Origin: Marivirga atlantica
GTDB lineage: Bacteria > Bacteroidota > Bacteroidia > Cytophagales > Cyclobacteriaceae
NCBI RefSeq assembly: GCF_016734805.1
Contig: NZ_JAERQG010000001.1
Span: 62,001 to 126,000, forward strand
DNA: 64,000 nt
Direction: 5' to 3'
A model generated the notes under the pieces. It searched no databases, had not been told where the DNA came from, and worked only from the letters and a program-made list of their open reading frames with translations. Position numbers and translations under genes: made by a program. Positions within the stretch are counted from its first letter, which is position 1; each line of letters begins with the position of its first letter. Below, piece by piece: positions 1 through 64,000 of the stretch.

Positions 1-1
1 A

Positions 2-166
2 TTAATGGCTTTTATGTGTCTTACAGTTCTTACCTCAGGAACCTTCACCGAGTTTGAAGTAAATCAGTCGAAATCAATGCTCTTCATTCTAATATTTTTC
101 TCGGCCTTGAGCATTCAAAGATTGATTAAGGCAATCATCAGTTATTACAAAGCCAAAACTTCATAA
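2..166 (+). CDS. C-terminal end of a small membrane protein (5' truncated)
   Basis: An open frame enters from the left edge and ends at TAA 164-166, giving about 54 visible residues. They hold one clear hydrophobic stretch (around SMLFILIFFSALSI) followed by a basic tail rich in Lys and Tyr, which looks like the last membrane segment of a small integral membrane protein with a cytoplasmic C terminus. The stop is only three bases before the ATG of the next gene, so the two are probably co-transcribed and translationally coupled. I do not recognise the family, and the true start lies outside the window. Confidence 0.5.
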   Translation, partial: LMAFMCLTVLTSGTFTEFEVNQSKSMLFILIFFSALSIQRLIKAIISYYKAKTS

Positions 167-169
167 TTT

Positions 170-367
170 ATGAAAAGGGAAATCATTAAAGCTGCCATTA
201 GTGAGACAGTATTAATAATGGGATTCATGACGTTGTATTTTTCAGACTATTATGAACAGTTCTCAAAATCTACCAAAACCACACTTATCATAGTGTTTAT
301 TCCCGCGATTATGTTTGTCTATGGTAGATTTATGGTGGTGGTACTAAAAAACAGAATGAAAAAATAA
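170..367 (+). CDS. Small two-TM membrane protein, function unknown
   Basis: A 65-residue protein with a basic N terminus, two hydrophobic segments (about residues 8-24 and 37-58) and a Lys/Arg-rich C terminus. It begins three bases after the stop of the truncated upstream membrane protein. The pairing of two tiny membrane proteins suggests a small hetero-oligomeric membrane unit, or one gene duplicated and diverged. No catalytic motif is visible and I do not recognise the family. The gene is supported by its position in an operon and by sensible membrane topology rather than by known homology. Confidence 0.55.
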   Translation: MKREIIKAAISETVLIMGFMTLYFSDYYEQFSKSTKTTLIIVFIPAIMFVYGRFMVVVLKNRMKK

Positions 368-391
368 AGGACTTCCAGTTAACAGTCCTTT
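366..391. terminator. Convergent hairpin, possible bidirectional terminator
   Basis: A perfect 8-bp stem (AAAGGACT with AGTCCTTT) and 10-nt loop sits between the plus-strand gene ending at 367 and the minus-strand gene ending at 419. Short U-tracts exist on both strands, so it could end transcription from either side. Confidence 0.5.
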
Positions 392-418
392 ATAATTAGT
401 TATTTACTTGATCTCTTC

Positions 419-964
419 TCAGAAATCTAATTCTTTATTCTTCTTTTTGGTAATAAGGCCAACTATAGCGGCAATAATAGCATACCAGATGATTCCCCAT
501 AAATACCCCATAGCAATACCTGAAAGTGTATAGGAGTTTCTGGCTTGTTCAGCAGCTCTATCCATAGCCGCTGTATCTCCAGATGCGCCAATGGCCTCCA
601 TCATTCCCATAGTCATTTCAATAGTTGCATCCACTAATACCTGAGATGCCTCTGGATCAATCACATTAAATAATAAGTATCTGAAGATTGCCCCTATAAA
701 GCCTCCTACTAAAAGCACTACAAATGCATGCATAAATGCTTTTCCATAGGACATAAAACCTCCTAATTGCTTTCTATAATCAAATCCTGAGTATACGATG
801 ATAGCTGCACCAACTGCTAAAGATAAGAACCCGACCCATGGCTTTACAAATAAGGTAACATCTATAACATAGATCAATAAGCTGATAATCACAGATGCCA
901 CTCCCATTATTACACCCCATTTAATAGGATGCGCTGAGTTATTTTGTACTTCTTGATTTTCCAT
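419..964 (-). CDS. DUF4199 family integral membrane protein
   Basis: 181 residues with four hydrophobic segments at about 15-37, 43-62, 74-98 and 152-173. A long soluble loop between the last two carries the acidic and Met-rich stretch (ASQVLVDATIEMTMGMMEA). This topology and the motif FMSYGKAF before the third segment match the DUF4199 family, found widely in Bacteroidetes and of unknown function. A positively charged C terminus (KKKNK) places the tail in the cytoplasm. It stands alone between two unrelated short genes. The assignment to DUF4199 is from memory of the family pattern; nothing in the sequence points to a substrate. Confidence 0.8.
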   Translation of the reverse strand: MENQEVQNNSAHPIKWGVIMGVASVIISLLIYVIDVTLFVKPWVGFLSLAVGAAIIVYSGFDYRKQLGGFMSYGKAFMHAFVVLLVGGFIGAIFRYLLFNVIDPEASQVLVDATIEMTMGMMEAIGASGDTAAMDRAAEQARNSYTLSGIAMGYLWGIIWYAIIAAIVGLITKKKNKELDF

Positions 965-991
965 AGTAATAATAGTTTAGTTTATAGTTGT

Positions 992-1486
992 TTATTGGTT
1001 AGTCTCAGAGAAGGCAGAAATATTACAGTCTTGTCGCTTTCTTGTGTCAATTATATAAATAATTTTCCAAATTCCAGCTTCCTTTAGCAGTTGAAATGAA
1101 TTAACACCGCAGTGGCTAAACTCTTTATCAATGAAAAAACCATAATCCATCCAAACTATGGCCAATCCTTCTGTAAGATTCATTTTGTAATTAGCGGTTC
1201 TTTCGTCCCAGGTTTGCTCTTTAGGTTTACCTACAGCATCAAGCCATGCCTGAGGATTACTCTCTGTAAATACTTTTGTGCCTCCACCTGGCTGTATACC
1301 TACCGAGTGCATGACAATATCTTTATGCAAATGCTGAGAAATCATACTACTATCCCCCTGTCGCATGCCATCGAACACATCAGTAATGATTTGCATCACA
1401 GCTGTAGAATCAGCCTTTGGAAGTGATTGAGCATGCACCAAGAGCGTGCTCATAAAAAGAAAGAAGAAAAGAATGTACTTTGTCAT
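992..1486 (-). CDS. Secreted NTF2-like (SnoaL-type) protein
   Basis: About 164 residues from the chosen ATG at 1484-1486, which opens a good Sec signal peptide (MTKYILFFFLFMSTLLVHAQ). An upstream in-frame ATG would add 13 residues ahead of the signal and is less likely. The mature part has the nuclear-transport-factor-2-like pattern of an alpha helix with a DxVFDGMRQGD motif, then strands ending in a typical GIWKIIYIIDTR. Such domains bind small hydrophobic ligands or act as simple lyases and isomerases. Export to the periplasm is unusual but common for this family in Bacteroidetes. Substrate unknown. Confidence 0.75.
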   Translation of the reverse strand: MTKYILFFFLFMSTLLVHAQSLPKADSTAVMQIITDVFDGMRQGDSSMISQHLHKDIVMHSVGIQPGGGTKVFTESNPQAWLDAVGKPKEQTWDERTANYKMNLTEGLAIVWMDYGFFIDKEFSHCGVNSFQLLKEAGIWKIIYIIDTRKRQDCNISAFSETNQ

Positions 1487-1561
1487 ACCTATTAAGTTTT
1501 GACATAAGTTCCCCTTTCTTCTCAAGATACAAAACCGTTTTTACATCAACGGTCTACTATT

Positions 1562-2260
1562 TTATTCTGTGATGTGCTCGAAATGAGACCAAACAAAAGC
1601 TTTAGGAATAGGGCTCACTACATTAAAGGGTTCTTTCTTTACAGGATGCTCAAAGGATATTGCTCTCGCATGTAAGGCAATTGAGCCGTCTTTTGTAGGC
1701 TTTGGGAAGCCATATTTTACATCTCCGATAATAGGGCAGCCTATTTTTGCCAGTTGTACTCGAATTTGGTGTGGTCTGCCTGTAATAGGCTTTATTTCAA
1801 TCAAATTTCTGTCACCTTGAGCACTAATGAGTCGATATTCAAGTGTTGACTCAAGTCCACCTTTATTATTACTCACATGGGCATGGGTAAAGTTTTTGTT
1901 ATTGTCCTTTTTTAGCCAATGTGTTATGGTATCTTCTGGTTTAGGCGGACGCTTCTCTGTTATAGCCCAGTATGTTTTGTCTACCTTTCTCTCCTGAAAC
2001 ATGCGCGAGACACGTTCCAACGCCTTTGAAGTACGCGCCAAAACTACAGTTCCGGATACCGGTCTGTCTATCCTATGTGGCGTACCACAAAATACTGCCC
2101 CGGGCTTTTTATACTTCTCTGCAATATATTTTTTTGCGTGTTCAGATAGAGGTGTATCTCCTGTCTGATCACCCTGTACCAACATCCCTGAAGGCTTATT
2201 AACCACAAGAAGGTGGTTGTCTTCATACATCACTAATTGCAAAAAGTCTTGAAAGTCCAT
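1562..2260 (-). CDS. RluA-family RNA pseudouridine synthase
   Basis: 232 residues with the RluA-type catalytic core: the HRIDRPVSG motif near residue 62, in which Asp65 is the expected nucleophile, and the GRPHQIRVQLA motif near residue 160. The family isomerises specific uridines in rRNA or tRNA to pseudouridine. No N-terminal S4 domain is present, so it resembles the short RluA/TruC-like enzymes rather than RluC or RluD. It lies 12 bases downstream of prfC on the same strand and probably shares its transcript, giving a small translation-related unit. The exact RNA position modified cannot be read from the sequence. Confidence 0.88.
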   Translation of the reverse strand: MDFQDFLQLVMYEDNHLLVVNKPSGMLVQGDQTGDTPLSEHAKKYIAEKYKKPGAVFCGTPHRIDRPVSGTVVLARTSKALERVSRMFQERKVDKTYWAITEKRPPKPEDTITHWLKKDNNKNFTHAHVSNNKGGLESTLEYRLISAQGDRNLIEIKPITGRPHQIRVQLAKIGCPIIGDVKYGFPKPTKDGSIALHARAISFEHPVKKEPFNVVSPIPKAFVWSHFEHITE

Positions 2261-2272
2261 AAGTGAAATATT

Positions 2273-3856
2273 TTAATATTCAGATGTAAAATGAAACTCA
2301 ATGTCCGGGAAGTTATCCTGAACCATTTGTAACCAAGCTTTAGTTTCAGCCATAAATACCAACTTACCGTCTTTATCTTTCGCGATATGTCTGTATTTAG
2401 ATTTTACAAATTCATCAAGCTTCTTTTTATCCTTGCTACTAATCCAACACGCTTTGTAAAGATTCATTGGAGAAAAAGTACAGGATGCCCCATATTCATT
2501 CTTGAGCCTATGCTGTATTACTTCAAACTGCAGATTACCAACAACCCCAACTACTTTACGAGCACCCATTTCAAAAGTAAACAACTGGGCCACACCCTCG
2601 TCCATTAACTGATTTAAGCCTTTATCAAGCTGCTTTGTCTTCATAGCATCCTTATTAATCACTTCTCTGAATATTTCAGGAGAGAAGCTAGGAATGCCTT
2701 TAAAAAGACCGATATTATTTTGAGATAGTGTATCACCAATTTTCAGGTTGCCCGTATCATATAAACCTACTATATCACCAGGAAAGGCTTCATCAATGGT
2801 TTCTTTATCTTGAGCCATAAAAGCCGTAGCATTCGAAAAGCGGAATTTCTTTTCATGACGGACATTCAGATAGCTGTTACCTCTCTCAAACTTACCAGAG
2901 CATATTCTCACAAAGGCAATTCTATTCCTGTGTTTAGGATCCATATTGGCATGAATCTTAAAAACGAAACCAGAGAAATCTTTATCAGTAGGCTCTACGG
3001 CCTGCTCTTCGGTTTCTCTACCTTTTGGCTCCGGGGCTATATTAATGAAAGTATCTAGCATCTCCTTTACCCCAAAGCTGTTAACGGCAGACCCAAAAAA
3101 TACTGGTGCTACCTGACCATTTAAGTATTCAGTTTTATCAAACTCAGGATAAACTCCTTCAATAAGCTCAACATCTTCACGTAATTGGTTGGCTAAGGTA
3201 TCGCCTGTATATTCTTCTAAAATACTATCTGATAGGTCTTTTACTTCTACTCCTTCGGCAGAAAGTTGCTGCTTACTTGGCTTAAATAGTAGCAGATTTT
3301 TACTAAAGAGGTTATAAACGCCTTTAAAGGTTTTACCCATACCTATAGGCCAAGTCAAGGGCCTAACATTAATAGCTAGCTTATCTTCAATTTCATCTAA
3401 AAGATCATAAGGATCTCTACCCTCTCTATCGAGCTTATTAATGAAGCAGATTACAGGAGTATTCCTCATACGGCAAACCTCCATGAGCTTTTCGGTCTGC
3501 TGCTCTACCCCTTTCACACAATCAATTACCATTACTACGCTATCCACAGCCGTTAGTGTTCTGTAGGTATCTTCAGCAAAATCCTGGTGACCGGGTGTAT
3601 CGAGTAAGTTGATCTTCATTCCCTGGTACTCAAATCCCATAACAGATGTAGCCACAGAAATACCTCTCTGCTTCTCTATTTCCATCCAATCGGATTTGGT
3701 AGCGGTATCTATCTTGTTAGATTTTACAGCACCTGCAGTACTAATAGCTCCACCAAAAAGCAAAAGCTTTTCTGTAAGGGTTGTTTTACCTGCATCGGGG
3801 TGGGCAATAATGCCAAATGTGCGTCTTTTCTTAATTTCCTGTTCTATTGTACTCAT
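2273..3856 (-). CDS. prfC: Peptide chain release factor 3
   Basis: 527 residues, close to the usual 529. The G domain carries the P-loop AHPDAGKTTLTEKL near residue 18, the G3 motif DTPGHQDF near 86 and the G4 motif NKLDREGR near 142. These are followed by the RF3-specific second and third domains, with QFEVIQHRL near residue 440. RF3 is a GTPase that recycles RF1 and RF2 from the ribosome after stop-codon hydrolysis. It leads a two-gene unit with the pseudouridine synthase downstream, and a -7 promoter box lies 21 bases upstream of the ATG. Confidence 0.95.
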   Translation of the reverse strand: MSTIEQEIKKRRTFGIIAHPDAGKTTLTEKLLLFGGAISTAGAVKSNKIDTATKSDWMEIEKQRGISVATSVMGFEYQGMKINLLDTPGHQDFAEDTYRTLTAVDSVVMVIDCVKGVEQQTEKLMEVCRMRNTPVICFINKLDREGRDPYDLLDEIEDKLAINVRPLTWPIGMGKTFKGVYNLFSKNLLLFKPSKQQLSAEGVEVKDLSDSILEEYTGDTLANQLREDVELIEGVYPEFDKTEYLNGQVAPVFFGSAVNSFGVKEMLDTFINIAPEPKGRETEEQAVEPTDKDFSGFVFKIHANMDPKHRNRIAFVRICSGKFERGNSYLNVRHEKKFRFSNATAFMAQDKETIDEAFPGDIVGLYDTGNLKIGDTLSQNNIGLFKGIPSFSPEIFREVINKDAMKTKQLDKGLNQLMDEGVAQLFTFEMGARKVVGVVGNLQFEVIQHRLKNEYGASCTFSPMNLYKACWISSKDKKKLDEFVKSKYRHIAKDKDGKLVFMAETKAWLQMVQDNFPDIEFHFTSEY

Positions 3857-3877
3857 GTCTCATTCTCGATAGAACCG

Positions 3878-3885
3878 CAAAAGTA
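3878..3885 (-). promoter_or_regulatory. Bacteroidetes -7 box for prfC
   Basis: Reads TACTTTTG on the minus strand, matching the phylum -7 consensus TAnnTTTG, 21 bases before the prfC ATG. No convincing -33 TTTG element sits at the usual spacing. Confidence 0.45.
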
Positions 3886-3923
3886 CAAAGAATTAAAGGA
3901 ATGGAATATGCTAAGTGAATAAA

Positions 3924-4703
3924 TCATACAGTCATTTTAGACTGCTCAATCTTTTGGCTGATTTCATTCCATAAATGTTGTCGGACTTCCAAGGCCTTAA
4001 TAGCGGCTATCTCTGCTTCTTGCCACTTCTTGGCATCATCCTCACACAATTCCTCTATCATTCGGAGTGACAAAGGCCCATGTTCATCACCATCTAGTTC
4101 AATATGTCTTTCTAAATAATAAATTAAAGCTTCCAGCTCATCATTTTCTTGATTAAGCCCTTTAATAATGCTTGTGAATAAGTCGGGTATTAAATCTTCC
4201 CGGCCAAAGGTAAAAGCTGCGGCAATTTCATGGGTCTTACCATTCTCAATTAGCTCGAAACTAAATCTTAAGAATTTCTTTATACCATCTGGCAGATCAG
4301 ATGTGGCATCAAGGTAATTCAAAAGCTCAGGAATAGAATTACAATGATCTAAAAGCAAAGTGATTGAGTTCGTTGAGGCATTTAAATCATTCATGGCTTC
4401 CAGGTATAATTCATAATGACTCTTGACCTCTCCCTTAGGATTTACGTCTGTTTCTTCCCCTAAAATAATTTCATTAATGAAACGAGCAGTTGAAGGAGAA
4501 GCAACAGGTTTCCAGGGAAGACTAATACAAGTGAGTTTTTTCTGTAAAGCTTTTAGTAATGACATAAAATCCCATACAGCAAACGCATGTATTTCCATAA
4601 ATACACGAACCTCCTCCACAGAAGTAATCTGCGAATAAACGGGGTGCTCTAATAAATCACTTCGATAGGTTTTGATACTTTCCTGAATAGATTGGATACT
4701 CAT
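3924..4703 (-). CDS. DUF3050 family, heme-oxygenase-like fold protein
   Basis: 259 residues, mostly helical. The N-terminal part (LLEHPVYSQITSVEEVRVFMEIHAFAVWDFMSLLK) has the His and aromatic spacing of the DUF3050 family, which belongs to the heme-oxygenase-like helical bundle superfamily. A second cluster, YYLERHIELDGDEHGPLS near residue 195, supplies His, Glu and Asp residues suited to binding a metal pair, as in non-heme di-iron members of the superfamily. The reaction is unknown. It is a single gene with its own -7 box 37 bases upstream. Family call from pattern memory; metal binding is inference. Confidence 0.8.
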   Translation of the reverse strand: MSIQSIQESIKTYRSDLLEHPVYSQITSVEEVRVFMEIHAFAVWDFMSLLKALQKKLTCISLPWKPVASPSTARFINEIILGEETDVNPKGEVKSHYELYLEAMNDLNASTNSITLLLDHCNSIPELLNYLDATSDLPDGIKKFLRFSFELIENGKTHEIAAAFTFGREDLIPDLFTSIIKGLNQENDELEALIYYLERHIELDGDEHGPLSLRMIEELCEDDAKKWQEAEIAAIKALEVRQHLWNEISQKIEQSKMTV

Positions 4704-4740
4704 TAATTGTTATTTATAAGTCGTTTTAGATACGAAACTG

Positions 4741-4748
4741 CAAAGATA
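4741..4748 (-). promoter_or_regulatory. Bacteroidetes -7 box for the DUF3050 gene
   Basis: TATCTTTG on the minus strand, a full match to TAnnTTTG, 37 bases upstream of the ATG at 4703. Confidence 0.45.
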
Positions 4749-4759
4749 TTGGATGACCA

Positions 4760-4800
4760 TTTACGAAAAAAGGCAATCTGATTGATTGCCTCTCGTAAAC
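4760..4800 (-). terminator. Intrinsic terminator downstream of the tonB-like gene
   Basis: On the minus strand a hairpin AGGCAATC..GATTGCCT is followed by six T residues. An outer pair of 7-nt arms (TTTACGA and TCGTAAA) can extend it. It lies just after the stop of the TonB gene. Confidence 0.65.
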
Positions 4801-4823
4801 TTTATAAAACAAGTAACTTCAGT

Positions 4824-5513
4824 CTACTGTAGTTGAAAATTGATCGGGATTGTCATTCTCACTCTTACCGCTTGCCCTCTGTTCTTCCCGGGAATCCAGT
4901 TAGGTGCAGATTTCAACACTCTAATAGCCTCCTTATCCAAACCTTCAGAGATCCCTTTTATGACTTGTATATCGGTAAGGCTCCCATCCTTCTCAATTAC
5001 AAACTGAAGGTAAACTCTTCCATCAATACCCATTCTTTGTTCTCTTCGTGGATACTCGATATTCTCAGATATATACTTGTAGAATGCATCTGTTCCTCCT
5101 TCAAATTCTGGTCCTGATTGGATTGAAAACCCATCATAAATTGAGTTATCAATAACAACAGTCTCTACTCCAGGCCCAGCATCATCCATAGCCTCATCTA
5201 ACCAATCAAGATCTACCTCTTGCTTGTTCTTCTCAGCGACCTCCTTCTTTTCATCTGTTATTTCAAAAACTTTATTCTTCTTTGGAGGTAAATCAATTTG
5301 GGGCTTAGGCTTAGGCTTTTGAACAGTAGATACAGGATCATAAACAAAAATTGTTCCCTGTTCAGGTTCCAATGGAATTCTGTCTGATTCACTAATATAA
5401 ACTTTGTGTTCGAAAGCCACGAAGCACAAGGTAAGCGCTATAACGAGTCCTATATTGAAAAATAGAGGTCGTTTAGCATACAATTTCTGGGAAGCATTTT
5501 TAAATTTTTCCAT
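4824..5513 (-). CDS. Energy-transducing TonB-family protein
   Basis: About 229 residues. The start at the ATG opening MEKFKNASQKL is preferred, because it gives the short cytoplasmic segment and single membrane anchor (about residues 20-38) normal for TonB; two upstream ATGs add nine residues. A Pro/Lys-rich periplasmic linker (KPKPKPQIDLPPKK) follows. The C-terminal TonB domain has YPRREQRMGIDGRVYLQFVIEKDGSL and ends in VRMTIPINFQLQ. TonB passes energy from an ExbBD motor to outer-membrane receptors such as the one at 33759. No exbB or exbD is nearby, so it must borrow a motor encoded elsewhere. Confidence 0.87.
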   Translation of the reverse strand: MEKFKNASQKLYAKRPLFFNIGLVIALTLCFVAFEHKVYISESDRIPLEPEQGTIFVYDPVSTVQKPKPKPQIDLPPKKNKVFEITDEKKEVAEKNKQEVDLDWLDEAMDDAGPGVETVVIDNSIYDGFSIQSGPEFEGGTDAFYKYISENIEYPRREQRMGIDGRVYLQFVIEKDGSLTDIQVIKGISEGLDKEAIRVLKSAPNWIPGKNRGQAVRVRMTIPINFQLQ

Positions 5514-5610
5514 CTGAATAATCATTTTTAGGTTAAACATGATTACCCATACACCTACCTCTCTAACGTCACTTTTTAAAATACCTATATACGAAACGTA
5601 AAAAAATATA

Positions 5611-5646
5611 AAAAAAGCCTGTCAGAATTCTTATCTGACAGGCTTT
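5611..5646 (-). terminator. Strong intrinsic terminator after the DUF4834 gene
   Basis: A perfect 13-bp stem (AAAGCCTGTCAGA with its complement) and 7-nt loop, followed on the minus strand by a run of T residues. It lies 27 bases beyond the DUF4834 stop. Confidence 0.8.
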
Positions 5647-5672
5647 CCGCATAGTTAAACTGTTATTTTCAA

Positions 5673-5933
5673 TTATTTAATTTCCTCATAATCAATATAT
5701 TCCCCTCCTTTAAAATTAGAGGCTGATCTTTTTGATTTATTTTCAGGAGCATATTCAATAGAAACACCATCGGCATTGGTTTTTCTCTTGCTCTGTTGAT
5801 TACTTCGTGATTGATGAGTTTGTTGATAGGCTGTTTTTGCCCCTAATCCTCCTGCTAGCATTCTGAATAGAAAACCTCCTAATCTAAAAACTACATAGCC
5901 GATAAGAAATAGTATTAATAAAAATTTAAACAT
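5673..5933 (-). CDS. DUF4834 family small membrane protein
   Basis: 86 residues from the ATG at 5931-5933; a longer reading would start at TTG. It opens directly with a hydrophobic anchor (MFKFLLILFLIGYVVFRLGG) and a short second amphipathic segment. A polar tail rich in Gln, Ser, Arg and Lys follows, ending in an acidic motif (GGEYIDYEEIK). The GGEYIDYEEIK type of ending is typical of DUF4834 proteins of Bacteroidetes, whose role is unknown. It is followed by a strong terminator, so its transcript ends here. Confidence 0.75.
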   Translation of the reverse strand: MFKFLLILFLIGYVVFRLGGFLFRMLAGGLGAKTAYQQTHQSRSNQQSKRKTNADGVSIEYAPENKSKRSASNFKGGEYIDYEEIK

Positions 5934-5993
5934 AACTAAAAGCAATACGTCAAATCAAAAATAATAGTTTGATTTTACTTCCATTTTTTCAAC

Positions 5994-8807
5994 TTATCTA
6001 CTTAGGTATAAGTTTCGTTCAGAGTAAATTTTAAGGAAAAAATCATCCATTAGGTCATCAATAAAATAGATAGCCTCTCCTGTAGACTTCATCTCAGGCC
6101 CCAATTCTTTGTTCACATTAGGGAATTTATTGAAAGAAAATACAGGCTCTTTTATAGCATAGCCCTTCTTAGTTGGCTTAAAGTCGAAATCCTTAACCTT
6201 CTTATCGCCCAACATTACCTTAGTAGCATAATTTACATAAGGTTCATCATATGCTTTACAAATGAACGGAACAGTTCTTGAAGCTCTTGGGTTGGCTTCA
6301 ATGATGTAAACAGTATCGTTTTTTATAGCAAACTGGATATTGATTAGGCCTTTAGTTTCTAAAGCCAGCGCAATCCTCCTTGTATAAGTTTCAATTTGCT
6401 GCATTACAAAGTCTCCCAGGTTATAGGGAGGTAGCACGGCATAAGAATCTCCAGAGTGAATACCAGCCGGTTCAATATGCTGCATGATGCCAATGATATA
6501 GACGTCTTCCCCATCACAAATGGCATCAGCCTCAGCTTCAATAGCACCATCAAGAAAATGATCCAACAACACTTTATTATTAGGGATATCTCTCAACACA
6601 TCTACCACATGCTCTTCTAACTCCTTCACATTGATAACTATCTTCATCCCTTGTCCACCAAGCACATAAGATGGGCGAACCAGCATAGGGAAGCCTATAT
6701 CGTCAGCCACTTCAATTGCAGTATCTGCGTCTTCAACAACTGTGAATTTCGGATAAGGTATGTCATTATCAGCCAACAGCTTAGAAAATGAACCTCTATC
6801 TTCTGCTAAATCAAGCGCCTCAAAAGAAGTTCCGATAATTTTAATACCATATCGGTTTAACTTCTCTGCTAATTTAAGTGCTGTTTGTCCACCTAACTGA
6901 ACTATAACACCTTCAGGCTGCTCGTGCAGAATGATGTCATAAATATGTTCCCAAAAAACAGGTTCAAAATATAGTTTATCAGCTGTGTCAAAATCGGTAG
7001 AAACCGTCTCAGGATTACAGTTGATCATAATGGTTTCGTAACCAGCTTCCTTAGCAGCCAGAACACCATGAACACATGAGTAATCAAACTCTATCCCTTG
7101 CCCAATTCTGTTAGGTCCTGAACCCAAGATGATAATCTTCTTCTTATCAGATTTTTCAGATTCATTCTCTTTCTGGAAGGTAGAATAATAGTATGGCGTT
7201 TGGGCTTCAAACTCTGCTGCACAGGTATCAACCAATTTATAAACTCGCTTGATACCCATTTCATGACGCTTCTTGTAAATTTCACTTTCAAGACATTTTA
7301 CAAGATGCGCTATCTGTCTATCAGCATAACCTTTGCTCTTAGCCTTCATCATTAACTCTTCCGGCAAATTGTCAACAGTATATTTGCTGATTTCCTTTTC
7401 CAGAATTAATAGTTCTTCAATCTGCTCAAGGAACCATTTATCTATTTTGGTTAGTTTTTGAATGGTTTTGAAAGGGATACCTAATTTAAAAGCATCGTAA
7501 ATATGGAACAGTCTATTCCAGCTAGGAAACTCCAGGCTATGTAGTATCTGATCTTGCTTAGTTACTTCCTTACCATCTGCTCCTAGTCCATTTCTTTTTA
7601 TTTCTAAAGACTGACAAGCTTTTTGAAGCGCTTCCTGGAAATTTCTTCCTATGCCCATCGCTTCTCCAACTGACTTCATCGAGAAGCCTAGCCTTCTATC
7701 AGAACCTTGAAATTTATCAAAATTCCATCTTGGTATTTTAACGATGACATAGTCAAGCGATGGCTCGAAATACGCTGAAGTAGTTTTAGTAATCTGATTT
7801 TTAAGTTCATCCAGATTATAACCAATGGCCAGTTTAGCAGCTATTTTAGCGATAGGGTAACCCGTAGCTTTAGAGGCCAGGGCAGAAGAACGACTAACCC
7901 GTGGGTTAATTTCAATACCAATAATTTCATCAGTTTTAGGATTAACAGCAAACTGCACATTACATCCTCCGGCAAAATTACCGATTCCTTTGATCATTTT
8001 AATAGCCAGATTCCTCATTTCCTGATAAACTGTATCAGGTAAGGTTTGCGCTGGAGCAACTGTTATGGAATCACCTGTATGGATACCCATAGGATCGAAG
8101 TTCTCCACAGAACAGATCACAATAACATTGCCTATGTTATCTCTTAATATTTCAAGCTCATACTCCTTCCATCCTAAAATACTCTTTTCAATAAGTACCT
8201 CATGGATTGGAGATGAGTGAAGTCCATCAGTAAGGGCCTTATCAAATTCGGCAGGGTCAGTAACAATAGCACCTCCCAGGCCACCTAAAGTAAATGATGA
8301 CCTCAATACAAGCGGAAAACCTACACGTTGTGCAATTTCTTTACCCTGTAAAAAGGAAGTAGCCGTTTCACCTTCACAAACTCCGACACCCAATTCTTTC
8401 ATTCTTAATCTAAAAAGCTCTCTGTTTTCAGTAGTGTCGATTGCATCCATATCAACACCGATCATGCGGCAGTTGTACTTCTTCCAAATACCTGCGTTCT
8501 CGCAATCCATTGCCAAATTCAATGCTGTTTGACCTCCCATAGTAGGAAGTACAGCATCTATTTTGTGCTTTTCTAAGATTTCAATGATTGACTTTTTAGT
8601 AAGTGGCTTCAGATAAATGTTATCAGCTGTTACTTTATCAGTCATAATAGTGGCAGGGTTAGAATTGATAAGTGTTACTTCAATTCCTTCTTCCCTCAGC
8701 GATTTTGCTGCTTGAGAACCTGAATAATCAAACTCACAGGCCTGACCTATAATGATTGGACCTGAACCGATAATTAATACTGACTTGATGCTGTTGTCTC
8801 TAGGCAT
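5994..8807 (-). CDS. carB: Carbamoyl-phosphate synthase large subunit, lacking the MGS regulatory domain
   Basis: 937 residues. Two ATP-grasp synthetase halves are present: the carboxyphosphate half (about 1-400, with GSGPIIIGQACEFDYSG) and the carbamoyl-phosphate half (about 550-930, with GSGPNRIGQGIEFDYS), joined by the oligomerisation region. The protein stops right after the second half, at the point where the E. coli enzyme (1073 residues) continues into the MGS-like allosteric domain that binds UMP and ornithine. The reading frame is clean, so this is not a frameshift. The enzyme makes carbamoyl phosphate for pyrimidines and arginine with the CarA glutaminase, which is not in this window. 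Confidence 0.96.
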   Translation of the reverse strand: MPRDNSIKSVLIIGSGPIIIGQACEFDYSGSQAAKSLREEGIEVTLINSNPATIMTDKVTADNIYLKPLTKKSIIEILEKHKIDAVLPTMGGQTALNLAMDCENAGIWKKYNCRMIGVDMDAIDTTENRELFRLRMKELGVGVCEGETATSFLQGKEIAQRVGFPLVLRSSFTLGGLGGAIVTDPAEFDKALTDGLHSSPIHEVLIEKSILGWKEYELEILRDNIGNVIVICSVENFDPMGIHTGDSITVAPAQTLPDTVYQEMRNLAIKMIKGIGNFAGGCNVQFAVNPKTDEIIGIEINPRVSRSSALASKATGYPIAKIAAKLAIGYNLDELKNQITKTTSAYFEPSLDYVIVKIPRWNFDKFQGSDRRLGFSMKSVGEAMGIGRNFQEALQKACQSLEIKRNGLGADGKEVTKQDQILHSLEFPSWNRLFHIYDAFKLGIPFKTIQKLTKIDKWFLEQIEELLILEKEISKYTVDNLPEELMMKAKSKGYADRQIAHLVKCLESEIYKKRHEMGIKRVYKLVDTCAAEFEAQTPYYYSTFQKENESEKSDKKKIIILGSGPNRIGQGIEFDYSCVHGVLAAKEAGYETIMINCNPETVSTDFDTADKLYFEPVFWEHIYDIILHEQPEGVIVQLGGQTALKLAEKLNRYGIKIIGTSFEALDLAEDRGSFSKLLADNDIPYPKFTVVEDADTAIEVADDIGFPMLVRPSYVLGGQGMKIVINVKELEEHVVDVLRDIPNNKVLLDHFLDGAIEAEADAICDGEDVYIIGIMQHIEPAGIHSGDSYAVLPPYNLGDFVMQQIETYTRRIALALETKGLINIQFAIKNDTVYIIEANPRASRTVPFICKAYDEPYVNYATKVMLGDKKVKDFDFKPTKKGYAIKEPVFSFNKFPNVNKELGPEMKSTGEAIYFIDDLMDDFFLKIYSERNLYLSR

Positions 8808-8849
8808 TTCGCTCTTTTTATTTTAGGTGACGGGCTTAAATAAATTGGG

Positions 8850-8857
8850 CAAAATTA
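8850..8857 (-). promoter_or_regulatory. Bacteroidetes -7 box for carB
   Basis: TAATTTTG on the minus strand, matching TAnnTTTG, 42 bases upstream of the carB ATG. Confidence 0.4.
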
Positions 8858-8888
8858 AGACGATATGTGGAGAATCAAAAGTAAGTTG

Positions 8889-9491
8889 CTAGGCAATCTT
8901 CCGATAAAGTCGGGATTGTATAAATCCGTGCTTGAAACTCACTTTTTTTATTAACTGCAACTGGCTTTTTTTAAAAAGCTTCTCAAAATCTGGAATGGCT
9001 TTTATTCTTAATCCTGCTGATATCCAAAAAAACACATACATCACCTTAATGAAAAGGTTATGGACTTTATTCTGTGGATAAAAATCGGCCTGAAGCCATA
9101 AGCCATTATTTTTTAATTGATGTTTTAGCTTATCCATAAAGACTAAGAGTGATGTCTCGCTGAAGCAGTCTAGAATAAAGGGTGTTATAATAGCGTCAAA
9201 ATTAGCATTGAATTTATATTCCATAATATCTGCCTCAACAAATTCAATTGAGCAGTTAAACTTACGTTTTGCAGCCAGTTCAATCATCGCTGATGACTTT
9301 TCTATATAAATAACTTTTTGGCTTTTTTTAAGATATGATAATAATGCACCAGAGCCTCCTCCTAGTATTAGAATCTGTGAGTTTTCAGGAATATCTTCAA
9401 GAAAAGAGAAAGACGCCTTATCTAAGCTTGACTGAAAAACTATTTTTTTAAGCAGATCATAAAATGAAGCTATTCTGTTAAAGTCAGGCAT
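8889..9491 (-). CDS. Class I SAM-dependent methyltransferase
   Basis: 200 residues with a Rossmann methyltransferase core. Motif I is ILILGGGSGALLSYL near residue 35, the acidic residue that binds the SAM ribose is in VIYIEKSSAM near 57, and motif II is FVEADIMEYKF near 85. No substrate-binding domain beyond the core is obvious. Its ATG overlaps the stop of the UbiA-like membrane protein upstream by one base (TAATG), so the two are translationally coupled and probably act on the same, likely lipid or quinone-like, substrate. The link to a lipid is inference from the partner, and the product is unknown. Confidence 0.82.
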   Translation of the reverse strand: MPDFNRIASFYDLLKKIVFQSSLDKASFSFLEDIPENSQILILGGGSGALLSYLKKSQKVIYIEKSSAMIELAAKRKFNCSIEFVEADIMEYKFNANFDAIITPFILDCFSETSLLVFMDKLKHQLKNNGLWLQADFYPQNKVHNLFIKVMYVFFWISAGLRIKAIPDFEKLFKKSQLQLIKKVSFKHGFIQSRLYRKIA

Positions 9492-10327
9492 TAATCTGAA
9501 GTAGCAAGAATCTCAATTAAAGGAAGTACAAAAACAATATCTCCAATTACTCTGTACCACTCTTCCTCACGTAAAATTGTTTCCTTACTGAGAACCATGG
9601 CTAAAACAGAACCCATAAAAATTAACATGGCTTGATAATCCAGAAAGTCCGAAGATTTAATCACGTAGAAAGAAATTGACCAACCAATTACGAACAATAC
9701 AAATAGTACTAGAATAACTCTACGGGTGTAGTCATGTCCCTTTACAGTGGCAAAAGAGCTAAAACCGAACTGCTTATCACTTTTATACTCAAACATGTTA
9801 AATATAAGTAGATTGATACTTGCCAGAAAAAAGAATTGTAACCAAAAATAAAGTAGATCAACACTAAATTCACCTAAATAGGCTTGTGTAGGCAAGCAGA
9901 TTCCAGAGGCATAAACAATAGCAATAAACCATTCCTTTCCCCAATAGGGTTTCTTCCTTAGATGGACAAAAAACAAATAGCCAATAACTATTGCTCCTAA
10001 AAGCATTCCCTGCCAAAACAACTCAGTAGATAAATATTGCACAGTAAAAATGAGCACCACACTCATCATAGCTACCATTGCAAAAAGTAGAGGTGCATTT
10101 TTATGATGGAGAACATGTCTTAGAAAAGCCTTTTGGGGTTCAACTTTTCTGGCATCTAGCAAATGATCAAGTGTATAAATAAGCCAAACTGTGATACTTA
10201 AGGCTAACAAAGCTTCAGAAGGAATATCAACTTTAAAGTAGTTACCAACCCACCGCGCACTGATGGCAGCACCTGCTACAACATCCAAACTAAAGGCACG
10301 GATATATTGATAAAGCTTGTTTAACAT
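9491..10327 (-). CDS. UbiA-like prenyltransferase-type membrane protein
   Basis: 278 residues with about eight membrane segments. An Asp-rich motif near residue 55 (LIYTLDHLLDARK) resembles the first Asp-rich motif (NxxxDxxxD) of UbiA prenyltransferases. A second region (MFEYKSDKQFGFSSFATVKG) sits where the second motif is expected. The Asn of the canonical first motif appears replaced, so catalytic activity is uncertain. UbiA enzymes attach prenyl chains to aromatic rings for quinones, hemes or chlorophylls. Coupling to the downstream methyltransferase suggests a two-step lipid modification. It could also be a divergent, non-prenylating member. Confidence 0.6.
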   Translation of the reverse strand: MLNKLYQYIRAFSLDVVAGAAISARWVGNYFKVDIPSEALLALSITVWLIYTLDHLLDARKVEPQKAFLRHVLHHKNAPLLFAMVAMMSVVLIFTVQYLSTELFWQGMLLGAIVIGYLFFVHLRKKPYWGKEWFIAIVYASGICLPTQAYLGEFSVDLLYFWLQFFFLASINLLIFNMFEYKSDKQFGFSSFATVKGHDYTRRVILVLFVLFVIGWSISFYVIKSSDFLDYQAMLIFMGSVLAMVLSKETILREEEWYRVIGDIVFVLPLIEILATSD

Positions 10328-10394
10328 TAGTATAAATGTATGCCAAATCTAGAAAAAGCGCATAATGATCGATAAAAAATAAAGATAGGGCGAA

Positions 10395-10431
10395 AAAAAA
10401 AGGCTATTCGAAAAAACGAATAGCCTTTTAA
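10395..10431 (-). terminator. Intrinsic terminator of the rpsP-rimM-trmD-rplS operon
   Basis: A perfect inverted repeat (AAAAGGCTATTCG with its complement) and A-rich loop. On the minus strand it is followed by a long T-run, directly after rplS. Confidence 0.85.
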
Positions 10432-10451
10432 TATATTTCCTGAGGTTGTTC

Positions 10452-10802
10452 TTACAACTTCTCTTTGATTCTTGCAGATTTACCCATTCTACCTCTTAAG
10501 TAATAAAGTTTAGCTCTTCTAACAGAACCTCTTCTTACCACATCAATTTTATCAATTGCAGGAGAAATTAATGGGAATATTCTTTCAACACCGATACCAC
10601 TAGAAATTTTTCTAACAGTAAAAGTTGCTGAGTTACCAGTACCTCTTCTTTGGATGACAGTTCCTTGATAATTCTGGATACGTTCTTTGTCACCCTCTTT
10701 AATTTTAACGTGCACATTAACAGTATCTCCTGCTTTGAAATCAGGAAGTTTATTTACTGCTTCTTTGTACTCGTTTTCTATTTCTTTAATTAGATCACTC
10801 AT
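10452..10802 (-). CDS. rplS: 50S ribosomal protein L19
   Basis: 116 residues, the normal length for bL19. Characteristic segments are [26 protein letters not shown] in the N-terminal half and [40 protein letters not shown] at the end. L19 lies at the 30S-50S interface and forms intersubunit bridges. It is the last gene of the conserved rpsP-rimM-trmD-rplS group. A separate -7 box 46 bases upstream and a 94-base gap after trmD suggest that it can also be transcribed on its own. A strong terminator follows. Confidence 0.97.
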
Positions 10803-10848
10803 TGCTATTGCTTTTATGCGATACAGTTCTTGTCCGAAAAATGGAGTG

Positions 10849-10856
10849 CAAATATA
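10849..10856 (-). promoter_or_regulatory. Bacteroidetes -7 box for rplS
   Basis: TATATTTG on the minus strand, a match to TAnnTTTG inside the trmD-rplS gap. It suggests an internal operon promoter that would raise L19 output over TrmD. Confidence 0.4.
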
Positions 10857-10896
10857 AGGATATTTTCTTGTTTCACACTCATTTAACGAAAAATTA

Positions 10897-11577
10897 TTAT
10901 TCTTTTTTCAATAAATCAGGCCTTCGTGCCTTTGTCTTAGCCACAGCCTGCGCGAAACGCCAATCTTCAATTTTTTGTTCATGCCCTGAAAGCAAAACTT
11001 CAGGCACCTTCATACCTTTATAATCAGCAGGCCTTGTGTAAACCGGTGGAGCTAACAAACCATCCTGAAAAGAATCAGTCAAGGCTGAAGTTTCATCGTT
11101 TAAAACTCCCGGCAATAACCTTACAACAGCATCAGTCATTACAGCAGCGGCCAACTCTCCTCCAGAGATTACAAAATCACCTATGCTTACCTCTTTGGTA
11201 ATATAATGCTCTCTAACACGTTCGTCAACACCTTTGTAATGACCGCAAAGCATTATTAAGTTACCTTTTAGTGCCATTTCATTAGCCATATTCTGATCGA
11301 ACTGCTCACCGTCAGGTGTCATGAAAATCACCTCATCATATGATCGCTGTTCCTTTAGTTCATCAATTATTCTGGCAATTGGCTCAATTTGGAGCACCAT
11401 ACCGGCACCTCCACCATAAGCGTAATCATCAATTTTCCTGTGCTTATTAGTAGAATACTCACGGATATCATGCACATGAATCTCAACCAAACCTCTTTCC
11501 TGAGCACGTTTTAAAATACTATCAGCAAATGGACTTTCAAGTAACTTCGGTAAGCAAGTAATGATATCAATTCTCAT
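10897..11577 (-). CDS. trmD: tRNA (guanine-37-N1)-methyltransferase
   Basis: About 226 residues from the ATG at 11575-11577 ([16 protein letters not shown]); a reading two codons longer would need a TTG start. The trefoil-knot SAM site is visible as [19 protein letters not shown] near residue 108 and [29 protein letters not shown] near 132. TrmD methylates G37 next to the anticodon of tRNAs reading CUN, CCN and CGG codons, preventing +1 frameshifts. It sits 12 bases after rimM in the classic ribosomal operon. Confidence 0.97.
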
Positions 11578-11589
11578 GACCAACTTGGT

Positions 11590-12117
11590 TTAGTCTTCCA
11601 GGTAAAGCTCAAGCAGACCTTCTGGCAAAGTGATGAATATCTCATTTGTGTTTCTATCAACTTTATTGATGATCTCATCATTTATTGGAATAAGCACTTC
11701 TTTACCTTTATAATCCATTCCTATTAAATCCTGATGGCCAGCTTCATAAACTTGACCCACAGTTCCAAGTTCTCCTTTGTTTTCATCTATCAGCTTGAAG
11801 CCAATAATCTCATGAAAGTAAAATTGATCATCAGACAATTTGGGAAGTTGGTCCAGAGGAAGATGCAGGCTTAAACCTTTAATAGTATTAGCATCATCTT
11901 TGGAGTCAATATCCTCGAACTTAACCAGAGCCTGCTTATTATTAACTTGAATGTGCTCAATAAAAAAAGGAACCAGCATTCCGTTTTGCAACACGAATAC
12001 TGATTCCAATTCAGCATAATCTTCCGGGAAATCCGTATCTAACGAGATATAAACTTCACCGTGTAAGCCATGAGGTCTTAAAACAACACCCAATTCAAAG
12101 CATTGAGATTGTTTCAT
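11590..12117 (-). CDS. rimM: Ribosome maturation factor RimM
   Basis: 175 residues. The N-terminal RimM beta-barrel begins with LGVVLRPHGLHGEVYISLDTD, and the C-terminal PRC-barrel region contains FYFHEIIGFKLIDENKGELGTVGQVYEAGHQDLIGM. RimM binds ribosomal protein S19 and assists maturation of the 30S head. It lies 11 bases downstream of rpsP and 12 upstream of trmD, the usual order across bacteria, and shares their transcript. Confidence 0.96.
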   Translation of the reverse strand: MKQSQCFELGVVLRPHGLHGEVYISLDTDFPEDYAELESVFVLQNGMLVPFFIEHIQVNNKQALVKFEDIDSKDDANTIKGLSLHLPLDQLPKLSDDQFYFHEIIGFKLIDENKGELGTVGQVYEAGHQDLIGMDYKGKEVLIPINDEIINKVDRNTNEIFITLPEGLLELYLED

Positions 12118-12128
12118 GGCCTATTAAA

Positions 12129-12737
12129 TTAATCTTCTTTCTTATCTTCAGATGCTTCTTCAGCCGGAGCTTCCTCTTTAGCCTCTGCTGCTGGAGCTTC
12201 TTCAGTTGCTTCTGCTGCTGGAGCTTCTGCTTCATCAGCTGATGCTTCAGTCTCTTCAGCTTTAGCCGCTGCGTCAGCTTCTTCCTGTCTTTTCTTAATA
12301 GCTTCAGCTCTAGCTTCGTTAACTTTAGTTTCAGCATCAAGTCTAGCCTTCTTATCAGCCGCAGCCTTGTCAGCAAGTTGCTTCTCTTTACCTTCAATCT
12401 TACTTGATTTGTCTTTCAACCAAGCTTCAAGTTTTTTGTCAGCTTCTTCCTGAGTCATTGCTCCTTTCACAACACCTATTTGCAAATGTTTTCTCAACAA
12501 CACCCCACGGTAAGAAAGCATAGCTTTAACCGTATCGGTTGGTTGGGCACCATTCATTAACCATTGAAACGCTCTTTCGTTGTCAATATCAATTGCAGCT
12601 ACTGGAGTGTTAGGGTTATAAGTACCTAATTTTTCAATAAAGCGACCATCACGTGGTGCACGGGCGTCTGCCACGACTACATCGTACATTGCCATTTTCT
12701 TACGGCCTCTTCTGGCCAATCTGATTTTTACTGCCAT
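12129..12737 (-). CDS. rpsP: 30S ribosomal protein S16 with an Ala/Glu-rich C-terminal extension
   Basis: 202 residues, about twice the size of E. coli S16 (82). The first 85 residues are normal bS16 ([42 protein letters not shown]). A charged helical linker rich in Lys and Ala runs to about residue 140. It is followed by a low-complexity acidic tail of Ala, Glu and Pro repeats ending in EDKKED. Long S16 tails are familiar in Bacteroidetes. The repetitive DNA of this tail also generates a spurious Lys/Leu-rich open frame on the same strand. S16 helps assemble the 30S body. A -7 box lies 54 bases upstream. Confidence 0.96.
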
Positions 12738-12791
12738 TATTTAATTTAATTTTTAGCAATCGAAGGAACACGTCCTTCATTTTTTGGACTG

Positions 12792-12799
12792 CAAAGGTA
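12792..12799 (-). promoter_or_regulatory. Bacteroidetes -7 box for the rpsP operon
   Basis: TACCTTTG on the minus strand, a full match to TAnnTTTG, 54 bases before the rpsP ATG. The 320-base divergent region 12738-13057 between rpsP and sucA otherwise holds only the sucA control elements listed separately; I see no gene in it. Confidence 0.5.
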
Positions 12800-12985
12800 A
12801 ACATAAATTACTAAAAATCAGGTCCTAGCTGAAAAATTATTAATTAAATGTAAAGCTAATGCAATAGGCATGTTAAATCACTAATCACGTTTAGCGTAAT
12901 TTTCACAACAGTTTTCAAGATTTAAAGTTATTAGGACTATTGCTTAATAATAAGTTAAATGATTCATTATCAATTATAATTGCTT

Positions 12986-13001
12986 AATTGCTTAAGCAAT
13001 T
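12986..13001. promoter_or_regulatory. Perfect 16-bp palindrome, putative operator of the suc operon
   Basis: AATTGCTTAAGCAATT is a perfect palindrome. It lies 22 bases before the sucA -7 box, in the -33 region, and is preceded by another AATTGCTT half copy. A dimeric transcription factor bound here would overlap RNA polymerase. Confidence 0.45.
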
Positions 13002-13023
13002 TTTAAGTTATTTTTGAATCAGT

Positions 13024-13031
13024 TACTTTTG
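13024..13031 (+). promoter_or_regulatory. Bacteroidetes -7 box for sucA
   Basis: TACTTTTG matches TAnnTTTG, 26 bases before the sucA ATG and just downstream of the 16-bp palindrome. Confidence 0.45.
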
Positions 13032-13057
13032 TTCATATCATTCACAAAACAAGCCAA

Positions 13058-15793
13058 ATGGATAAATATTCCTATATAGCTAATGCTCACGGTAACTACA
13101 TTGAGGAGCTATATCAATCATACAAGAATGACCCTGAATCTGTTGATCAAAGCTGGCAAAAGTTTTTTGAGGGCTTTGAGTTTTCACAAAAAGATTACAA
13201 CGGTGCAGGCGCATCAGGTGATTCACCTAAAGTATCATCTAAAGAAACCCAGGTAAGAAACCTTATTCATGCCTATCGCATGAGAGGTCACTTGAAATCT
13301 AAAACCAACCCTGTAAGAGACAGACGTCCGCATGATGCCAGAATTGGATTAGAAGATTTTGGTCTTACTGAATCTGACTTAAAAGAAAGTTTTTCAGTTG
13401 GCGAAGATTTAGGAATTGGTAAGTCAAGTTTAAAAGATATTATAGACTTATTAAATAAAGTCTACATAGGTTCAATTGGCTTTGAATATATGCACATCCG
13501 TGATCCTAAGATTGTGGATTGGTTTATTGACAAGGCAGAAAAACCTAAAGGTAATTACCAGCCATCTAAAGATGAGAAGAAACAAATTTTATCTAAGCTT
13601 AACGAGGCTGTAATATTTGAGAATTTCCTTCATACAAAGTTTTTAGGCCAGAAAAGATTCTCCTTAGAAGGTGGTGAAAACACTATTGCCTTTCTTGATA
13701 AAGTGATTAATCGTTCTTCAGAGCTTGGTACTAAAGAAGTTGTCATTGGTATGGCTCACAGAGGACGACTAAATGTTTTGGCTAACATCATGGGTAAAAC
13801 CTATGAGCAAATTTTTAGCGAATTTGAAGGGAACTCAGATCCGGACCTTACTATGGGTGATGGTGATGTAAAATATCATATGGGTTACTCTAGTCATCTT
13901 GAAACGAAGGCTGGTAATAAAATGTATGTGAAGCTTACTCCTAACCCATCTCACCTGGAAGCTGTTAATTCAGTAGTTCTTGGGTACTCCAGAGCTCAAA
14001 TAGATGATGAATATCACGGTGATCCTAAAACCGTCATTCCAATACTCATTCATGGAGATGCAGCCATAGCTGGCCAAGGGATAGTTTATGAAACTACCCA
14101 AATGTCATTATTAGAAGGTTACAGCACAGGTGGAACTATTCACTTCGTAATTAATAACCAGGTAGGTTTTACTACCGATTATGATGACGCAAGATCTAGT
14201 ATTTATTGTACTGATATCGCCAAAATGATTGATGCACCAGTGCTTCATGTAAATGGTGATGATGCTGAAGCTGTAAACTTCGCTGCAAATTTGGCAGTAG
14301 AATATCGTCAGCAGTTCAATAAGGACATATTTATAGACTTGCTTTGCTACAGACGCCATGGACATAACGAGAGTGATGAGCCAAAATTCACTCAGCCTAA
14401 GCTCTACAATAAAATAGCAAAGCATGCTAACCCGAGAGAAGTTTATGTTAAGAAGCTCACTGAGCGTGGCGACTTAGACACTAAAACCATCAAGGAGTTA
14501 GAGAAAGATTTTAAATCTCAGCTGCAAGACAGACTTAATGAGGTTAAGCAAAAGCCTTTACCTTATAAACCTCAAAAAATTGAGGAAGAGTGGAAGCAGC
14601 TTAGATATTCTAAACCTGAAGATTTCTTGCATTCTCCTGAAACAGGTATTTCAAAAGATACTGTTAAGAAAATAGGAGAAGCTTTAACTACAATTCCGAA
14701 AGGCTTTAAACCACTAAAGCAAATTGACAAACTTCTTAAGGAGCGTAAAAAGAACTTCTTTGAAGACGAAATGCTTAGCTGGGCCGATGCTGAATTGCTA
14801 GCCTATGGGTCGTTGCTATTAGATGGCCATATAGTTCGTATGTCCGGTCAGGATGTCAAGAGAGGAACCTTCTCGCATAGACATTCATATTTATTTGATG
14901 CTGAAACCAATGAAGCTTATTGCAACCTTGATCACATTGAAAACAACCAGGATCAAAAATTCAGAATATTCAATTCACTCTTATCAGAATTTGGTGTTCT
15001 AGGGTTTGAATATGGATATGCCATGGCCACCCCTAATGCCTTAGTTGTTTGGGAAGCGCAATTTGGAGATTTCGCTAATGGCGCTCAGGTAATGATAGAT
15101 CAGTTTATTACTTCAGCTGAAAGTAAATGGCAAAGAATGAATGGCCTGGTAATGTTATTACCTCATGGTTATGAAGGTCAAGGTCCTGAACACTCTAATG
15201 CACGTCCGGAAAGGTTCTTACAATTGGCAGCAGAGCAAAACTTGATTGTTACTAACATTACAACGCCTGCCAACCTATTCCACATGTTTAGAAGACAAAC
15301 AACATGGGAATTTAGAAAGCCTCTGGTTCAGTTTGCTCCTAAATCATTATTGAGACATCCTAAAGTGATCTCTCCAGTAAAGGAATTTACTGAAGGTTCA
15401 TTCTGTGAGATTTATTCAGATTCTTACGTAACCAACAGTAAAGTAAAAAGAGTACTGCTTTGCTCTGGTAAAGTTTATTATGATTTATTAGAAAAGCAGC
15501 AAGCAGACAAGCGTAAAGATGTTGCCATAATAAGGATAGAGCAATTGTATCCTTTTCCGATGAACCAGATAGATGAAGCTATGAAGAAATTCAAAGATGT
15601 TGAAATCTGCTGGGTACAGGAAGAACCATCGAACATGGGCTATTGGGCTTACATCCTAAGAACAGTAACCAGCAAAGGTTCCATCAAGCTTATCTCAAGA
15701 AAAGCAAGTGCTTCGCCAGCAACAGGCTATATGAAGGTACATAAGGCCGAGCAGGAAGCACTAGTAGAGAAAGCTTTTAACTTAGAAGCATAA
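13058..15793 (+). CDS. sucA: 2-oxoglutarate dehydrogenase E1 component
   Basis: 911 residues. The N-terminal E1o segment (YIEELYQSYKNDPESVDQSWQKFF) normally docks the E1 to the E2 core. The thiamin-diphosphate domain includes MAHRGRLNVLANIMGK near residue 230, GDAAIAGQGIVYETTQMS near 334 and the Mg-binding HINNQVG-type segment (FVINNQVGFTTD) near 364. The transketolase-like second domain contains LLPHGYEGQGPEHSNARPERF. The enzyme decarboxylates 2-oxoglutarate in the TCA cycle and transfers the succinyl group to lipoyl-E2. It is the first gene of the sucA-sucB-(S23-like)-lpdA operon. Confidence 0.97.
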   Translation: MDKYSYIANAHGNYIEELYQSYKNDPESVDQSWQKFFEGFEFSQKDYNGAGASGDSPKVSSKETQVRNLIHAYRMRGHLKSKTNPVRDRRPHDARIGLEDFGLTESDLKESFSVGEDLGIGKSSLKDIIDLLNKVYIGSIGFEYMHIRDPKIVDWFIDKAEKPKGNYQPSKDEKKQILSKLNEAVIFENFLHTKFLGQKRFSLEGGENTIAFLDKVINRSSELGTKEVVIGMAHRGRLNVLANIMGKTYEQIFSEFEGNSDPDLTMGDGDVKYHMGYSSHLETKAGNKMYVKLTPNPSHLEAVNSVVLGYSRAQIDDEYHGDPKTVIPILIHGDAAIAGQGIVYETTQMSLLEGYSTGGTIHFVINNQVGFTTDYDDARSSIYCTDIAKMIDAPVLHVNGDDAEAVNFAANLAVEYRQQFNKDIFIDLLCYRRHGHNESDEPKFTQPKLYNKIAKHANPREVYVKKLTERGDLDTKTIKELEKDFKSQLQDRLNEVKQKPLPYKPQKIEEEWKQLRYSKPEDFLHSPETGISKDTVKKIGEALTTIPKGFKPLKQIDKLLKERKKNFFEDEMLSWADAELLAYGSLLLDGHIVRMSGQDVKRGTFSHRHSYLFDAETNEAYCNLDHIENNQDQKFRIFNSLLSEFGVLGFEYGYAMATPNALVVWEAQFGDFANGAQVMIDQFITSAESKWQRMNGLVMLLPHGYEGQGPEHSNARPERFLQLAAEQNLIVTNITTPANLFHMFRRQTTWEFRKPLVQFAPKSLLRHPKVISPVKEFTEGSFCEIYSDSYVTNSKVKRVLLCSGKVYYDLLEKQQADKRKDVAIIRIEQLYPFPMNQIDEAMKKFKDVEICWVQEEPSNMGYWAYILRTVTSKGSIKLISRKASASPATGYMKVHKAEQEALVEKAFNLEA

Positions 15794-15835
15794 TAATTTT
15801 ATTAAAGATATTTTTATACACAACCAACAAACACA

Positions 15836-17428
15836 ATGAGTTTAGAAATTAAAGTTCCAGAAGTTGGTGAATCAATCACCGAAGTAACAATAGCCAGCTG
15901 GCTAAAGAAAGATGGTGATTATGTGGAGCAAGACGAAATTATAGCCGAGCTCGAATCGGACAAGGCTACCTTTGAGCTACCTGCTGAAGCTGCAGGTGTG
16001 CTTAAAATAAAAGCTGATGAAGAAGAAACTGTAGAAATAGGCGCTGTCATATGCGAGATTGATACAGACGCAAAAGAAGGCAGTGGAAGCTCTGATTCAT
16101 CTTCTGACAAAGAGGAAGAGAAAAAAGAAGAGGGCTCTTCAGCATCTAAATCAGAAAGTTCTTCAAGCAACGGACCGAGCAAAACAGGTGAAATGCATAC
16201 TATGGTAGTTCCTACTGTAGGTGAATCTATAACAGAAGTTACTATTAGTACCTGGTTAAAAGGGAATGGTGACTATGTTGAAATGGATGAAATTATCGCT
16301 GAAGTAGAATCTGATAAAGCAACATTTGAGTTACCAGCAGAAGCCAACGGTCTATTAGAAATAGTAGCTGAAGAGGGTGATACTATAGAAATTGGTGCCA
16401 CTATCTGCAAAATTGAAGTAACTGAAGGTAGCGCTCCATCATCAGATGCAAGTGGATCTGGTTCAGACAGCAAAGAAGAAACAACCTCTGCATCGTCATC
16501 AGATAGTGATAAGGAAACTTATGCTACAGGCCATGCCTCTCCGGCCGCTGCCAAAATATTAAAAGAGAAGGGTATTGATCCTTCGAATATAAAAGGCACA
16601 GGTAAAGATGGTCGCATCACAAAAGAGGATGCCGAAAATGCCGAGAAGCAAGCTAAATCTCAAGAGTCCACTAAACCAAAAGAAAGCGGAAAAGAAACTG
16701 CAAGCTCAGCACCTGCTCCGTCTGGCGAAAGAGATCAACGCAGAGAAAAGATGTCAAGCCTAAGAAGAACAGTGGCAAGACGTTTAGTAAGCGTTAAGAA
16801 TGAGACGGCCATGTTAACTACCTTCAATGAGGTTGACATGAAGCCGATCATGGACATCAGAAAAAAATACAAAGAGCAGTTTAAAGAAAAGTATGAAGTA
16901 GGTCTGGGCTTTATGTCATTCTTTACTAAAGCTTGTACGATGGCATTAAAAGAATGGCCTGCTGTAAATGCTCAAATTGATGGTAATGAAATGGTTTTCA
17001 ACGATTTTGTTGATATGTCGATAGCCGTATCATCACCAAAAGGTTTAGTAGTTCCGGTAATTAGAAATGCTGAGCAATTGAACTTTAATGAAGTTGAGTC
17101 TGAGGTAATCAGATTAGCTAAAAAAGCAAGAGATGGCAAGTTAAGTATCGAGGAAATGTCAGGTGGTACATTCACCATCACTAATGGCGGCATATTCGGA
17201 TCTATGTTATCAACTCCGATCATCAATGCTCCTCAATCAGCTATTTTAGGAATGCATAATATTGTTGAGCGTCCGGTAGCTATTAATGGTGAAGTAGAAA
17301 TCAGACCGATTATGTATGTAGCACTTAGCTATGACCACAGAATAATTGATGGTAAGGAATCAGTGAGCTTCTTGTATAGAGTGAAGGAGCTATTAGAAGA
17401 TCCGACTAGGCTATTGTTAGGAGTATAA
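15836..17428 (+). CDS. sucB: 2-oxoglutarate dehydrogenase E2 with two lipoyl domains
   Basis: 530 residues. Two lipoyl domains in tandem carry the lipoylated lysines at Lys43 and Lys161, each in [13 protein letters not shown]. They are separated by Ser/Glu-rich flexible linkers. An E3-binding domain follows at about 232-270 ([33 protein letters not shown]), then the acyltransferase domain with the catalytic SYDHRIIDG near residue 498. Most SucB proteins have a single lipoyl domain, so the doubled arm is notable. Upstream sucA and downstream lpdA confirm the 2-oxoglutarate complex rather than pyruvate dehydrogenase, although substrate choice is fixed by E1. Confidence 0.93.
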
Positions 17429-17438
17429 ATTGTATTAA

Positions 17439-17459
17439 GATTAGCTGTATTAAGTATTA
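17439..17459 (+). repeat. Left inverted repeat flanking the S23-like gene
   Basis: The 15-mer CTGTATTAAGTATTA at 17445-17459 is exactly complementary to 17822-17836. Two mismatches outward, four more bases (GATT, 17439-17442) also pair with 17839-17842. A related direct copy, TGTATTAAG, occurs at 17431. Confidence 0.7.
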
Positions 17460-17471
17460 TGATCATTCTAA

Positions 17472-17831
17472 ATGCATAGGTATAAGGATCTTAACATTTG
17501 GATTAAATCAGTAGATTTATCAGCTAAGATTTACGATGTAACTGAGTCATTTCCAGAAAATGAAAAGTATGGTTTAGCTTCACAAATCAGAAGAGCAGCT
17601 GTTTCTATTCCTTCTAACATTGCCGAAGGAGCTGGCAGAGGTGGATATAAAAGTTTTAATAACTTTTTATCAATTGCAGTAGGCTCTCTATTTGAACTAG
17701 ATACACAGTTAATTATAGCAAATAAAGTTAACATATTAAGTAAGGATGATTTAATCAAACTACAATCAGAGATAGAACATCTATCAAATATGATTTTCAA
17801 GTTCAAATCAACTTTAAATCTTAATACTTAA
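17472..17831 (+). CDS. Four-helix-bundle protein (S23 / 23S rRNA intervening-sequence protein family)
   Basis: 119 residues with the family signature: YKDLNIWIKSVDLSAKIYDVT at the start, FPENEKYGLASQIRRAAVSIPSNIAEGAGR near residue 28, and KSFNNFLSIAVGSLFELDTQLIIANK near 57. The fold is a pentameric four-helix bundle with a basic face, suggested to bind nucleic acid. Relatives were first found inside 23S rRNA intervening sequences of Leptospira and other bacteria. Free-standing copies are common in Bacteroidetes and have no known role. Here it interrupts the suc operon, and its stop codon lies within the right inverted repeat. Confidence 0.88.
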   Translation: MHRYKDLNIWIKSVDLSAKIYDVTESFPENEKYGLASQIRRAAVSIPSNIAEGAGRGGYKSFNNFLSIAVGSLFELDTQLIIANKVNILSKDDLIKLQSEIEHLSNMIFKFKSTLNLNT

Positions 17832-17842
17832 TACAGTCAATC
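17822..17842 (+). repeat. Right inverted repeat flanking the S23-like gene
   Basis: TAATACTTAATACAG at 17822-17836 is the exact complement of 17445-17459. It contains the TAA stop of the S23-like gene and lies 16 bases before the lpdA ATG. Confidence 0.7.
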
Positions 17843-17858
17843 ATAAAATCACTAAAAA

Positions 17859-19262
17859 ATGAGTAAATACGATGTAACGGTAATAGGTTCTGGCCCTGGT
17901 GGATATGTAGCAGCAATCAGATGCGCTCAGCTAGGTATGAAAACCGCCATAATCGAGAAATATGATACTTTAGGAGGTACTTGTCTTAATGTAGGATGTA
18001 TTCCTTCAAAAGCACTCCTTGATTCCTCAGAGCACTATCATAATGCTGAAACAACTTTTAAAGAACATGGCATTGGCCTTAGCAATTTAAAAGTGGATAT
18101 CAAGCAAATGATAGCAAGAAAGGCTGACGTTGTAAAGCAGAACGTAGATGGTATTGCTTTCTTGATGAAGAAGAATAAGATTGACGTTCACACAGGTGTG
18201 GGATCATTTGTAGATAAAAACACTATCAAAATCACTGATTCGAAAGGTAAATCTTCCGAGATTTCTACTGATAAAGTGATCATCGCTACTGGCTCTAAAC
18301 CAGTAGAGCTGCCATTTGCCAAATTCGATAAGAAAAGAATTATCAGCAGTACGGAAGCGCTCGAGCTTAAAGAAGTACCGAAGCACATGGTAGTGATTGG
18401 CGGTGGTGTAATTGGCCTTGAGCTGGGGTCTGTTTACAAACGAATTGGATCTGATGTAACTGTTATTGAATTTCTTGACAGCCTTATCGCTACTATGGAT
18501 GGCACTATGGGCAAAGAGATGAAGAAGAGCATGAAGAAGCTCGGTATGGATGTGAAGTTAAAGCATAAAGTAACCAAAGTTGAGGATAAGGGCAAAGAGG
18601 TAGAAATAACTTTTGAATCTGACAAAGGTGAAAGCCAAACGATAAAGGCAGATTATTGCTTAGTTTCTGTAGGTAGAAAGCCCTATACAGAAGGTTTGGG
18701 CCTTGAGAATGTTGGTTTAAAAACTGACGACAAAGGTAGAATCGAAACTGATGAGCACTTGAGAACTTCAGTTGATAATATTTATGCCATAGGTGATGTA
18801 GTGAAAGGTGCCATGTTAGCTCATAAAGCTGAAGAAGAAGGTGTATTTGTTGCTGAAACCATGGCCGGTCAGAAGCCTCACATTCATTATAAACTCATTC
18901 CTAATGTAGTATACACCTGGCCGGAAGTTGCTGGTGTGGGCTATACCGAAGAGGAATTAAAAGAGAAGGGAACTAAATACAAAACGGGTTCATTCCCTTA
19001 CAAAGCATTAGGTAGGGCTCGTGCGAGCATGGATTTAGAAGGTCTCGTAAAAGTTATTGCTGATAAGGAAACAGATGAGATTTTGGGTATGCATATCATT
19101 GGTGCACGTGCTGCTGATATGATTGCTGCTGGAGTTACTGCCATGGAATATAGAGCATCGGCAGAAGATGTATCTCGTATGTCACATGCACACCCAACTT
19201 ATATGGAAGCTGTAAAAGAAGCTTGCTTAGCGGCTACTGAAAACAGACCAATTCATATGTAA
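17859..19262 (+). CDS. lpdA: Dihydrolipoyl dehydrogenase (E3)
   Basis: 467 residues. The N-terminal FAD motif is VTVIGSGPGGYVAAIRCAQLG. The redox-active disulfide lies in GGTCLNVGCIPSKALL near residue 41, the NAD-binding motif is VVIGGGVIGLELGSVY near 177, and the dimerisation domain ends with the catalytic His-Glu pair in MSHAHPTYMEAVKEA. E3 reoxidises the dihydrolipoyl groups of SucB and makes NADH. It is separated from sucB only by the S23-like cassette and is followed by a clear terminator, so it closes the suc operon. Confidence 0.96.
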   Translation: MSKYDVTVIGSGPGGYVAAIRCAQLGMKTAIIEKYDTLGGTCLNVGCIPSKALLDSSEHYHNAETTFKEHGIGLSNLKVDIKQMIARKADVVKQNVDGIAFLMKKNKIDVHTGVGSFVDKNTIKITDSKGKSSEISTDKVIIATGSKPVELPFAKFDKKRIISSTEALELKEVPKHMVVIGGGVIGLELGSVYKRIGSDVTVIEFLDSLIATMDGTMGKEMKKSMKKLGMDVKLKHKVTKVEDKGKEVEITFESDKGESQTIKADYCLVSVGRKPYTEGLGLENVGLKTDDKGRIETDEHLRTSVDNIYAIGDVVKGAMLAHKAEEEGVFVAETMAGQKPHIHYKLIPNVVYTWPEVAGVGYTEEELKEKGTKYKTGSFPYKALGRARASMDLEGLVKVIADKETDEILGMHIIGARAADMIAAGVTAMEYRASAEDVSRMSHAHPTYMEAVKEACLAATENRPIHM

Positions 19263-19285
19263 ATGATTGAATCCTAATCAAAAGC

Positions 19286-19320
19286 GAAAGGCCATTTGTA
19301 AATACAAATGGCCTTTTTTT
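19286..19320 (+). terminator. Intrinsic terminator of the suc operon
   Basis: A stem made of AAAGGCCATTTGTA and its complement, with a very short loop, followed by seven T residues. It lies about 25 bases after lpdA. Confidence 0.88.
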
Positions 19321-19380
19321 ATTGGTAATTGCTCCAGCTAAGGTATACTTCAGTATCTTTATGCTTCTTATTAGAAAATC

Positions 19381-20844
19381 ATGAAAAGATCATTAAAATC
19401 CCTTTTATATCTCTTTCTAATCCTTTCCTTTACATTTTATGCCTGTGACGACAGTGATAATGTTATTGTTGTTGTTAACGACAAGGTAGAAGAGAATGAT
19501 ACAGTTGCTGATAATAGCAGTCAAGAATTAACCATTTTCTTCATCAACGACCAGCATGGAGAAATTGATAATTTCGCAAAAGTGAAATACCTGGTAGATA
19601 AAGAAAAAGAAAGTAGAAATACTTTATTAGTATGCGCTGGTGATATTTTCTCCGGAAACCCGATTGTTGACCAGTATAGCCAAAAGGGATTTCCGATGAT
19701 TGACTTAATGAACAAAACCGGTTTCGACATTGCTGTGCTGGGTAATCATGAATTTGATTATGGGATTGATGTATTAAAAGAAAGAATGAACGAGGCTGAT
19801 TTCAAATGGATCTGCGCAAATGTCGATATGCTGAGTAGCGGGGTCCCTCAACCTGAAGCTTATAGCACATTAGAGGTTGGTGAATTAAAAATAAGTTTCA
19901 TTGGTCTGGTTGAAACATTCGGAAAAGAAGGTGCTATTATTCCATCAACTCACCCGTGGCGTGTGACGGAACTTGAATTCCAGAGACACTATGATGTGAT
20001 AGGACAATATGATGACATCAAAGATCAGGAGGGTTCAGATTTGGTAATTGCACTCACTCATTTAGGCACAAGTAGTGATATCAGATTGGCCGAAGAAAAT
20101 GATTTCATCGATGCAGTTATTGGTGGACATTCGCATCAGGTAGTTGAAGAAAAGATTAATGAAAAGCCTGTTGTTCAGGCAGGATCAAATTTATATTTAT
20201 TAGGTAAGCTGAAGCTGGAAATAGAGGATAAGAAAATCATCAAGTCTGAAGTAGAAATGATCAACCTTAATGATTTTGATACTGAAGATGCTGACTTAGC
20301 CAAATTAATCGCGGACTATAATAACGCACCAGAATTTGAGGAAGTAGTAGGCTTTGCAACGAACTATCTCAGCAGAGATGAGATTGGATGCTTTTACACA
20401 ACAGCACTAAAAGATTACTATAACGTAGATGCTTCTTTTCAAAATGGTGGAGGCATTAGAGCAGATATTGATCAGGGAGATATTACCGCTTTAGAAATAT
20501 TCAATATGGATCCTTTCAATAACCAAAGCGTAATTTTTACCCTGACTGCTAAAGAAGTAAAAGACTTCTTCCGAGAAACTGGAGCTGGCCTTCATATTTC
20601 AGGTATTTATTTTGAGCAATCAGGAAATACCTACACCATGTACGATGAGGATGGAAATATCGTAAACGATAACGAGGAAATTACCATAGGTATTAACGAT
20701 TATATTCCTGCCGTGTATGACAGCTATTTCCCTTTAGAAAAAGCCACCATTCAAAACCTCACTACGGCAGAAAGTATCATCAATTATTTAAAAGAAGTCA
20801 ACACAATAGATTACGATAATTGTGATCGCTATTATCAATATTAG
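19381..20844 (+). CDS. Lipoprotein 5'-nucleotidase / metallophosphatase (UshA-like)
   Basis: 487 residues. A lipoprotein signal peptide (LFLILSFTFYAC) gives a lipid-anchored Cys near residue 21. The metallophosphatase domain carries the metal ligands in FFINDQHGE near residue 51, AGDIFSGNP near 86, GNHEFDYG near 120 and GGHSHQ near 250. The C-terminal 5'-nucleotidase domain contains FQNGGGIRADIDQGDITALEIFNMDPFNN, including the substrate loop. The enzyme hydrolyses extracellular nucleotides to nucleosides and phosphate for salvage. It is a single gene, convergent with uvrA. Confidence 0.88.
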   Translation: MKRSLKSLLYLFLILSFTFYACDDSDNVIVVVNDKVEENDTVADNSSQELTIFFINDQHGEIDNFAKVKYLVDKEKESRNTLLVCAGDIFSGNPIVDQYSQKGFPMIDLMNKTGFDIAVLGNHEFDYGIDVLKERMNEADFKWICANVDMLSSGVPQPEAYSTLEVGELKISFIGLVETFGKEGAIIPSTHPWRVTELEFQRHYDVIGQYDDIKDQEGSDLVIALTHLGTSSDIRLAEENDFIDAVIGGHSHQVVEEKINEKPVVQAGSNLYLLGKLKLEIEDKKIIKSEVEMINLNDFDTEDADLAKLIADYNNAPEFEEVVGFATNYLSRDEIGCFYTTALKDYYNVDASFQNGGGIRADIDQGDITALEIFNMDPFNNQSVIFTLTAKEVKDFFRETGAGLHISGIYFEQSGNTYTMYDEDGNIVNDNEEITIGINDYIPAVYDSYFPLEKATIQNLTTAESIINYLKEVNTIDYDNCDRYYQY

Positions 20845-20872
20845 CGATTAAAAAGTTGAGATTAGGGCTGTC

Positions 20873-23728
20873 TTATTTAAGCTCTAATTTCAAGTACTTA
20901 CCAGTATAGCTATCTTTCTTCTTGATGATCTCTTCTGGGGTTCCTGTAAACACAATGTTACCACCTTCCTTACCACCTTCAGGCCCAAGGTCTATTAAAT
21001 AATCAGCCACCTTGATCACGTCCATATTGTGCTCAATTACTAGTACCGTATTGCCTTTATCCACTAATTTTTGTAGTACTAGAAGCAAATGATTGATGTC
21101 CTGGAAATGTAAGCCTGTGGTAGGCTCGTCCAAAATATAGAAGGTATTTCCAGTATCCTTTTTAGATAGTTCAGTAGCCAGTTTTACCCGCTGCGCTTCA
21201 CCACCAGAAAGTGTAGTTGCATGCTGACCTATTGTGATATAGCCTAAACCTACTTCAGCAAGTGTTTGTATTTTCCTCAAAATCTTAGGTTGGTTTTCAA
21301 AGAATTCTACAGCCTGCTCAACCGTCATATCCAGCACATCGGAGATTGATTTACCTTTAAAGCGAACTTCTAAGGTTTCTCTATTATAACGCTTCCCCTT
21401 ACAAGTTTCACAAGGCACATGTACATCTGGTAAGAAATCCATTTCAATAAGCTTCATTCCTGCACCCTCACATGTTTCACATCTCCCTCCCTTAACATTA
21501 AAAGAGAACCTGCCTGGCTTGTAGCCTCTGATTTTGGCTTCAGGCAGATTACTAAAAAGCGCTCTGATATCAGTAAATACGCCAGTATAAGTAGCTGGAT
21601 TCGACCTTGGCGTTCTACCAATTGGTGATTGATCTACTTCAATTACCTTATCCAGATGTTCCAAACCCTTCAGCCCTTTATAAGGCATAGGATCTTTCTT
21701 TGACCTATAAAACTTTTGATTCAATATAGGATATAAGGTTTCATGAATGAGTGTGGACTTACCACTACCTGAAACACCGGTAACACACATTAGTGTACCT
21801 AAAGGAAACTTTACATTAACATTTTTAAGGTTGTTGCCTGAAGCTCCCTTAAGCTCCAAGAGTTTATCATTTCCTTTCCTTCTCTCTTTAGGTGTTTCAA
21901 TTTCCAATTCACCGTTTAGGTATTTGGCTGTATTACTCCCTCTGGCTAAAAACTCATCAGGATTACCTTGTGCCACTACTTTACCTCCATGTCTACCTGC
22001 ACCTGGTCCAATATCTAAGATAAAATCTGAAGCCAGCATCATATCCTTATCGTGCTCCACCACCATTACAGTGTTACCGAGGTCGCGCAAGTCTTTCAAG
22101 GCAGTAATCAACTTCATATTATCACGCTGATGCAAACCAATACTCGGTTCATCTAATATATAGAGAACACCTACCAACTGAGTGCCTATTTGCGTAGCTA
22201 GTCTTATTCGCTGTGCTTCTCCACCCGACAAGGTTCTTAATGGTCTGTTAAGTGAAAGGTAATCCAAACCAACATCAGTCAGGAAGCCGATTCTTTTGCG
22301 TACTTCTTTTAATACCTCTACACCAATTAATAATTGTTTTTCTGTAAGCCGTTCTTCCAAACCAGTAAACCACCCTGCCAGCTCACCAATATTAAGCATT
22401 GCCAACTCAGAGATGTTCTTACCATCAATAAGGAAATGTAAGGACTCCTTTTTTAACCTTGCTCCATTACAATCGGGGCATGTCTGAATAATCATGAAAT
22501 CCTTTAGCCAATCTCTGGTTTTATCAGTACCTGTTTCTTGCTGCTTCTCCAGAAATTTTATGATACCTTCAAAGGCAGTTGCCCAACTAGTGCCTGGATA
22601 CTTTTTTGAGGCTACCTCAACCTTGCGTTTGCTACCATAAAGAATTACATCAAGTACTTCACGAGGAAATTTATTTAAAGGAGTGGAGATATTTACATCC
22701 GTATTTTTAAGGATGGCATCTATCTTCTTAAAAATCCATATATCCCTGAATTCACCCAGAGGTGCTATTCCTCCACGGGTAATGCTCAAATTAGGATCAG
22801 GAATTACCGTTTCCTCTGTTATGTGCTCTATTTTGCCTAATCCGTTACAGGTAGGACAAGCTCCATAAGGTGAGTTAAATGAAAAATTGTTGGGCGCGGG
22901 CTCTTCGTATGCTAAACCGGTTTCAGGATCCATCAGATTCTTAGAGAAATGACTGATGTTACCATCAGTGTCGCGCGCCATCATGATACCTTCACCATGC
23001 TTTAAGGCTATTTTTACAGATTGGGTAATTCTGAAACGATCTTTTTCATCTACTACTATCCTATCAACAACAATCTCAATATCGTGTGTTTTATACCGAT
23101 CAACTTGCATTCGCGCATCAATCTCAAGGATCACTCCATCAACCCGGGCCTTGGTGAAGCCCATTTTTCTGATTTGTTGAAATAATTCCCTGTAATGACC
23201 TTTACGCCCCTTAATTACAGGAGCCAGTATGGTTAACTTCTGGCCATCAAACTCATTAATTAAATGGTCAATAATTTGATCTTCGGTTTGGCGCTGCATT
23301 CTCTTACCTGTTTTATAAGAAAAAGCTTCACCAGCCCTTGCATACAATACACGAAGGAAATCATAAATTTCTGTTACTGTCCCAACTGTTGATCGTGGGT
23401 TTTTAGAAGTAGTCTTTTGTTCAATGGAAATAACTGGAGAAAGTCCATTAATTTTATCAACATCAGGCCGCTCCATATCACCTATAAAGGAACGTGCATA
23501 GGCCGAAAAACTTTCCATGTACCTCCTCTGCCCTTCGGCATAAATGGTATCAAAAGCCAAGCTTGACTTGCCACTGCCACTTATGCCCGTTATAACAACA
23601 AGCTTATCACGAGGAATGGTTACATCAATATTTTTGAGATTGTGCTCGCGAGCACCTATTACCTCAATATATTCTTGATTATCAGTTTTGACTGTGTCTG
23701 TTTTTGTTAATTGATTGGTATCTTCCAT
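20873..23728 (-). CDS. uvrA: UvrABC excinuclease subunit A
   Basis: 951 residues, a normal length. Two ABC modules have Walker A motifs [14 protein letters not shown] near residue 48 and [15 protein letters not shown] near 660, and two [28 protein letters not shown] signatures. Zinc-binding CxxC pairs include CPTCNGLG and [10 protein letters not shown]. UvrA dimers scan DNA for bulky lesions and load UvrB in nucleotide excision repair. A -7 box only 15 bases upstream of the ATG implies a very short leader. No uvrB is nearby. Confidence 0.97.
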
Positions 23729-23743
23729 AATTCAGTAGAACAA

Positions 23744-23751
23744 CAAAATTA
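23744..23751 (-). promoter_or_regulatory. Bacteroidetes -7 box for uvrA
   Basis: TAATTTTG on the minus strand, matching TAnnTTTG, 15 bases before the uvrA ATG. I see no obvious LexA-type palindrome around it. Confidence 0.4.
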
Positions 23752-23798
23752 CCAATAACTCAGCTTAATGTTTGTATAATGGGTTAACAAATAAATAA

Positions 23799-24632
23799 TT
23801 ACTGATCTGTTTGATCAGCCGTTATCTGCTTTGACCTTTTTTGACTCCAAATGATGATAGCAATACCTGCCAACATATAAGGAATACTAAGCCACTGCCC
23901 CATATTAAGAGCCATTGTACTTTCAAATTCAACTTGATCCGCCTTAACGAATTCAATTAAAAATCTGGCAATAAAAATCAGTAGGAAGGTAAAGCCCAGA
24001 ATAAAACCTGGCTTGTTGAATTTCTGATTCTTTAACCAATACAGAAAACCGAAAATTAGCAAATAACTAAAGGCCTCATAAATTTGAGCAGGATGTCGGG
24101 GAAGTGCATCCACATCTGTAAATATAAATGCCCATGATACATTGGTAACACTTCCTACTATTTCACTATTCATGAGGTTACCCAACCGAATAAATATGCC
24201 TGCCAATGGCACCACCAGCGCAATAGTATCGATTAGCCAAAGTGTATTGATTTTATATTTTCGTGCATATAGGATAATTGCAATAATTACCCCGACTCCG
24301 CCACCATGACTGGCCAAACCTCTAAAGCCTACAAACTCAAATGTTGGTGTGAACCTAAAGGGTAAAATTATTTCAAGAGGATGCTGAGAAAAGTATTCCC
24401 AGTCGTAGAAAAGACAATGCCCTAATCTGGCGCCTAAAATTGTACCTACTACTAAATAAACAGCCAGGTTATCAAGCAGCTTCAAATCTAATTCAGCCTT
24501 TTTGAATCTGGCTTTTACAAACTGATAGCCCAGCAAGAAGCCAAGTCCAAAAAGTACAGAATACCATCTTAACTGATAAACACCTAAGTCAATTATAATT
24601 CCATCCGGATTCCAGACGATGTAGTTTAGCAT
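23799..24632 (-). CDS. lgt: Prolipoprotein diacylglyceryl transferase
   Basis: 277 residues with seven membrane segments. Conserved motifs are RLGHCLFYDWEY near residue 72, GLASHGGGVGVIIA near 103 (with the essential His) and IRLGNLMNSEIVG near 140, the Lgt signature. Lgt moves a diacylglyceryl group from phosphatidylglycerol onto the lipobox Cys, the first step in maturing the many lipoproteins in this window. Its ATG lies one base after the stop of the upstream membrane protein, implying coupling between the two. Confidence 0.95.
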   Translation of the reverse strand: MLNYIVWNPDGIIIDLGVYQLRWYSVLFGLGFLLGYQFVKARFKKAELDLKLLDNLAVYLVVGTILGARLGHCLFYDWEYFSQHPLEIILPFRFTPTFEFVGFRGLASHGGGVGVIIAIILYARKYKINTLWLIDTIALVVPLAGIFIRLGNLMNSEIVGSVTNVSWAFIFTDVDALPRHPAQIYEAFSYLLIFGFLYWLKNQKFNKPGFILGFTFLLIFIARFLIEFVKADQVEFESTMALNMGQWLSIPYMLAGIAIIIWSQKRSKQITADQTDQ

Positions 24633-24633
24633 G

Positions 24634-25914
24634 CTATTGTTTTATAAATTCAACAATCCCGTTTTCCAAATAAGGAATACTATCCCTTTTTTCGGGAGTA
24701 TTTCTGTAAAGCAAATGAAGTTTGTGCATGCCTTTATCAAGATACGACACATCTAAATAAGCCATCAAGCCAGGCTGATTTGTTTTTGGATGCTTCATGA
24801 AATAGTAATCACTTGTAAAGACAGAGTCATCAACCTGAAGCAAATAGAAATTATTTAAACAGCTTAACTTAATTGAGTCAGATAAAGATGATCTAAGTGC
24901 ATAAACAGTATCATTAACAAAGCACGAGTCTTTCATTCTGAAAGTTTCATTTACTGAGTTGTGGGCAATAAATGCTTTTAAAAAGTCATCTTTTATGATA
25001 TCTCTTTCAATTTGTATTCGATAAATTATATCTGTTTTGGCCAAGTTTTCATAATGCTCAGTGAACATCACCTGTTTATCCTTTGTGAGCCTGTTTATTT
25101 CGATATCATTTAGCAAATCAAATTTATTTCTAGATGCCACATCAGCAAAAATGGAGATTGAGGTAAAGATTAAGACAAATAGAAAAACCTTCCATTTTTT
25201 ATGATTTGAGATGAAATGGTAAAGAACGTCTCTATAAAGAAATGAAAGTGTTATAAAGCTCAGAAACCTGTACAAAGGATAGTAGATCGCTGATATGTAT
25301 GGTATGCGTTTCAGTAGCCCTAAGGATATAAAGTCAATTATATAAATGAGAAATAAGCTAATGAATACTTTGTCTATTATGCCGTAGTATGCAAAATCAG
25401 GAGCTATTTGAACGATACATAAAAAGAAAACAGTAATGATGAGAAAGGCTATAAGGAAGCCGAAAACTATCATGAAAAATAAAAAACCTAAAGCAAACAT
25501 TGAACTACATAAGCTCTCCAGTTTCTTTATTTTATCAAGAGGATCTTGATCTGCCCGTATATGCTTCATATATCGCTTGGCATAATAAAGCTTAGATTTT
25601 TTTATCCCGCCAGGATAAACATAAGATAACCCCACAAAAGCTACCCAAATAGACCTGAACATTAAGTGTGCAGAGAACGCTACAATCAGCCAATAAACGG
25701 CAAGGCGCATCACATTGGTCAAGGTATCATCAATTGTTCCAGTATAAAATACTGGATATGAAAATTTGATTAAATACTCTCTGAGCTCCATGAACTTTGG
25801 CGGTAGTTGAAATAATGCCAAAAGCACAATACCTGAAATTAATATCTCAGGCTCCCAACTTTGCTCCTGAATCCGAGCTAGCCATCTAGGCATTTCCTTT
25901 TTATGTTGAGCCAT
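24634..25914 (-). CDS. Unknown membrane protein with extracytoplasmic C-terminal domain, coupled to lgt
   Basis: 426 residues. About six membrane segments lie between residues 24 and 275: around WEPEILISGIVLLALF, the pair VMRLAVYWLIVAFSAHLMF and AFVGLSYVYP, a very hydrophobic FALGFLFFMIVFGFLIAFL stretch, and later anchors. A soluble tail of about 150 residues, with Cys and acidic residues and no known motif, is predicted to be periplasmic. I do not recognise the family. The gene ends one base before lgt begins, so a role linked to envelope or lipoprotein biogenesis is possible but unproven. Confidence 0.6.
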   Translation of the reverse strand: MAQHKKEMPRWLARIQEQSWEPEILISGIVLLALFQLPPKFMELREYLIKFSYPVFYTGTIDDTLTNVMRLAVYWLIVAFSAHLMFRSIWVAFVGLSYVYPGGIKKSKLYYAKRYMKHIRADQDPLDKIKKLESLCSSMFALGFLFFMIVFGFLIAFLIITVFFLCIVQIAPDFAYYGIIDKVFISLFLIYIIDFISLGLLKRIPYISAIYYPLYRFLSFITLSFLYRDVLYHFISNHKKWKVFLFVLIFTSISIFADVASRNKFDLLNDIEINRLTKDKQVMFTEHYENLAKTDIIYRIQIERDIIKDDFLKAFIAHNSVNETFRMKDSCFVNDTVYALRSSLSDSIKLSCLNNFYLLQVDDSVFTSDYYFMKHPKTNQPGLMAYLDVSYLDKGMHKLHLLYRNTPEKRDSIPYLENGIVEFIKQ

Positions 25915-25916
25915 TT

Positions 25917-26378
25917 TTATTTAATTGACAAAGGTCGATTGATGCTTTCTTCCAAAGATATAAAAGTCTCTGTTCTTTCAATCCCTTCAATAGGCTGGAT
26001 TTTATCGTGTAATATGTTTTTCAGGTGGTCTGTATCCTTACAAACTATTTTCACAAACATGGAATAAGCTCCCGTGGTATAATGACAGTCCACAATTTCA
26101 GGAATGGCCTTCAAAGCAGTTACCACATTATCATACAAAGAACTTTTCTGTAAGTAGACTCCCAGAAATGCCGTGATATCCATACCGAGCTTACTCAGAT
26201 CAACCTGAAGCTGTGCCTGCTTAATAATACCCAGCTTTTCCATTTTACGCATTCTCACATGCACTGTGCCTGGTGAAACAAACACTTCTTCAGCAATTTC
26301 AGTATAGGGCCTTCGGGCATCATGCATCAGTATATTGAGGATGGCTAAATCCGTATTATCAAGTTGATAATTTTCCAT
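25917..26378 (-). CDS. Lrp/AsnC family transcriptional regulator
   Basis: 153 residues. An N-terminal winged helix-turn-helix (LDNTDLAILNILMHDARRPYTEIAEEVFVSPGTVHVRMRKME) is followed by the RAM/AsnC ligand domain from about residue 65, with VDCHYTTGAYSMFVKIVCKD near 95. Such regulators form octamers and sense amino acids or related metabolites. It is two bases upstream of the unknown membrane protein and lgt on the same strand, so it may head that transcript. On the other side it faces the tandem tRNA-like RNAs across a shared control region. Confidence 0.92.
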   Translation of the reverse strand: MENYQLDNTDLAILNILMHDARRPYTEIAEEVFVSPGTVHVRMRKMEKLGIIKQAQLQVDLSKLGMDITAFLGVYLQKSSLYDNVVTALKAIPEIVDCHYTTGAYSMFVKIVCKDTDHLKNILHDKIQPIEGIERTETFISLEESINRPLSIK

Positions 26379-26411
26379 ATGTTTCAGGGTCTTGTTTTAA
26401 CATATTCTCAT

Positions 26412-26419
26412 CAAATATA
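26412..26419 (-). promoter_or_regulatory. Bacteroidetes -7 box for the Lrp/AsnC gene
   Basis: TATATTTG on the minus strand, matching TAnnTTTG, 33 bases before the ATG at 26378. Confidence 0.4.
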
Positions 26420-26490
26420 AAATATATTTATCATATCTGTATTTATTTATACTTTTTATTAGATTTTATTTAACCTATTGATGTTTTTAT

Positions 26491-26498
26491 TACCTTTG
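26491..26498 (+). promoter_or_regulatory. Candidate -7 box for the tandem tRNA-like RNAs
   Basis: TACCTTTG matches TAnnTTTG and lies 89 bases before the first tRNA-like RNA. The -33 region is only a weak match. A second match, TAATTTTG at 26582-26589, overlaps the predicted 5' end of the first RNA, so the true start is uncertain. Confidence 0.4.
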
Positions 26499-26507
26499 AA
26501 ATATCAG

Positions 26508-26533
26508 AACAGCAAAAAGTGCTGTTTTTATTT
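26508..26533 (+). terminator. Terminator-like hairpin between promoter and first tRNA-like RNA
   Basis: A perfect 7-bp stem (AACAGCA/TGCTGTT) with loop AAAAG is followed by TTTATTT, directly downstream of the TACCTTTG box. If transcription starts at that box this hairpin would act as an early terminator or attenuator. Confidence 0.5.
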
Positions 26534-26587
26534 AAAATTGTTAAGTGATGATCTCAAAGTAATCGAGATTTCAACTTGCCTTAATTT

Positions 26588-26749
26588 TGTAGGGTGATGA
26601 AACTGGCAGACATGCCCTCCTATCTCGGGGGTGAAGGTTCAGGATAAACTCTGACACACTCACGATAAGTTATTTTGCTTTTGTTTAATTGCTTATCGTG
26701 AAGTCAGAGCTAACTACTTCGTGGAGGTTCGAATCCTCCCCCTACAGCA
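26588..26749 (+). ncRNA. tRNA-like RNA copy 1 with a giant variable arm
   Basis: A complete class II cloverleaf can be drawn. Acceptor stem TGTAGGG pairs with CCCTACA (26588-26594 and 26740-26746). U8 and a D arm very like tRNA-Leu (stem ATG/CAT, loop with GGCAGA) follow. The anticodon stem is CCCTC/GGGGG with loop CTATCTC (26620-26626, apparent anticodon AUC), and the T arm is GGAGG TTCGAAT CCTCC. N73 is G and no CCA is encoded. The variable region (26632-26722, 91 nt) is far beyond the usual 10-24. It forms stacked helices GAAG/CTTC, CTCTGAC/GTCAGAG and CACGATAAG/CTTATCGTG with a 22-nt apical loop. I know of no standard tRNA like this. Confidence 0.75.
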
Positions 26750-26767
26750 ATTTATTTGGATTAATAT

Positions 26768-26925
26768 TGTGAGGTGATGAAATTGGCAGACATGCCCTCC
26801 TATCTCGGGGGTGGAGGTTCAGGATAAACTCTGGCGCACTCACGATAAGTTAAGACATAGCCCTTAAGTTATCGTGATGTCGGAGCTAACTACTTCGTGG
26901 AGGTTCGAATCCTCCCCTCACAGCA
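26768..26925 (+). ncRNA. tRNA-like RNA copy 2 with a giant variable arm
   Basis: A second copy 18 bases after the first. The acceptor changes to TGTGAGG/CCTCACA (26768-26774 and 26916-26922), a fully compensated set of substitutions. The D arm, anticodon arm, T arm and internal loops of the variable arm are nearly identical to copy 1. The outer variable helix becomes GGAG/CTTC and the middle one CTCTGGC/GTCGGAG, both still paired through G-U. The apical helix is longer (CACGATAAGTTAAG against CTTAAGTTATCGTG, one G-G mismatch, 8-nt loop). The differences keep the base pairs, which argues for a selected RNA structure. The same AUC anticodon is present. Confidence 0.75.
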
Positions 26926-26930
26926 AACAA

Positions 26931-26960
26931 AAAGAGACTGAGCAATCAGTCTCTTTTTTA
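26931..26960 (+). terminator. Intrinsic terminator after the tandem tRNA-like RNAs
   Basis: A 10-bp stem AAAGAGACTG/CAGTCTCTTT with a 6-nt loop and a T-run, 5 bases after copy 2. It indicates a single short transcript carrying both RNAs. The gene-free stretch 26379-27007 is fully accounted for by these RNAs and their signals. Confidence 0.85.
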
Positions 26961-27007
26961 TTTAATAGTTACTCAACTGTCATTAGCTTAGCCATTTTCA
27001 TGTAGTA

Positions 27008-27250
27008 TTACTGTGTGCACATTTTAGCAGATAATTCTTTGGCAGCCTCAGCACAATCTGTTCCATCGCAAGGAAACTCCTCACCATCATATAAGTATCT
27101 GCACTGGCTTGCTGAACAGCAAGTTTCAAATTCTCCACAGCTGTTTGAAGAATTCTGGCAGCTTTCCTTATCGACATCCTCTCCAAGATTACAACCAATC
27201 ATGAAAACACCTAGAATTAATACCGTAACAAAATTTAATACTTTCATCAT
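27008..27250 (-). CDS. Small Cys-rich lipoprotein, function unknown
   Basis: 80 residues. The signal peptide ends in a lipobox (FMIGC, Cys20). The mature 60 residues carry eight more cysteines at 31, 38, 44, 45, 50, 61, 66 and 78, including a CC pair, in an acidic, Ser/Asn-rich chain. This looks like a compact disulfide-knotted exported domain, or a metal-binding one. I do not recognise the family. It is convergent with the tRNA-like RNA transcript and transcribed alone. An overlapping open frame on the other strand is a shadow. Confidence 0.65.
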   Translation of the reverse strand: MMKVLNFVTVLILGVFMIGCNLGEDVDKESCQNSSNSCGEFETCCSASQCRYLYDGEEFPCDGTDCAEAAKELSAKMCTQ

Positions 27251-27330
27251 TCAATAATCATTGTGGTGGCAACAAGCCAACTTTTGTTTCCTTAATTATT
27301 CTCAAATTAATGGTTTTAATTCCTATTCAT

Positions 27331-27362
27331 AAAAAAAGCCCTCTCAAAATTGAGAAGGCTTT
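27331..27362 (-). terminator. Intrinsic terminator after the beta-propeller lipoprotein
   Basis: Stems AAAGCC/GGCTTT and TCTCA/TGAGA with one mismatch. On the minus strand a T7 run follows, just beyond the stop at 27386. Confidence 0.7.
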
Positions 27363-27385
27363 CAAAATATTGAAATAAATCAGGT

Positions 27386-28282
27386 TTAATCTTCTATTCT
27401 ATAAGCAACCACCTTATTGCTAAAGAAGGTCGGCACATATAGCATCTTATCTGAAGTATTCAAACCAATATCAGCTGTTTGTGACTGGCCATCAGTACTC
27501 ATTAATAAGTGCGCCTTATTACCCATTACATAATAAATTTCTCCTTTCCATCTACTTGCGATGTACACATCGTCATTTAACATGGTTAGTCCATCACCTC
27601 CTGTAACTGAATCATTCACCATCATAAACTCTCCTGTGCTAAGGTCAAGACCTCTCAGACCATTCTTATCTAAGGTCATTAGGTAGTCACCTTTAGCTAA
27701 AAGACCGTTAACAGATTCAACGCCTTCAGCAACAGTGCTGAGCTCACCATTCTCAATTTTATGAATCATGCCTAGGGCCATGTCAGATGCATAAACAGCA
27801 TTGTCAGATACGGTAATATCATTTAGAAAATCAGCCTTTTCAGGTTTCCATTCTTTAGTCATTTTACCTGTTTTTAAATCAATGGCTACTATTCTGTCGA
27901 TGTCGGTCACATATAAATGTCCATCGAATATGCCCATACCTTTAGGAGCATTTAAGCCTGTAGCCCATTTTAAATTCTCTACTTTACCATCAAGGCTAAG
28001 AATGGAAATAAATCCTTTACCATCCTTATCAAGTGGCTTTCCGTCAATATTAGATACGTAGAGTTTTTGTCCGTCAGCATCATATAATACCGATTCGTTG
28101 GTTGTAAGCACAGTATCTGTTTCCCAAACTTTTACCAATTTTGGGTCAACTGAAGCTTCCTTGGTTTCCATGGTTGCAGTGGTATCTTCTTTCATATTTT
28201 GATCATCCTGATTCTCCTTTTTAGAAGGGGAGCAGGCTGCTACCAAAATCATGAAGCTCAATACAAATAATAAATTTTTCAT
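27386..28282 (-). CDS. SMP-30/gluconolactonase-like beta-propeller lipoprotein
   Basis: 298 residues from the ATG at 28280-28282, which opens a lipoprotein signal (LFVLSFMILVAACS). The longer open frame upstream overlaps the neighbouring channel gene and is not used. After an acidic linker rich in Met and Glu come repeated blades (KVWETDTVLTTNESVLYDADGQKLYVSNIDG, GLNAPKGMGIFDGHLYVTDIDRIVAIDLKTG, FLNDITVSDNAVYASDMA). This is the pattern of six-bladed SMP-30/strictosidine-synthase-like propellers. Substrate unknown; a binding or sensing role is as likely as lactonase activity. Confidence 0.78.
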   Translation of the reverse strand: MKNLLFVLSFMILVAACSPSKKENQDDQNMKEDTTATMETKEASVDPKLVKVWETDTVLTTNESVLYDADGQKLYVSNIDGKPLDKDGKGFISILSLDGKVENLKWATGLNAPKGMGIFDGHLYVTDIDRIVAIDLKTGKMTKEWKPEKADFLNDITVSDNAVYASDMALGMIHKIENGELSTVAEGVESVNGLLAKGDYLMTLDKNGLRGLDLSTGEFMMVNDSVTGGDGLTMLNDDVYIASRWKGEIYYVMGNKAHLLMSTDGQSQTADIGLNTSDKMLYVPTFFSNKVVAYRIED

Positions 28283-28352
28283 AGTCCGATTTTTTTTGGG
28301 TTTGCTTAAGGTAAACTGATTAAATATGGAAGTGTTTAGTCTTTGTTTGACC

Positions 28353-29228
28353 TCAGGAAGTAATTTGACCTCTATATTTGAGAACGTTGCGCAGTGCCAT
28401 TCTCCTAATATCCTTTTCACGCACTCCGGACTGCCTATGCAGTATAAACTGAAACTTTAAAGCGCTAAAATTTTCATTTATTTTAATGATCTTGAGATTA
28501 TAGCTATCATCCTTTATAAATTTATGATAAGCAGATAAAGACTCAACTATATACTTCTCCAGCGATTCTATATCTTCCAGTTTGTCATTCTTCATGTCAA
28601 AATCGAAACTTACCTTTCTGACACTCCTCTTTGTATAATTAAGAATTTGTGAGGTGAAAATTATACTGTTAGGAATGTAAATAAGGTCTTCATCATCATT
28701 TACTAAATGGACATTGGTAAGTGTAATATCAATAATCTTTCCTTTCTGATCACCTATTTTAATTTCATCACCTATGGTTAATTCATCGGCAAACATAATG
28801 ATCATCCCATTGATCATATTTGAAATATAATCTTTCGATAGAATAGCAATTGCTGCCGCCACAATACTTAATGAGGTAATTAAATCAATAGGGTCAATTT
28901 CAAATAGCAAGAGTATGGCAGCTACCAGAATAATAGAATGTAGCATGGTAGCTATATGGTTAATGCCTAATTCAAAATTATTCTTTATACCCTTCTTCGA
29001 TTTATTTTTCCTGATATAAAAGAACACCACCAGTAAGCGAACTAGTGAAATCAATACATCGGCATAGAAATAGAGACTCAATGCCTTTATGAAATGAAGC
29101 GGAATGCCGAAGTCAATCATTTCCGCCCTGTAGAAGCTCAGTAGAAATAATGCTGCCGCAAAGAATAAAACCTTCACAACAAATTTTATCCTTCTAATTT
29201 TTTCTCCGTTTGTAGATTGATTGCTCAT
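28353..29228 (-). CDS. MscS-type mechanosensitive ion channel family protein
   Basis: 291 residues from the ATG opening MSNQSTNGEKIRR. It has four predicted membrane helices between about residues 15 and 150, then the MscS beta domain (FADELTIGDEIKIGDQKGKIIDITLTNVHLVNDDEDLIYIPNSIIFTSQILNYT). The pore helix segment (IVAAAIAILSKDYISNMINGMIIMF) is a divergent form of the Gly/Ala-packed MscS TM3. Such channels open under membrane tension and release solutes on osmotic downshock. Divergent from the pyrophosphatase gene, with which it shares the control region 29229-29321. Confidence 0.85.
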   Translation of the reverse strand: MSNQSTNGEKIRRIKFVVKVLFFAAALFLLSFYRAEMIDFGIPLHFIKALSLYFYADVLISLVRLLVVFFYIRKNKSKKGIKNNFELGINHIATMLHSIILVAAILLLFEIDPIDLITSLSIVAAAIAILSKDYISNMINGMIIMFADELTIGDEIKIGDQKGKIIDITLTNVHLVNDDEDLIYIPNSIIFTSQILNYTKRSVRKVSFDFDMKNDKLEDIESLEKYIVESLSAYHKFIKDDSYNLKIIKINENFSALKFQFILHRQSGVREKDIRRMALRNVLKYRGQITS

Positions 29229-29299
29229 ATTAATTCTAATTATTCCGCAAGTTAATAGAATTGTAACCTTCAATGATAGGCGCTTAACATAGTATGCCT

Positions 29300-29307
29300 T
29301 ATTTTTG
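29300..29307 (+). promoter_or_regulatory. Bacteroidetes -7 box for ppa
   Basis: TATTTTTG matches TAnnTTTG and lies 14 bases before the ppa ATG, implying a leader of only a few bases. Confidence 0.45.
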
Positions 29308-29321
29308 CAAAAAATTATATT

Positions 29322-29864
29322 ATGCAAGATTCAAAAAGAAACCCATGGCATGATGTGTATTATGGAGATGAAGCTCCAGAATATGTGAATGCTGTAATTG
29401 AGATACAAAAAGGAAGTAAAGGAAAATTTGAGTTAGATAAAGAAACTGGCTATTTAATACTAGATAGGGTATTATTTAGCTCCGTACATTACCCAGCCAA
29501 CTATGGTTTTATTCCACAAACTTATTGTGACGATAAAGATCCGCTGGATATCATGGTAATATCAACCATTGAATTGCCACCACTTTGCATGGTAAAGGCT
29601 AAAGTTTTAGGTGTGATGAAGATGATTGATCAAGGTGAAGCTGATGATAAAATTATTGCCGTAGCAGCAAATGACATGGCTGTAAACCACATGAATGATA
29701 TTAGTGATTTACCTCCTCATACTTCTAAAGAAATGCAACGCTTCTTTGAAGACTATAAAAAATTAGAGAATAAGGAAGTTGTAGTAGAAGACTTCTTTGA
29801 TAAAGCTGAAGCGCTGAAAGTAATCAAAGAAAGTATAGAACTTTATAACACCAACTTTAAATAA
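29322..29864 (+). CDS. ppa: Inorganic pyrophosphatase (family I)
   Basis: 180 residues. The family I core is visible: the substrate-binding [14 protein letters not shown] near residue 30, the [23 protein letters not shown] block near 56-75 with the metal-binding acidic cluster, and [10 protein letters not shown] near 107. The enzyme hydrolyses pyrophosphate to two phosphates and so pulls nucleic acid and protein synthesis forward. A palindromic intergenic repeat follows directly and may end its transcript. Confidence 0.95.
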
Positions 29865-29867
29865 AAA

Positions 29868-29948
29868 TGCCATTCCAAACTCGATTTGGAATCTGCTCTA
29901 AAAGGTAGTCTCTACCTGAGTAGATTCTGAATCAAGTTCAGAATGACA
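29868..29948. repeat. Imperfect palindromic intergenic repeat (REP-like)
   Basis: Two 31-nt arms, starting TGCCATTCCAAACTCG and ending AGTTCAGAATGACA, are inverted copies of each other that differ mainly by transitions. Each arm is itself a hairpin (ATTCCAAA/TTTGGAAT and ATTCTGAA/TTCAGAAT), and a central AGGTAG/CTACCT hairpin lies between them. Elements of this kind recur between genes in many Bacteroidetes genomes. Confidence 0.65.
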
Positions 29949-30006
29949 AATTAATCTATGCCTATAAATAAGGCTTAGCTGTTTCCATGTTCAACTTGAA
30001 AACTTC

Positions 30007-30747
30007 TTAATCAGCTGAGCGGATTCGACCACCAGAGCTTGAATTCATATTTTTAATTTTTGGTTGGCCACCATAGGTAATTCTTCCTGATGAGCTGGCA
30101 GAAGCACTCATTTGCTCTTCAACATGCACCTCAATTCTTCCAGAAGAACTAGTAGCTAAATCAGCAATTTTGCAATTAAAATCTTCAGCATTTATATCTC
30201 CTGAACTACTTACAGCTGCTTTCAGGTCTTCACATTGTCCTTTCATTTCTAAACTGCCAGAGCTACTTACACGTGCATCAACTTTGCGGGCATTAATGTC
30301 TGCTTCAATATCAGCAGAGCTTGATACTGCTATTTCTACATCTGCTGCATCAGCAGCTACTTTTATGCTTGCAGAGCTGCTAGCTTTTAATTCTAAATCA
30401 TCTGACTTAAGCCTGTCCTCTACCAAAATACTGGAAGAGCTTGTTGCTTTCAATTCACTTAATTCTTCAGTGTAAGTAACGATAACCCTAACTCTGTCAC
30501 TGCTACCAATATTCCAGTTCTGATCTTTCTCAATTTTTAATGTTCCTCCTGAAACTTCGGTAATTACATCCTCTAAATCTCCGTTAGTAATAACTTCTGC
30601 TGAATTGGAGCTTCCTTTCTTCAAAGTTACTTTGATGCTCTGGCTGGCATGTACTTCTGTAAAGGAGTTTAATTTTCTGGTTTCTGAATCTTGTGCCATC
30701 AATATTACAGGCACAAAAAGGGCTACAACTAATAATAACTTTTTCAT
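30007..30747 (-). CDS. Secreted GIN-domain (DUF2807) beta-solenoid protein
   Basis: 246 residues. The signal peptide is MKKLLLVVALFVPVILMAQ. The rest is a head GIN domain: FTEVHASQSIKVTLKKGSSNSAEVITNGDLED, then a parallel beta-helix in which Ser triplets (SSSI, SSSA, SSSG) recur about every 15-25 residues, stacking into Ser ladders. It is described as a putative auto-transporter adhesin family, and a surface or periplasmic scaffold role is plausible. Single gene between pyrophosphatase and the carotenoid genes, with no clear regulatory partner. Confidence 0.85.
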   Translation of the reverse strand: MKKLLLVVALFVPVILMAQDSETRKLNSFTEVHASQSIKVTLKKGSSNSAEVITNGDLEDVITEVSGGTLKIEKDQNWNIGSSDRVRVIVTYTEELSELKATSSSSILVEDRLKSDDLELKASSSASIKVAADAADVEIAVSSSADIEADINARKVDARVSSSGSLEMKGQCEDLKAAVSSSGDINAEDFNCKIADLATSSSGRIEVHVEEQMSASASSSGRITYGGQPKIKNMNSSSGGRIRSAD

Positions 30748-30822
30748 AATGGGCGTAAATGTTTAGTTTCTTTTAGTTATAGATGCTAAAAAAAATTTAT
30801 GGTTGCATCTTTTCCAGAATTA

Positions 30823-31485
30823 TTAAAAACTAAACCAAAAATTAAGTGAAATGAAAAAGATAAGCTGCCAGACTAACAGCATACTGGCTAGTTTATTCTT
30901 GGTTGGTATTTGAACAAAGTAATAAATACAGAAAATAAGAAAAGCAATGATGGCCCAACCCAAGTAATTCTGCAGCGGTATCTGGTTATTTTCCCACTGC
31001 CAGAAATTTAAAGCAACAGCAATAGGCTCAATAATAACATCAATGGCTACCGTTAAAACAGTAGCAAGTATTACTCGGCTAAAGTTTTTCACCCTCATTG
31101 AACTTAATAAGCTCCAAATACAAAAAGTTATTATAAACCAGTTAATACCTATAATTATTGGCACATTGAATAATTGAGGACCTAATGTATCAGGATAATG
31201 GTAGCTGCCAAAGATAAGACCGTATTGAACGCCCAAAAACTCCGCTCCAAAACCAATAATGTAACATGCTGCCAGGCAAATCACCAATCGGAAATCCAAA
31301 TCACGCTGGTATATTAAAAGCAATAGGAAGGATAGCAATAGATTAAAGGCCGTTTTTGCAACGAACCACTCCTCAAAACCCAGCATAATACCAAATGCTC
31401 CGAAAAAGTAAAATGCAGAAATAATCCACACACCAATTGAAGGCCTTGTCCACAAATAATTATGCCAATTTTTAAGTGCTTGCAT
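30823..31485 (-). CDS. cruF: Carotenoid 1,2-hydratase-type membrane protein (CruF family)
   Basis: 220 residues with about seven membrane helices. The family's conserved polar sites are present: AEFLGVQYGLIFGSYHYPDTLGPQLFNVPIIIGINWF near residue 80, DVIIEPIAV near 145 and WQWENNQIPLQNYLGW near 160. CruF hydrates the psi end of acyclic or monocyclic carotenes at C1', a step to saproxanthin, myxol and bacterioruberin-type pigments. Its start overlaps the end of the desaturase gene upstream by 14 bases, supporting a coupled pathway. The exact carotenoid cannot be told from this pair alone. Confidence 0.82.
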   Translation of the reverse strand: MQALKNWHNYLWTRPSIGVWIISAFYFFGAFGIMLGFEEWFVAKTAFNLLLSFLLLLIYQRDLDFRLVICLAACYIIGFGAEFLGVQYGLIFGSYHYPDTLGPQLFNVPIIIGINWFIITFCIWSLLSSMRVKNFSRVILATVLTVAIDVIIEPIAVALNFWQWENNQIPLQNYLGWAIIAFLIFCIYYFVQIPTKNKLASMLLVWQLIFFISLNFWFSF

Positions 31486-32941
31486 GAGGTGTTAAATCAT
31501 CGATGATTTTAGCTGAAAGTAAACAAAGCGGAATGCCTCCCCCAGGATGTACACTTCCTCCTGAAAAGTACAAATTTTTAATCTTCCGATGAAAGTTAGG
31601 ATGTCTTAAAAAAGCAGCAAACTTACTATTTGAACTTGTACCATAAAGGGCTCCACCAGAAGAAGAGGTTTTGCTTTCTATGGTTCTTGGCTCCAAGATA
31701 TGCTCTGTAATGATATGTTCAGCTATATCAAGCTTGAGACGCTTACTTAGCTTCTCAATTACATTTTTTCTTATTTGATCAATCAGCTTGTCCCAATCCT
31801 GACCTGAATTTGCCGGTACATTTACCATTACAAACCAGTTTTCCATTCCTTCTGGGGCATCAGTTTTAGTAAGTTTTGAGCTGATGTTTACGTAAACAGT
31901 GGGATCTTCATAAACATCTTTACTGTCAAAAATGTGCTTGAACTCTTCTTTGTAATTATTGCTGAAGAATATATTGTGTAAGCCAAGCTCTTTAAAATTT
32001 CTATTAACTCCCCAATAGAAGATAACAGCTGAGCTACTTCTTTCCTGATTTAACACCTTCTCTGGCTGAGGCTGATCTGCCATGAGTTCTTTGTAGGTAG
32101 GATAAACATCCATATTGCTTACAACCAAATCAGCAAGTTGCTGCTCGCCATTTAAACTAACACCAACTGCCTGATGCTGCTTAATTAATATTTCATCAAT
32201 TCTGCTGCTATAATGAAATTTCACTTCCAGACTTTCTGCCACCTTAACTAATTTCATGGTGATTTCGTGCATACCTCCTTCTGGATAGAAAGTACCTCTG
32301 TTCAATTCTAAGTTAGCAATTGACGTTAATATGCCGGGCGCTTTAAAAGGACTAGAGCCATTGTAGGTGGCAAACCTATCAAAAAGTTGTGTGAGCTTTT
32401 CATCTTTAAATTTCCTTTCATTGAGTTGATGCATACTCTCAAAAAGGCCCATTTTGTAAATATTGAGAACAGCGGGAATGACTTGAGGCGAAAGGAAAGT
32501 GCTGCTTTTGTGTAAGGACTTTTCCAGAAAAATACGAGCTGTTTTTTCAAACTTAAATTCAGCAGACGCTATATACTCAACAATTTTTTTTGCCGGAATA
32601 TCAAATTTGGCTTCTACTTCCTTACCAAATCTTTCAGGATTGGTATAAGCTGTAAGCTCCGCTCCATCATCCCAAAAATACCTGCATGATTCATCCAGTT
32701 TTTTATAATCAAAGCTTATCTCAACATTGGGTGCTTGTAACGAAACAAGCTCATCTACTAATTCCGGCAAAGTAAATAGGGAGGGACCAGCATCAAATCT
32801 AAAGCCGTCTTGTACAAAAGCTGTCAGCTTTCCGCCAGGGTATGTGTTCTGCTCATAAACATCCACCTGATAGCCTTTCTTGGCTAAGCGGATTGCTGTA
32901 GCTATACCGCCAATTCCTGCTCCAATAATTATTGCTCGCAT
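31472..32941 (-). CDS. crtD: CrtI/CrtD-type carotenoid desaturase
   Basis: 489 residues. The N-terminal FAD motif is AIIIGAGIGGIATAIRLAKKGYQVDVYEQNTYPGGKL. The C-terminal carotenoid-oxidoreductase motif contains LYFSGGSVHPGGGIPLCLLSAKII. Both phytoene desaturase CrtI and 1-hydroxycarotenoid 3,4-desaturase CrtD share these. The overlap with a CruF hydratase gene, whose product is the CrtD substrate, favours CrtD. The enzyme would introduce the 3',4' double bond of flexixanthin- or saproxanthin-like pigments. The choice between CrtD and CrtI rests on context, not on a diagnostic residue. Confidence 0.75.
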   Translation of the reverse strand: MRAIIIGAGIGGIATAIRLAKKGYQVDVYEQNTYPGGKLTAFVQDGFRFDAGPSLFTLPELVDELVSLQAPNVEISFDYKKLDESCRYFWDDGAELTAYTNPERFGKEVEAKFDIPAKKIVEYIASAEFKFEKTARIFLEKSLHKSSTFLSPQVIPAVLNIYKMGLFESMHQLNERKFKDEKLTQLFDRFATYNGSSPFKAPGILTSIANLELNRGTFYPEGGMHEITMKLVKVAESLEVKFHYSSRIDEILIKQHQAVGVSLNGEQQLADLVVSNMDVYPTYKELMADQPQPEKVLNQERSSSAVIFYWGVNRNFKELGLHNIFFSNNYKEEFKHIFDSKDVYEDPTVYVNISSKLTKTDAPEGMENWFVMVNVPANSGQDWDKLIDQIRKNVIEKLSKRLKLDIAEHIITEHILEPRTIESKTSSSGGALYGTSSNSKFAAFLRHPNFHRKIKNLYFSGGSVHPGGGIPLCLLSAKIIDDLTPHAST

Positions 32942-33061
32942 ATTTTCCTATTCTTAGTCCGAAGATAAAAACGATTTTGCTAACCCATCATGTTTTATAA
33001 AGTTTAATCCGTTTAACACATCAGGTATGATAATTGATAGTTCAATGAAAAATGAACCTTT

Positions 33062-33727
33062 ATGAAACAACTATTAGCCTTGCACATTTTAATACTCTCC
33101 ATCCTCGGATGTCAAAGTGCCAAATACAAAGAAAGTTTAGGTTGTTTGGCCAATATCCAGCAAAGCAAAATTGTAGTTTCAGAAAATTCTCTAATCAAAA
33201 ATAGTAGTCTTATATCCTTTACAGAAAATTTGAATGCCCGGCTAAGTGATTGTGGTAGTACGGTTCTATTCAAGCCAATGCTTGAATATGATTTGAAAAA
33301 GGCAAGAATACTTTATTCAGAAGAAGCTACAGATGAACTTGTAATGAGGGATGAATTAGGTATTCGTTATTTGCTGAAAGTAGATTTGATAGATGCTCAA
33401 ACAGGAATGTTCTATAACAGCCTCAGCAATTATGAAGAGGACAATTATCCTCATTTACGAGATGAAACAGAAGATCAGCTTAAAATGGCTTTTACATTAA
33501 TTGATCTTAATACTAATTCTACCAGATATTTTTTCAATATCTCCTCAAGATCTATCCCCTTGGCTATACCATCTGAATCATCGAATAGTAATTATCAATC
33601 TGTTGAACAAGATGGCGCCTCAGATCTCAATGAATACATCAATCCAGCAACATTAAGTGGTACATTTAATACCGCCTTTAATAAGGCCGAAAAAAAGATG
33701 GCTCAAAAATGTGCCTGCAAGAATTAA
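33062..33727 (+). CDS. Unknown lipoprotein
   Basis: 221 residues. A lipoprotein signal (LHILILSILGC) places the acylated Cys at about residue 17. A second Cys-containing region and a C-terminal CACKN follow, so disulfides are possible. The middle has alternating strands (IRYLLKVDLIDAQTGMFYNS, AFTLIDLNTNSTRYFFNISS) that suggest a beta-rich domain of the kind seen in outer-membrane assembly or TolB-like N-terminal domains. I do not recognise the family. It faces the TonB receptor gene and ends at a shared terminator hairpin. Confidence 0.6.
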   Translation: MKQLLALHILILSILGCQSAKYKESLGCLANIQQSKIVVSENSLIKNSSLISFTENLNARLSDCGSTVLFKPMLEYDLKKARILYSEEATDELVMRDELGIRYLLKVDLIDAQTGMFYNSLSNYEEDNYPHLRDETEDQLKMAFTLIDLNTNSTRYFFNISSRSIPLAIPSESSNSNYQSVEQDGASDLNEYINPATLSGTFNTAFNKAEKKMAQKCACKN

Positions 33728-33756
33728 AAAAGGGGCACTCCACAATGCCCCTTTAA
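33726..33756. terminator. Bidirectional terminator between the lipoprotein and TonB receptor genes
   Basis: A 9-bp stem AAAGGGGCA/TGCCCCTTT with an 8-nt loop. A-rich on the left, it gives a U-tract to the minus-strand transcript and a short one to the plus-strand transcript. Confidence 0.75.
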
Positions 33757-33758
33757 GT

Positions 33759-36002
33759 TTAGAAGAAATAGGTCAGACTTGCTCTGGCAAAAAATGGAGT
33801 GCCAGGTGTAAAGTGTATTTCTGAAGTTGGCTCTAATTCATTTCTAAGACGCGACTCCGTCTCAAACTGCGCTTCTTTCCATTCTTCATCAAGTATATTT
33901 TCAACCGACAAACCTATCTGGAAACTAGGTCTTGTGTAATTCAATACAGCATCTAATAAGAAATAACCTTCAGCTGTGATGCTATTATCCTCATTAGCTG
34001 GTCTGTCATCAAGATAACGATAACGCAAGCTTCCATTGATACCGTTCTTAAAATCAAAACTAAGACCTCCAATGCTTGTAAAAGTTGGAGCTAATGGGAT
34101 ATTATTATTGCCTTCATCCTCATCAAGTGCTACTGGGTCGGTTAGGTTGACATCAGTATCAAAATAGAGCCAATCAAGTAGCTGATACCTTACAGATACG
34201 CCAATTCCTTTTCGCTCGGTACGTCCACTCGGCTCTACAATTCCTGCATCTCCTACGTAAACAAATTCTTGCTCTAAAAATAAATACCATAGAGCTGCAT
34301 TTACTGTCATATTAGGAAAAGGCTTAAACGTGCTCCCAATATCGCTGCTATAGGCTTTTGGTAAAATATCTTCACCATTTTGAGCTACTACAACTCTTGT
34401 ATCATTCGAATGAAAGCCAATTCCTCCTTTTGCAAAAAGATTCACACTTTGATTAAGCTTATAATTAAGATTCAACTTAGGACTCAAAATACCTCTCTCT
34501 TCACTTTGTGTTTCATAATTTGTTTGAAGTTTATCCACATAGTTGAAAACAAAATAATCGTATCTAAGCGAAGCAGTGGCTGAGAACCTTGAATTGAACT
34601 GCATATTCTCAGAGACATAGGCATTAAAATTTAGTTCATCAACGTCTCCACGTGCATAATCAAATAGTACTTCCTTTCTGTTTATTGTTTTGGAAAGTCT
34701 TATGTCATTAACATCGTCATACCTGATTCCGCCACCAACCGTAGTGAATACATCAACACCCGCTAGGCGATCATCTCTCTCATATGAACCTTTATAGCCA
34801 TATATTTTCCGCGCTTCACTTTGGGTTATTTGATCTCCATTTATAGGATCCTCCAAGAAAAAAGTAAAGTTCGATACCAGATTGAATTTATAATCGATCA
34901 AATAAAGTTGATGGCTGAGACTACTTTGGTCGTCAATCGGTTTCAAATATTGCAGATTGAGATTTGTACGGCTTGTTTCACCACCTTCAGTATCATCTAT
35001 ACTTCCAAATCTGCTGATCATTCCACTTTCGACAGCTCTTACAGGTATTTGACCTGATGCATCCCATGAGCTGGTAAAAGTTGAGGCAGAAGCTTCTATC
35101 AAACTATTGTCTGCTAAACGAGTAGAATACTTTCCCATAAAGTTTATTCTTGAAAAGTTCTGATCACTTTCAAAATACCCATCGGTCAAGTAAAACTCAG
35201 ATGCAAAATACAAATCCTGCTTTTCCTTCTTGTCCAGTAAATCAATCATACTTACAGTTCGAAGTGTACCGAATTGTCCACCTTCAAGTTTTACACTGCT
35301 TTTATCTAAATACGATTTGGTTTTAAAGCCTGCGTAACCAGCCGTATTAAAATTACCTTGATCGGCATAGTAAGGCCCTTTGTTAAAATCAACCTGTTCA
35401 ATAGTTTCAGGAATCAAAAAGTGTAAATCTGAATAACCCTGGCCATGGGCATGCGAAACCATATTAACCGGCATTCCATCTACTGATAGTGTTATATCTG
35501 TTCCGTGATCAATATCAAAGCCTCGTAAAAATATTTGCTCAGCTTTTCCTCCACCCGCATGTTGGGCTATAAATAAGCCGGGAATTATTCTGAGTACTTC
35601 CTGGCTACTTTGTATAGGCCTAAGATTAATATCAATTTTCGATATTTTTTGAAGGTTCTTTTTCTCATCTACAGAAACCATTACATCTTTCAATTGAATG
35701 CTGCATTCAGACAACGTAAAGTTCTCTTTAGTATCAGCAGTAAGCATTATCTCTTTGCTTACCGATTCAAAACCCACATGAGATAGTTTGATCTGGTAAT
35801 TACCTGGTTCAAGTTCTATCTTATAAGCTCCGAATTTATTGGTAGATGTCCCAATTTCATCGTTTAAAAGAATATTTACATCTGAGAGTGGCTCCCCACT
35901 ATCTGATTGAATAAAACCTGACAATTCTATATTTTGAGCCTGAAGCGCATCTGGAAGCAGACAGATGCCTATCAGTAGTATAGTTATCTTTAAATAATTC
36001 AT
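33759..36002 (-). CDS. TonB-dependent outer-membrane receptor
   Basis: 747 residues. After a signal peptide (ITILLIGICLLPDALQAQ) comes a carboxypeptidase-regulatory-like domain (about 25-105, NIELSGFIQSDSGEPLSDVNILLNDEIG). The plug domain (IIPGLFIAQHAGGGKAEQIFLRGFDIDHGTDITLSVDGMPVNMVSHAHGQGYSD) and a 22-strand barrel ending in the aromatic ASLTYFF follow. The His-containing plug loop (VSHAHGQGYSD) and the upstream His-rich protein suggest a metal or metal-chelate substrate, which is inference. It would be energised by a TonB such as the one at 4824. A nested hairpin sits in its leader. Confidence 0.9.
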   Translation of the reverse strand: MNYLKITILLIGICLLPDALQAQNIELSGFIQSDSGEPLSDVNILLNDEIGTSTNKFGAYKIELEPGNYQIKLSHVGFESVSKEIMLTADTKENFTLSECSIQLKDVMVSVDEKKNLQKISKIDINLRPIQSSQEVLRIIPGLFIAQHAGGGKAEQIFLRGFDIDHGTDITLSVDGMPVNMVSHAHGQGYSDLHFLIPETIEQVDFNKGPYYADQGNFNTAGYAGFKTKSYLDKSSVKLEGGQFGTLRTVSMIDLLDKKEKQDLYFASEFYLTDGYFESDQNFSRINFMGKYSTRLADNSLIEASASTFTSSWDASGQIPVRAVESGMISRFGSIDDTEGGETSRTNLNLQYLKPIDDQSSLSHQLYLIDYKFNLVSNFTFFLEDPINGDQITQSEARKIYGYKGSYERDDRLAGVDVFTTVGGGIRYDDVNDIRLSKTINRKEVLFDYARGDVDELNFNAYVSENMQFNSRFSATASLRYDYFVFNYVDKLQTNYETQSEERGILSPKLNLNYKLNQSVNLFAKGGIGFHSNDTRVVVAQNGEDILPKAYSSDIGSTFKPFPNMTVNAALWYLFLEQEFVYVGDAGIVEPSGRTERKGIGVSVRYQLLDWLYFDTDVNLTDPVALDEDEGNNNIPLAPTFTSIGGLSFDFKNGINGSLRYRYLDDRPANEDNSITAEGYFLLDAVLNYTRPSFQIGLSVENILDEEWKEAQFETESRLRNELEPTSEIHFTPGTPFFARASLTYFF

Positions 36003-36019
36003 TTATATTTTTTTGCATA

Positions 36020-36054
36020 GCTATTCTGTGCTAAACTGATTTAGTTTGAATAGC
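36020..36054 (-). promoter_or_regulatory. Nested hairpin in the leader of the TonB receptor gene
   Basis: Outer arms GCTATTC/GAATAGC and inner arms CTAAA/TTTAG form a hairpin 18 bases upstream of the receptor ATG. It could serve as an operator or as an mRNA structure; it matches no riboswitch I know. Confidence 0.35.
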
Positions 36055-36157
36055 CAATCTTTAATAATCTAATTAGTTGAAGTGCATAGCAAATCTTCCC
36101 TTAGCTACCAGAAATGGTCTTAAGGTGATCAACTATACTTTATTGAATGAGTAACTA

Positions 36158-36553
36158 CTATAAATCTGGGGGAGGTGTTGAAGGAAGTATTGAATGGTTT
36201 AAATAGATTCTACTGTAAATAGTTGACTTAATCAGCTCTTGATAATCAAGTAGAAAGACATACTTATAAACGGGCTCATAAAAGAATGAAACAAAAACCA
36301 TATTGGTAAAGACATCCTTTCCTTCTTCAGTTATAGTAAACAGCTCTTTGAAAAGATTCCCATGGTCGCTCACATGGTGATGATGACCATGGCCGTGATG
36401 ATGGTGTGAAGACTGTACCGACTTAGTTTCATGCTCATGTATACCTGTAACTGATGATGTAGCATGCAAAAAATCATGCCCTATGGAGAGCAAGCTTCCA
36501 GAGAGTAAAATAGCATAGCTACTTAAAAACCATATTGCTATGGTTTTATTCAT
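36158..36553 (-). CDS. His-rich exported protein, putative metal-binding partner of the TonB receptor
   Basis: 131 residues. An N-terminal hydrophobic segment (IAIWFLSSYAILLSGSLLSI) looks like an uncleaved or cleaved signal. It is followed by a His cluster at about residues 28-63 (HDFLHATSS, GIHEHE, then HHHHGHGHHHHVSDHG). The C-terminal half is ordinary and ends in STPPPDL, a type of ending also seen in small proteins that precede TonB receptors in Bacteroidetes. His runs of this kind bind Zn, Ni, Cu or Co. It is 155 bases upstream of the receptor on the same strand. Role in metal uptake or sensing is inferred. Confidence 0.65.
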   Translation of the reverse strand: MNKTIAIWFLSSYAILLSGSLLSIGHDFLHATSSVTGIHEHETKSVQSSHHHHGHGHHHHVSDHGNLFKELFTITEEGKDVFTNMVFVSFFYEPVYKYVFLLDYQELIKSTIYSRIYLNHSILPSTPPPDL

Positions 36554-36652
36554 AAATCGTAATTAGGTGAATTTTGCATACAAAAAAGTGAGTACACAAA
36601 GCTCGAAAGTAATTTGCTACGAAGCAAAGTATTAAATGATGAGTGGAATAAA

Positions 36653-37231
36653 TTAGCTATTTATCTTAAAAAGCTGAAATGGTGTAATCATATAACCCAT
36701 GGCAATATCATGTTCTTCTGCATACATATCGCCTTCCAAAAGTGGCCCAATGTTTAAGCCTACAAAGATTGTATTTTCAGAACAATTATTTAAAAACTGG
36801 TCGTAATAACCCTTACCATAACCTATTCTATGACCTGTTTTGCTCCCAATAACCATAGGCACCAAAACACAATCAATCTTTTCCATATCATAGGGCTCAG
36901 CATTAACTGGTTCTGGAATTCCCCATTTATTAAGTTTCAATTGAGTATCAGCTTCTAGTTTGTAGTGAGACATTGAGGCTTGTGATAAATCAGAAATGCT
37001 GGTAACAACATCAACTGAAGGAAGCTCATTATGCAATTGCTTTATGAAGGGACGTAAATCTATTTCTCTGTTTTTTGAAATCGGTAGAAACACATGAATA
37101 GCATGAAATTGGTTTTCGGTGATAAAGCTTATCAGTCGATTGGTGATTAGTCCATTTCTAAAATCATACTCTTTTTTGGTAAGTGTCTTTCTTTTTTCGA
37201 GATAAACTCTCCTAAGTGTTTCCTTATCCAT
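36653..37231 (-). CDS. 5-formyltetrahydrofolate cyclo-ligase
   Basis: 192 residues from the ATG at 37229-37231 (MDKETLRRVYLEKRKTLT); an upstream GTG would add five residues and overlap bshC. The family motifs are VFLPISKNREIDLRPFI near residue 48, and VLVPMVIGSKTGHRIGYGKGYYDQFLNN near 125, which holds the ATP and folate site. The enzyme turns 5-formyl-THF into 5,10-methenyl-THF using ATP, salvaging folate trapped by a side reaction of serine hydroxymethyltransferase. It starts two bases after bshC ends, so the two share a transcript. Confidence 0.93.
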   Translation of the reverse strand: MDKETLRRVYLEKRKTLTKKEYDFRNGLITNRLISFITENQFHAIHVFLPISKNREIDLRPFIKQLHNELPSVDVVTSISDLSQASMSHYKLEADTQLKLNKWGIPEPVNAEPYDMEKIDCVLVPMVIGSKTGHRIGYGKGYYDQFLNNCSENTIFVGLNIGPLLEGDMYAEEHDIAMGYMITPFQLFKINS

Positions 37232-37233
37232 AA

Positions 37234-38799
37234 TTAACCATTCCACCTCATGATGTGAAACTGCAAATTAAAAGGCTCCAAAGCCTGTAACAATGATTTG
37301 ATAAAATTTTTGTCTGACCTATAGAATGACAGGAAGTTTTCTTTCCGCTCTTGAGGTGCCCCTCCCGGGTAGAGGAAATCTTTTACTTCATCAATCTGCC
37401 TCATTTTTTCAGTATGCTTTCTTTTCTCTGCTGACAGCATTTTCTTCTCAATCTTATCAAGACCATTGATCATTTTTTGAGTCTCTGCCGCAGTCATCTC
37501 ATCAAGGCTGAAATCTATCTCACCTGCATATTGCTTTACCTCATCTAATAATTGATTAAGTGCCTGCTTTTCTTCATTTAAATGAAGTTTTTGACCACTG
37601 ATCTTTTTAGTGATGTTCTTCTTTAGGCTTTCCTTTTCAATGAAAATTTCGCCCTCAGCCATTTTAAGCTTCTTAAGCTTATGCTGGATTTTATTAGGTA
37701 TGATCATCCCAAAATTTCGAGGTAATAATATAGGGAAGGCTGTTTTGAAATGATCGAATACAGGTTTAAGCTGAAGCCAGTAGGCAACCTCTGCTGGGCC
37801 ACCTGTGTAGGCTAAATTGGGTAAAATCATTTCCTGATAGAGAGGTCTTAAAATCACATTAGGACTAAACCTTTCAGGATGCTCATCAATTTCTTGTAAA
37901 AGTTCCGCTTCAGAAAATTTGATAACACTATCTAATACTTGATATCCTTCGCCTTCTTTAACAATCCTACTTCTTAAATTATCTTTCAAGTAAAAAAAGT
38001 TAATCTCTCGCGGAAAGGTTTGGCTTTTATAGCCCATTCGATCAAGCTTATCAGATTGCTTTTCTACTAGTTCGTTAGCTGTATGCTTGGTTACATCCTC
38101 CTTAATGACTTGCTTAAACTCAGCTTTTAATGCTTTATGGTCAGCATCAAGTACAAGTAAACCTTCACTGCCATAAAGTTGATGTACATAAGCTCTTGTT
38201 GCTTCAGCTAAGTTTCTGGCATTGGCATAAGCCTTTTGAAAAAGCTTATCACCAGCATCTATCTTTTTAGCAATTTCAGACAGGCCTTCCGTTTGCATTC
38301 TTCCGACTGCACCGGTTTGCTCAGTTCCCCATTTAAATTTCTCTCCATTTACCTGAAAACTTCTTATCTCGTCAATATCATGATCTTCAGAAGCCATCCA
38401 ATAAATAGGAATAAAGTTGTAAGCAGGATATTGAGCCTTTAACTTTTTACAAGCATTAATAACAGTTATGATCTTGTAATGAAAATACAAAGGGCCGGTA
38501 AAAATATTCAGCTGATGCCCAGTGGTAACTGTGAAAGTCTGCTCATCAGCCAGTGATTCTATTTGTGTAGTTGTTAATTCATCGAGGTGTTCAATGGAAG
38601 TATACTGTTCCTTTAATACCTCCACCAACAAATTTCTATTAATACTTTCGTGCGCTTTATCCTTTATCTGATCTTCAAATTCTGCGATTGCCGGATAGCG
38701 ATGATAGAATGGTTTTAGGGGTTCTTTTTTCTGGATGAAGTCAATAAAAATTGGGGCAAACTGCCCCGTCTCAGAAAAATCTAAACAAGATACCTTCAT
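37234..38799 (-). CDS. bshC: Bacillithiol biosynthesis cysteine-adding enzyme BshC
   Basis: 521 residues, near the usual 530-540. The N-terminal Rossmann part shows FTVTTGHQLNIFTGPLYFHYKIITVINACKKL near residue 90 and FIPIYWMASEDHDIDEI near 127. The central region has RPLYQEMILPNLAYTGGPAEVAYWLQLK near 325. A long coiled coil (about 385-475, Lys/Glu-rich) mediates dimerisation, and the protein ends in FNLQFHIMRW. BshC adds cysteine to glucosaminyl-malate, the last step of bacillithiol synthesis, so this bacterium probably uses bacillithiol as its low-molecular-weight thiol. Confidence 0.93.
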   Translation of the reverse strand: MKVSCLDFSETGQFAPIFIDFIQKKEPLKPFYHRYPAIAEFEDQIKDKAHESINRNLLVEVLKEQYTSIEHLDELTTTQIESLADEQTFTVTTGHQLNIFTGPLYFHYKIITVINACKKLKAQYPAYNFIPIYWMASEDHDIDEIRSFQVNGEKFKWGTEQTGAVGRMQTEGLSEIAKKIDAGDKLFQKAYANARNLAEATRAYVHQLYGSEGLLVLDADHKALKAEFKQVIKEDVTKHTANELVEKQSDKLDRMGYKSQTFPREINFFYLKDNLRSRIVKEGEGYQVLDSVIKFSEAELLQEIDEHPERFSPNVILRPLYQEMILPNLAYTGGPAEVAYWLQLKPVFDHFKTAFPILLPRNFGMIIPNKIQHKLKKLKMAEGEIFIEKESLKKNITKKISGQKLHLNEEKQALNQLLDEVKQYAGEIDFSLDEMTAAETQKMINGLDKIEKKMLSAEKRKHTEKMRQIDEVKDFLYPGGAPQERKENFLSFYRSDKNFIKSLLQALEPFNLQFHIMRWNG

Positions 38800-38844
38800 A
38801 AATATATTTTTTCATGAAGCCATTTAATTAGCTGGATTCATGTT

Positions 38845-38852
38845 CAAATATA
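38845..38852 (-). promoter_or_regulatory. Bacteroidetes -7 box for bshC
   Basis: TATATTTG on the minus strand, matching TAnnTTTG, 45 bases before the bshC ATG. Confidence 0.4.
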
Positions 38853-38889
38853 TAAAATCGTAATCTAGAAGAAAGTGTTTAGTTATTCC

Positions 38890-40200
38890 TTATTTAATTT
38901 CTGCGTATAGGTCAAACTCTGTAGCATCAATTACTTCAGCCTGAACAAAATCACCAATGCGGGCATATTGTTTCTCGGCATCAATTAACACTTCATTATC
39001 TACTTCAGGTGAATCAAACTCAGTTCTACCTATAAAATAACCACCTTCTTTTCTATCAATAAGTACTTTAAAAGTCTTACCTATTTTTTCCTGATTGAGT
39101 TCATCAGAAATAGCCGCCTGAACTTCCATGATGGTATCAACACGTTCTTGCTTCACTTCATCAGGCACATCATCTTCGGCATTATAAGCATGGGTATTTT
39201 CTTCATGCGAATAAGGGAATACACCCAATCTATCAAAGCGAGTTTCTTTCACGAAATCCAGCATCTCCTGAAAATCCTCTACTGTTTCTCCCGGATAGCC
39301 TGCGATAAGTGTGGTTCTTAAAGCTATGCCCGGTACTTTTTCTCTGATTTTCTTTATGAGAGCCTCCTGCTTTTCTCTGGTTGTACCTCTCCTCATTTCT
39401 TTTAATAAGCGGGTAGAACCATGTTGAAGTGGCATATCTAAATAATTGCAAATATTATCTCTTTCAGCAATTACATCTAGAATATCTTCAGGGAAACCTG
39501 TCGGGAAAGCATAGTGCAGCCTAATCCATTCTATTCCCTCAACATCGGATAGTTGACGAAGCAATTCTGCTAAATTTCTTTTCTTATAGATATCAAGTCC
39601 ATAATAGGTTGAATCTTGGGCAATAAGCAGCAATTCTTTCACACCATTTCTAGCAAGATTCTTAGCTTCCTTTACAAGTTCTTCAATAGGACGAGAAACA
39701 TGTTTGCCACGCATTAACGGAATGGCGCAAAAAGAGCATGGTCTGTCACATCCCTCAGCAATTTTCATGTAAGCAAAATGACTAGCTGTAGTTGTTACAC
39801 GCTCACCTACTAATTCATGCTTATAATCCGCATTGAACTTCTTTAATAGCAAAGGCAATTCCATTGTACCAAAGTAAGCATCTACTGCTGGGATTTCTTT
39901 TTCAAGATCATCCTTGTAGCGTTGAGATAAGCAGCCAGTTACATATAATTTATCAATCATCCCTTCACCTTTGGCATCAGCATAGCGCAGAATAGTATCG
40001 ATAGATTCTTGCTTGGCATTATCAATGAATCCACAAGTATTCACTATGATTATGTTGCTATCATCTTCTTCAGACTCATGAGTGACATCAATCTCATTAC
40101 CCTTTAATTGAGTAATCATCACCTCAGAGTCTACCAGGTTTTTAGAACAACCTAGTGTTACAACATTTACCTTATCTTTTTTTAGTCCTTTAGTCTTCAT
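38890..40200 (-). CDS. rimO: Ribosomal protein S12 methylthiotransferase RimO
   Basis: 436 residues. The N-terminal UPF0004 domain has VTLGCSKNLVDSEVM, NTCGFIDNAKQESID and YVTGCLSQRY, giving the auxiliary-cluster cysteines. The radical SAM core has CDRPCSFCAIPLMRG near residue 150. A TRAM domain closes the protein from about 370. The KNLVDSE motif distinguishes RimO from MiaB. It adds a methylthio group to the conserved Asp near residue 88 of ribosomal protein S12. It lies close to ftsY and the rpmB operon, a neighbourhood seen in other Bacteroidetes. Confidence 0.95.
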   Translation of the reverse strand: MKTKGLKKDKVNVVTLGCSKNLVDSEVMITQLKGNEIDVTHESEEDDSNIIIVNTCGFIDNAKQESIDTILRYADAKGEGMIDKLYVTGCLSQRYKDDLEKEIPAVDAYFGTMELPLLLKKFNADYKHELVGERVTTTASHFAYMKIAEGCDRPCSFCAIPLMRGKHVSRPIEELVKEAKNLARNGVKELLLIAQDSTYYGLDIYKKRNLAELLRQLSDVEGIEWIRLHYAFPTGFPEDILDVIAERDNICNYLDMPLQHGSTRLLKEMRRGTTREKQEALIKKIREKVPGIALRTTLIAGYPGETVEDFQEMLDFVKETRFDRLGVFPYSHEENTHAYNAEDDVPDEVKQERVDTIMEVQAAISDELNQEKIGKTFKVLIDRKEGGYFIGRTEFDSPEVDNEVLIDAEKQYARIGDFVQAEVIDATEFDLYAEIK

Positions 40201-40281
40201 GTAAATTATTTTCTATGCCTAAAGAGATGAGCCTTAAATTACCTTATAATCAATTGCTTAAGCTCAAATTATTTCGGGCTG

Positions 40282-40289
40282 CAAAGGTA
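40282..40289 (-). promoter_or_regulatory. Bacteroidetes -7 box for rimO
   Basis: TACCTTTG on the minus strand, matching TAnnTTTG, 81 bases before the rimO ATG. Confidence 0.45.
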
Positions 40290-40373
40290 ATCAAAATTAA
40301 GCAGGAAACGTTCCATCACTTTTTAATTGTCTTCAAATATTTTGGATTGAGTTTTGCTTGTCGGAATATGTAA

Positions 40374-40381
40374 TATCTTTG
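40374..40381 (+). promoter_or_regulatory. Bacteroidetes promoter of the DUF6452-DUF6048 pair, abutting the start codon
   Basis: TATCTTTG (-7) with TTTG at 40353-40356 as -33, spacing 17. The ATG at 40388 begins only six bases after the -7 box, so the mRNA would be leaderless or nearly so. Confidence 0.55.
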
Positions 40382-40387
40382 CAGCCA

Positions 40388-40852
40388 ATGAATTTGATAC
40401 GAAATTTTATCATTATTTTACTCATAGCCGCAGTCATAGCCTGCGATGTTGACTCTAACTGTGGGAGCATAGCCGTGAATTATGTTACGCTTTCCTCCTA
40501 TACAACTAACCTTAACCAGGAAGAAAGTCTGGCAGAGATAACTTATGACTCCATTATTAGCCCACAAACTGATAGTGTATTTATAAAAGACAGTACAACT
40601 GCTAATCTCATTTTACCGCTTGATCCAGGAAGTAGTCAGACTGATTTTTATTTCTATTACAATGAAGGTGGTGACACCATAAGTTTCACCTATGGAAAAA
40701 GGACAAGAGTAGATTCACCGGAATGTGGGATTGACTTTGAGTTTGTAGGCTTGGACACCATATTTCAAACCTATGATTCCATGATTATCGTTAACGACAC
40801 TTTAAGAAGAACAATCAATGCGCCTAATATTAAGTTTTACATTAATCAGTAG
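40388..40852 (+). CDS. DUF6452 family lipoprotein
   Basis: 154 residues from the ATG at 40388. The upstream in-frame start lies inside the promoter and is rejected. The lipoprotein signal is FIIILLIAAVIAC. The mature part begins DVDSNCGSIAVNYVTLSSY and is beta-rich, with an internal Cys (SPECGIDFEFVGLDTI) that may pair with the early Cys. This matches the DUF6452 family, unknown in function and usually found next to DUF6048, as here, where the genes overlap by 35 bases. An outer-membrane-associated pair is the likely picture. Confidence 0.72.
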   Translation: MNLIRNFIIILLIAAVIACDVDSNCGSIAVNYVTLSSYTTNLNQEESLAEITYDSIISPQTDSVFIKDSTTANLILPLDPGSSQTDFYFYYNEGGDTISFTYGKRTRVDSPECGIDFEFVGLDTIFQTYDSMIIVNDTLRRTINAPNIKFYINQ

Positions 40853-41591
40853 TCTTTTATTTAGTGGCAGTTCTTTTGCTCAGCTTCAATCCAGGAATGC
40901 TTCATCGAACAACGCTAATTCGAAGCAAAACAATCAGGAACAAGCTCCAGATACCACTAAAGTAAATGAGTATAAACCTAAAGTTCCCAAGGAGTTCTTC
41001 ATCCCTACCGGAATCAGGATAGGTACTGACTTGGTAGCCCTTGGTATTGATGCATTTGGTGGCAAAAGAGAGCGCTATGAGTTTCAGGCAGACATCGATA
41101 TTCACAGGGTTTACGTTGCTGGTAGTTTCGGAACCTCAGCCTATCGTTCTACTGGCGAAGGATTTGACTACAGCCATGAAGGTAACTTCTACAGAATTGG
41201 ACTTGATGCCAACTTCTTAAAATATGACCCCGACTACAATACTTTTACTGTAGGGATAAGATATGCCACAGCTAATTTTAGTGAACAATTAAACGTAAAT
41301 AGTACAGACGGGGTGTTTGGAGATTACACTGAAAGCTTTACTAACGACAATGTAAGAGCCAGGTGGTTTGAACTTACTACAGGCTTACGCGTAAATATTT
41401 TCAATAATTTTTATACCGGATATACCTTTAGAATACAGATCAATAGAAAGATTTTCAATGCCGATGAATTCAGATCATACGACATTCCCGGATTTGGTAA
41501 GGCAGAATTTAATAACAGATGGACTTTCAATTACTACCTGATGTACAGAATTGCCTGGAAAGAAAAAGGTGTTATGAAAAGGACTCGTTAA
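40818..41591 (+). CDS. DUF6048 family outer-membrane beta-barrel-like protein
   Basis: 257 residues. The start inside the end of the upstream gene is supported by the signal peptide it opens (MRLILSFTLISSLLFSGSSFAQ). A disordered Asn/Gln/Ser-rich segment is followed by alternating amphipathic strands (GIRIGTDLVALGIDAFG, FQADIDIHRVYVAGSFG, FTVGIRYATANFSE, FELTTGLRVNIFNNFYTGYTFRIQ) typical of a small outer-membrane barrel. It belongs with DUF6048, the partner of DUF6452. The pair is co-transcribed and probably forms one envelope unit. Confidence 0.72.
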   Translation: MRLILSFTLISSLLFSGSSFAQLQSRNASSNNANSKQNNQEQAPDTTKVNEYKPKVPKEFFIPTGIRIGTDLVALGIDAFGGKRERYEFQADIDIHRVYVAGSFGTSAYRSTGEGFDYSHEGNFYRIGLDANFLKYDPDYNTFTVGIRYATANFSEQLNVNSTDGVFGDYTESFTNDNVRARWFELTTGLRVNIFNNFYTGYTFRIQINRKIFNADEFRSYDIPGFGKAEFNNRWTFNYYLMYRIAWKEKGVMKRTR

Positions 41592-41598
41592 GGGCACT

Positions 41599-42561
41599 TT
41601 AATTAGCTCGGTTAAAGAGAGAGTCTACAAATTCCATTTTATTGAATACTTGTAAATCTTCTACTTTTTCACCTACTCCAATATATTTAACAGGTATTTT
41701 AAATTCATCAGAGATACCAATTACTACTCCACCTTTGGCGGTACCATCTAGCTTGGTAATAGCTAAAGCCGTAACATCTGTCGCTTTGGTAAATTCCCTA
41801 GCTTGTATAAGGGCATTTTGACCAGTAGAGCCATCTAAAACTAACAAAACTTCATGTGGTGCTTCAGGAACAAACTTCTGAATTACCCTCTTAATTTTAG
41901 AAAGTTCATTCATCAGATTTACTTTAGTATGCAACCTTCCGGCAGTATCAATAATAACCACATCGGCATTTTCTTCTACACCTTTTTTAACGGTATCAAA
42001 AGCCACTGAAGCAGGATCTGTATTCATTCCGTGAGAAACAACAGGTACGCCAACACGCTCACCCCACATGATCAATTGATCTACAGCTGCTGCTCTAAAA
42101 GTATCTGCCGCACCAAGCACTACATTCAAACCCTTATTTTTAAACTGAGCGGATAGCTTACCAATAGTGGTTGTTTTACCCACTCCATTAACACCTACCA
42201 CCAATAATACATACGGCCTTTTAACCCCTGAAGGAATACCGAAATCTTTTAAGTCTTCAGTATTATTTTCTGAGAGTAGAGCGGCAATTTCTTCTCGAAG
42301 AATTTTATCTAATTCCTGAGTTCCTAAATATTTATCTCTGGCTACTCTTTCTTCAATTCTTTCAATAATTTTTACCGTAGTACCCACTCCAAGATCAGAG
42401 CTTATCAGTACTTCTTCTAACTCATCAAGCACCTCTTCATCAACTTCGGACTTACCTACAACAGTACGACCAAGCTTAGTGAAAAAATTCTCTTTAGTTT
42501 TCTCAAGCCCTTTATCGAGAGATTCCTTTTTATCTTTTGAGAAAAAATTTAAGATGCCCAT
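41599..42561 (-). CDS. ftsY: Signal recognition particle receptor FtsY
   Basis: 320 residues, with the short N-terminal acidic region typical of Bacteroidetes. The N domain is followed by the G domain: VVGVNGVGKTTTIGKLSAQ near residue 117, GAADTFRAAAVDQL near 148, DTAGRLHTKVNLMNEL near 205 and ALAITKLDGTAKGGVVIGI near 262. FtsY docks SRP-ribosome complexes at the SecYEG translocon by reciprocal GTP hydrolysis with Ffh. It follows the rpmB-rpmG-DUF4295 genes on the same strand but beyond their terminator. Confidence 0.96.
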   Translation of the reverse strand: MGILNFFSKDKKESLDKGLEKTKENFFTKLGRTVVGKSEVDEEVLDELEEVLISSDLGVGTTVKIIERIEERVARDKYLGTQELDKILREEIAALLSENNTEDLKDFGIPSGVKRPYVLLVVGVNGVGKTTTIGKLSAQFKNKGLNVVLGAADTFRAAAVDQLIMWGERVGVPVVSHGMNTDPASVAFDTVKKGVEENADVVIIDTAGRLHTKVNLMNELSKIKRVIQKFVPEAPHEVLLVLDGSTGQNALIQAREFTKATDVTALAITKLDGTAKGGVVIGISDEFKIPVKYIGVGEKVEDLQVFNKMEFVDSLFNRAN

Positions 42562-42652
42562 AGTATATGATTGAAAAAGTTAAATGTACACTTGCAAGCA
42601 CATTTAAACGGTTAATAATGGTTGTGGTTATTCTTGTCAGCTATTATAAATG

Positions 42653-42680
42653 AAAAAAGTCCCACTAATAGAGGGACTTA
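42653..42680 (-). terminator. Intrinsic terminator of the rpmB-rpmG-DUF4295 operon
   Basis: Stem AAGTCCC/GGGACTT followed on the minus strand by six T residues, 30 bases beyond the DUF4295 stop. Confidence 0.75.
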
Positions 42681-42710
42681 ATAATTTCATTCATAAAACC
42701 ATGAAGCTTC

Positions 42711-42863
42711 TTATTTCTTCATCGCCTCTTTTACATCGTCAACAGGAACGATCTCTTCACGGAAAGTGTAAGCGCCTGTTTTCTCCGACTTCACAGCTTT
42801 GATTACTTTAGCGAAACCTTTAGCTTCTTTATTCTTAAGTGTTGCAACTACTTTCTTTGCCAT
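42711..42863 (-). CDS. DUF4295 small basic protein, likely ribosome-associated
   Basis: 50 residues: MAKKVVATLKNKEAKG at the start and PVDDVKEAMKK at the end, basic and compact. It is too short for most gene callers but matches the DUF4295 family of Bacteroidetes. It is two bases downstream of rpmG and third in the rpmB-rpmG-DUF4295 operon, so it is made together with ribosomal proteins L28 and L33. From memory, a Bacteroidetes-specific ribosomal protein (bL38) was seen in the Flavobacterium johnsoniae ribosome structure; I suspect this is that protein but could not verify the match. Confidence 0.88.
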   Translation of the reverse strand: MAKKVVATLKNKEAKGFAKVIKAVKSEKTGAYTFREEIVPVDDVKEAMKK

Positions 42864-42865
42864 GG

Positions 42866-43048
42866 TTATTTAATTTCTTTGTGAACAGTATATTTTTTCA
42901 ACACCGGATTGTACTTCTTAAGTTCCAATCTTTCTGTGGTGTTCTTTCTGTTTTTAGTGGTGATATAACGAGAAGTTCCTGGCATACCGCTTTCTTTATG
43001 CTCAGTACACTCCATAATCACTTGAACTCTATTACCTTTTTTAGCCAT
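42866..43048 (-). CDS. rpmG: 50S ribosomal protein L33
   Basis: 60 residues, the usual length. Begins [58 protein letters not shown], the bL33 signature. Only the first of the zinc-ribbon cysteines remains (MECTEH), so this is a C-minus type L33 that does not need zinc. It sits near the E site of the 50S subunit. Middle gene of the rpmB-rpmG-DUF4295 operon, 38 bases after rpmB. Confidence 0.95.
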
Positions 43049-43086
43049 TGTGCTTAAATTTTTCCCTTAGTTAAACTATCGGCAAA

Positions 43087-43326
43087 TTATAATATTACAT
43101 TACCATTTTCACGTGCCTTCTTCAAAACAGAAGTAATACCATTCTTATTAATGGTTCTGATTGCACTAGCAGACACTTTCAAAGTAACCCACTTATCTTC
43201 CTCAGGAATATAAAATCTCTTCTTCTGAAGATTTGGTAAAAATCTTCTTTTAGTCTTGTTATTAGAGTGAGAAACGTTGTTTCCTACCTGAGGTCTTTTA
43301 CCGGTTAGTTGACAAACTCGTGCCAT
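43087..43326 (-). CDS. rpmB: 50S ribosomal protein L28
   Basis: 79 residues. The bL28 signature is present: [63 protein letters not shown]. The zinc-binding CxxC pairs found in some L28 proteins are absent; one Cys remains near the N terminus. It is a late-assembly 50S protein and leads the operon with rpmG and DUF4295. Confidence 0.96.
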
Positions 43327-43409
43327 ATCTATCTATAATTAATTAGTTGTCGCTTTTTTAACTGATTTTCGAAATTGGTCTGCAAATATCGGTAATATTT
43401 TGACAATCA

Positions 43410-43417
43410 CAAAACTA
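43410..43417 (-). promoter_or_regulatory. Candidate -7 box for the rpmB operon
   Basis: TAGTTTTG on the minus strand matches TAnnTTTG, 83 bases before the rpmB ATG. A second match (TATCTTTG, 43506-43513) lies further out, so the choice is uncertain. Confidence 0.3.
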
Positions 43418-43473
43418 CCAAAGAAAATAGCACACTATTTTTTCAATAAATGAGAAAATACAGCTGCTTTTCT

Positions 43474-43481
43474 TAGTTTTG
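43474..43481 (+). promoter_or_regulatory. Candidate -7 box for rocD
   Basis: TAGTTTTG matches TAnnTTTG, 50 bases before the rocD ATG; no good -33 element. Confidence 0.35.
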
Positions 43482-43531
43482 AACCATTCGAAAGCATTGA
43501 AGAGCACAAAGATAATTAAAATTTTACACTT

Positions 43532-44809
43532 ATGATTCAAGAAATTACGAAAAGCCAAGAAGCTATTGATCTGGAAGACAAGCACGGAGCGCACAATTAT
43601 CATCCGCTACCTGTTGTATTGTCGAAAGGTGAAGGCGTTTTCTTATGGGATGTTGAAGGCAAAAAGTATTATGATTTTCTTTCTGCTTATAGTGCCGTAA
43701 ATCAAGGGCATTGTCATCCAAGAATTTTAGAAACAATTAAAGAACAGGCCTCAACCCTTACACTTACGTCAAGAGCATTCTATAATGATGTATTAGGCCC
43801 ATTCGAGAAATACATGACAGAGTATTTTGGTTTTGACAAAGTACTAGCCATGAACACTGGAGCTGAAGCTGTAGAAACGGCCATTAAAATTGCCAGAAAA
43901 TGGGCATATGAGAAAAATGGTATCATGGAAAACAGCGGTAAAATAATTGTTGCTGAGCAAAACTTCCACGGTAGAACAACTACAGTAATATCTTTCTCAA
44001 GTGACGATACAGCTAAAAAGAATTTCGGACCATTTACTCCTGGTTTTATCAAAGTACCTTATAACGATACTGAAGCATTAAAGAATGCTTTAGAAGGTGA
44101 AGACAATATTGTAGGCTTCTTAGTAGAGCCCATTCAAGGTGAGGCTGGTGTTTACAGACCTGACAATGATTATATGAGGAAATGTCAGGAGCTATGTAAA
44201 GAGCATAATGTTCTTTTTATGGCTGATGAAATTCAAACTGGTATTGCCAGAACCGGAAGCTTGCTTGCGGTTTGCGGAGATTGTACTTGCCAGGGACATT
44301 GTGAAAAGCAGTCATCTTATGTTGAGCCAGACATATTAATATTAGGTAAAGCACTTTCAGGAGGATTCTATCCTGTATCTGCCGTTTTAGCTAATGACCA
44401 TATCATGGAGGTAATTACTCCGGGAACTCACGGTTCAACCTTTGGAGGTAACCCTTTAGGTGCAAGAGTAGCTGTGACCGCTCTAGACGTTATTAAGGAC
44501 GAAAATCTTGCTCAAAATGCCAGAAAACTTGGCGAACTTTTCCGTGAGCGCTTAAATAAGTTTATTGAAACTACTGATTTGGTTAAATTGGTAAGAGGAA
44601 AAGGTTTATTAAATGCAATAGTTATTAACGATTCTGAAGATAGTTCTACTGCCTGGGATTTATGTGTTGCTTTGAAGGAAAACGGCTTATTAGCGAAACC
44701 AACTCATGGTAATATCATCAGATTCGCTCCTCCTTTGGTAATGACTGAAGAGCAACTGCACGATTGCTGTGACATCATTGAAAAGACAATTGCAGAGTTT
44801 CAGAAATAA
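43532..44809 (+). CDS. rocD: Ornithine--oxo-acid transaminase with a Cys-rich insert
   Basis: 425 residues, class III PLP aminotransferase. Visible sites are MNTGAEAVETAIKIARKWAY near residue 107, the NFHGRT motif near 144, ADEIQTGIARTG near 231 with the PLP-contacting Asp, and the Schiff-base Lys273 in LILGKALSGG. An unusual insert between these two carries four cysteines at 248, 251, 253 and 257 (VCGDCTCQGHCEKQ). The enzyme moves the delta-amino group of ornithine to 2-oxoglutarate, giving glutamate semialdehyde in arginine and proline metabolism. It has its own terminator. Confidence 0.92.
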   Translation: MIQEITKSQEAIDLEDKHGAHNYHPLPVVLSKGEGVFLWDVEGKKYYDFLSAYSAVNQGHCHPRILETIKEQASTLTLTSRAFYNDVLGPFEKYMTEYFGFDKVLAMNTGAEAVETAIKIARKWAYEKNGIMENSGKIIVAEQNFHGRTTTVISFSSDDTAKKNFGPFTPGFIKVPYNDTEALKNALEGEDNIVGFLVEPIQGEAGVYRPDNDYMRKCQELCKEHNVLFMADEIQTGIARTGSLLAVCGDCTCQGHCEKQSSYVEPDILILGKALSGGFYPVSAVLANDHIMEVITPGTHGSTFGGNPLGARVAVTALDVIKDENLAQNARKLGELFRERLNKFIETTDLVKLVRGKGLLNAIVINDSEDSSTAWDLCVALKENGLLAKPTHGNIIRFAPPLVMTEEQLHDCCDIIEKTIAEFQK

Positions 44810-44831
44810 GATATACTCAAACAATTGATTG

Positions 44832-44864
44832 AAAGTCCGGGTAGTAACTACTCGGACTTTTTTT
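44832..44864 (+). terminator. Intrinsic terminator of rocD
   Basis: Stem AAAGTCCG/CGGACTTT, extended inward by GTAGT/ACTAC, then a T-run. It lies 22 bases after rocD. Confidence 0.85.
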
Positions 44865-44877
44865 GTTAATTTAAAAT

Positions 44878-45867
44878 ATGGCTAAGAAAATCAAATTCGG
44901 GATACTCGGCACAGGCAAAATCGCTGGTAAATTTGCGGTTGGATTAAGTGCAGTTGATGAGGCAGAACTATATGCTATTGGGTCAAGAACACAAGAATCA
45001 GCCACTGCATTTGCTGAAAAACATAAAGTACCTAAGTATTACGTCAGCTACGAAGATTTAGCCAAAGACACCGAGGTGGATATTATATACATTGCCACTC
45101 CGCACAACTTGCATTATGAAAATACTATCCTCTGTCTTAACCAAAACAAGCATGTAATTTGTGAAAAACCTTTCGCTGTAAATGCAAAAGAGGTTAATGC
45201 AATGATTAAACTAGCGAATGAGAAGAATCTTTTTCTGATGGAGGCCTTGTGGTCGCGCTTTATGCCACACATTATTAAAGCAAAGGAACTTATTAATGAC
45301 GGCATTATTGGTGATGTTAAATTACTCACTTCAGATTTTTGTATGAAGCCAAAGTTTGATCCTGACAGCAGGTTATTCAACAAAGATTTAATTGGTGGTT
45401 CACTCATGGATATTGGCATTTATCCTGTTTTTCTTGCTTATCATGTTTTAGGGAAGCCTTCAAAAATTCAGGCACTTGCCGGCTTTGGCAAGACGGGTGT
45501 AGATGAAAACTGCAGCATTAGTTTTGGTTATGATGATGAAAAGCTAGCTGTACTATATTCATCCATGAAAAGTGCCAATGGTGTAAATGCTATCATAGAA
45601 GGTGACAAAGGAAAAATCATTTTTGAAAGTCCCTGGCATGCTCCTAGCAATTTCACCTTATTATTAGATAATGGACATAAAGAACATTTCACTTTTGATC
45701 AAAGTATCAATGGCTATAATTACGAAGCACAGGAAGTAGTCAATTGTTTGCATGCAGGTAAAACCCAAAGTGATCTTTGGAGCTGGCAAAATAGTCTTGA
45801 CCTTATAGAGCTACTTGATGACATTAGGGTCAAAGCTGAAATAAGGTATCCAAAACATGATCAATAA
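44878..45867 (+). CDS. Gfo/Idh/MocA family oxidoreductase
   Basis: 329 residues. The N-terminal dinucleotide fold begins KIKFGILGTGKIAGKFAVGL, followed by the family's EKPFAVNAKEV motif near residue 96 containing the Lys that helps bind substrate. The C-terminal alpha/beta domain contains GGSLMDIGIYPVFLAYHVLGKPSKI near 180, with the conserved Asp. Members reduce or oxidise sugars, inositols and dihydrodiols with NAD(P). It looks most like the trans-1,2-dihydrobenzene-1,2-diol or D-xylose dehydrogenase branch, but the substrate is unknown. A small membrane protein follows five bases later. Confidence 0.87.
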   Translation: MAKKIKFGILGTGKIAGKFAVGLSAVDEAELYAIGSRTQESATAFAEKHKVPKYYVSYEDLAKDTEVDIIYIATPHNLHYENTILCLNQNKHVICEKPFAVNAKEVNAMIKLANEKNLFLMEALWSRFMPHIIKAKELINDGIIGDVKLLTSDFCMKPKFDPDSRLFNKDLIGGSLMDIGIYPVFLAYHVLGKPSKIQALAGFGKTGVDENCSISFGYDDEKLAVLYSSMKSANGVNAIIEGDKGKIIFESPWHAPSNFTLLLDNGHKEHFTFDQSINGYNYEAQEVVNCLHAGKTQSDLWSWQNSLDLIELLDDIRVKAEIRYPKHDQ

Positions 45868-45872
45868 TAGAA

Positions 45873-46262
45873 ATGGGAAATTTAGAAGCATTAATTGTCA
45901 GCTATTTTGATGCTATCCAAAAAGGAGAATTAGAATTCGATCAAATAAGGAAGAGTTTAGAGAGTAAATCTATACCCGAAGAGGATATCAGATATATTGT
46001 AAGAAAGGTTGATGATCGAATTTTAGAAGAAAAAACAAAACCGATACGATCAAAAAAAGACCTTAAGTTTGATAATGGCATTGGTATTTTAGTTTCACTA
46101 GCAGGCATAATACTCGTTTTCCTAACACGCTTTGGAATTATTGAATTAGATGAAAATCAGTATTGGAGTTACACGGTGTTACTTGGCGGATTGTCCCTTC
46201 TCTTTTTAAAATGGGTAAAAAAGAGAAGCAATAAATTCACTAACAGAAATAAGTTTAAATAG
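45873..46262 (+). CDS. Small two-TM membrane protein, function unknown
   Basis: 129 residues. A soluble N-terminal helical part (about 1-65, acidic and basic mix, LEALIVSYFDAIQKGELEFDQIRKSLESKSIPEEDIRYIVRKVDDRI) is followed by two membrane helices (about 72-90 and 98-114) and a Lys-rich cytoplasmic tail. No family recognised. It starts five bases after the oxidoreductase, so the two are probably co-transcribed, although a functional link is not evident. Confidence 0.65.
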   Translation: MGNLEALIVSYFDAIQKGELEFDQIRKSLESKSIPEEDIRYIVRKVDDRILEEKTKPIRSKKDLKFDNGIGILVSLAGIILVFLTRFGIIELDENQYWSYTVLLGGLSLLFLKWVKKRSNKFTNRNKFK

Positions 46263-46337
46263 ATAAAAGCTGTGATAATTGATCATTACTTACTGCATTA
46301 ACCAGCAAGTAAGATTAGCTACCAACTCTAATATTTA

Positions 46338-46353
46338 TACCCACTTCTGGGTA
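46338..46353. promoter_or_regulatory. NarL-type 7-2-7 site upstream of the lipoprotein cluster
   Basis: TACCCAC-TT-CTGGGTA: two heptamers (TACCCAC and, reversed, TACCCAG) with a 2-base spacer, inside a longer perfect inverted repeat (46336-46355). It lies 74 bases before the first lipoprotein ATG and resembles TACYNMT-type sites bound by NarL-family regulators; a NarL-type gene lies at 52906. Confidence 0.5.
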
Positions 46354-46406
46354 TACAGAAATGCCAATGAAAAGGGATTATATATAATAAGAAGTCTGCT
46401 GAAATT

Positions 46407-46428
46407 TGAGTCATAATTTTTAGACTCA
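46407..46428 (+). promoter_or_regulatory. Short hairpin ending at the start codon of the first lipoprotein
   Basis: TGAGTC pairs with GACTCA, whose last base is the A of the ATG at 46428. It could dampen translation start. Confidence 0.35.
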
Positions 46429-47147
46429 TGAGAACACACTCTTTTATAATAGCCTGCTTAGCACTAGTACTATACTCCTGCGGAGGAGAACTAGCTCCTT
46501 TAGATCCTGAAGAAGAATGCATTAAAACCTGGACGGTAGAAATTAATAATCCTGAAGCTAGTGTAAGTATTGAGAATGGCATTTTGATTGTAGACATTCA
46601 AAATCCTAAAACTCCTCAGGATGTAAGGCTCATACAGCTACAGGATGAGAATAGTCTCATTGGAGAAGTAGGAATTGGTATTACTGTAAATGCTTTAGAG
46701 ACTGTTCCACAACGATCTACCACGTCTGATGCTCACATAAAAGCTTCCTTTGCTTATCAGCAAAATCCTGATCAACTATTCCTAAGTAAGGTATATGGAC
46801 AATATGGAAGTAGAGGTTACAGCATGGGTAAAGAAGTATACCGAAATTACTCGACAGATTATTTTGCATTTTATGCCAGTGGCACTGAAGCCAAATTTAA
46901 TACATCGAGAGGCAGTACACCCTATGCTGAAATCCCTTTAGTATCAAGTGCTCAAAAATTATGTTATCTCGATTTTGGGATCAATCCTTCTTTTTCAAAT
47001 GGTGAACCTACACAATCAATTCATGCAGAAATAGATATAGTAGCCTTCGGTGACTATACTGAAGAAGGGGTGAAACTTGTTTCTGGCTATAACAGGGTCC
47101 AATATGGTTTTAGAGTAGACACTTTCTTTTGCAACACTTTAAAATAA
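46428..47147 (+). CDS. Unknown lipoprotein 1 of the surface cluster
   Basis: 239 residues. A lipoprotein signal (FIIACLALVLYSCGGE) puts the acylated Cys near residue 18. The mature part is beta-rich and of the immunoglobulin or jelly-roll kind (TWTVEINNPEASVSIENGILIVDIQNP, then a long body with YGQYGSRGYSMGKEVYRNYSTDYFAFYASG) and ends with a Cys (VDTFFCNTLK) that could pair with CIKTW near the start. No family recognised. It is the first of four consecutive lipoprotein genes and the one nearest to the 7-2-7 site. Confidence 0.65.
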   Translation: MRTHSFIIACLALVLYSCGGELAPLDPEEECIKTWTVEINNPEASVSIENGILIVDIQNPKTPQDVRLIQLQDENSLIGEVGIGITVNALETVPQRSTTSDAHIKASFAYQQNPDQLFLSKVYGQYGSRGYSMGKEVYRNYSTDYFAFYASGTEAKFNTSRGSTPYAEIPLVSSAQKLCYLDFGINPSFSNGEPTQSIHAEIDIVAFGDYTEEGVKLVSGYNRVQYGFRVDTFFCNTLK

Positions 47148-47153
47148 TTTGAA

Positions 47154-47651
47154 ATGGATACTCTAAGAAAATTTAGCCTACTTGCAATTCTCTTCATAAG
47201 CCTCCTTTCTTGCGAAGAAGAACTTGAGACCCAAAAACCTTGCACAGTTGGAAGGTGGGCCAGCGCTGACAAAAATGCTGAAAATGTTTGCCTCGGGCAA
47301 ATGGCCATTTCTTATTGGTCACCTAATACTTCCAGCGCACATATAGTATTTACTGCAGGCAGCACAAGCCAGGTAGGAGTTCCGGAAATAGAAGCAGAAT
47401 TTACTATCCCTATAAGTGGCATTGCCTTAAACACCAATTACCCGCTTAATAGTGGGAAATTGGCAGGAGCTGATCCTTTTACCGAAGGCTATATCAGCTT
47501 TATAAACTTTGACTATCCTGAATGTGTATCCGGCACTTTTGAGCTAAAAGCTGAGAACAGCGATATAGGCGTAATCCAAAGTTACAGCAATGGAAAATTT
47601 GTATTTGACAAGCAAGGGCAAATTAATTCAAGCTGCAATCCTTTTAATTAA
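47154..47651 (+). CDS. Unknown lipoprotein 2 of the surface cluster
   Basis: 165 residues, starting six bases after lipoprotein 1. The signal peptide ends in LFISLLSC, Cys near residue 20. The mature part has four further cysteines (KPCTVGRW, ENVCLGQ, YPECVSGTFELKAENS and a final NSSCNPFN), a spacing suggesting two disulfides. The segment SGTFELKAENSD resembles the edge of small beta-sandwich domains found in Bacteroidetes exoproteins. Function unknown; co-transcribed with its neighbours. Confidence 0.65.
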   Translation: MDTLRKFSLLAILFISLLSCEEELETQKPCTVGRWASADKNAENVCLGQMAISYWSPNTSSAHIVFTAGSTSQVGVPEIEAEFTIPISGIALNTNYPLNSGKLAGADPFTEGYISFINFDYPECVSGTFELKAENSDIGVIQSYSNGKFVFDKQGQINSSCNPFN

Positions 47652-47658
47652 GACATCT

Positions 47659-48870
47659 ATGAAATCACTTTTTACCATACTATCGATATTACTACTAAGT
47701 GCCTGTTCCTTTCTTAAGGAGGAAGACAGCTGTACATTATTAAGTGAGCCACTTAGCAAGGAAAGTATAGTTAGCAGAGATAATAATGCCAATGTAGCGG
47801 CTTTCAATAACACCTTTGTTTTTCGAGGCCGAAGAGGTGTAGAAGTATTTTATCAGCCCGGTGATTGTTACATTGGTGACTACTCAACAGAGTGGAGTTT
47901 TACCGGAGAAGGTAGCACTGAAAGTGTAAACGGTAATTTAGGCACTTTGGAAGCCCTTTCTGGCGGCTCTATATGCGTAGTGGTAAGTGCTTCAGGAAAT
48001 AGGTCTGAGCAGGTATGTCAGGAAATAAACTTCATTAAAAATAATGTATGGAAAGCATATGCCGATGAATTTCCTTCTCCTTTTACTCATCACAGAGTTA
48101 TATTGAATATAGGCGGCAGGATTTTCAGTGGCTTTGGAATGAACAACGATTGGTTTGAGCTAGACACAGCCACTTTCACCTGGACTGAAAGAAACCATAT
48201 TCCTAATTTGGTAGATTTCAATGCCTTTGCTGGCTTCTCTATTCAAGACAAAGGTTATTTGGTAGGGAACAACTCCATACTTTATGAATATAGCCCTGCT
48301 ACAGATAGCTGGTCTGAAATAGGCAATACACCTTTCAATGTGGCTCAGGTATTAAATTTAGGTGCTTATGACTTCAGAGAAGAATATAATAAAACTGTTT
48401 TAGGACTTTCAATGTCGGGTAAAGGCTACTTCGGTCTTGGTGACATGTTTTACCTCTGGGAATATGACCCCTCAACAAAGGAGTGGACCGAAAAAGCGCA
48501 ATATCCTGAAAGGCCAGGTTTCTATAATCATGGTTTTAGCTATGAAGGAAAAATATTCTTCGGGGATTACATTTACGATCCTACAACCGACTCCTGGGAA
48601 AAGGGTAATCAAAACTTCAACGTTTCAGAAAAATTCTCTCCGGGCTTTGTTGAAATGGACGGCAAAATACTGGGAGCCCAAAATGGAAGAAGCATTCTTA
48701 CTGATGGAAATACCTTTAATAAGGTGGAAGAAGATGATGAGTATTTACCCTACAAACTAGCCCCACTTGAGACAGTTAAAAATGGAGCCTCTGTGGGTAG
48801 ATTTGCCTTCTTTGTAGAATCTACTTCTAAATATAAGGATAACAGCTGGTACTATTATGTTAAAAATTAA
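47659..48870 (+). CDS. Kelch-repeat beta-propeller lipoprotein 3 of the surface cluster
   Basis: 403 residues from the ATG at 47659, which opens a lipoprotein signal (LFTILSILLLSAC). A longer reading starts inside the preceding gene and is not used. After an N-terminal beta domain, kelch-like blades follow: WFELDTATFTWTERN, LYEYSPATDSWSEIG, LWEYDPSTKEWTEKAQYPERP and IYDPTTDSWEKG. Such propellers bind proteins or glycans at the cell surface. It overlaps the start of the next gene's longest reading but not its chosen start, and belongs to the same transcript. Confidence 0.72.
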   Translation: MKSLFTILSILLLSACSFLKEEDSCTLLSEPLSKESIVSRDNNANVAAFNNTFVFRGRRGVEVFYQPGDCYIGDYSTEWSFTGEGSTESVNGNLGTLEALSGGSICVVVSASGNRSEQVCQEINFIKNNVWKAYADEFPSPFTHHRVILNIGGRIFSGFGMNNDWFELDTATFTWTERNHIPNLVDFNAFAGFSIQDKGYLVGNNSILYEYSPATDSWSEIGNTPFNVAQVLNLGAYDFREEYNKTVLGLSMSGKGYFGLGDMFYLWEYDPSTKEWTEKAQYPERPGFYNHGFSYEGKIFFGDYIYDPTTDSWEKGNQNFNVSEKFSPGFVEMDGKILGAQNGRSILTDGNTFNKVEEDDEYLPYKLAPLETVKNGASVGRFAFFVESTSKYKDNSWYYYVKN

Positions 48871-48880
48871 GCGTAGACAA

Positions 48881-50743
48881 ATGAAAAAATTTTACTATAA
48901 AGTCGCCAATAGACTTACGATACTATTAACTATAGCCGTGCTATTTACTTCATGTAAAGACAAGTTCGATGAATTGAGCGGTGGAGCAGAAAATCTCAAA
49001 CTCACCCAAATAATGCCTGCTAGTCCTTTTGGAGAGGCCGATCATATAACAGCAAGTGAAAATGGCCAATATATTATTTTCAGTTATCAGGGGGAAACTA
49101 CATTTTTTACGCATTATTATTCAATAAATGGTGGGCAGAGTTTTGAGCTACTTTCAGGTAAATACAGTGCAATTGGAGACCAAAACCCAATTAATACATT
49201 TATAAGTAATGATGGTAAATTTTTATATGGGGATCAAAATAGCAAAATAGTATATGAGCTCGATCCTGCTGGTGGCATTACCAACAGTATTTATGCTGAT
49301 AATGCTTTTGCCTTAACTGCTTCTGGCAAGGTGGTTTCCTACCAGTATGATGCAAATATTGGCGAGGCTACTTACCACATCTTTGAAGGTGGCTCCTATA
49401 TAAGCACGGGTTTACAAAATGTGTTAGACCCTGCCAGTAGTTTTGCAGGGATTTCCGGAGAAAAAATAGGCTTTCTTGGAAATAATAAAGTAGCTGAATT
49501 TGATGTTTCCAGCAAAGAATATACTGAAAGGTCAACTGATGGGATTAATTTTTCAATTTTAAAAGGCAATTCTAATAATAGCCTGGACATTAAAAAGGCC
49601 TATAGTGAAGGCTACTTTGCCTATGCCTGGCAACGCGGGCTTTTGGTGATAGGCCCTTCAAATCAGGTAACTTATTCATATTATCCTCAGGAGTATCAGT
49701 TTTATTTGCAAACAAGGGGTCCTATCATAATGGACAGAGATAAAGTATATGTGCAGGTTTATGCCTATTATGGAGAACCAGCATTTTACGAAACAAGTGG
49801 GCAGGATGGAGCAGAAATGGTACAATCTGAGCTAAATTATCCAATGGCCATTTCAGACAAAGGCATATATACCCAAGGTTTTATAGAAGGCGGCAATAGA
49901 CAAGAAGGAGGACTAATTTTAATAGAAAATAATGTTTCTACCTACCTGGATTTCTCTATTAATAAATCATCCCCTAATACCGTTTTTAAAGTAGGAAACT
50001 ACCTCTATGTAGATAACAAGAGGTACGATATAGATGCCAAAAAATTCTATTCTACTGATTTAGGGAAAATAAATAATATGTACCAAGACGATAATCATGT
50101 GATTGCTTACACTGAAAAAGGCACCTTTACTAGTACAGATTATCTTAACTGGACCCTACAATCTGAAGACCAACCTAGACCCGGCTTAATTGTGAAAGAT
50201 GGTAATGGAACATTTCACGGCTTAGGCGTTCAGGGTTATATCTATAACCTGGGAGGTACAGGTTTTGGAATTCCTCAATTTAATCAATCGGCTTATACTT
50301 CAACGGACGGAATTAATTGGCAATTGATAGATGAAAAAACAGGAAGAAATGGAAACGGCCCTTCGGCTATTATGTCTGACGGATCAACAGGCTATACTGA
50401 GAACTTCAATCCTTTGGGTAATGCGGTTTACTACCTTAATTATAGCAAGGACTATGGAGTGACGTACGAAAGTATGGAACAAGGAACTGAACCAGCCTCC
50501 TACAAGATATTTGATTATGAAACTAGAAATGGGCGATTTGTGAACGCTTATTTCGAATCTTCAGATGGATTGCTTTACATAGAAATTTGCGAAAATAACA
50601 AGACTACTTGTAAAACAATAAAAGTACAGCCACCTTTTGATAGTAGTCAAAGTTACAGCAATAGTGAAATTTCATTTACTCAAAATGATGAGATACTAAT
50701 TAACAATAGACAAGATGGGATATATATAAGTAGCAGGCTCTAA
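48881..50743 (+). CDS. Large BNR/propeller-like lipoprotein 4 of the surface cluster
   Basis: 620 residues from the ATG at 48881. The signal peptide ends in LFTSC with the acylated Cys near residue 23. The rest is a series of beta blades with Asp-box-like or sialidase-type turns (YSINGGQSFELLSGKYS, YTSTDGINWQLIDEKTG, FTSTDYLNWTLQSEDQP, YSKDYGVTYESMEQG), suggesting one or two propellers. It has no obvious catalytic residues, so ligand binding is more likely than hydrolysis. It starts ten bases after lipoprotein 3 and ends the cluster at a clear terminator. Confidence 0.7.
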   Translation: MKKFYYKVANRLTILLTIAVLFTSCKDKFDELSGGAENLKLTQIMPASPFGEADHITASENGQYIIFSYQGETTFFTHYYSINGGQSFELLSGKYSAIGDQNPINTFISNDGKFLYGDQNSKIVYELDPAGGITNSIYADNAFALTASGKVVSYQYDANIGEATYHIFEGGSYISTGLQNVLDPASSFAGISGEKIGFLGNNKVAEFDVSSKEYTERSTDGINFSILKGNSNNSLDIKKAYSEGYFAYAWQRGLLVIGPSNQVTYSYYPQEYQFYLQTRGPIIMDRDKVYVQVYAYYGEPAFYETSGQDGAEMVQSELNYPMAISDKGIYTQGFIEGGNRQEGGLILIENNVSTYLDFSINKSSPNTVFKVGNYLYVDNKRYDIDAKKFYSTDLGKINNMYQDDNHVIAYTEKGTFTSTDYLNWTLQSEDQPRPGLIVKDGNGTFHGLGVQGYIYNLGGTGFGIPQFNQSAYTSTDGINWQLIDEKTGRNGNGPSAIMSDGSTGYTENFNPLGNAVYYLNYSKDYGVTYESMEQGTEPASYKIFDYETRNGRFVNAYFESSDGLLYIEICENNKTTCKTIKVQPPFDSSQSYSNSEISFTQNDEILINNRQDGIYISSRL

Positions 50744-50767
50744 AAGAAAATAAAAAATAAATTATTG

Positions 50768-50796
50768 AAGCACAGCATTTAATGCTGTGCTTTTTC
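50768..50796 (+). terminator. Intrinsic terminator of the lipoprotein cluster
   Basis: An 11-bp stem AAGCACAGCAT/ATGCTGTGCTT followed by TTTCT. It lies 24 bases after the last lipoprotein gene and separates it from the kinase gene. Confidence 0.82.
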
Positions 50797-50856
50797 TATT
50801 TTAATGGTTTGCATTTCATGATAATGCTTATCAGAAGTAACCAAATCCATGCTTAT

Positions 50857-52797
50857 ATGAAAAAAGTCATCCTTCTATTTTTAATGAATACTTTATCTCT
50901 TGCTTTAATCGCTCAATCAAATACAAAAGATAAGGTAGATCAACTTAATGAGCTTGCGAACAAAAGTATGAGAAACCCTCCAGAGATGAAGGAAAAAGCA
51001 GATTCTGCCATACTTTTAGCTAAAAAAATAAATTATAAAGAAGGCTTAGGCAATGCCTATAAGTTCAAAGGTATTTACCACTACTTTACCAGTGAATTCG
51101 ATAGCTCCGTTAATAACCACCGACAATCTCTTAGAATTTTTAAAGAATTAAACGACTCATTAAATACAGGTAAAGGCTATTTGAATATAGCTACTACTTA
51201 TTCAGCCGCAGCTTCATATGATAGCACCACTAAAAATGCAGTAATTGCTTTGAAATATTTTGAGCAATTGAATGATTACGCAGGCATCGGCAGGGCGGTA
51301 AACCTTCTAGGCATAGTTCATTTTCGTCAAAAAAATTATGATAAAGCCCTTACCTACTTTAAGCAATATTTAAAAAACGCTCAAGCAACTAGCGACTCTT
51401 CAGAAATAGCAAGTGGTTATAATAATATAGGTTCAGTTTTCTCAGAAAGAAAAGGGTATGACTCTGCCATCTACTATTTTGATGAGGCCGTAAGACTAAA
51501 AGAAAAATTGGGAAACTTCAATAATTTAGGTCAATCGTATGAAAACCTAGGTTCGCTAAATTCTAAAATAGGTAACTCAGAATTAGCTTTAAAGAATTAT
51601 AAAAAGGCAAATGCGATTTATAAAAAAATAGGTGATAGCCGTTTCATGAGTGAATGCGAGTACAACATTGGTGTGGAGTATCGCAAATTAGATAAGCTAG
51701 ACAGTGCAGCCATACATTTTCAACAAGCAATTGATATTTCAACAGAGGTAGGTGCATTACAGGTGTTAAGAGATGCAAAAGAAGGATATGCAAAAGTACT
51801 TTTTATGCAAAAGGATGGCCTAAAAGCTTATGAACTACTTAAAGAGTCCATGATATTATCGGACTCCATCCTCAATTCAGAAAAAATTGAAACAATTGCA
51901 GACATAGAAACTAAATACGAAACTGAAAAAAAAGAGCAACAAATAGTGCTTCAGACTGCAGAAATAGCTAAACAAACTGCAGAGAATCAAAGAAAGGTAC
52001 TGATGATTATTGCCTTGGTAGCTATTCTGGTTTTATTGATGGTCATTTTTCTACTCTTTAGAAATAGAGCTAAACGAAAGCAGCAATTACTGATAAAAGA
52101 AAAAGATTTGAAAGTTAAAGAAGCCCAAATTGAGGCTACACTCAGCTCTCAGGAAACAGAAAGGAAAAGATTTGCGGAAGATTTGCACGATGGCTTTGGC
52201 CAGTTAATAAGTGCTTTACGATTAAATATTGCTCAGTTTAACAAAAACAACCCGGCTAATAACCTCGCTACCTATGAGCACTCAGAGAATATACTGGATG
52301 AAATGCACAAGGAAATCCGATCAATTGCTTTCAACCTTATGCCTGCGACACTTATTCAAGAAGGCTTATTAGCGGCAATTAAAGAATTTGCTTCACGTAT
52401 CAACAAAACTAACCAAGTGAAAATAGAAGTTAGCAGCTTCGAACTCAGCAATAGATTTACGGAGGTATTTGAAGTAGCTATTTACAGAATAGTTCAGGAA
52501 TGGGTGAATAATGTACTTAAGTACGCCAGTGCCAATAAAATAACCCTTCAAATAGATCAATATGAAGATGAGCTTGTCTTAATAATTGAAGACGATGGGC
52601 GCGGTTTCGACACAAACAACCTATATAACAGTAACGGAAATGGCTGGCGAAATATTCAAACAAGAGTAAACTTGGTGAAGGGTCAAATAGAAATAGATAG
52701 TAACCCAACCAGAACAGGTACCAGTTTCATTCTAACATCACCGATAAGCACTTTTGTAAAGGCTGAGCAAAAAGTTGATACCGTAAAGGTCAGCTAA
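50857..52797 (+). CDS. TPR-containing sensor histidine kinase (NarL-system, HisKA_3 type)
   Basis: 646 residues from the ATG at 50857, which opens a signal peptide (MKKVILLFLMNTLSLALIAQ). The periplasmic part holds about seven TPR repeats (GNAYKFKGIYHYFTSEFDSS, GYNNIGSVFSERKGYDSA, SYENLGSLNSKIGNSELA). A coiled coil and a membrane helix (MIIALVAILVLLMVIFLLF) follow, then the HisKA_3 helix with the phospho-His in RFAEDLHDGFGQLISALRLNI. The HATPase domain has VQEWVNNVLKYASA and IEDDGRGFD. The regulator gene follows, so the pair forms a two-component system that senses something outside the cytoplasm. Confidence 0.92.
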   Translation: MKKVILLFLMNTLSLALIAQSNTKDKVDQLNELANKSMRNPPEMKEKADSAILLAKKINYKEGLGNAYKFKGIYHYFTSEFDSSVNNHRQSLRIFKELNDSLNTGKGYLNIATTYSAAASYDSTTKNAVIALKYFEQLNDYAGIGRAVNLLGIVHFRQKNYDKALTYFKQYLKNAQATSDSSEIASGYNNIGSVFSERKGYDSAIYYFDEAVRLKEKLGNFNNLGQSYENLGSLNSKIGNSELALKNYKKANAIYKKIGDSRFMSECEYNIGVEYRKLDKLDSAAIHFQQAIDISTEVGALQVLRDAKEGYAKVLFMQKDGLKAYELLKESMILSDSILNSEKIETIADIETKYETEKKEQQIVLQTAEIAKQTAENQRKVLMIIALVAILVLLMVIFLLFRNRAKRKQQLLIKEKDLKVKEAQIEATLSSQETERKRFAEDLHDGFGQLISALRLNIAQFNKNNPANNLATYEHSENILDEMHKEIRSIAFNLMPATLIQEGLLAAIKEFASRINKTNQVKIEVSSFELSNRFTEVFEVAIYRIVQEWVNNVLKYASANKITLQIDQYEDELVLIIEDDGRGFDTNNLYNSNGNGWRNIQTRVNLVKGQIEIDSNPTRTGTSFILTSPISTFVKAEQKVDTVKVS

Positions 52798-52800
52798 AAA

Positions 52801-52816
52801 TACCCAGAAGAAGGGA
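52801..52816. promoter_or_regulatory. Degenerate 7-2-7 site before the response regulator gene
   Basis: TACCCAG-AA-GAAGGGA has one good TACCCAG heptamer and a weak second half. It lies four bases after the kinase stop and about 90 before the regulator start, so it might allow autoregulation. Confidence 0.3.
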
Positions 52817-52905
52817 TGTGATTTAATAGTGCTGAAAGATAATTTTATGTCATGCAATTTCTCAAAAAGTGGCGTATATTATCGGGTGAAAATAAGCTGA
52901 CACCG

Positions 52906-53523
52906 ATGAAAATACTATTAGTGGACGATCATGTCATATTAATGGATGGCATAAAATCATTATTAGAAGGGGTTGAAGAATTTGAAGTAGTAGCCACGAA
53001 AAATACCGCAGAAGATGCCCTTTTATATCTTAAACAACAGGATATTGACATTCTGGTAACTGACTATAACCTCCCTGGTATGGATGGGCTCGATTTAGTA
53101 AGAGCTGTTAAAAAAGTCATTCCAAAAATAAAGATAATCGTTTTAAGTCAGCATGATGAGGTACATCTGGTGAAAGAAATCCTAAAGGAAGGTGTACAAG
53201 GATATATTCTTAAGAAGGATACTCATAAGGAATTGATTTCGGCTATCCACCAAATCTCGGAAGGTAAAATGTTTATGAGTAGTGAAATTAACAAGCTTTT
53301 AGTTGATAGCTTGAGCTTTCCTGATGAGCATAGGCTATTAACAGATAGAGAAAGAGAAATACTAAAGCTCATTGCTCAAGAGTATACCAATAAAATGATT
53401 GCTGAAGCACTGTTTATATCGGAAAGAACAGTGGAAACCCATAGAAAGAATATCTTCAGAAAAACCAAAACCAATTCATTGGTAGGCCTCATCAAATTTG
53501 GCTACGCCAATAATTTGATATAA
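52906..53523 (+). CDS. NarL/LuxR-family response regulator
   Basis: 205 residues from the ATG opening MKILLVDDHVILMDG; an upstream ATG would add 18 residues with no domain. The receiver domain has Asp7-Asp8 and the phospho-acceptor Asp53 in ILVTDYNLPGMDGLD, with Lys near residue 102 (GYILKKDTHKEL). The LuxR-type helix-turn-helix is LTDREREILKLIAQEYTNKMIAEALFISERTVETHRKNIFRKTKT. It pairs with the TPR kinase directly upstream. The 7-2-7 inverted repeats nearby are its most obvious candidate targets. Confidence 0.93.
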   Translation: MKILLVDDHVILMDGIKSLLEGVEEFEVVATKNTAEDALLYLKQQDIDILVTDYNLPGMDGLDLVRAVKKVIPKIKIIVLSQHDEVHLVKEILKEGVQGYILKKDTHKELISAIHQISEGKMFMSSEINKLLVDSLSFPDEHRLLTDREREILKLIAQEYTNKMIAEALFISERTVETHRKNIFRKTKTNSLVGLIKFGYANNLI

Positions 53524-53528
53524 AAATA

Positions 53529-53544
53529 TACGTGTTAGTGGGTA
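53529..53544. promoter_or_regulatory. 7-2-7 site upstream of the outer-membrane protein gene
   Basis: TACGTGT-TA-GTGGGTA. The right half is a perfect reversed TACCCAC heptamer. It lies six bases after the response regulator stop and 80 before the next ATG. Confidence 0.45.
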
Positions 53545-53586
53545 GCCCAATATGCACTTTGCAGGGCATACCTATTGACGATTGCT

Positions 53587-53623
53587 GTATTTAATTTTAA
53601 GTATAAAATTTAAAATTAAATAC
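53587..53623 (+). promoter_or_regulatory. 14-bp AT-rich hairpin immediately before a start codon
   Basis: GTATTTAATTTTAA pairs exactly with TTAAAATTAAATAC around a 9-nt loop, ending one base before the ATG at 53625. The mRNA structure would cover the ribosome landing site. Confidence 0.5.
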
Positions 53624-53624
53624 T

Positions 53625-54500
53625 ATGAAAAAATTCGCCTACCTATCACTTTGTGTTTTGGCATTTGGCCTAAACTGTTCAATTGCTCAAACCTACCAAA
53701 CTCAGATGCTTCAAGATGATCCAACTCAAGTATTAGATCGATTTGTTGTAGTAGATGTTTTAGCTACTGATATTGATATAGACTTCCAAAGCAGTAATGT
53801 CTATTTTGGAGGCTCTGCCTATTGGCCTATTACAGAAAAATTGGTAGTAGATGCTCACATGAAACTACCTTATTTCCAGTTTGGGAATGGTGGTTTTGGC
53901 ATCACGCTGGAACCTGGTGTTTATTTTAAACTTATCACAAAGAATAAAACTGATGATGTACCTGTTGTTTTAGAATCTACCATATATGCGGATAGCTATA
54001 CCAAGAATGGTGTAACTTATAATGTTGATACTTATAAGTTTCTTAATGCTACGGGCACCTATACCGATTCTTATGGTGCCAGAGGAGGGTTGTATTTCAG
54101 ACAAGGCCCTTTCACTTCTGATGATTTCAACTTAGAAGATATAAAAACAGGTTCTACTTTGGCGGGTGTTTATATCGGTTTTCAGAAAGTAACACAAGCT
54201 TTTGTAGAACTCTTAGTGAGTGGCAATGGATTAACCAATGAGAAATTTATTGGTGCAGGTTTCACCAAAATGTATTTTGATGTGATGATACTTCCAGTAA
54301 CCAATATTGCTGATGAAAGAGTGCTTGATGCCAATGAGAGAGACGGCACATTTGGCTTCAGAGCTGGCTTTCAATGGAATAAAAATCCGTATGACACACC
54401 TCTTTTTGGTAGAATTGTTTACTCAGCTGAAATAGGAATAAGACCTCTAATGGGCTTCTATCTTAGCGGTGGAGTAGGATTCAAAGTATTTCAGGATTAG
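53625..54500 (+). CDS. Putative outer-membrane beta-barrel protein A
   Basis: 291 residues. The signal peptide is MKKFAYLSLCVLAFGLNCSIAQ. Alternating amphipathic strands separated by short turns run through the protein (SNVYFGGSAYWPITEKLVVDAHMKL, FGITLEPGVYFKLITKN, SYGARGGLYFRQGPF, GSTLAGVYIGFQKVTQAFVELLVSG). It ends in an aromatic strand, GVGFKVFQD, typical of a barrel. No family recognised. It follows the response regulator, a 7-2-7 site and a leader hairpin, so it is a likely output gene of the two-component system. A terminator follows. Confidence 0.68.
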   Translation: MKKFAYLSLCVLAFGLNCSIAQTYQTQMLQDDPTQVLDRFVVVDVLATDIDIDFQSSNVYFGGSAYWPITEKLVVDAHMKLPYFQFGNGGFGITLEPGVYFKLITKNKTDDVPVVLESTIYADSYTKNGVTYNVDTYKFLNATGTYTDSYGARGGLYFRQGPFTSDDFNLEDIKTGSTLAGVYIGFQKVTQAFVELLVSGNGLTNEKFIGAGFTKMYFDVMILPVTNIADERVLDANERDGTFGFRAGFQWNKNPYDTPLFGRIVYSAEIGIRPLMGFYLSGGVGFKVFQD

Positions 54501-54520
54501 TAAAAATAAGATTAGGATAA

Positions 54521-54551
54521 AACCTGTTAGAAATTCTAACAGGTTTTTTTA
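54521..54551. terminator. Bidirectional terminator between convergent genes
   Basis: A 12-bp perfect inverted repeat (AACCTGTTAGAA and its complement) followed by a T-run on the plus strand. It also precedes the minus-strand lipoprotein stop at 54557. Confidence 0.82.
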
Positions 54552-54556
54552 TTTAA

Positions 54557-55081
54557 TTAGTTATTTGGATTAGGATTTTCAGGTATTTGAATATTCCTGA
54601 ATGTAAAAATAAAATTAGCGCTACTGTTATCGTTTATAGCTGCTAAATCCGCATTCAAATCTACAGTTGCCTCAATACTACCATCAGCATTAATCTTCAA
54701 TCTTAAAGCATTAGTTTCTGTAATGGAAACATAATAGTCGTACCAGGAAAAGGAATATCTCCACCCCTTGTTTGCGTTATTTAGAAAATCTCCTGAACTA
54801 ATAGGCTCATATTCTTCCAGCTCTAATCGCATCCCTAAAGGCTGCTCTGAGCCATTATCACTAGGAACCATTCTACTAGTGGTTAATATTAATTTATATA
54901 ATCCTGTGTTAGAATTGTAAGTATATTCAACTGTTGCATCGCCACATCTCACTGCAGCACCATCATCTTTTACTACTTTTGATTGGCTAATGTCACAAAA
55001 ATCTGGTGGCAAATCTCCCACAGTAAAAAAACAAGAGCTTAAAAGTAGAATAGGTAAAATATAAATAATCTTTTTCATCAT
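54557..55081 (-). CDS. Unknown lipoprotein next to outer-membrane protein B
   Basis: 174 residues from the double ATG at 55076-55081. The signal peptide ends in ILLLSSC. The mature part has DFCDISQSKVV and AAVRCGDATVEYTYN, giving two cysteines that could pair. A beta-rich body follows (LYKLILTTSRMVPSDNG, MRLELEEYEPISSGDFLNN, LRLKINADGSIEATVDLNAD) and ends in FIFTFRNIQIP. Function unknown. It starts seven bases after the upstream gene B ends, so it is its operon partner. It resembles the lipoproteins of the 46-48 kb cluster in size and style only. Confidence 0.62.
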   Translation of the reverse strand: MMKKIIYILPILLLSSCFFTVGDLPPDFCDISQSKVVKDDGAAVRCGDATVEYTYNSNTGLYKLILTTSRMVPSDNGSEQPLGMRLELEEYEPISSGDFLNNANKGWRYSFSWYDYYVSITETNALRLKINADGSIEATVDLNADLAAINDNSSANFIFTFRNIQIPENPNPNN

Positions 55082-55088
55082 GGTTTTA

Positions 55089-55892
55089 TTAAAAGGTGAA
55101 TCCAGAAATAATTGCGAGCCTTCTTCCAGCATGTGCAGCTTCATTATTTTTTAAAGCCGCACAGTATTCGGCTCCAATAAAAAGCCGATTGTATCTGAGC
55201 TCAAATTGCTGATTAAGGAATTTAGGATTAGGAGAATTTTTAGGGGCAACAGAGCTACCTTCCTTTAATAGCCTGGCCGTAAAAACAAATGCTCCTTCGT
55301 AATGGAATAATAAATCAGGAAGCAAAGCCACATCAACCATCCAAGAGGGCCCGAATCCTGCATAATATCCACTAGGGTCAGTGTAATCATCGGCAAAGGT
55401 CAAAGCATTAGCAGTAAAGAAACGATTAGGCTCTTCATATCTTTGAAAGCCATATCCGTAGTCTCCCCAGTGAAAACCAGCTGCAAGGTTAATAAAGTCC
55501 GTAGAGAGGACACTCCAGGCGTGATTATGCCAACCAAAAATCAGTGAACTTAAAGTTGTACTACCTAAATTACCATTCACTGCTGGAGTATCTTTACCTC
55601 TGAAGGTAAAGCCAATTAACTCTCCAAACGCGGGTATCCAAAAATCACCTAAACTAGGAAAACGATGACTTGTATTATAGCCCCCAAACTCGAAATTTGA
55701 TTTTGTGAGATCTAAATCAAAGGTAATTACACCTGCTCCCAAGGCATCAGGGTATTTCACCTCGTTGTAGGCTATTGCGGCTTTTAGAAAAATTCTAGCA
55801 CGTTGGTCTCCGTTCAGCTCGTGAGATGATAACTGGCCATAGGCACAACAGCTGAGCAGATAAAGTAAACTTAAAACAATAATCTTTTTCAT
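55089..55892 (-). CDS. Putative outer-membrane beta-barrel protein B
   Basis: 267 residues from the ATG opening the signal peptide MKKIIVLSLLYLLSCCAYGQ; an upstream ATG would add 11 residues ahead of it. The body has repeated amphipathic strands rich in Gly, Phe and Tyr (GAGVITFDLDLTKSNFEFGGYNTS, NLAAGFHWGDYGYGFQRYEEP, FELRYNRLFIGAEYCAALKNN) and a final LAIISGFTF strand, which suggests a barrel. It is followed at once by a lipoprotein gene. A 7-2-7 site lies 44 bases upstream, so it may respond to the same regulator as protein A. Confidence 0.65.
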   Translation of the reverse strand: MKKIIVLSLLYLLSCCAYGQLSSHELNGDQRARIFLKAAIAYNEVKYPDALGAGVITFDLDLTKSNFEFGGYNTSHRFPSLGDFWIPAFGELIGFTFRGKDTPAVNGNLGSTTLSSLIFGWHNHAWSVLSTDFINLAAGFHWGDYGYGFQRYEEPNRFFTANALTFADDYTDPSGYYAGFGPSWMVDVALLPDLLFHYEGAFVFTARLLKEGSSVAPKNSPNPKFLNQQFELRYNRLFIGAEYCAALKNNEAAHAGRRLAIISGFTF

Positions 55893-55935
55893 ATTTTTTT
55901 TGATGCAAGTTATGCTACACGTCATTTTACATCCA

Positions 55936-55951
55936 TACCATCTAAAGGGTA
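55936..55951. promoter_or_regulatory. 7-2-7 site upstream of outer-membrane protein B
   Basis: TACCATC-TA-AAGGGTA: reversed, its right half reads TACCCTT. It has the same 16-base TAC-N10-GTA frame as the sites at 46338 and 53529. It lies between the divergent genes at 55892 and 56007. Confidence 0.45.
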
Positions 55952-56006
55952 TATTGCCCTACCTTTTAAATGATTTATCATACTTTTACCTATCTGAAAT
56001 TTATAC

Positions 56007-56987
56007 ATGATGAAAGCAATCGTAATTACACAAAGTGGTGATCCTGAAGTACTCAGAATGCAAGAAAGACCCTCTCCTACTCTTCAAAATGGAGAAGTTC
56101 GTATTGATGTAAAAGCCTCAGGCATAAATAGACCTGATGTTTTTCAGCGAATGGGTGGTTACCCAGCTCCCGCTGGCGTGCCTGATGATATTCCAGGCCT
56201 TGAAGTAGCTGGCATGATAGCTGAAGTTTCGTCTGAGGAACACAAATGGAAAGTAGGTGATAAAGTATGCGCTTTAGTAGCAGGTGGCGGCTATGCTACA
56301 GAAGTTGTGGCACCGGCAAGCCAATGCTTACCCATTCCTGATGGATTTACTTTTGAAGAAGCAGCTTCTCTTCCTGAAACATTTTTTACGGTATGGTCCA
56401 ATGTATTTGACAGAGGTCAATTTAAGAAAGGAGAAAGTTTCCTTATACATGGTGGCACTTCCGGTATTGGGGTAACAGCTATTCAAATGGTGAAAGCCAT
56501 GGGTGGTAAAGTGTACGCAACTGCCGGCACAAAAGAAAAATGTGATTATGCTGAAAAGCTAGGCGCTATCAAATGTGTGAATTATAAAGAGGGGGGTTTT
56601 GAGAAAGCATTAAAAGAAGTGAACCCTGATGGTATAGATGTGATCCTGGATATGGTCGGTGGTGATTATACTGCTAAAAACATCAATCTGTTAAATCCTG
56701 ATGGCAGATTGGTCATCATCAATGCCATGAAAGATGCAGAATCAACCATTAATATGAAAAAAGTGATGGTGAAAAGACTTACCATTACAGGTTCAACATT
56801 GAGAGCCAGATCACCGGAATTTAAAGGGCAGATAGCCGCTAAACTGGAAAAGTATATCTGGCCTAAATTGGCTGATGGAACGATCAAGCCGATTATTTAT
56901 AAAAGTTTCCCACTTGCAGAGGCAAGTAAAGCTCATGAGCTTATGGAAAGCAGTGAACATATTGGCAAAATTGTGTTACTTGTATAG
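56007..56987 (+). CDS. NAD(P)H quinone oxidoreductase, PIG3-like zinc-free MDR family
   Basis: 326 residues (a second ATG follows directly). It has a GroES-like N-terminal domain (VRIDVKASGINRPDVFQRMGGYPAPAGVPDDIPGLEVAGMI) and the NADPH-binding fold with FLIHGGTSGIGVTAIQMVKAMGGKVYATAGTKEKCDYAEKLGA near residue 145. No zinc ligands are present, as in the quinone-reductase branch of medium-chain dehydrogenases. The segment NRPDVFQRMGGYPAP is typical of the PIG3/QOR type. It reduces quinones or reactive carbonyls with NADPH. The MscS gene follows 32 bases later. Confidence 0.9.
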   Translation: MMKAIVITQSGDPEVLRMQERPSPTLQNGEVRIDVKASGINRPDVFQRMGGYPAPAGVPDDIPGLEVAGMIAEVSSEEHKWKVGDKVCALVAGGGYATEVVAPASQCLPIPDGFTFEEAASLPETFFTVWSNVFDRGQFKKGESFLIHGGTSGIGVTAIQMVKAMGGKVYATAGTKEKCDYAEKLGAIKCVNYKEGGFEKALKEVNPDGIDVILDMVGGDYTAKNINLLNPDGRLVIINAMKDAESTINMKKVMVKRLTITGSTLRARSPEFKGQIAAKLEKYIWPKLADGTIKPIIYKSFPLAEASKAHELMESSEHIGKIVLLV

Positions 56988-57019
56988 TTTCATCAGGTTT
57001 CATACTTTTTAATTCTTCT

Positions 57020-57925
57020 ATGAAAGAAAAAATTCTTGCCTCTTTTGATCGCTACTGGACCAACATATTAGACAGAGCCCCTGAAATAACCATTGGCTTA
57101 ACGCTTCTGGTTATTTTTATTTTTTTAGGTATTCTCATCAGAAAACTCATTGTCAGCAGACTGAAGTTAAGGGTTAAAGACACCCTCTTGCTCAACTTTA
57201 TAGGGAGAGTAATATTCGTGCTGTTCCTCATAATCGGTATTGTAATTTTCTTTAACCAAATTGGTTTAGGAAGTGCTGCCGGTGGCTTGTTGGCAGGAGC
57301 AGGTGTTTCAGCATTAATTCTGGGTTTTGCCTTTAAAGATATAGGCGAAAACTTCATAGCTGGCTTTTTCCTCGCTTTTAGTAGACCCTTCAGTATAGGT
57401 GATATTATCGAAGTGAATGGTCTGATGGGCAACGTTAAAGCTATGAGCTTCAGAAACAGCCACATTCGTACTTTCGATGGTAGGGACATTTTTATTCCTA
57501 ATTCCATGATGATTAAGAATCCCCTAATTAATTATACCAAAGACGGCCTGATGAGGCATGATTTTGTGGTAGGCATTGATTATGGAGATGATGTAGCCGA
57601 AGCAAGCAAGGTCATCATGGAAACTATGAAAGTGACTAAAAATATAGTGCAAGATAAAGATCAACTTGAACCATTCGTTATTATTGATCAGTTTGGCACA
57701 AGCACTATCAACCTGAGAATATTTTTCTGGATCAACACCTATGACTTCCTGGGATCAACTACTGTGCTCAAAAGTACAGTAATGCAAAGCGTGGTCCGCC
57801 AGTTATTAAAAGAAGGCTTCACATTGCCGGCTGATATAGTTGAGCTTAAAATATATCAGGAAGGACAACCAATACCATTATCTATTAAAAATGATGATAC
57901 AACACCTCTTAACTCCAAGAAATAA
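57020..57925 (+). CDS. mscS: Small-conductance mechanosensitive channel MscS
   Basis: 301 residues. Three membrane helices: about 19-40 and 62-86, then the pore helix with Gly/Ala packing GSAAGGLLAGAGVSALILGFAFKDIGENFIAGFFLAFSRPF near residue 90. The MscS beta domain (FSIGDIIEVNGLMGNVKAMSFRNSHIRTFDGRDIFIPNSMMIKNPLINYTK) and a cytoplasmic C-terminal domain follow. It is much closer to E. coli MscS than the channel at 28353. Its stop overlaps the start of the DUF2254 gene by one base (TAATG), so they are coupled. Confidence 0.92.
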   Translation: MKEKILASFDRYWTNILDRAPEITIGLTLLVIFIFLGILIRKLIVSRLKLRVKDTLLLNFIGRVIFVLFLIIGIVIFFNQIGLGSAAGGLLAGAGVSALILGFAFKDIGENFIAGFFLAFSRPFSIGDIIEVNGLMGNVKAMSFRNSHIRTFDGRDIFIPNSMMIKNPLINYTKDGLMRHDFVVGIDYGDDVAEASKVIMETMKVTKNIVQDKDQLEPFVIIDQFGTSTINLRIFFWINTYDFLGSTTVLKSTVMQSVVRQLLKEGFTLPADIVELKIYQEGQPIPLSIKNDDTTPLNSKK

Positions 57926-59238
57926 TGAGCAAGTGGCTTAATTACATCAGCAGGCTCTATTTAAAAATAGTAAATAGTATAGCATTCTGGCCATCTTTAT
58001 TAGCGATCGCCTTTTTAATTCTATCCCTTATTATCATTAGAATAGAATTTACTGAGCCTATTATGTTTTTAAAAGAGAACATAAACGATGCTCTGGTTCA
58101 CAGTTCAGAAAATGCACGATTAGTTTTAGGAACAATTGTGGGCAGTATTATTTCTTTGATGGTCTTCAGTTTTTCTATGGTGATGGTGGTACTTAATCGT
58201 GCCACGGCCACTTTATCTCCACGCGTGCTTCCAGGTTTAATTTCTAGTAGATTCCATCAGGTAGTATTGGGTGTTTATATAGGCACTATTATTTACAGCC
58301 TTATTATAATCATCAATATTGATTCACCAGATATTGAGTATTCAGTGCCTTCTTTTGGAGTATTTCTAAGCATGATAATGGCCATTATTTGTCTCGGCTT
58401 GTTCGTATACTTCATTCATTCAATTTCGCAGAAAATTCAAGTTGATAACATCTTAGGTGCGATTTCTTCTAACACCAGCCGTGCCATAAAAGCAGCTGAT
58501 TCCGATGAAGAAAAACCTGAAATACCAGAAACTAAAGACTGGTATCAATATGGAGCAGATTTTTCAGGTTATTTAAAGAAAATCCATCAAGAGCGGTTAA
58601 AAGATTTTTGTGAAGAAAATGAGCTGAAGCTGATAATGAAAGAAAGTATTGGAGCTTATATCATCAAATATTATCCCTTCATTTTGTGCAACAAAGAACT
58701 GAACGATGAACAGCTTGAGCGCCTGATTTCATGTTTTATGATGTATGATGAGGAACATGTAAAAGATCATTACCAGTTTGGCTTCAATCAGATTTCTGAA
58801 ATAGCGATCAAAGCGCTGAGTCCCGGTATTAATGATCCTGGCACCGCTATCCGTGCTATAGATTTGCTAGCTGATTTATTCATTCAACTAATGTTCATCA
58901 AAGAGCAAAAAACCATTTCCACGGATAATGAAAATGCTGCCATTTATTTAAAACCCATGAGTTTTAAAGAAGTACTTTACAAAACTTTGGTGCCCATTCG
59001 TAAGTATGGAAATGGAGATGTACTAGTAGTAATGAGGTTATTGAGAAGTTTACAACAAATGCTTTATGCTCATCAGGATGAAATCCTTTTTATGGATGAA
59101 ATACATAGCTTGATAGAGAACATAGTTGATTGCTCCAAAGAACTTTATCAAAATGAGCTAGATAAAGAAGCTATTAATCATATCATCAAAAGAATCAATC
59201 ATCGCTTTTCAGAAGACAAGGCAATCGAATTAATCTAA
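57925..59238 (+). CDS. DUF2254 family membrane protein
   Basis: 437 residues. Four membrane helices lie between about residues 18 and 175: WPSLLAIAFLILSLIIIRI, LVLGTIVGSIISLMVFSFSMVMVVL, VVLGVYIGTIIYSLIIII and FLSMIMAIICLGLFVYFIHSI. After them comes a soluble domain with FGFNQISEIAIKALSPGINDPGTAIRAIDLLADL, the DUF2254 signature. Function unknown; a transport or osmotic role fits its coupling to mscS. Its end overlaps the end of the convergent radical SAM gene by four bases. Confidence 0.88.
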   Translation: MSKWLNYISRLYLKIVNSIAFWPSLLAIAFLILSLIIIRIEFTEPIMFLKENINDALVHSSENARLVLGTIVGSIISLMVFSFSMVMVVLNRATATLSPRVLPGLISSRFHQVVLGVYIGTIIYSLIIIINIDSPDIEYSVPSFGVFLSMIMAIICLGLFVYFIHSISQKIQVDNILGAISSNTSRAIKAADSDEEKPEIPETKDWYQYGADFSGYLKKIHQERLKDFCEENELKLIMKESIGAYIIKYYPFILCNKELNDEQLERLISCFMMYDEEHVKDHYQFGFNQISEIAIKALSPGINDPGTAIRAIDLLADLFIQLMFIKEQKTISTDNENAAIYLKPMSFKEVLYKTLVPIRKYGNGDVLVVMRLLRSLQQMLYAHQDEILFMDEIHSLIENIVDCSKELYQNELDKEAINHIIKRINHRFSEDKAIELI

Positions 59239-60299
59239 AAATTGAACAACTTGTAGTTCCCTCCTCTTCTGAAGGCTTTTGTATTCAGCACAACCTTCTC
59301 TCCCCCATTCATATATTTCTTTATGGCCATATCGAAAAGCTGTTTAATCATATCTGCTTCTTGTCCTGCTCCACGCATACGTCTGCCAAAGTTAGAGTCG
59401 TTCACATTGCCATCATGTAAATGAGTAATCTGATTCCAGACTTTATCGTACCTATCAGAAAAGTGCGTTTTTAGCCATTTTTGAAAAACCTCAGCAATAG
59501 TTCCATTAAGCCGCACAACCGTGTAGCCTGCGTTTGTTGCTCCTCGCTCGGCAGCAGTCTTTATAATTTCTGGTATTTCATGGTGATTTAAACCCGGTAT
59601 GATAGGCGCAGTCATTACAGAAACTGGTATACCTTTCTCGGTTAACTTTTCTATGGCTTCCAGCTTTCTGGCAACCGTAGCGGTTCTGGGCTCCAGTTTG
59701 CTTCTAAGCTCTTCATCAAGACTAGTGATTGAAAGAATTACCCTTACCAGATTATTGCTGGCTAAGTCTTCAAGTAAATCGAGGTCGTCTAAGAAACCAA
59801 CATTCTTGGTAATGATACCAACAGGATGCCTATAGTCAGCAAATACTTTTAAGAGACTTCGGGTAATTCTAAGCTTCTTCTCTAGTGGTTGGTAACAGTC
59901 TGTATTGCCTGATAAAACTATGGGCTTTACTTTCCAGCTTTTTTTAAGAATTGTTCTCTCTAATTGAGCAGCTGCGTTTTTCTTTACCACAATCTTAGAC
60001 TCAAAATCTAGGCCTGAATTAAAGCCCCAAAACTCATGCGTGGTACGCGCATAACAATAAATACAACCATGCTCACAGCCTTGGTAAGGATTTAGAGAAT
60101 ACTCCATCCCTACATCAGGACTTTTAACTTTATTAACTACCTCCTTTGGGCTTTCATAGAAAATCTCCGTTTTGGGAGCGTCAAGATGCACAAACTCATC
60201 TATACCATCTTTTTCTTCCCAACTAATTGATTGTTTTAGAAAACGGTTATCAGGCTTATGCTGAGCACCTCTACCTTTTATTTTTTGATCTGTTGACAC
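59235..60299 (-). CDS. PA0069-family radical SAM protein
   Basis: 354 residues, starting at GTG (60297-60299); the next ATG is about 60 residues further in and would remove the conserved GRGAQHKPDNRF opening. The radical SAM cluster is in NPYQGCEHGCIYCYARTTHEFWGFNSGLDFESKIVVKKN near residue 70, with Cys-x3-Cys-x2-Cys. The body resembles spore photoproduct lyase-like proteins, and the C-terminal region has GRRMRGAGQEADMIKQLF. Members are thought to act on nucleic acids, but no substrate is established. Convergent with the DUF2254 gene. Confidence 0.86.
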   Translation of the reverse strand: MSTDQKIKGRGAQHKPDNRFLKQSISWEEKDGIDEFVHLDAPKTEIFYESPKEVVNKVKSPDVGMEYSLNPYQGCEHGCIYCYARTTHEFWGFNSGLDFESKIVVKKNAAAQLERTILKKSWKVKPIVLSGNTDCYQPLEKKLRITRSLLKVFADYRHPVGIITKNVGFLDDLDLLEDLASNNLVRVILSITSLDEELRSKLEPRTATVARKLEAIEKLTEKGIPVSVMTAPIIPGLNHHEIPEIIKTAAERGATNAGYTVVRLNGTIAEVFQKWLKTHFSDRYDKVWNQITHLHDGNVNDSNFGRRMRGAGQEADMIKQLFDMAIKKYMNGGEKVVLNTKAFRRGGNYKLFNF

Positions 60300-60338
60300 A
60301 AATCAAATTTACTAATATTAATAGTATTACTAAATTAT

Positions 60339-60767
60339 TTAGTTATTATTTTCTTGAATGGTATCTACGGGAATATATATTTCTATTTGTTGTTTGCCCC
60401 AACTTCTGGCACTATCAATATCCAAACCCATATAAATATCAACTTTATTAGTCCATCGCTTATTCATCTTATCCTTCACAAAAAACGGTTCGTCAAAACC
60501 ATCAATATATACTTCAGTATTATGAACAAGCCCTGAATCAATTAGATCACGACTTATGGCTAATGCTCGCATACCAGGCTTTAAAGTATCTCCCCAGGCT
60601 GCCAATCCAATATTTCCCTTTTTGGTTTGCGCTTCAGTAGAATTGTAGGCGGTGGAAGTCACCTGCATGGTATCATAAACCACTACTGGTTCAGGTGCCT
60701 GGTCACTTTTTGGACCACAGGCCACTAAAAGTATTACAATAAGTAGAAATAAAATATTTGTCTTCAT
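60339..60767 (-). CDS. 3D-domain lipoprotein
   Basis: 142 residues. A lipoprotein signal (LFLLIVILLVAC) is followed by a short linker and the 3D domain: VTSTAYNSTEAQTKKGNIGLAAWGDTLKPGMRALAISRDLIDSG, then VYIDGFDEPFFVKDKMNKRWTNKVDIYMG. These hold the Asp residues that give the domain its name and that act in MltA and RpfB-like lytic enzymes. No second domain is present, so it may assist a peptidoglycan lytic enzyme or be one on its own. Single gene at the outer membrane. Confidence 0.85.
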   Translation of the reverse strand: MKTNILFLLIVILLVACGPKSDQAPEPVVVYDTMQVTSTAYNSTEAQTKKGNIGLAAWGDTLKPGMRALAISRDLIDSGLVHNTEVYIDGFDEPFFVKDKMNKRWTNKVDIYMGLDIDSARSWGKQQIEIYIPVDTIQENNN

Positions 60768-60899
60768 TTAACTATTAAATTGATCTACAAGCATAAAGCG
60801 ATTGTTAAAATCAATTGTTCAGTTAGAAATCGGTACCAGAAATAAACATTTTGTCAGTTCACTTTTTATTAAAGGGATTACTTATCAAATAAAACACAC

Positions 60900-61565
60900 A
60901 TGGGATATACAGTTAAAATTAAAAACATACATTCAGTAACACATAACGTGAAACAGTTCACTACTTCAAAACCAGAAGGATATACTTTTGAGCCAGGACA
61001 AGCTACTGAAGTAGCTATTAATAAAGAAGGCTGGAAAGAAGAGAAGAGACCTTTCACCTTTACCAGCCTGCCTGATGAAGAAGATTTGCAGTTCACCATT
61101 AAATCTTATCGTGACCATGATGGAGTCACCAATGAATTAGATGGTTTAGTGGAAGGTGATGAACTCATAATTGATGATGCCTGGGGAGCTATTCATTACA
61201 AAGGAACAGGAACTTTCATAGCAGGTGGTGCAGGAATAACTCCTTTTATAGCCATATTTAAACAGCTCGAAAAAGAGGGCAAACTCAATGGCAACAAACT
61301 CATCTTCTCAAATAAAAAACAAGAAGATGTAATTTTAGAATCTTACTTTCAAGAATTGCTAGGAAATAACTTCACATCAACACTAACTGACGAAAAAGTT
61401 GATGGACACTTAAATGAGACTATTGGAATGGAATTCCTCAAGAGAAACGTGGACAGCTTCTCTCAGAATTTCTATGTTTGCGGTCCAGACCAGATGGTGA
61501 AAGATATAAGTGAATACCTAAAAATGTTAGGTGCAAAGCCAGATGGAATAACCTTTGAAAAATAA
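60900..61565 (+). CDS. Ferredoxin/flavodoxin-reductase-like FAD oxidoreductase
   Basis: 221 residues. An FAD-binding barrel with the RPFTFTSLPDEEDLQFTIKSY motif near residue 44 is followed by an NAD(P)-binding domain with GTFIAGGAGITPFIAIFKQLEK near 102 and a C-terminal FYVCGPDQMVKDISEYL near 190. No iron-sulfur domain is attached, so it depends on a separate acceptor such as a flavodoxin, a ferredoxin or a free flavin. A short-chain dehydrogenase follows three bases later, and the pair is certainly one transcript. Partner and pathway unknown. Confidence 0.87.
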   Translation: MGYTVKIKNIHSVTHNVKQFTTSKPEGYTFEPGQATEVAINKEGWKEEKRPFTFTSLPDEEDLQFTIKSYRDHDGVTNELDGLVEGDELIIDDAWGAIHYKGTGTFIAGGAGITPFIAIFKQLEKEGKLNGNKLIFSNKKQEDVILESYFQELLGNNFTSTLTDEKVDGHLNETIGMEFLKRNVDSFSQNFYVCGPDQMVKDISEYLKMLGAKPDGITFEK

Positions 61566-61568
61566 AAA

Positions 61569-62237
61569 ATGAACATCTTAGTAAGCGGAGCTGATGGCAA
61601 TTTAGGATCAGCCGTAGTAGACAAATTAATGGCCGAGAATCACAATGTTTTCGGCCTATTTGCTCATGAGGATAAAGCACAAAGTGACAAACGCGACTTT
61701 GAAAAGTTCTCTGCCGATTTAACGAATCCAGAAGCAGCTGATAAAGCCGTGAGTGAAATGCAGAACAAGTTCAACAGCATTAATGGAGCAGTGCTAACAG
61801 TAGGAGGTTTTGCAATGGGCAACATTGAAAACACTTCAATAGAAGCTATTGAAAAGCAGATCAAACTTAATTTTAATACCGCTTACAATTTGGTTAAGCC
61901 ACTTCTTGCTAAAATGAGTAAGGGCGGACAAATTTTTCTTATTGGTGCACGGCCCGCAACTGATGCTGCAGAATTAAAAGATAAATTAGCCTATGGCCTA
62001 GCCAAAAAACTTGTGTTTACTTTAGCTGAAGTAATAAATGCTGACAGAAAAGATACAGGCATTCAGTGCAAAGTAATTGTTCCGAGTATTATTGATACAC
62101 CACCTAATAGAGAAAGCATGCCAGATATGGATTTCTCAAAATGGGTAAAACCAGCTGAAATTGCCGATACCATCTATTTTCACCTGACCCATAACTACAT
62201 TAAGGATGCTGTGGTAAAAGTGTATGGTGAAGTATAA
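61569..62237 (+). CDS. Short-chain dehydrogenase/reductase (SDR)
   Basis: 222 residues. The N-terminal dinucleotide motif is ILVSGADGNLGSAVVDKL, and the catalytic Tyr-x3-Lys lies in LAYGLAKKLVF near residue 140, with the preceding Ser region in LIGARPATDAA unusual for the class. A Pro-Asn segment (IDTPPNRESMPD) matches the substrate loop. It oxidises or reduces a small alcohol or ketone with NAD(P)H. It starts three bases after the flavin reductase gene, so the two act together or share regulation. Substrate unknown. Confidence 0.85.
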   Translation: MNILVSGADGNLGSAVVDKLMAENHNVFGLFAHEDKAQSDKRDFEKFSADLTNPEAADKAVSEMQNKFNSINGAVLTVGGFAMGNIENTSIEAIEKQIKLNFNTAYNLVKPLLAKMSKGGQIFLIGARPATDAAELKDKLAYGLAKKLVFTLAEVINADRKDTGIQCKVIVPSIIDTPPNRESMPDMDFSKWVKPAEIADTIYFHLTHNYIKDAVVKVYGEV

Positions 62238-62250
62238 TTTGTAATAAAAT

Positions 62251-62276
62251 AGGATTCTCTCATCAAAGAGAATCCT
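62251..62276. terminator. Convergent hairpin between the SDR gene and a small membrane protein gene
   Basis: A perfect 10-bp stem AGGATTCTCT/AGAGAATCCT with a 6-nt loop. The flanks are A/T-rich but give no strong U-tract, so termination may be inefficient. Confidence 0.5.
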
Positions 62277-62281
62277 ACATA

Positions 62282-62503
62282 TCACTTTCCGCTAAAGAAA
62301 TCTCTTAATCCTTGTAAAGATATCAACCCGCCTACAATTAAGGAAGCATAATACCAAGGTTCGCTCATACTGTAACTAGTATCATCAAAAAGTCCGTTGA
62401 TTTCATTCACCAAAGCATCGCTCGGCTGATGTTGAATTGCCCAGATGATGATAAAAACACCAACGACTAGCAGCAATACACCTCTTAATTTCTTGTTCTT
62501 CAT
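62282..62503 (-). CDS. Small membrane protein, function unknown
   Basis: 73 residues with a basic start (MKNKKLRG), an N-terminal membrane helix (VLLLVVGVFIIIWAIQ), a short acidic loop with Trp and Tyr, and a second helix (YYASLIVGGLISLQGLRDF). The hairpin topology with a central polar loop suggests a small integral protein. No family recognised. It is 55 bases downstream of another small membrane protein gene on the same strand, so the two may be transcribed together. Confidence 0.6.
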   Translation of the reverse strand: MKNKKLRGVLLLVVGVFIIIWAIQHQPSDALVNEINGLFDDTSYSMSEPWYYASLIVGGLISLQGLRDFFSGK

Positions 62504-62558
62504 TTTTCATTTACTTTAAACCTGAATATACCAATTTAAAAGTAAATCAGTACTGATA

Positions 62559-62822
62559 TTATTTAAAGAAGAAACCTACCACTAATAGAATACAGCCAAG
62601 TGCTAATTGAGTTATAAGCAATGTTTTTTGGTAAAACGGTCGTTTTGAAAACGGTACAGATTGATCAAAAGGATCAAAAATTAATGCCAGATTTAAATTG
62701 ATTCCGGCCCAGGTTAAATCCTTGAATAATATCAGCATCAAAGCGCCTAAAGTAGTCATCAGTAAGTAAAATCCTGTATTAAACCACTTGTTGATCCGAG
62801 GTGTAATTACTTCAACTTTCAT
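62559..62822 (-). CDS. Small membrane protein, function unknown
   Basis: 87 residues with three hydrophobic stretches: TGFYLLMTTLGALMLILF, an amphipathic middle (GINLNLALIFDPFDQSVPF) and a C-terminal LITQLALGCILLVVGFFF. The central Asp/Pro loop with FSKRPFYQK may face the periplasm. No family recognised. It lies between the small protein at 62282 and the rlmN gene, which is divergent from it. Confidence 0.6.
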   Translation of the reverse strand: MKVEVITPRINKWFNTGFYLLMTTLGALMLILFKDLTWAGINLNLALIFDPFDQSVPFSKRPFYQKTLLITQLALGCILLVVGFFFK

Positions 62823-62944
62823 AATTTTTCCTTTTATTCAATTAGTGTCAATGAACTTGGCTTTATTACAAAACCACTAAAATTTTTACTCAATAGCATT
62901 TGGAACTATTTTAAACTCGATCTGCTTTTGTTGCCTAATTGAAT

Positions 62945-62952
62945 TAACTTTG
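62945..62952 (+). promoter_or_regulatory. Bacteroidetes -7 box directly before rlmN
   Basis: TAACTTTG matches TAnnTTTG and ends five bases before the ATG, so transcription would start at or near the start codon. No clear -33 match. Confidence 0.4.
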
Positions 62953-62956
62953 CATC

Positions 62957-64000
62957 ATGCAGAAAGTAGAAAAAGCGAAACACTTACCTAAAGAAGTTAT
63001 TGAAGTTAAGCTCAGCAAAAAGGACATTAGAAAGATGTCTGTTGAAGAGATTGCTGCTGATTTAACTGAAGCTGGTGAAAAAGCTTTTAGAGCTAAGCAA
63101 ATTTATGAGTGGCTTTGGATTAAGTCTGCTTCAACTTTTGAAGACATGACTAACCTGTCCAAACAACTCAGAGAATGGCTCGATGAAAACTACTGCATTA
63201 ATAGAATCACCATTGCTTCCAAACAAGTGAGTAATGACAGAACCATTAAAGTGGCTTTTAAACTGCATGATGGCAATGAGGTAGAGGGCGTTTTAATTCC
63301 TACGGAAAATAGAATGACAGCCTGTGTTTCTTCACAAGTGGGCTGCTCTTTAAGTTGTAAATTCTGCGCTACAGGTTACCTTAAAAGGATGCGTAATTTG
63401 GAAGCTGCCGAAATTTATGATCAGGTAGTAATGATCAAAAATCTGGCTGTAGAACATTATGACATGCCACTTTCAAATATAGTATATATGGGCATGGGTG
63501 AGCCTTTGCTTAATTATAAAAATGTACTTCAGTCTATTGATCATATTACTTCAGAAAAAGGACTAGGCATGTCACCAAAAAGAATTACCGTTTCCACAGC
63601 GGGTATTGCCAAAATGATCAAGAAACTGGGTGATGATGAAGTAAGGTTTAATCTGGCACTTTCTTTACATGCGGCCAATGATGAGAAGCGTAGCCAAATC
63701 ATGTCTATCAATGATGCCAATAACTTACCTATTTTAAGAGAAGCGCTAGAGTATTATTATGACAAAACTGGCAACAGAATCACCTTTGAATATTGTGTTT
63801 TCGAAGGTTTTAATGATAGCATTGATGACGCTAAAGAACTTCACCAGTTTACCAAGTATGTTCCTGCTAAGGTAAATCTAATAGAGTATAATCCTATAGA
63901 CATGGCTGACTTCACCAACACAGGTGATGACAAACTTGATGCCTTTGCCGATTATTTAGAAGATAAAGGTGTGATCGTGAATGTGCGTAGAAGCCGAGGT
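62957..64000 (+). CDS. rlmN: 23S rRNA (adenine-2503-C2)-methyltransferase RlmN (3' truncated by window edge)
   Basis: The frame opens at ATG 62957-62959 and runs to the right edge, giving 348 residues, near the usual 345-380. The N-terminal helical domain (KAFRAKQIYEWLWIKSASTFEDMTNLSKQLREWL) and the radical SAM motif CSLSCKFCATGYLKRMRN near residue 130 are clear. The SAM/GG motif YMGMGEPLLNYKNVL near 175 and SLHAANDEKRSQIM near 235 fit as well. RlmN methylates C2 of A2503 in 23S rRNA and of A37 in some tRNAs. The last residues and the stop lie outside the window. Confidence 0.95.
   Translation, partial: MQKVEKAKHLPKEVIEVKLSKKDIRKMSVEEIAADLTEAGEKAFRAKQIYEWLWIKSASTFEDMTNLSKQLREWLDENYCINRITIASKQVSNDRTIKVAFKLHDGNEVEGVLIPTENRMTACVSSQVGCSLSCKFCATGYLKRMRNLEAAEIYDQVVMIKNLAVEHYDMPLSNIVYMGMGEPLLNYKNVLQSIDHITSEKGLGMSPKRITVSTAGIAKMIKKLGDDEVRFNLALSLHAANDEKRSQIMSINDANNLPILREALEYYYDKTGNRITFEYCVFEGFNDSIDDAKELHQFTKYVPAKVNLIEYNPIDMADFTNTGDDKLDAFADYLEDKGVIVNVRRSRG

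Follow-up and report, generated by a model that had tools for sequence, protein, structure and literature searches.

The window, a 64,000-nucleotide stretch of the Marivirga atlantica genome, contains two tandem tRNA-like RNA genes on the forward strand, with a putative promoter box upstream, an intrinsic terminator downstream and a regulator gene transcribed divergently from them (Table 1). In each copy U8 is present, the acceptor stem has 7 bp, the D stem 3 bp and the anticodon and T stems 5 bp apiece; the D arm includes GG, the anticodon loop is 7 nt long and the T arm carries TTCGAAT. Both genes end in G73 C74. A preliminary description of this DNA had reported complete tRNA cores with variable regions of 91 and 87 nt, and our counts agree. 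The stacked arm helices and conserved internal loop that it proposed are present in the core-constrained fold, in which GGATAAA lies opposite CTAAC, and the 5' strand of that loop can be refined to G-N-A-N-A-A-A. Without the constraint, the minimum-energy folds of the two copies come out 3.3 and 5.6 kcal/mol lower, with a different D/anticodon region and, for copy 2, a different base of the arm as well.

Table 1. Features of the tRNA-like RNA locus, in window coordinates.
Feature	Coordinates	Strand	Basis
AsnC-type Lrp-family regulator, divergent from the RNA genes	25917..26378	-	
Putative -7 promoter box TACCTTTG, Bacteroidota TAnnTTTG type, about 97 nt 5' of copy 1	26491..26498	+	sequence
Small hairpin ACAGCA-AAAAG-TGCTGT between promoter box and copy 1, in what is presumed to be the 5' leader	26509..26525	+	sequence
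Copy 1, tRNA-like RNA, 161 nt, T1 to G73-C74	26588..26748	+	sequence, alignment, constrained fold
Copy 1 anticodon loop CTATCTC, positions 32-38 (34-36 = AUC)	26620..26626	+	
Copy 1 variable region, 91 nt: 4-bp proximal helix, asymmetric internal loop, distal hairpin	26632..26722	+	
Copy 1 variable-arm internal loop, conserved 5' strand GGATAAA (family G-N-A-N-A-A-A)	26642..26648	+	
Copy 1 variable-arm internal loop, conserved 3' strand CTAAC	26710..26714	+	
Copy 2, tRNA-like RNA, 157 nt	26768..26924	+	sequence, alignment, constrained fold
Copy 2 anticodon loop CTATCTC	26800..26806	+	
Copy 2 variable region, 87 nt	26812..26898	+	
Intrinsic terminator 3' of copy 2: 12-bp stem and T run	26930..26959	+	sequence

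ARAGORN, a check proposed in the preliminary description, detected no tRNA in the window and missed both copies. In Rfam 15 no family reached the curated threshold and none that fits appeared at E<=10, so the known non-tRNA family that the same description had allowed for did not appear. An intron within the variable region was considered and rejected: there was no Rfam match, and ARAGORN with introns allowed returned only inconsistent calls. The leader hairpin is followed by a T run and could be a processing or attenuation element.

Of 29 genomes compared at the DNA level, that of the window among them, 24 contain a match at E<=0.001. Across 28 aligned copies, 99.6% of the cells in 24 core pairs are able to pair, and 9 of the 24 pairs change on both sides. 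None of 500 shuffles of these 28 sequences matched the observed pairing, the double-change counts or the covariation score, while 17 of 500 reached the observed number of further pair types. Given the matches in relatives and a covariation that beats the shuffles, the window copies are not a product of chance. U8, A14, A15 with U48, G18 G19 and TTCGA are conserved throughout the alignment.

A covariance model of the family, in line with another check of the preliminary description, matched 270 of 291 genomes of the Cytophagales order; all of the weak matches that we inspected (L246, L248, L250) proved to be tRNA-Leu genes. Strong matches (E<1e-14) occur in at least 218 of the 291 by a hand count of the table, a lower bound in that contig ends truncate at least four true copies (G032, G139, G179, G211). 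Many of the genomes with no strong hit are of 0.7-1.9 Mb. In a sample of the phylum, 41 of 395 genomes have a match at E<=1e-13, three of them from another class, and a pattern scan returned at least 119 loci in Cytophagales, Saprospiraceae, Chitinophaga and some Flavobacteriales. Searches of plasmid and phage collections for the RNA gave zero matches. The RNA loci that we analysed in their surroundings contain arrays of 1 to 5 copies, and single copies range in total length from 108 to 200 nt among 253 distinct ones. Instead of standing alone, the window pair thus has tandem homologues in related genomes, which, together with the Rfam result, bears out the earlier suggestion of undescribed non-canonical tRNAs or tRNA-mimicking RNAs. 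No description of such an RNA was found in the open-access literature that we searched, and the term 'tRNA-like' is absent from the main text of one survey of 104 motifs (PMC2864571). This is a genuine, unregistered and widespread tRNA family, found in most of the Cytophagales genomes sampled and also elsewhere in Bacteroidota. Because Rfam 15 lacks it and ARAGORN overlooks its long form, annotation probably skips it.

At the base of the variable arm is a 4-bp helix that covaries in the 28 aligned copies. Past this helix, the 5' strand usually runs 5-7 nt and then G-N-A-N-A-A-A, and the facing strand carries CTAAC in 212 of 231 parsed copies (22 of the 253 were unparsed). The distal segment measures 14-82 nt, and its first and last five bases are fully paired in 27% of 222 copies versus 0.7% of shuffles. 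Outside the internal loop, much of the arm varies between lineages. In five genomes of one genus (g39) the arm is gone, leaving a 77-nt cloverleaf with another anticodon stem and the same CTATCTC loop; these armless forms retain U1-A72 and G73-C74 and are typed as tRNA-Asp(atc) by ARAGORN. Some lineages can thus do without the arm, but not without the loop.

Several other features of the arm were seen by the way. The apical sequence GGGUUGACCAC is conserved in several families (L272, L274, L275, L278-L280, L282-L287, L294), with GGGUCGACCAC in its place in the arms of L275 and L284; GGUUGACC/GGUCGACC is self-complementary, making loop-loop dimers conceivable. A short palindrome resembling a REP-type repeat, TCCCGAT..ATCGGGA, is inserted in some variable arms, among the unparsed copies; another like it splits a tRNA-Asp-like remnant that immediately precedes the canonical tRNA-Asp gene in the window's own genome (L309). 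By eye, the anticodon loop of the window copies looks able to pair with the GGATAAA strand; such pairs would be disrupted by the G33 and A33 variants, and we do not claim them.

The genes are built and bounded like those of tRNAs. A terminal GC, the N73-C74 gene end, is found in 253 of 253 distinct copies, and 31 of the 33 canonical tRNA genes of the same genome (L212-L237) likewise end at N73-C74 without CA, CCA being encoded only in Arg-tcg and Asn. Throughout the family, -7 boxes of the form TAnnTTTG are concentrated about 38-50 nt before first copies. Of 168 last copies, 68 are followed by a terminator within 100 nt; shuffled sequences gave none, and upstream regions 2 in 167. The tRNA core, the N73-C74 end and the family's own promoters and terminators point to a true tRNA-derived family and, judged by their sequence, the genes are stand-alone, tRNA-gene-like transcription units.

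The promoters differ from those of canonical tRNAs, which are C-rich at the start, whereas the start region of the RNA genes is AT-rich. Among RNA promoters with a -7 box, position -19 is A in 48 of 50 that are linked and 45 of 58 that are unlinked (with the RNA gene beside or away from the AsnC-type regulator), against 16 of 36 canonical tRNA promoters; ATCA follows the -7 box in 29 of 50 linked and 39 of 58 unlinked promoters, against 4 of 36 canonical ones. The AT-rich start region predicts regulation different from that of ordinary tRNAs, with a possible link to stringent control.

We considered whether the RNA replaces a missing decoding tRNA, and rejected this, the 33 canonical tRNAs of the genome including tRNA-Asp and two tRNA-Glu. 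Ile-GAT and Ala-TGC are not among the 33, possibly for reasons of assembly. The canonical tRNA-Asp has the loop CTGTCAC and G73.

The anticodon loop was examined in 152 distinct copies from 92 loci that had been gathered without any loop pattern; the pattern scan that yielded at least 119 loci fixes T35, C36 and C38, so that loop counts including those loci are partly by construction. U35, C36 and C38 are found in all 152 copies, across 11 anticodon-stem sequences. At position 34, 126 copies have G, 23 A and 3 C, both window copies having A34, and position 37 is T in 139, C in 10, G in 3 and A in none. U33 is lost in 21 of the 152 copies; the window copies keep it and have U37. The combination expected of a decoding elongator, U33 with a purine at 37, is thus not that of the family. 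With U35, C36 and C38 invariant while 33, 34 and 37 vary, the pattern fits recognition by a synthetase better than the reading of codons, and the RNA is probably aminoacylated and very probably not used for decoding. A specialised decoding tRNA, reading Asp (or GAN) codons under particular conditions, is quite improbable. The NUC-like loop, the tRNA-like gene end and the tRNA-Asp(atc) typing of the 77-nt forms would suit such a tRNA, but the lack of A37 in any copy and the losses of U33 would not; the drift of position 34 among G, A and C would mix Asp and Glu codons, and the genome already has a canonical tRNA-Asp.

Which synthetase might recognize the RNA can be asked of the ends as well as the loop. 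The script that gathered the 152 copies fixed T1, G2 and the final GC, hence end counts were taken from a separate mismatch-tolerant scan without forced ends. Among the resulting 253 distinct copies, 251 have U1-A72 and all 253 have G73; position 10 is A in 149, T in 91 and G in 13. The 11-24 pair is U-A in 27 and U-G in 1 of the 28 aligned copies. According to PMC9976931, bacterial Asp identity comprises G73, G10, G34, U35, C36 and C38 together with G1-C72 and G2-C71, resting mainly on G73, G34, U35, C36 and C38, with G1-C72 crucial. The family has G73, G2-C71, U35, C36 and C38, and G34 in most copies (126 of 152); it lacks G10 in all but 13 of 253 copies and carries U1-A72 instead of G1-C72. 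The U1-A72 pair is described as a specificity signal for GatCAB (PMC9976931, PMC4206432), and by this mark 251 of 253 copies have the signal of a GatCAB substrate. Among the 33 canonical tRNAs of the genome, U1-A72 occurs only in tRNA-Asn and tRNA-Gln; compared with the same 33, the D arm of the RNA is nearest to tRNA-Leu(UAA) and its anticodon arm to tRNA-Asp. A mix of Asp elements with U1-A72 is what would be expected of an RNA charged with aspartate and then amidated, and U1-A72 may at the same time weaken charging by AspRS.

The same positions can be read in favor of serine, with SerRS charging the RNA through its large arm and G73. Bacterial Ser identity as given in PMC9976931 includes G73, G2-C71, R4-Y69 and a large variable region, all of which fit. 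C72 and C11-G24 do not: A72 is found in at least 251 of 253 copies, and the D stem has U11-A24. Seryl identity would also leave the conservation of the anticodon loop unexplained and would have to accommodate 77-nt forms without the large arm, and we regard it as very improbable.

The neighboring regulator scores 166.5 bits over its full length against the NCBIfam AsnC model (next, LrpA at 77), and we call it AsnC-type rather than AsnC because this falls under the equivalog cut-off of 227 bits. Its best match among solved structures is E. coli AsnC, with 63 of 149 residues identical in a gapless alignment. In 91 of 185 loci the RNA has a divergent Lrp-family gene as its neighbor, at 35-272 bp when measured to the open frame; 73 loci with at least 1 kb upstream are without it, 20 have too little sequence and 1 falls elsewhere. 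These 185 loci contain repeated places, and when each of the 173 distinct places is counted once the regulator is divergent beside the RNA in 85, missing in 70 and elsewhere in 1, the sequence being too short in 17. In a separate set that includes the other class, the two genes are adjacent in 17 of 26 loci, 6 of the 26 being longer stretches of places counted before. A dyad search for the regulator's operator gave mostly promoter elements, and we claim no operator motif.

Adjacency is not needed for the two genes to occur together. In a survey of 54 genomes, a copy of the regulator at 54% identity or more was found in 32 of 32 RNA-positive genomes, in 22 of which it lies far from the RNA by its coordinates, versus 2 of 22 RNA-negative ones. 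The two exceptions, G346 and G354, have neither the RNA beside the gene nor GatB; of the other RNA-negative genomes, 7 have distant matches only (best 42-46%) and 13 none at E<=1e-20. Genomes were picked by hand from the covariance-model result lists, RNA-negative meaning no hit of the model in one survey or none at E<=1e-13 in the phylum sample; weak hits of the former survey in the RNA-negative G325, G327, G367, G381 and G437 were assumed to be tRNA-Leu, uninspected.

Certain neighbors recur, as named by eye. Away from the regulator, the RNA is repeatedly found between RluD-like and large AsmA-like genes (L022, L050, L100 and others). The regulator-RNA pair is often near SufB/SufC-like and acyl-CoA-ligase-like genes (L020, L027, L029, L031), and in G013 (L301) the regulator and the acyl-CoA-ligase-like gene stay together while the RNA is elsewhere.

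The presence of GatCAB was judged by GatB (PF02934), which occurs in 28 of 28 RNA-positive versus 8 of 21 RNA-negative genomes. Fisher values are 7e-13 for the regulator and 8e-7 for GatB, both computed as though the genomes were unrelated and thus overstating their independence. Within family f56, G381 is without RNA, regulator and GatB, and the four kin tested have all three; within f61, G531 has RNA and GatB and G346 has neither. The surveys of PF00152, GatB and TIGR01536 covered 48 or 49 genomes: G250, G265, G282, G249, G173 and G405 are out of these sets, and the window's own genome was added for GatB and TIGR01536.

Homologues of asparagine synthetase (TIGR01536, over cut-off) occur in 27 of 28 RNA-positive genomes, G711 being without, and in 19 of 21 RNA-negative ones; the idea that RNA-positive genomes do without asparagine synthetase is unsupported, as is an exclusive role of the RNA in making asparagine. 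TIGR01536 is a broad model; among the matches listed, a form of 528-578 residues in two or three pieces occurs only in six RNA-negative, GatB-less genomes (G346, G370, G437, G467, G495, G327), an observation on which we do not lean. A dedicated Asp-type class IIb synthetase was likewise discarded, since 45 of 48 genomes have 3 copies of PF00152, whether or not they have the RNA. According to PMC4206432, 18 genera, in clades including Bacteroidetes, have AsnRS, GlnRS and GatCAB without asparagine synthetase, and tRNA-Asn is considered the GatCAB substrate there. In the RNA-positive genomes, GatCAB might be retained for Gln-tRNA rather than for the RNA.

Taking these results together, we tentatively favor, at somewhat less than an even chance, a non-decoding tRNA on which AspRS would load aspartate and GatCAB would convert it to asparagine, with an asparagine-sensing regulator in control; on this view the two window copies belong to an old Bacteroidota family of non-decoding tRNAs. 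The transcript would be processed like a tRNA and completed to CCA, then aspartylated by AspRS through G73, U35, C36 and C38. GatCAB would amidate the bound aspartate to asparagine, using the U1-A72 pair that it needs and that tRNA-Asp does not have. The off-norm loop and giant arm would keep the product off the ribosome, so that asparagine would not be misread at Asp codons, and the AsnC-type regulator, presumably an asparagine sensor, would adjust the supply. On this reading the RNA would be a tRNA reserved for use as an asparagine cofactor or sensor. Core covariation, the invariant loop, U1-A72 with G73, and the co-occurrence of regulator and GatB support this Asp-to-Asn reading; against it stand the rarity of G10, A34 in the window copies and the replacement of G1-C72, the commonness of asparagine synthetase homologues, the 8 of 21 RNA-negative genomes with GatB, the lack of a class IIb synthetase difference, and a regulator that is missing beside the RNA in 70 of 173 places and scores under the AsnC cut-off. 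An aspartyl/asparaginyl tRNA working with GatCAB and the AsnC-type regulator is plausible on these grounds, its last step being conjectural. The wider proposition, that Bacteroidota make asparagine on a dedicated non-decoding tRNA carrying AspRS signals and U1-A72 for GatCAB, insulated by loop and arm and under asparagine-sensing control, is slightly more doubtful.

Two other roles would also keep the RNA out of decoding. As a regulatory mimic, it would bind AspRS and/or the AsnC-type regulator as a sensor or decoy, reporting aspartate/asparagine status without being a metabolic cofactor. Linkage to and co-occurrence with the regulator, a promoter start unlike that of canonical tRNA genes and the elaborate arm are what one would expect of such an RNA, which by itself accounts neither for the near-invariant U1-A72 nor for the co-occurrence with GatB; the arm, moreover, is lost in some relatives, and much of it outside the internal loop differs between lineages. 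This is unlikely, though it deserves to be kept in mind. As a donor, Asp-RNA (or Asn-RNA) would serve a transferase that takes aminoacyl groups from tRNA and uses them on lipid, cell wall or protein, a role to which a non-decoding loop with synthetase-type determinants and arrays of 1 to 5 copies would be suited. No transferase recurs as a neighbor, the recurrent genes being the SufB-, acyl-CoA-ligase-, RluD- and AsmA-like ones named by eye, and we consider the donor role improbable.

If the Asp-to-Asn reading is right, this would be a tRNA whose job is metabolism rather than translation, and tRNA-dependent asparagine synthesis would be possible with an ordinary, discriminating AspRS. An RNA that is charged but non-decoding would join the very few tRNAs that work outside translation. 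Amidation by GatCAB would help to explain why the enzyme is kept in Bacteroidetes genera that have both AsnRS and GlnRS, a question raised in PMC4206432. RNA, regulator and enzyme form a directly testable trio.

Among known systems, tmRNA shares a tRNA-like core joined to extra RNA, and is ruled out since the window has no match to Rfam RF00023 and a separate tmRNA gene lies elsewhere in the genome. The family has in common with tRNA-Sec, allo-tRNAs and selC* tRNA-Cys that it is a non-canonical, long-armed bacterial tRNA (PMC7609411). Those RNAs have longer acceptor and anticodon stems, whereas here the acceptor is 7 bp and the T and anticodon stems 5 bp each, with no Rfam match. As to class II tRNAs (Leu, Ser, Tyr), the family has a D arm closest to that of tRNA-Leu(UAA), and its model weakly cross-hits tRNA-Leu genes; it has G73 where the tRNA-Leu of its own genome has A73. 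Class II variable regions reach about 24 nt. Those of the window copies, at 87-91 nt, also contain a conserved internal loop. The lower limit for class II is given as 10 nt in PMC7609411. Bacterial tRNA-Asp shares with the family the loop C-U-N-U-C-x-C of most copies, G73, G2-C71 and the N73-C74 gene end, and is set apart by the family's Leu-type D arm, U1-A72 in place of G1-C72, lack of A37 and giant variable arm. From tRNA-Asn and tRNA-Gln, the substrates of GatCAB, the family differs in having neither anticodon and a loop of non-decoding type; it shares with them the U1-A72 pair, and GatB is present in all 28 RNA-positive genomes tested.
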